Shown here one piece after another: positions 1 to 17,231 of a DNA stretch of 17,231 bases; the first letter of the stretch is position 1; each line of letters starts with the position of its first letter. The position numbers and the translations under genes are program-made. Origin of the DNA: Globomyces pollinis-pini (lineage: Eukaryota; Chytridiomycota; Chytridiomycetes; Rhizophydiales; Globomycetaceae); contig MU621438.1 in the NCBI GenBank assembly GCA_025399215.1, forward strand, positions 1 through 17,231, written 5' to 3'. Under the pieces are notes generated by a model. That model was not told the DNA's origin, did no database searches, and saw nothing but the letters and a program-made list of their open reading frames with translations.

Positions 1-83
1 GCTGCTTTCGGATTTACTCCACTGGAACCAAATAAAGCAGGATAAATCACAGTATTAAATACTGTACAATCGTCCGTGGCCAT
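1..83 (-). CDS. Possible 5' end of an unidentified gene, cut by the left edge
   Basis: An ATG at 83..81 opens a frame that stays open for 27 codons to the window edge, beginning MATDDCTVFNTVIYPALFGS. It follows an AT-rich stretch of about 257 bp after the nucleotidyltransferase stop, which is a sensible distance for a promoter, and it points the same way as all the other genes. I recognise no domain in 27 residues. A 27-codon open run occurs by chance fairly often, so this rests on orientation, spacing and ordinary-looking composition. It could equally be untranslated sequence. Confidence 0.35.
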   Translation of the reverse strand, partial: MATDDCTVFNTVIYPALFGSSGVNPKA

Positions 84-340
84 TGCGGTTGAATAAAGGA
101 AAAAAAAACTCAACGAATATGTGCGGTGTTGGAAACTCAAAGTTGGATGAGTAAATTGGACAATTGGCGATCAGAAGACGTGTTTATTTTACAGAACGAA
201 AAGGACTGTTGAGTATTGCAATGACTCTTCAATATCAATGGGTCCACAGTCTTTAAGACGCTTGAAATAAAATTTTAACACCGATTCCCAATTAGGAAGT
301 TGGTTCGGAGTTACAACCACCAAATATTGGTCCAAGTTGA
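84..340. other. Intergenic spacer left of the nucleotidyltransferase
   Basis: This 257-bp stretch lies between the stop of the nucleotidyltransferase and the possible gene start at 83. It should hold the 3' end of the former and the promoter of the latter. It has an A-run at about 100..108 and several short AT tracts. I see no RNA gene and no clear TATA box or polyadenylation signal. A minus-strand frame (189..395) crosses into it and is discussed under rejected items. Confidence 0.5.
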
Positions 341-946
341 TCATCGAAATAATTTTTGGATCTTGGTTTTGAGAATTTGTAAATGATGCTGGCATTCTTT
401 ATCAAATTCTAGAAAGATATCGTCAGTTTCCATTTCAACCAAATCCCAATCGACTTGAAACTCTATTGGGGTCTGTAATTGTATGAATTCTACCATCCTG
501 ATACTCAAAATAATTGTTCTCACCCCATGAATCAGTATTTTGTGAGACTTCTGTCTATTCTTCACCAACATTTTCCCTGCCAACACTCTGTCTTTTGCAA
601 CTCTCTCAATGCAAAATGCTTCGAGGTTTGCAAAGTATTCCAATTTGAAAGAATATCGCTTTGTCCCATTATACAGTACGTTAGCATTTGGTACAAACAA
701 GGTAATCAATTCCAGAAAACTTCCATCGTTGATTGCCTGTTGATAATCACTTTCATCCAATACTGTAATATCAAATTGTCTTCCATGCTGTGATTTCAAA
801 GGTTTCATTTTTGAATCTTTGACGACGACCAATAAGTCAAAGTCTGACTTTGGATGGGCATTTCCCCATAACCTAGAACCGTATAGGAACACAAACAAGA
901 TTTCTGTTTGTTTGATGCGTAAGATGCTTAGAATTTCCTCAATCAT
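341..946 (-). CDS. Nucleotidyltransferase-fold protein (MNT/KNT-like), 201 aa
   Basis: The protein carries the signature of the polymerase-beta-like nucleotidyltransferase fold: GSRLWG (residues 23-28), then SDFDLLVVV (34-42) with the paired metal-binding acidic residues D35 and D37, and a third candidate acid in the FDIT strand (D59). Spacing matches small stand-alone MNT-type enzymes, which transfer a nucleoside monophosphate from NTP to a small molecule, RNA or protein. The substrate cannot be told from sequence. Residues after about 100 look alpha-helical and charged. The first in-frame ATG is at 946..944. The frame is open further upstream to 1015, but that extension has no ATG and starts at TTG. 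The gene has no intron and ends at TGA (343..341). It lies immediately downstream of the dynein gene in the same direction. The family call is fairly firm; the exact function is unknown. Confidence 0.8.
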   Translation of the reverse strand: MIEEILSILRIKQTEILFVFLYGSRLWGNAHPKSDFDLLVVVKDSKMKPLKSQHGRQFDITVLDESDYQQAINDGSFLELITLFVPNANVLYNGTKRYSFKLEYFANLEAFCIERVAKDRVLAGKMLVKNRQKSHKILIHGVRTIILSIRMVEFIQLQTPIEFQVDWDLVEMETDDIFLEFDKECQHHLQILKTKIQKLFR

Positions 947-1053
947 CTTTTTGAATAAGGCAAAAACTATCACACTAGAAAATGAGTCATTTAGGTCACA
1001 AAATGAAATATGCAATTGTCTTCAATCTCAATATATTAGATTATGATATAACA
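947..1053 (-). promoter_or_regulatory. Short intergenic region / leader of the nucleotidyltransferase
   Basis: Only 107 bp separate the dynein stop codon (1056..1054) from the nucleotidyltransferase ATG (946). The dynein 3' end and the downstream promoter must therefore share this space or overlap the genes. The minus strand reads TATATCATAATCTAATATAT just after the dynein stop, which could serve as an AT-rich promoter core. A six-residue upstream frame, ATG at 990 to TGA at 970, lies in the presumed leader and is out of frame with the main ATG. Confidence 0.4.
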
Positions 1054-4000
1054 CTACTCAGATAACTGTAACTAAAGATTTAGTACTGTATAAAACTTAC
1101 CATAGCTGCAACTCCACGAATAATCCAATACCTTGGAGGTTTGTCTGTACAAAGATACATACTCATAACAAAATTAGTACTATGTCCTGTGGTGGATAAC
1201 GTTCCCCTACGCATGCTTGTCTTGTAAACTGGACATTCGTAGCAGTTCTGTTTAGCACTTAGGAAGTATGGCGCATCTGAAAGGCAAGGAGTAAGTCGTA
1301 CTATTGGTACGGAATCTGTTAATTGTCTTGGATACTGTTCCCCAAGAACTCCGTGATGCCGATCCCACCTTGCTCCTTCCAAATAGAATCCACGAACATA
1401 GACTCCGTCCTCAGGTGCAATCGTAAAAGAGTCTTGTTCCATAACTTCAAATGAAAGCGAGAGTAAATCAATAGGAATAGAATATTTTCGAGCATAATTT
1501 TGCAAAGTACCAGTTAAGAATGATTGTGTAAAGTAAAATCCTGATATCCAAAATACAACAGGCGTTGATGATTCTATCCATCCTGTCAAAAACTGCAGCC
1601 TTGCAAATAGATCCGTTATGTAGCTTCCCTAAATTGTAAGCCTCATTTCATTTTCTTACCAATGGTTTTAAGGATGGGTATGACTTTCCAGCCCAAAGTT
1701 CTGGGATTTTACCAAGTTTTAAACTTATTGTCACTTCTTCCAATTCTTTTGACATTACCACTAAACCTTTTAACGCTTTCAAAACGTTTTGTAATGATTC
1801 TCTAACTATTTTCATCAATCGGTTGTACCGAACCAGTTCTTGAATCAACACAGTATTCATACTCTCCTCATACTTCACGGGATATGCCTTTTTAATGTTT
1901 GGAACATCAAAATCTGGTATCAACCCGCTTAAGATCCCTTGAGCAATCTCACCTGTAATATCATCCTGATTCTTAGAGCCAGATGATCCTCCCCCACTAG
2001 TTCCTTGAGTTAGAATGATAGATGATATTAAAAGATTTGTTTCATTTAAGTCTTTAGATATATCTGCATTCTCGTGCATTCCAAACACTTCAGGGGATTG
2101 AATTAATGGTAAAGACTTGATGTATTTTAGGTAAGTATCATAGTTTCCTTTCTTAGGTGCATAATACATTCCAGAAGGGGAAAATTTGTAATCTTCGTCC
2201 ATTATCTGTTCGGAATAAATAGTACTAAGAATTGCCATCAAAGTTCTTCGATCTTGGTTGTCTGTCACTTTTCCTCCATAGTTACACTCTCCAGCTAAAT
2301 ACGTCAATGCCTTCCAAGGAACTTCTTCGTATTCATTCAAAAACTATAAATGTTAGTAATGATTAAATGCTTACCTTTTGCAGTTGTCGAACACTAATTC
2401 TTAAATCTGACTCATTAAATTCGTAAGGAATGTTCCAACCAAGAGGTCCAAAGTTTCTTCGCTCTTGTACTAAAGCATGGAAGAAACATAGCCCAAAGAG
2501 TAATTTTTCCCAGTGGCTTTCGTTTTCCTTTTTGACCCCTTTGAAGAACGTTTCGTCACAGATTGGATCGGATAGATAACTTCGCAATAGATTTGCTCTA
2601 ATACCGGCTGGTGGTTCATTTGTCATTTTCACTCCATTCTGTAATAAGGTCACTGGAAAGTGTTCAGATGGATAAGAAGTGAGCCAGAGTCTAAATTCTT
2701 TATGCGTAGTATCTGGGGTCAATTCTTCACATATCTTCTCAAGTGTTGGCAACCATGAGACAGCCAAGTGACAGTTTTGTAATACTACCCAAGAGCCACT
2801 CTTTACAGCATGTTTAATCATTTGTCCAGCAATTGGTCCTTGCCCTTGCCCTAATGAAATTGTCTGTAATCGATTTCCAACTATTCCTTTACCGTCAGCA
2901 AATTTAATCAATCTAATGATGAATAAAAAACATTTCATACCCTGCCATAGGATCAGTACCCGGTGAAAGAACGAATATCAATGGCGCGATATTATTTGAA
3001 TCGCCATAACTAGCTGCTAAATCAAATGGAGGAGGTTCGACATATTTCTGGCCCATTTTTTCTTTTACAAACTCCATAACGGCTGGTACTAGCTTATCTG
3101 GACGAATGATTCGAGTTGTCAGCAGTTTTTGGAAGCTTGTAAGTTTAGTACTCCATTCTCCTGGAAGAGGCTCGTTGTATGGCTCATTGGAGTTATAAAT
3201 GACTTCCCACTGTTTTAATGTAGTAGTCATATCAGCAGCAAAGTTTTCAAACGCTTGGAAATGTGATACTCTATTTGCTTCTCCCCATGCTCGATCACGA
3301 AGCCATTCTGGTGCTGGATTTGGTGGTAAATTATTATCCAACGTCAATCCACCCGTTAACAAGAACATCCATTCATCAGCGTCAATCTCTCCACCGCCCC
3401 GTAGAATTCCAACGCACAATATAAATGAGAAAAGCAGTTTATCTTTTTTGAAGAGTGATCTACATATGTTGCAATACAAAGAATATGTGAAATGAGATTT
3501 TAAATTTTCTAATCGCTTTGTCAGGATATCCGATTTTTCCGAATCAGCAATTGATTGTAAGAATAGATTTATGAACCAACTCAGTGAATATTGATACATA
3601 GGCTCAATCTAGAATGCTTGAGAAAACAATGACACTTACATTTGCCATTTCTGCAATAACGAAAAACATAATTGACGAATGTGTAGCAATAGGACGATAT
3701 CCTTGACGGGTAATATCTATTTGCTTTTCTGTTTCTTCAGCAATAGTTTGTTTTTGCGCAATATCATCTGATACAACTTTTGAACTGGTCAAGGCAGATA
3801 TTGCTGATTCATCTTCCAATAAATTTCCTTGAGAATTGCTCAAAATAGCTAAAATTTTGTCTTCAATTTCCTTTAGCTGTTTCTTATTGTTTGCACTAGT
3901 GATGACCAGTTTATTCTTTTCCTCTTCAAGTTCGGGCCTTTCTTTTGCTGCCACAATTCCCAATAGTTGATCTTCCAAACCTTCTAGGGTGATCATAAAA

Positions 4001-7000
4001 TTGACTGTTGTCACTTTGGTAGAAAGCTCTGGTAAGTAATGAGGGTTTCGCAACTTTGTTGTTATGTAGAATCTGAAATCTGGAGAATATTCAACAATCG
4101 ATTCTCCCAATTTAATACACATCACACCGCTTTGTTTGAATATTTGCTTAGTTAAGAGAGGCTCTAATACAGAATCGACCTCTTCTTGTATATTCTCTAA
4201 CAGAACCGGAATTCCAAATTGAATCGCATTCTCTAACTGTCTTACATAATCGGCGTCAGATAATTTAATGATGACTAATTTGTTTGACTTTTCCATATTT
4301 TTAATCCACTTATTTGCCTAATGGTTAGCATATAAAACCAACTTGTCCTTGAGGATCGATAAACAAAGGCCATCTACGTGCAATTGTCGATATAATTCCA
4401 TTATCTCTAGAGAAAGTATCGTTAGGAAGTCCAGCTAAACTCCAAGCCCGGATCTGAATTGGATCACCTAAGGTATTTGCTAATGAAAACACCGGAGAAC
4501 TTGGTATTTTGTACTCTAAGCATTTTGAATTCCACTGTGACAATATCATATTTCTAAACGCTAGAGTAAATGCTCCTAGGTAAGCTATGACGGCTGATGA
4601 TAGGAGGACATCACCAGTCAAATTAGTAAGCGTTACTGAAAGAGTTTTTGCTGCTTCACTCCAACGATCTTTTTCTCCTCCAAGTCCACCAATTAGCTGT
4701 TCTGCTCTAATCAGTTTCTTACCACATAGATCAACTTGTCTTTCTAAATCTGCTTTTTTGTCGGTCATGTCTTTGAATCCTTTTTCTAACTTTTCCATTT
4801 TATCTTCAACCTCTTTTAATTCGGCTCGCTTTGCAGCTAATTTAGTCATTTCTTGTTCCAACTCCCCTTCTGCTTTGGCCAAAGATTCTTTCTTTGGTCC
4901 AACAACCTTTGCTACAACTTCATACTTGTCTAAAGCTCGGACCCATTTGCAAAGACCTTCCGCAGCAGATGACGAATTTTTAATAATTTCAGGAACAAAA
5001 TCGGGATTGGGGATGTAAGTTTTTCTAATTTTGGCCATAATAGTTGGATCTATGTTATCTTTATCATAGGATTTCAAGCTTTGTAAGAAATGACTATCAG
5101 TAATCATTTTGATGGAATTGGCCCAATAATCATCAACCATTTTTCCAGAACCACTCGGATCCTTAATTCTACTCGGTTTTATTCCTTTCATGACACAAAT
5201 AGCTTCCAAAACCAGCTTTACTGCAGCCGGGGGTGTCTTCATTGCTTTAACAAGTGTAATATCGGCTGGTTTTAATGTATCCAAAGCTTCTAGCGCTGCT
5301 TCCAACGCCGGAACAGCCTCTGCTAAATCAGCTTCACAATCATCTTTCATTGCCTTGGCCTCACTGGCCTTCTTGTTTGCAACAGCTTCATCAACCTTTA
5401 CCAATGCTCTTTTTGATTCCACTTCAATACTCTCTCTCTGAATGACCACCATTATTTGATCAGTTTCTTTTTGAGTAATTATTAATTGTGGCTGAAGGGC
5501 ACTTAGTTCTACTTGCATCGTACCAACTTGAGATGCAGCACTAGCTAACTGTTCCAATCCAATTTCATATCTAGATTTCGATGCATTGACTTCCTTTCGC
5601 TTTTTTGACAATAGCTGTTTGTACGTTTGAATAAGCTCTAAATATGAAGTAGGGGTTACATAATTGTGTCGTCGAAGCTGTTCAAAATACTTAAGACTGA
5701 GTTGCCGAGTGCCTACATGGAATGATTTACACATTTCAATGACATTTGTTTTGACTACTGGGTCCATTTCCACATCTTCCAAGAACTTCACAGCAACCAT
5801 ATTCAAAGCATCTTCAGGCCAAACTTGGAACCAATCAATAGTACAGCAATTAACTAAAGAGGGAAACATTCGCAATCTGTTTCTAAACGCTTCCCCGATT
5901 GGTGACATACAGAGAACAATATGAAGGTTTTCTTTACAACGGAAAATAAATTGGTTGTATAATGCAGTTGGAGAAGCATCCATTTTAGGGTTCTCTTTGC
6001 TAACAACATTACGAACAGTTTCAACAACTGCAGCCTTTTCATCTGGTGGGAAAATGTTTGGAACTTCACCAGTATTTAACATGTTGTTGATATCTTCGAG
6101 GAACGATTCATTTTTGATTTGGGTATCGCTGAATAAAAACACAGTTGGTTTTCCTTCTCCACCTGCTTTTAATAGAATTTTTTTCAAGTCATCTCTCCAT
6201 TCATTTTTCCCGTAAGATTTTGAAATTTCAACTTGGAACACGAAGTACTCGGCCATGAATCCTGCTAATCTTGTTAAAGATTGACGACCACTTCCACCCA
6301 CACCGACCAATAGTGCATGTCCACCAGGTTGCTTCAATATTCGAGAGATTCTAGATACATGCTCAACTGCAAACCTGAAAATAACCAAATTCATAGGTGC
6401 CTTTGACATTTGGTTATATTCGTCTAGTCTTCCTTTGATGACTTCTGAAACCTTTGCAACATTCAGTACTTCGTCATAAACTCTTATCAATGCTTCCGGA
6501 TCAATATAGTCGCCAAACATTAGGTTTCGCATATCATCGTCGACTATTTCTGTTCCTTTCTTTGATACTAAATGCTCAAATATATCATCAAATCCGTAAT
6601 TGAAATGCTTTCCAACCACTTCCCTGAAATTTTTGAAAAACCAATCTCTATCATTATCATCAACTAATCGATCATAAAAGACTCGATAGATCTCATGTCC
6701 CCAAAGTCTTATCATTTTTGTAGGTTCGTCAAATCGATCTGCCGATGCTAGCAGTAACCCTTGAACAACTCTAGAAAAATCTCTTAAATTAAAGACATAG
6801 TGTGATTTTGCAGGAGTAGGAAGTAAGTTAGAGATGGATGATTTGTAAATGGCAAGAATGGCTGGAATCAACTGATTCTTCAAATTTCCAACAGTTGCAA
6901 CAAAATTATTCGAACTGAAATGCCAATCCACCATGGTCAAGAAAATTTGCTCCATTGTTTTATCATCAAACTCTGAAATCGCTAAAACATTGAAATGTCT

Positions 7001-10000
7001 TAAGAATCTAGGGGTAATAATGTTCCTTCCACCTCCAGGTGGGCCCATTGCAGAAACAAATTGAATATCTACCAACTGCATAGTGCTGGTATCCTTGAGA
7101 TCATACCATATCCCGTGATCCATCCACTGCCGCAGCAATTCAATTGGCTATAATGTCAATAATTGTAAGTTACCGGCTGTGCTCCATACTTTTCTCTCGC
7201 TGGCATATTCAAATCATCAACGAAAATAACTGCTTTTTGACCATGAGCAGGACCGAAAACCCCTCTTCTTCTCTTGTCTAGCTTGTTCAAAATGATATCT
7301 TGAGTCTGATTGGCGGAAGTTTGTGCTGAAAAATTGACAAATACTGGAGTGTATTGGTCTTTTGGTAACCCATTTAATAATTTGTTATTAATATAGACAC
7401 TTTTTCCCGTACCAGTTGGACCTACAATTAAGGTTTGCTTGTTATGGGTCAGGAACAGATCCAGCAAGTAAGTGTACCGGGCTGTATCAATCGTTGGGAC
7501 TGTAATAGCATTGAATTTTGTTTTAGGTAAAATTTCATATTTTTCTATCGTATCGACCCATAACTTCCATTGACCCCCACTCTTTTTGTCTTTTTCAAAC
7601 ATGTAATCATACACTAATCCTTGTGGTGGAATTGGCTTATCTATTTTTACACCTTCGGGACACGGGTGATCTTTGTTACTTCCATCAATCAGTGTTCTAA
7701 AAAATAAGTCAAATGGCCCTCTTGATGGTTGTATAATAGTTCCTCCAAGTGACCATATGGAACCAAATAAAAACGCAGACGTTATCCAAGTTGTTTGTAT
7801 GTTCAACGGAATATCTTCAATGCTCTTCGCAGAGCCTAAATATTCGTCTAGTTGACAGACAAATAGGTTCATAAGAGACATTGCCATATTTATTGGTGAG
7901 GTTGGCACCACTTCTCTGCAGTTTTGTGCTATAAAAGTTAAGCAAGGGGGAACAACCCAGTCAAACAAGTCTGAAATCATAGTTTTCTGATCTTGTCTAA
8001 ATGTAGGAGCCAAAGTATTAATCCAAGATTCCATCATTGGTCGCCATCCAATGACATCTGGTTCCATGTAGATCATACCACATCTAGAAACTGTAGCAGG
8101 AGATGCAACCGCCAGGTCCGCAACTTCAAATTGGATACTCATTGTGCTCGACATTGACATGATTTCACCACTAGTCAAACATAGCTTCTTGTTATCGTCT
8201 AAGACTGTGTTCATATTTTCAATCCAAATAGCGTCTACTGGGCCATCAAAGATAATCCAACGTCTTTCAGCATTGCCTAATTGAGCGAAAGACCTGAAAG
8301 TGTTGGCTAAAATACCATCGGTCCATTCATGAGTAACTGGATCAAATTGCCCATACAATTGTCCCATAGTGATCGATTTCGGATTAATCACCTTGTAATC
8401 TACCTTCTTCTCATTTAATGATTGCTCAAACATATCGCAGAGTGCAGCAGCCAAAACTCTATAAGCTGTTGTTTTCCCAGACCAAGGTAAACCTACCAGC
8501 ATATAACCATGACGAATGCACATCATTTCATACGTTTGAACGATTTTTTCTAACGCTCCAGTAACAGGCTGTAAGTTTGATTTTTCCATATAGTCCAATA
8601 TACTTGCCATCAAGTGTCGATAATCTGGAGTTGGCAGGTTCACTTTAGGGAACAAATCCGCTGATATTGCTTTAAAGAGCGGTATATCTTGTGTCAAAAA
8701 TTTAGGTAAATTGACATCCTGTATAGAACGAAGCATAATAATATGTTCATTTTCATCTTGATATTTCAGCTTTAGATTCCCAGCAGCTGTTAATACAGAT
8801 TTAACGGCTCTCATACCGTAATCATACTATTGATTAAGAAACCAACGACATTACATGATCTTGAGAAGATAACTGTTCTGAACACAACTTGTAAGTTGCC
8901 ACAATCTTTCTTGCTAGAGTTCTTGCTTCGACAAAACCAAACGAGTATAGTGATATTTCAGCAATCAGAGCATAATCGGGCACCTGAGATTTAGTAGAGT
9001 TTTTTACCATCATGGCCACTGGTCTAAATAATGCTTTCAAATTATCGGGTAATTCCGATCTTCCAGCATAACCTATTTTAAATAAAATCGCTTGCTATAT
9101 TACCAGGATTCATTGTAATAAATACAGAGCATCCACGGTTTAGAGACATGGTAGTTCCTTCGAAAACAAATTTGTCTAATTTGGCAGCAACAGCTCTCTG
9201 GATAGTCAGCACCTGTTGAGCAACAACAGAAAGTACTTCAAGATCGATTCGATTGAATTCATCAAAACATGCCCATGCTCCAGAAGAAGCCAATCCTTTA
9301 AAAAATTTACCCATAGCGATGTAATCTAATCCATCTGAGCAATTGAATACAACACAAGCTTTGGCGATAGCCTTAGCTAAATCTTTAACGGATTCTGTTT
9401 TTCCAGTTCCAGCCGGACCTTCAGGTGCTCCACCAAGGTTCAAGTCAAGAGCACCAATTAGAGTACGATAACAACGATCTGTTAATGGTGTGATAACCAA
9501 TCTTGGACAATTTCCTAAATATTCATACCCATACTTAATAGTAGCATTAATCATTCGAACGTTCACATCATCTTGCTCCCAATAGTATCGCAATTGTGAT
9601 AGCCATTCAAAGTCTCCCTCTTGTGAGACTCGTGCATTATACAGGTCATTACATACGTCTCGAGCATGTAAATCAATAACAACCAAAGCAGATAGTGTCA
9701 TACGTGCCATACTTGTGAGTTCACCTCTAACAAGTTTCACAATATCTTCAAGTTGTTTAGTACATACATCTCTATAATCTTTTAGTCCTTCAGCTCCCAA
9801 TCCTTTGGCTAGTACTTCAGTGACTTCTTTCGTCCAATAAATTTGACTGACACAAATAACTACCTGACCTGGCCATTCCAAAACCCATCGGTCACGGGGT
9901 GTTTCGTTATAAGCTTTGTGAGAATTGGTAATCTGTTGATGTATTGAAGATTGCATTACTTTTTCAACTTGCAACAACCATTTCTCAACAGCTCCTTTAG

Positions 10001-13000
10001 CATTTGCAGGTTCAATGACTTCTTTTAACTTGACTTTTTCATTTTCACTTGAACACATTGCAATGATCTTGGTACCATCTTGAAAAACTAAACTTGCAAT
10101 ACCTTCAAAACATTTTTTCAAATGAGGTTGTACTCGTAAAGGATCTTTGGTTTCCGCTAAAATTTCCAATAATTCATCGTTTGATAAAAAGAAAAATCTT
10201 GGAAAGAAAAGTCGTTTCTTTTCTAAATAATCGTTCAATCCCTTTTGAATTTCTTCCAAATACACATTACTTTCACGCAGCTTTGTCAACAATCCAGGAG
10301 TGACTGCTGCATTAAGTATCTTTGGATTTTCAACTGTATTATTCATAATATCTCTCCAAGTTTTATCAACTGATTTAAATTTCTTTCCTTCTACTGGCAT
10401 AGCAGCCATAATATCTTCTGATGTGAAAATAGGTTCAAGATATAGCCAAGTTGATTGTACTTTTAACCATTCATCAATAATATCTTGAATTGTGACCAAA
10501 GTAGTTTCCCAATTTTTCATTTCTGTTTCGATTGGCTTTACAAATGGACTTCCACGCATAGTTTGAACTTTAACAATTTGATCATCTAGTAAAGCTTGTA
10601 CATCATCCAAAGCTGATAAAATTCGAGTTCCAGTATCTTTATAAGGAATTGGATTAAATACCAATGGTTCCCAATCATCTCTCATCTTTGATAGTGTATT
10701 TTGTAGAGAATGTTCTTTGGAAGCAGCATCAGAAATGGCTTCCAATTGTGGTAATTGTGCTCCAAGATTCAACTCCAAGATTTTTGTTAAAGTGGTACTA
10801 GCATCAGGAGTGACTGGTTGACCCAACAATTCACTTATAGCTTGCCAATGACGTTCACGCAATCCAGGATTTCGAAGTACTGTAATCAAAGGAATATGAA
10901 CCTTAAACTTTTCCAATTTATTCTTGACACTTTCTGCAACTTTCTTCGGTATTGGTTGTTCAGCAAATACCTTACTCAATTTGAATGATACTAGAAACAT
11001 ATTTGATACACTTTCTTCTAACTGCTCAGCATTGATTTCCACAAATGAACCACCCATCCATTTCGAATATTCTGTTTGGAATCTAGATGCCGTTTCCCAT
11101 AATTTTTTAAACGGTTCAAGTACATCTTTAGTTTGTGTTAATTTAGAAAATGATGTTTTTTCCCATTCTAATAATTCTTCTTCATCATTAATCTTTTGTA
11201 CAACTTCACCAAGTTCTTCCAATTTAGTTTCCAATTTCTTGATTTTTTTGACATATTCCGCCAATTCTGACATGATTCCATAATCCTATAGATAAATGTA
11301 TATAAACCACATACCTGAAATTTATTTGCTTGATCTAGACAATCATCCACCTCAACATTTGTGGATTCAATCTTAATCTTAAGATCTTCTTGTGCCTTTG
11401 TTTTCTTTTGTAACATTCGTTTCTTTGATAATTCAAAGATTGGCATAATTCTAGTTGGCCATGTAAATGTTGTACCATTCAATTTGATATCATCTTCTGA
11501 CAAGAAAGCATATGTTAATAAAAAATCTAATCGTTTCTTTCCTTTTGCAATATCTTCTTTCAATGCTACAATATCCTTAAACTTTGCATGTTCCACATAT
11601 TTCATCAACTCTACTAATTCTTCAGTATCATTTGGAGTTTTCATGGCTTTAGAAGATATTTTTTCATAAGCTTCACAAATAGTTAAATTATTTTTACGAT
11701 TGATATCTGCTACTTGATCCACTAATTTTTGAACAAGTTGATTCGCTTTTGCAGTTAAATCCAATTTTAATGAATCACAATCCAAGAAAATTAAAGACAT
11801 TCGAACAATGGAAGGTGATTCAGCAATATCATCAATTAATTTAGTTAATTTTTGAATTTCAACTTCATAATCATCCAATTCATGTTTTTCACGTAAAAAA
11901 TCTTCAATACGTTTTTCAGCTTTATGATTCAATAAAGATTTGTATTTTTCATAAGACATGAGATGTTTTTGAGGTCCAACAGTATTTTTGGAGATAATAC
12001 GTCGATAAAATCGTCCTTCGGATATTCTACCATCTTCCATTGTAATGGCAGGTAAATAAAGTGGTTCAGATGCTAATGAAGTAAATAATTTTGTTTCCAC
12101 TCTTGGTATTTCACGTACAACACTAACAATTTCACCTAAAATGGCTACCACTACACCTTCCAAATCCGTCAAAGGTGGATCAAATCGAATTTGAGTACCA
12201 GAAACATTTAATTTAACCGAAAATAATGAAACATCTGAATTAGTAAGAGTAAATTGTGCAAAAAATTGTTCAAAATCTTTTAAACTATTTCCAACCATTG
12301 ACCATAATTGATTTGATAATATAGCTGTAACAGATTTAAAAAATGAATCTATATAATTAGAATCTTAAAAAAACAAATTTAAATTACCTAATCTTTGATA
12401 ACCAAGATCCACATCTTCAGATTCGGTAGCAATTGCATACCAAATATTTTTTGAAGCCAAAAACATATTTGCAACCATTGGAATCCATCTGTTCAAAAAT
12501 AAATAAATAAAAGAATAAAATTACTCATTCAACAATTTGTTCTTAAAAGCCAAACATTGATTTTTGAGGATTGCTTGGAATTCACCTACAGTCATTGGTA
12601 ACACACTCGGAGTAAAGACTGACATATCTACAACTTTACATTTTTCAAACAATGCAAAAATTTGTAATAATTGTCCCATCACTGGATTAGTAATAAATAA
12701 ATTTTGTTCAATAGTTTTTTTGATAGTAATAAGATGATCATGCCATGGTACTGGTGCTCTAGCGGTAGCAGGTTCATATCGTTGTACTATAAATGGAATC
12801 TTGAGTCGTTGTTGTTCACTAGGATCCAATAGAATATAATCAACAATACTTTGTTTAACAGCCGTTAGATGATTTTGCTTAATTTCTTCTAATAAAGTTT
12901 GAACCGTTGGTTTTAATAATGTAGATTCTCTCATTGAAGTTGATAATTGTGATTGAATGGATTGTAAAGTGATATCATCCATTTGTGATAAACATTCATT

Positions 13001-14149
13001 TTGTATACCACGTTCAACATAAAAGTAATAACGTTGTTGAGCAGTGACTTGTTTTGATATTGTATGTGATTCTAAATCAACAGGATCTAATATCATATGA
13101 GAAGCTAATTCCACTTTGACTGCTGATGTCTCTTCATCCTTGATTGTTTTAATTCGACTTTTTGGTGACATTGGAGGTGATGATTGAGGTTCAAATTTGA
13201 TACTAGTTAAATTTGTTTTTAATCTTTTTGGTATTGGTTGATCTATATAAATAAAAATCAATTTCATGTTTTGATGATTACCTGGTAATTGATTTTGTAA
13301 TCTTTTTTGCATTTGTTTCATACTTAAATTCATTGCTGTTGGAGTGAAATTATTACCAATTGAATCTGAGATTAAACGATGATGTTTTTCTCTATAATCA
13401 TCAATAATATTCAATTTACTCTTTATATGGAGCTGCCAAAGTCCAAGAAAACTTTTTTAATAACGTTGGTAAATCAGTTGTTTCCAAATCAATAATCTGA
13501 GGTACAAACTACATAAAATCAATATCATATTCAAAAAAAAATTTACTTTATCAAGTTTAGCAAGTGAAAATGGAATTGGTGGTTTAGGTACATCAATAAC
13601 AACACCACCACGTTTAGGTTTAATCATTTCTTGAGTCATGACAATCGATTGTTTTGGATATACAATCGATCGTTTTTCTGGTACATAGATTTCAATCAAA
13701 TTCGGATATTCTCGATATCGACTTGCATATGGATTAACAATCTAGTAAAATCAATAGTTAGTTTTTGATCATCATCGTTGGTGATTGGTGATATTGGTAA
13801 GAAATTTTGAAATGAGAATTCATGAATTTCTTTTAATAAATGAATTCATAAAACAATTAGAATACAATTAAAAATTTCGATATCATCAAACACAATTCAA
13901 TCAAATGAAATCAAGATTAAACAAAAAATAGAAATGAAATGATAAACATACTTGATCATCAATCACACTAGGTTCAGAAATGAACCCATCCTGCTGCGAA
14001 ATGATACTTTCAACGGTATGTTGGATAGTAGAATTCCGTTTTTTATCAAATATAGGTTTTTGTGAATCAGTAGAATTGAGTCTGGAATTGGGTAATGATG
14101 GTAATCTTGATACAGGGCGACTATTGGGTTTGGTTGGAGTTGACTCCAT
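1054..14149 (-). CDS. Axonemal dynein heavy chain, monomeric inner-arm type (DNAH3/DNAH7/DNAH12 group), 18 exons, 4130 aa
   Basis: This is the motor subunit of a ciliary/flagellar inner dynein arm: ATP hydrolysis in an AAA+ ring moves it along the neighbouring doublet microtubule. Exons on the minus strand: 14149-13952, 13741-13547, 13508-13420, 13391-13282, 13242-12525, 12488-12388, 12348-11315, 11285-9104, 9072-9008, 8983-8855, 8826-7174, 7147-4343, 4317-3640, 3608-2941, 2912-2375, 2343-1660, 1628-1101, 1071-1054. They total 12393 nt, exactly 4131 codons with the TAG stop. Residues 1-130 are a Ser/Pro-rich tail start; tail and linker follow to about 1400. P-loops: AAA1 GPAGTGKT (1438, nt 9419-9396) with Walker B FDEFN; AAA2 GLPWSGKT (1719, nt 8493-8470); AAA3 GPTGTGKS (2076, nt 7422-7399); AAA4 GVGGSGRQ (2440, nt 6304-6281). 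The stalk spans about 2666-2991, then AAA5, AAA6 and a C-terminal domain with [20 protein letters not shown]. Length fits DNAH3/7/12 (about 4000-4100). Orthology within that group is not resolved. Confidence 0.96.
1072..1100 (-). other. Dynein intron 17 (29 bp) and a 5-residue last exon
   Basis: The donor GTAAGT follows the codons for RGVAAM, and the acceptor is TTTAG. Splicing adds LQLSE and a TAG stop, matching the usual dynein ending (RGVALL-C-QL-x-x). Without splicing the frame runs into VSFIQY and a stop, which is not a dynein ending. The last exon is 18 bp including the stop. Confidence 0.88.
4318..4342 (-). other. Dynein intron 12 (25 bp)
   Basis: The donor is GTTGGT, an unusual variant here, with a GCTAAC branch-like motif close to the acceptor ATTAG. 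Removing 25 bp joins IDPQGQ to [10 protein letters not shown], a conserved AAA5-AAA6 stretch of dyneins, in phase 0. The neighbouring introns 11 (7148-7173, 26 bp), 13 (3609-3639, 31 bp) and 14 (2913-2940, 28 bp) are equally short and equally well supported by the protein join. Confidence 0.9.
4660..5630 (-). other. Dynein stalk coiled coils and microtubule-binding domain
   Basis: Within the large exon 7147-4343, two long heptad-rich helices flank a compact domain. CC1 covers about residues 2666-2776, the microtubule-binding domain about 2777-2896 (roughly nt 5293-4934), and CC2 about 2901-2991. The tip begins [19 protein letters not shown] and contains [13 protein letters not shown] and SYDKDNI, which match the tip of the DNAH3/7/12 group as I know it. 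No intron interrupts the stalk; this 2805-bp exon is the largest in the gene. Confidence 0.85.
8984..9007 (-). other. Dynein intron 9: 24 bp, in frame, no stop codon
   Basis: A 24-bp GT-AG intron (donor GTAAAA, branch-like TACTAAAT, acceptor TCAG) sits in the codons for AMM|VPDYA. Unspliced, it would add eight residues (VKNSTKSQ) inside [17 protein letters not shown]. That segment just after AAA1 has no insertion in the dyneins I know. Length divisible by three and absence of a stop make it invisible to ORF scanning. It is the shortest intron in the window. Confidence 0.87.
13243..13281 (-). other. Dynein intron 4: 39 bp, in frame, no stop codon
   Basis: Donor GTAATC and acceptor TATAG bound a 39-bp AT-rich segment that reads as [12 protein letters not shown] plus a split codon if translated. 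Splicing in phase 1 joins NQLP to DQPIPKRLK. The segment is in a poorly conserved tail region, so support comes from base composition, splice signals and size rather than homology. Confidence 0.75.
13742..13951 (-). other. Dynein intron 1 (210 bp), the only long intron of this gene
   Basis: Donor GTATGT follows the codons ending VIDDQ, and the acceptor is TTTTACTAG with an AACTAAC branch-like motif about 20 nt upstream. The downstream exon begins [13 protein letters not shown], and a stop in its frame lies directly before it, so an intron is required. It is more than five times longer than any other intron in the gene. It contains a 12-bp AATTCATGAATT palindrome at 13817-13828. First-intron enhancer content is possible but only a guess. 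Confidence 0.75.
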
Positions 14150-14507
14150 CTTTCCTTTGTGTTTTTTTCTTTGGGTGTTTCTTGTAAGATAAAGAGAATT
14201 GGAAACGTCATTTCAGTTTTCGACGCGTTTTTTTTTTTCAAGGAGCTTAATTTGATGATATCTTGTATCGTTGATTGATTAGTTTATTGAAATAAAAAAC
14301 AAAAGAATGGTATTGGTATAATTCAGATAAAGATAAACAGTTTTGATTGCACAAATCTCACAAAGTTACAGGTAAACACCAAAATCTTTGATTCGAATGA
14401 CTCATGAACCCAACCAAAAACAATGGTAAATAAATCAAAAAATCAAATTCATATAGTTAAACAAAAATTCATATTCATATAGTTAAAACATAAAGTATAG
14501 CAACTAT
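14150..14507. promoter_or_regulatory. Intergenic region: GTPase 3' end and dynein promoter/leader
   Basis: This 358-bp stretch separates the GTPase-like gene from the dynein start. Near the dynein ATG the minus strand has an A-rich leader (AAACACAAAGGAAAG before ATG), a TGACGT motif (14205-14210), an ACGCGT motif (14223-14228) and a run of about ten A. ACGCGT resembles the fungal MCB cell-cycle element and TGACGT a CRE-like site; single short matches prove nothing. The far part is AT-rich with the 26-bp repeat listed separately. I see no gene or RNA here. Confidence 0.5.
14447..14490. repeat. Direct repeat, period 26 bp, two copies
   Basis: ATTCATATAGTTAAA occurs at 14447-14461 and again at 14473-14487. 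The intervening bases also end in ATTCAT, so the period is 26 bp. It lies just beyond the GTPase stop codon, in presumed 3' untranslated or intergenic sequence. Neither copy has GT/AG ends on the minus strand, so it differs from the intron arrays further right. Confidence 0.75.
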
Positions 14508-17173
14508 TCAACCAATCATTCGATTCTTACATGGAACAGCCACAAACCCAACCCGACATTCATGATGACATCTCTTCAAACAAACTAACCATCATAAAAA
14601 AACAATAAAACAAACCTGTACAATAAAGTCCATGACGTACCCAAACCCAACCATGACAACAATCAAAGGTCCCACTCCAGAGGACAGAGGTATCAAGTAC
14701 ATGTTCATGCATTTCACATCCAAATTGTGTTCGACCTCGTTCTTGCATTTCGGATTCAAGGGTGGTAAACATGAGTTGGGTTTGTAAAACTCGTTTTTTC
14801 CAATCTCCAAAATAAGTTCCTTTTAATTCTTGATCTTCTAATTTTTGTAGAATGATGGTGACATTGGTCAAGGTGGATTCAGTATAGGTATGAAAAGCAC
14901 GATTGAATTCATGAACATGTGATTTGATATCGTTAATGACTTTATCGATATTCGAAGGTGTATCAAAGAGTGGTTGTATGGATGCCAGGATATTTACCCA
15001 TAACTGATTTTCGGCCATAAAGAGTTCAAGGTCGAAATGAATAGCTTGTACGGATCGTTTTGGAATTGAACTTGCATGATAATCAAGATAGGCTGATAAA
15101 GAGATGGCAAGAAGTAAAGCAGCTCCCATACCAATGAGTACAGGTTGTTGACCGGCTAATGCGGTACTGACACTTACTAAAGCTGCAGATGATGCATGTA
15201 CATTTCCATTGGGTGTTAGTAATGCAGTCAATCCTGATCGAATCATTTCCACAGCTGTTTTTAATTCCGTCACATTTACAAAATTATTGAATTGTGACGA
15301 TCCTTTGGTATCACCCAATGCCAAAGTAAGTTCATTGGCAATTGGTACCCAAACTTGTGATAATTCAAAACAACAATTCATTCTGAATTCACATAATCGT
15401 TTAATTTCGTAAATTATAGAAATATCATTGATGAGAATGAGATCGAGTAATCTTCGTTGGTAAGATGCATATTCTAAATAATGAGTTTTAGTAAGTTTGA
15501 TCCATTTATCGATTTTGTCTACCAGTTTTCCTTTGAGAGGTGGGTATCTTGGTAATTCATATGAATCCATTTTGAGTCGTAAAAAATTTGTAATGATATC
15601 TCGACCTTTTGACGTTGTCCATGATTTCATATCCTTTGTTGTCTTTATATTGATTAACCCTAAATTCCATTTTAAAATTGTAATGTATACCTAATATAAA
15701 AATACATTGTTACGATACCTAATATAAATATGAATTGTTACGAAACCTAATATAAATATGAATTGTTACGAAACCTAATATAAATATACATTGTTACTAA
15801 ACCTAATATAAATATACATTGATACGAAACCTAATATAAATATACATTGTTACTAAACCTAATAAAAAGAAAGTAAATTAGAATAGTAATACCAAACCTA
15901 AAAATCAGAATAAAGCAATTCTTACCTTCAATGAGAGTGAAATAGGATTCCAATTGAGCCAAATAAGGAGATACTTGTCCAATTAATCTACATGCCTGCA
16001 ATACAGCCAACAAATCAGATAATGAATACACTTTATCAGAAAAAACAGCTTTAAAGTAAGTAAAGTCATATGGTTGAATTTGAAGTTGTAATAAACCAGA
16101 TTCGATGATTGGATCCAATTCTTGAGCAATAAGGTCGAGTAAAAAAGCTTGTGCATCTAGTAGATAGAGTTTGACGTTTGATGTAAATGGGACATCGAAT
16201 TCTACCATTGGAGATTTTAAAGATTTCATTGATTTCTAAAAGGTTAATGAGATTAAGAATACCTAATGGATAAATAATAATAATAGTTACCAATAAATCT
16301 TTTTTCAATTTACCTTTGAAAGGATCATAGATAGAATTGGGGATGGTAGGTTTTGGCATATGTAATACTTGAATCTTTTTTTTTATTTGATTATCTGTTA
16401 AATCCAGTAACGTAGTAGGAGTAAAATCATCAGAACGAGTGAGTACTACCAAAGAATTTTCGGAATTGATGAAATCACAAGAGAGTAAATCAATGAATTT
16501 TTGGTTATATTCACGAGAACCTTGATGAGCAGCGTAAGATTGTACAATGACGAATTTGAAGGAACGACGTTCGAGTAAAGTTTTGTGAAATAAATGGATA
16601 AAGAGTTCATGTATTGGACCTAAATGGAATTAGTTTTTTGAAATAGATATAAAGTGATGTGAATTGATTAGAATTCAAGTGAAATCATTAATTAGAATTC
16701 AAGTGAAATCATTAATAAAATAATTCAAGTGATGTGAAAGTTATGTGAAATAATTAAAATAAAGTGATTATAAATACCTCTCGTATCAAAGAAACCGGGA
16801 AAATCACAATAGATGATATTATCGATTGTAGAACGATAAAAATTTGGAAAGAAGGTGATTGCTTTACTAATAAAGTTAGTTTCCGAGTAAGTATACTTTC
16901 CATCAGCAGTTTCTGAACCTTTTATAGGATTTTTACAATAAAGAATATTTTTATTATTTGAATTTAAAGTATGATTATTTAAAAAGTTGATTAAAGTAGA
17001 TTTTCCAGAACCCGTTTGACCAATGAAAGCTATTATTTGATGATGACAACAATTTTGACAAGAAGTGTTACAAGATTCAGTTCAAACTGTATTGCAATGA
17101 GAAGTTGTTTATTGGACTTACCTGTATTGCAATGAGAAGATTGCGATACAGGTTCAGACTTTGAAAGATACAT
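14508..17173 (-). CDS. P-loop GTPase-like protein with C-terminal Cys/His cluster, 6 exons, about 687 aa
   Basis: Exons on the minus strand: 17173-17122, 17029-16778, 16619-16291, 16235-15926, 15659-14616, 14584-14508; total 2064 nt, a whole number of codons. Motifs: G1 GQTGSGKS (residues 21-28), a G3-like DFPG (93-96) followed by FFDTRG, and LVVLTRSDD with TRSD (162-165) in the G4 position. A hydrophobic stretch lies at about 471-505, and a Cys/His cluster near the end reads CTVCLKRCHHEC (661-672) with a further Cys at 681. The arrangement resembles AIG1/IAN-like GTPases, some of which, as I recall, carry a similar C-x2-C-x3-CH-x2-C module. The ATG at 17173 is preceded directly by an in-frame TAA. 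Role unknown; GTP binding is inferred. The last two exons are less certain: a further possible 27-bp intron (14504-14530) would replace the final seven residues. Confidence 0.78.
14585..14615 (-). other. GTPase gene intron 5 (31 bp)
   Basis: Donor GTTTGT and acceptor GGTTAG, phase 1. Without it the frame runs through a low-complexity hydrophobic tail to TGA at 14560. With it, the Cys at the exon end is completed to CTVCLKRCHHEC, a plausible metal-binding cluster. The gain of a motif and the standard 31-bp size are the support; the donor itself is weak. Confidence 0.62.
15660..15925 (-). repeat. GTPase gene intron 4: nine tandem intron-like units joined AG|GT
   Basis: The 266-bp intron divides without remainder into nine segments, each starting GT and ending AG on the minus strand, in transcription order: 15898-15925 (28 bp), 15859-15897 (39), 15831-15858 (28), 15803-15830 (28), 15775-15802 (28), 15747-15774 (28), 15719-15746 (28), 15691-15718 (28), 15660-15690 (31). 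The six central units follow GT(T/A)T(A/C)GTA(A/T)CAAT and end in TTTATATTAG. Units 3 and 5 are identical, as are units 6 and 7. The first unit has the best donor, GTAAGA. Removing all nine joins TLIE to GLINIKTTKD in phase 1 and keeps the frame. The outer ends make a valid intron whether it is removed in one step or in several. Confidence 0.93.
16236..16290 (-). other. GTPase gene intron 3 (55 bp), divisible into 28 + 27 bp GT-AG units
   Basis: Donor GTAACT follows the codons for KKDLL, and the final acceptor CTTTTAG precedes KSMKSLK, phase 0. An internal ATTAG|GTATTC at 16263/16262 splits the intron into a 28-bp and a 27-bp GT-AG segment with nothing between. Removing only the first unit leads to VFLISLTF and a stop, so both must go. 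The second unit has a TTAAC branch-like motif near its acceptor. Confidence 0.85.
16620..16777 (-). other. GTPase gene intron 2 (158 bp) with a perfect 24-bp tandem repeat
   Basis: Donor GTATTT and acceptor CATTTAG, phase 1, join DFPGFFDTRG to PIHELF. Inside, a 24-bp unit containing TTAGAATTCAAGTGAAATC on the plus strand occurs twice in perfect tandem (16668-16691 and 16692-16715), with a partial third copy at about 16722-16731. On the coding strand, GT occurs only at the first two bases and AG only at the last two. Confidence 0.85.
17030..17121 (-). other. GTPase gene intron 1 (92 bp) with a duplicated exon end
   Basis: The donor is the consensus GTAAGT after MYLSKSEPVSQSSHCNT plus one base. 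The acceptor AATAATAG completes an Ala codon before FIGQTGSGKS. An internal CAG at 17087 would make a 35-bp intron but leads straight to TGA, so the distal acceptor is chosen. The 18 bases before that internal CAG repeat the last 18 bases of exon 1 exactly. Confidence 0.7.
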
Positions 17174-17231
17174 TTATACGTTTCAAACTACGGCTTACAG
17201 ACGCATTGGGATTCGAGGAATCTGAGGGTTC
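17174..17231 (-). other. Upstream of the GTPase start; nothing identified
   Basis: These 58 bp should be leader or promoter of the GTPase-like gene. One minus-strand frame is open across them but is cut by the window edge and hits TGA inside exon 1. A further 5' exon beyond the window cannot be excluded, although the in-frame TAA just before the ATG argues against extension without splicing. Confidence 0.4.

Follow-up and report, generated by a model that had tools for sequence, protein, structure and literature searches.

Trains of minimal introns abutting at AG|GT joints in the genome of the chytrid Globomyces pollinis-pini

The genome of Globomyces pollinis-pini, a culturable saprotrophic chytrid (Rhizophydiales), contains introns that divide exactly into several minimal introns placed end to end. 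Judged from sequence, we consider it probable (roughly 0.7) that such tandem minimal introns are a genome-wide class, in which each unit is a complete U2-type intron removed stepwise by intron definition, and that the arrays arose partly by duplication. According to this reading each unit would be a GT..AG intron, mostly of ~25–33 nt, that carries a donor, a branch point and an acceptor of its own; units would abut at AG|GT, and the exon between them would thus have zero length. The nearest donor and acceptor would pair across the short distance (intron definition), and units would leave singly and in any order: after every removal a joint of the type exon|GT or AG|GT would again be present, and all paths would lead to the same mRNA.

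Genome scans covered the 18.5-Mb assembly of 459 contigs. The window – the whole stretch of 17,231 nucleotides that was analyzed, bases 1–17231 of contig C349 – together with 20 further stretches formed the sample of ordinary introns; one of these stretches was unreadable throughout and two in part, and sequence at L008, L010 and L021 is masked as N. The last pass of the gene finder over this sample gave 511 introns in 79 models, with a mode of 27–29 nt and a tail of long introns that consists partly of errors; the flat-length gene model handles long introns too coarsely. Donors are GT, followed by A at +3 at a frequency of 0.86, and acceptors are mostly TAG, these frequencies being somewhat inflated, with models trained on the same data; the motif YTRAY is common, its A lying 6–9 nt from the intron end. 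Support for this simple gene finder comes from RPC2 (a fragment of the second subunit of Pol III, contig C5): the model removes seven introns of 25–31 nt, and its translation across them is identical to the deposited Globomyces protein (867 residues).

This sample already contained tandem introns other than that of the window, among them five units at L004 (692–829, minus strand), three at L015 (4002–4080) and pairs. Over the whole genome, three TAGGT joints 25–39 nt apart occur 211 times (backward control, 141). The stricter pattern TAGGTA-N18-27, required twice in succession (units of 24–33 nt), has 91 matches and a backward control of 8; the 91 matches represent 55 loci on 45 contigs. Moved to a spacing of 44–53 nt the strict pattern gives no match (1 backward), and moved to 12–21 nt it again gives none (10 backward). 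For the pattern of two joints, 327 matches at intron spacing (199 backward) compare with 31 at 44–53 nt (171 backward), and at least nine of these 31 are, by their coordinates, two-unit steps of strict-pattern arrays. Loose patterns are poorly served by the backward control, and most weight is therefore given to spacing and to the strict pattern: strict joints are present at intron spacing and at neither of the two other spacings tested, and are thus tied to intron length. The initial annotation had suggested looking across the genome for introns made of small GT..AG units; the strict pattern supplies such a class.

When both flanking exons measure at least 45 nt, predicted introns divide into units in 6 of 24 cases at 46–75 nt (1.06 expected), in 0 of 16 at 76–110 nt (0.21 expected) and in 1 of 35 at 111–200 nt (0.01 expected). 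Within 193,685 readable bases of local sample, 11 of 537 predicted short-intron positions are tandem, two fragments of the window array being counted among them; the list omits 15 positions with an intron longer than 45 nt, and the five-unit array at L004 lies outside it.

Gene models for the loci L022–L061 (both strands, overlaps left unresolved) contain 41 tandem introns, of which 27 have three or more units and the largest has eight. Twenty regions were picked by eye, with long chains favored, from the listed matches of the 211-member set, and in 17 of them the model contains an array of at least three units. Units measure 23–40 nt, except for one element of 68 nt in the model at L041. According to the models, eight units interrupt a GDSL-lipase-like gene (L033), six-unit arrays lie at L045 and L049, and five-unit arrays are found in genes for a protein kinase (L022), a ubiquitin-conjugating enzyme (E2; L044), a protein disulfide isomerase (PDI)-like protein (L052) and PhyH (L043). 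Trains occur also in PRA1 and other genes, and their units are often unrelated in sequence. Two models (L026 and L052) each hold two separate arrays, which hints at clustering of arrays in some genes. Ten of twelve proteins of array genes were scanned against Pfam: in seven a domain continues over the joint of the array (kinase, Gpi1, GDSL lipase, PhyH, UQ_con, thioredoxin and PRA1), and in three it does not (a WD40 gene at its first array, MCM, where the joint falls at the domain edge, and Hop2).

If the outer ends alone are used, then inner signals of arrays with unrelated units should decay; their retention favors stepwise splicing. Inner units (n = 165) were taken from the first 100 of the 211 three-joint matches, a pattern that fixes TAG, GT and the range of lengths alone. 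A is present at +3 in 120 of the 165, vs. 88 of 293 positions following TAGGT anywhere in the sample. YTRAY with its A 5–11 nt from the end is found in 72 of 165 inner units, where shuffled interiors give 21.2 (sd 4.4), and this is similar to single introns (138 of 297); after removal of similar units the count is 34 of 85 (10.5 shuffled). Inside units AG is rarer than expected (39 vs. 64.4), as it is in single introns (145 vs. 188.3); GT is scarcely depleted (74 vs. 84.5 expected in units, 208 vs. 218.8 in single introns), and inner units are slightly longer than single introns (30.5 vs. 28.9 nt). Units thus show the GT..AG ends and species-typical length of U2-type introns and, for inner units as a class, a branch-point-like motif. 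The main argument for stepwise splicing, which we infer, is that inner donors and branch motifs match those of single introns in frequency; selection may maintain these signals. Unit length modulo 3, considered as a sign of surveillance, shows no depletion of 3n lengths (single introns 111/102/84, units 32/28/25).

Among 100 pairs of adjacent units 14 are clearly related, vs. 1 of 90 control pairs, and of the top two one is identical and one differs by a single base: tandem duplication is therefore real for some arrays. Beyond these 14 pairs older homology between adjacent units was not detected (P = 0.96). Arrays would thus begin, at least partly, through tandem duplication of an intron, an event invisible in the mRNA, after which units would diverge with their splice signals kept. 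The 86 pairs that share no recognizable kinship are in keeping with another origin, itself compatible with stepwise splicing, in which existing AG|GT exon–intron boundaries are the preferred targets of new introns and arrays of unrelated units grow by attachment, not through the copying of a neighbor. Against this stand the excess and closeness of related neighbors and the lack of copies elsewhere for arrays tested. The 28-nt unit of the window array has six genome matches at up to three mismatches, none of them outside its own array, and the arrays at L033 (C7:65412–65639) and L030 (C4:120624–120769) match only themselves; these are only three arrays, and old copies would be unrecognizable. 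We regard insertion as rather unlikely. For arrays other than the demonstrably related, the sequences would fit old duplication and insertion at AG|GT boundaries alike. A dispersed element or introner is rejected for the three arrays tested.

Similar or near-identical units were also seen at C12:42111–42254, C68:15928–16040, C194:3382–3560 and C225:6566–6725 (the latter two judged by eye). These are apparently younger expansions and candidates for copy-number polymorphism.

Because duplicates leave the mRNA unchanged, we propose that arrays grow neutrally and that their copy number may drift. It seems reasonably likely that such trains, in ordinary protein-coding genes throughout the genome, comprise as many as eight or nine complete minimal introns with zero-length exons between them, that each intron is recognized and removed individually by intron definition, and that neutral growth gives way to a ratchet of obligatory joints. 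After divergence precise loss would be rare and every joint would have to work, and expression would then hinge on ever more splicing events.

The array of the window lies on the minus strand in a gene (14560–17231) for a P-loop GTPase-like protein, which has Pfam matches to GTPase families (MMR_HSR1 barely above the cut-off); the 5′ end of the gene lies beyond the window edge. Among 7994 scored candidates, no homologue of this protein, sought for an alignment test of the intron, reached E 0.001, and Rfam gave no match reaching the gathering score for seven loci and the window. The upstream coding exon (15926–16235, minus strand) ends ...CTCATTGAAG and the downstream exon (14560–15659, minus strand), an open frame whose 3′ limit is provisional (a stop or a further intron), starts GGTTAATC. 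Between them lies a composite intron of 266 nt (15660–15925, minus strand) that consists of nine GT..AG units end to end: read from 15925 to 15660 these measure 28, 39, 28, 28, 28, 28, 28, 28 and 31 nt with no remainder, and AG|GT forms all eight inner boundaries. Removal of all 266 nt leaves the open frame ...YFTLIEG|LINIKTTKDMK..., and retention of any one unit causes a frameshift or a stop. Coordinates, unit lengths, joints and two identical pairs (units 3 and 5, units 6 and 7) reproduce exactly what the initial annotation had described, and its remark that units have the size of single introns in the window also holds: predicted single introns there measure 24–38 nt, beside a few longer ones (92, 158, 210 and 324 nt, some of them doubtful).

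The units differ in the quality of their signals, all being on the minus strand. Unit 1 (15898–15925, 28 nt) has the donor GTAAGA, at the 76th percentile, and a branch-like CTGAT 7 nt from its end. Unit 2 (15859–15897, 39 nt) has the weak donor GTTTGG (4th percentile), an alternative donor GTATTA 5 nt inside, and YTNAY 19, 15 and 4 nt from its end. Units 3–8 all measure 28 nt and carry TTTAT 6 nt from the end. Unit 3 (15831–15858) and the identical unit 5 (15775–15802) begin with the weak donor GTTTAG and contain an inner GTAACA, unit 4 (15803–15830) has the weak donor GTTTCG and an inner GTATCA, and unit 6 (15747–15774) and the identical unit 7 (15719–15746) have the weak donor GTTTCG and an inner GTAACA. 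Unit 8 (15691–15718) starts with GTATCG (18th percentile) and again contains GTAACA, and unit 9 (15660–15690, 31 nt) starts with GTATAC (32nd percentile). YTNAY is thus found 6–7 nt from the end in units 1 and 3–8 and was not found in unit 9. Six of the nine donors, in six consecutive units, fall within the lowest 1–4%, in agreement with the initial annotation, which had called the central GTTT(A/C)G-like donors weak and removal in one step a real alternative.

That alternative holds that the 266 nt are an ordinary longer intron, containing a 28-bp minisatellite, in which splicing would use solely the GTAAGA start and the TTTAG end, with the inner joints inert: an AGGT inside a repeat unit is copied along with it. 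Tandem Repeats Finder (TRF) describes the core (15689–15868) as 28 bp × 6.4 copies with 92% match, which makes units 3–8 a near-identical head-to-tail repeat, as in an intronic minisatellite, and the donors of units 3–7 are weak. A comparison case is provided by the same gene: an intron of 158 nt (16620–16777, minus strand) contains a 24-bp minisatellite and has AG and GT solely at its ends, from which it appears that long introns are spliced whole, and AG and GT may be avoided in the interior of long single introns. However, the boundaries of units 1, 2 and 9 obey AG|GT too, though neither unit 1 nor unit 9 is a copy of the 28-bp repeat; diverged arrays elsewhere keep inner GTA donors and branch-like motifs above chance, which is unexpected of inert spacers; and strict joints are confined to intron spacing among the three spacings tested. 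We consider removal of the 266 nt in one step improbable, though possible in view of the weak donors, the better inner donors and the joint-free 158-nt intron; the run of six weak-donor units makes larger, multi-unit steps likely at this array. The stepwise reading is accordingly weaker for this array than for the class: the proposal of the initial annotation, a multiplied minimal intron that is spliced serially, appears well supported by sequence for the class and only in part for the locus on which it was based.

The better donors of units 2–8, which lie 5 nt inside, suggest a second register. Splicing would start from the inner donors GTAACA, GTATCA and GTATTA and excise 23 nt per unit, or 34 nt from unit 2; the 5-nt remnants, combined with unit 9, would form a final intron of ~66 nt that is removed afterwards, as in twin introns. 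These donors stand at the 29th–46th percentile, vs. 1–4 for GTTTNG, and some were chosen by the gene finder; against their use, predicted introns rarely reach a size as small as 23 nt, which marks the short end of the distribution (10 of 511 introns), and retained remnants would bring an in-frame stop within three codons, which makes a second step of rare size obligatory. We consider such nested use improbable.

When the 266 nt were shuffled by mononucleotide 20,000 times, no shuffled sequence could be fully divided into AG|GT units of 20–42 nt; this null is blind to repeat structure and shows solely that composition does not by itself produce the division. Chance is ruled out by these shuffles of one intron, by the backward control of the strict pattern and, above all, by the spacing controls.

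The host gene contains a second tandem pair (16236–16290, minus strand, gene model), composed of 28 nt (16263–16290) and 27 nt (16236–16262). TTTAT lies 8 nt from the end of the 28-nt unit and TTAAC 8 nt from the end of the 27-nt unit, and the donors are at the 78th and 53rd percentile, respectively. This pair and the other arrays of the genome are additional to those of the initial annotation.

In flies, AG|GT ratchet points of recursive splicing lie mostly in long introns, and the intronic type depends on the presence of a cryptic exon there (PMC8605326). As at Drosophila ratchet points, the arrays place AG|GT inside an intron, removal of a segment would recreate a donor, and the mRNA would bear no trace (PMC8605326); the juxtaposition of acceptor and donor that characterizes recursive splicing is seen in the sequence of the arrays. 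In contrast to the fly, chytrid segments measure ~28 nt and up to eight or nine follow serially, and there is no long intron with a cryptic exon, the next acceptor being ~28 nt away. So short a segment has little room for a cryptic exon, and splice sites probably pair across the intron. Stwintrons are composite introns of fungi, excised consecutively with the smallest first by intron definition (PMC7138796), and the search motif for the [D1,2] type has AGT at the boundary (PMC9024468). There one intron interrupts the donor, branch point or acceptor of another, whereas chytrid units are complete and their joints, AGGT, lie between complete units; a nested register in the window array would resemble a stwintron sensu lato. 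In the human polyubiquitin gene UBC, dual-specific AGGT splice sites are arrayed in tandem around the coding repeats, each able, as the chytrid joints would be, to act as either site (PMC10809524). Repeats of UBC are coding and its isoforms differ, as described there, whereas repeats in the chytrid are introns and complete paths would give one mRNA.

Intron gain by tandem duplication is reported to turn the duplicated stretch into one new intron. Unlike this, in the chytrid an existing intron would have multiplied, the mRNA being unaltered. The published route creates an intronic sequence bounded by AGGT (PMC4974935), and a 2026 paper on Paramecium bursaria mentions that introns are gained generally through tandem duplication, among other routes, and has, for the few terms checked, no match for adjacent or double introns (PMC12862383). 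Introners multiply introns within a genome (PMC9860276) by copying themselves into many genes, whereas the three chytrid arrays tested are without copies elsewhere. No report of trains of minimal introns was found in the open-access literature searched, which is weak evidence, subscription papers and bioRxiv being mostly outside it. With respect to the literature covered, we call the chytrid trains a new, putative form of composite, recursively spliced introns.

If units are spliced singly, the trains would be recursive splicing without exons at the smallest scale and a natural test of intron definition, on which the occurrence of strict joints at 24–33 nt, and at neither 44–53 nor 12–21 nt, bears directly. 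They would also offer a way for introns to multiply, with identical, similar and unrelated units standing side by side in the same genome as intermediates, and would exemplify complexity that may accumulate without benefit.

A last observation concerns the large gene of the window, which encodes a dynein heavy chain. One of its exons (4328–7144, minus strand) groups with metagenome proteins, the three nearest being 79–86% identical; relatives of Globomyces pollinis-pini are thus seemingly present in public metagenomes.
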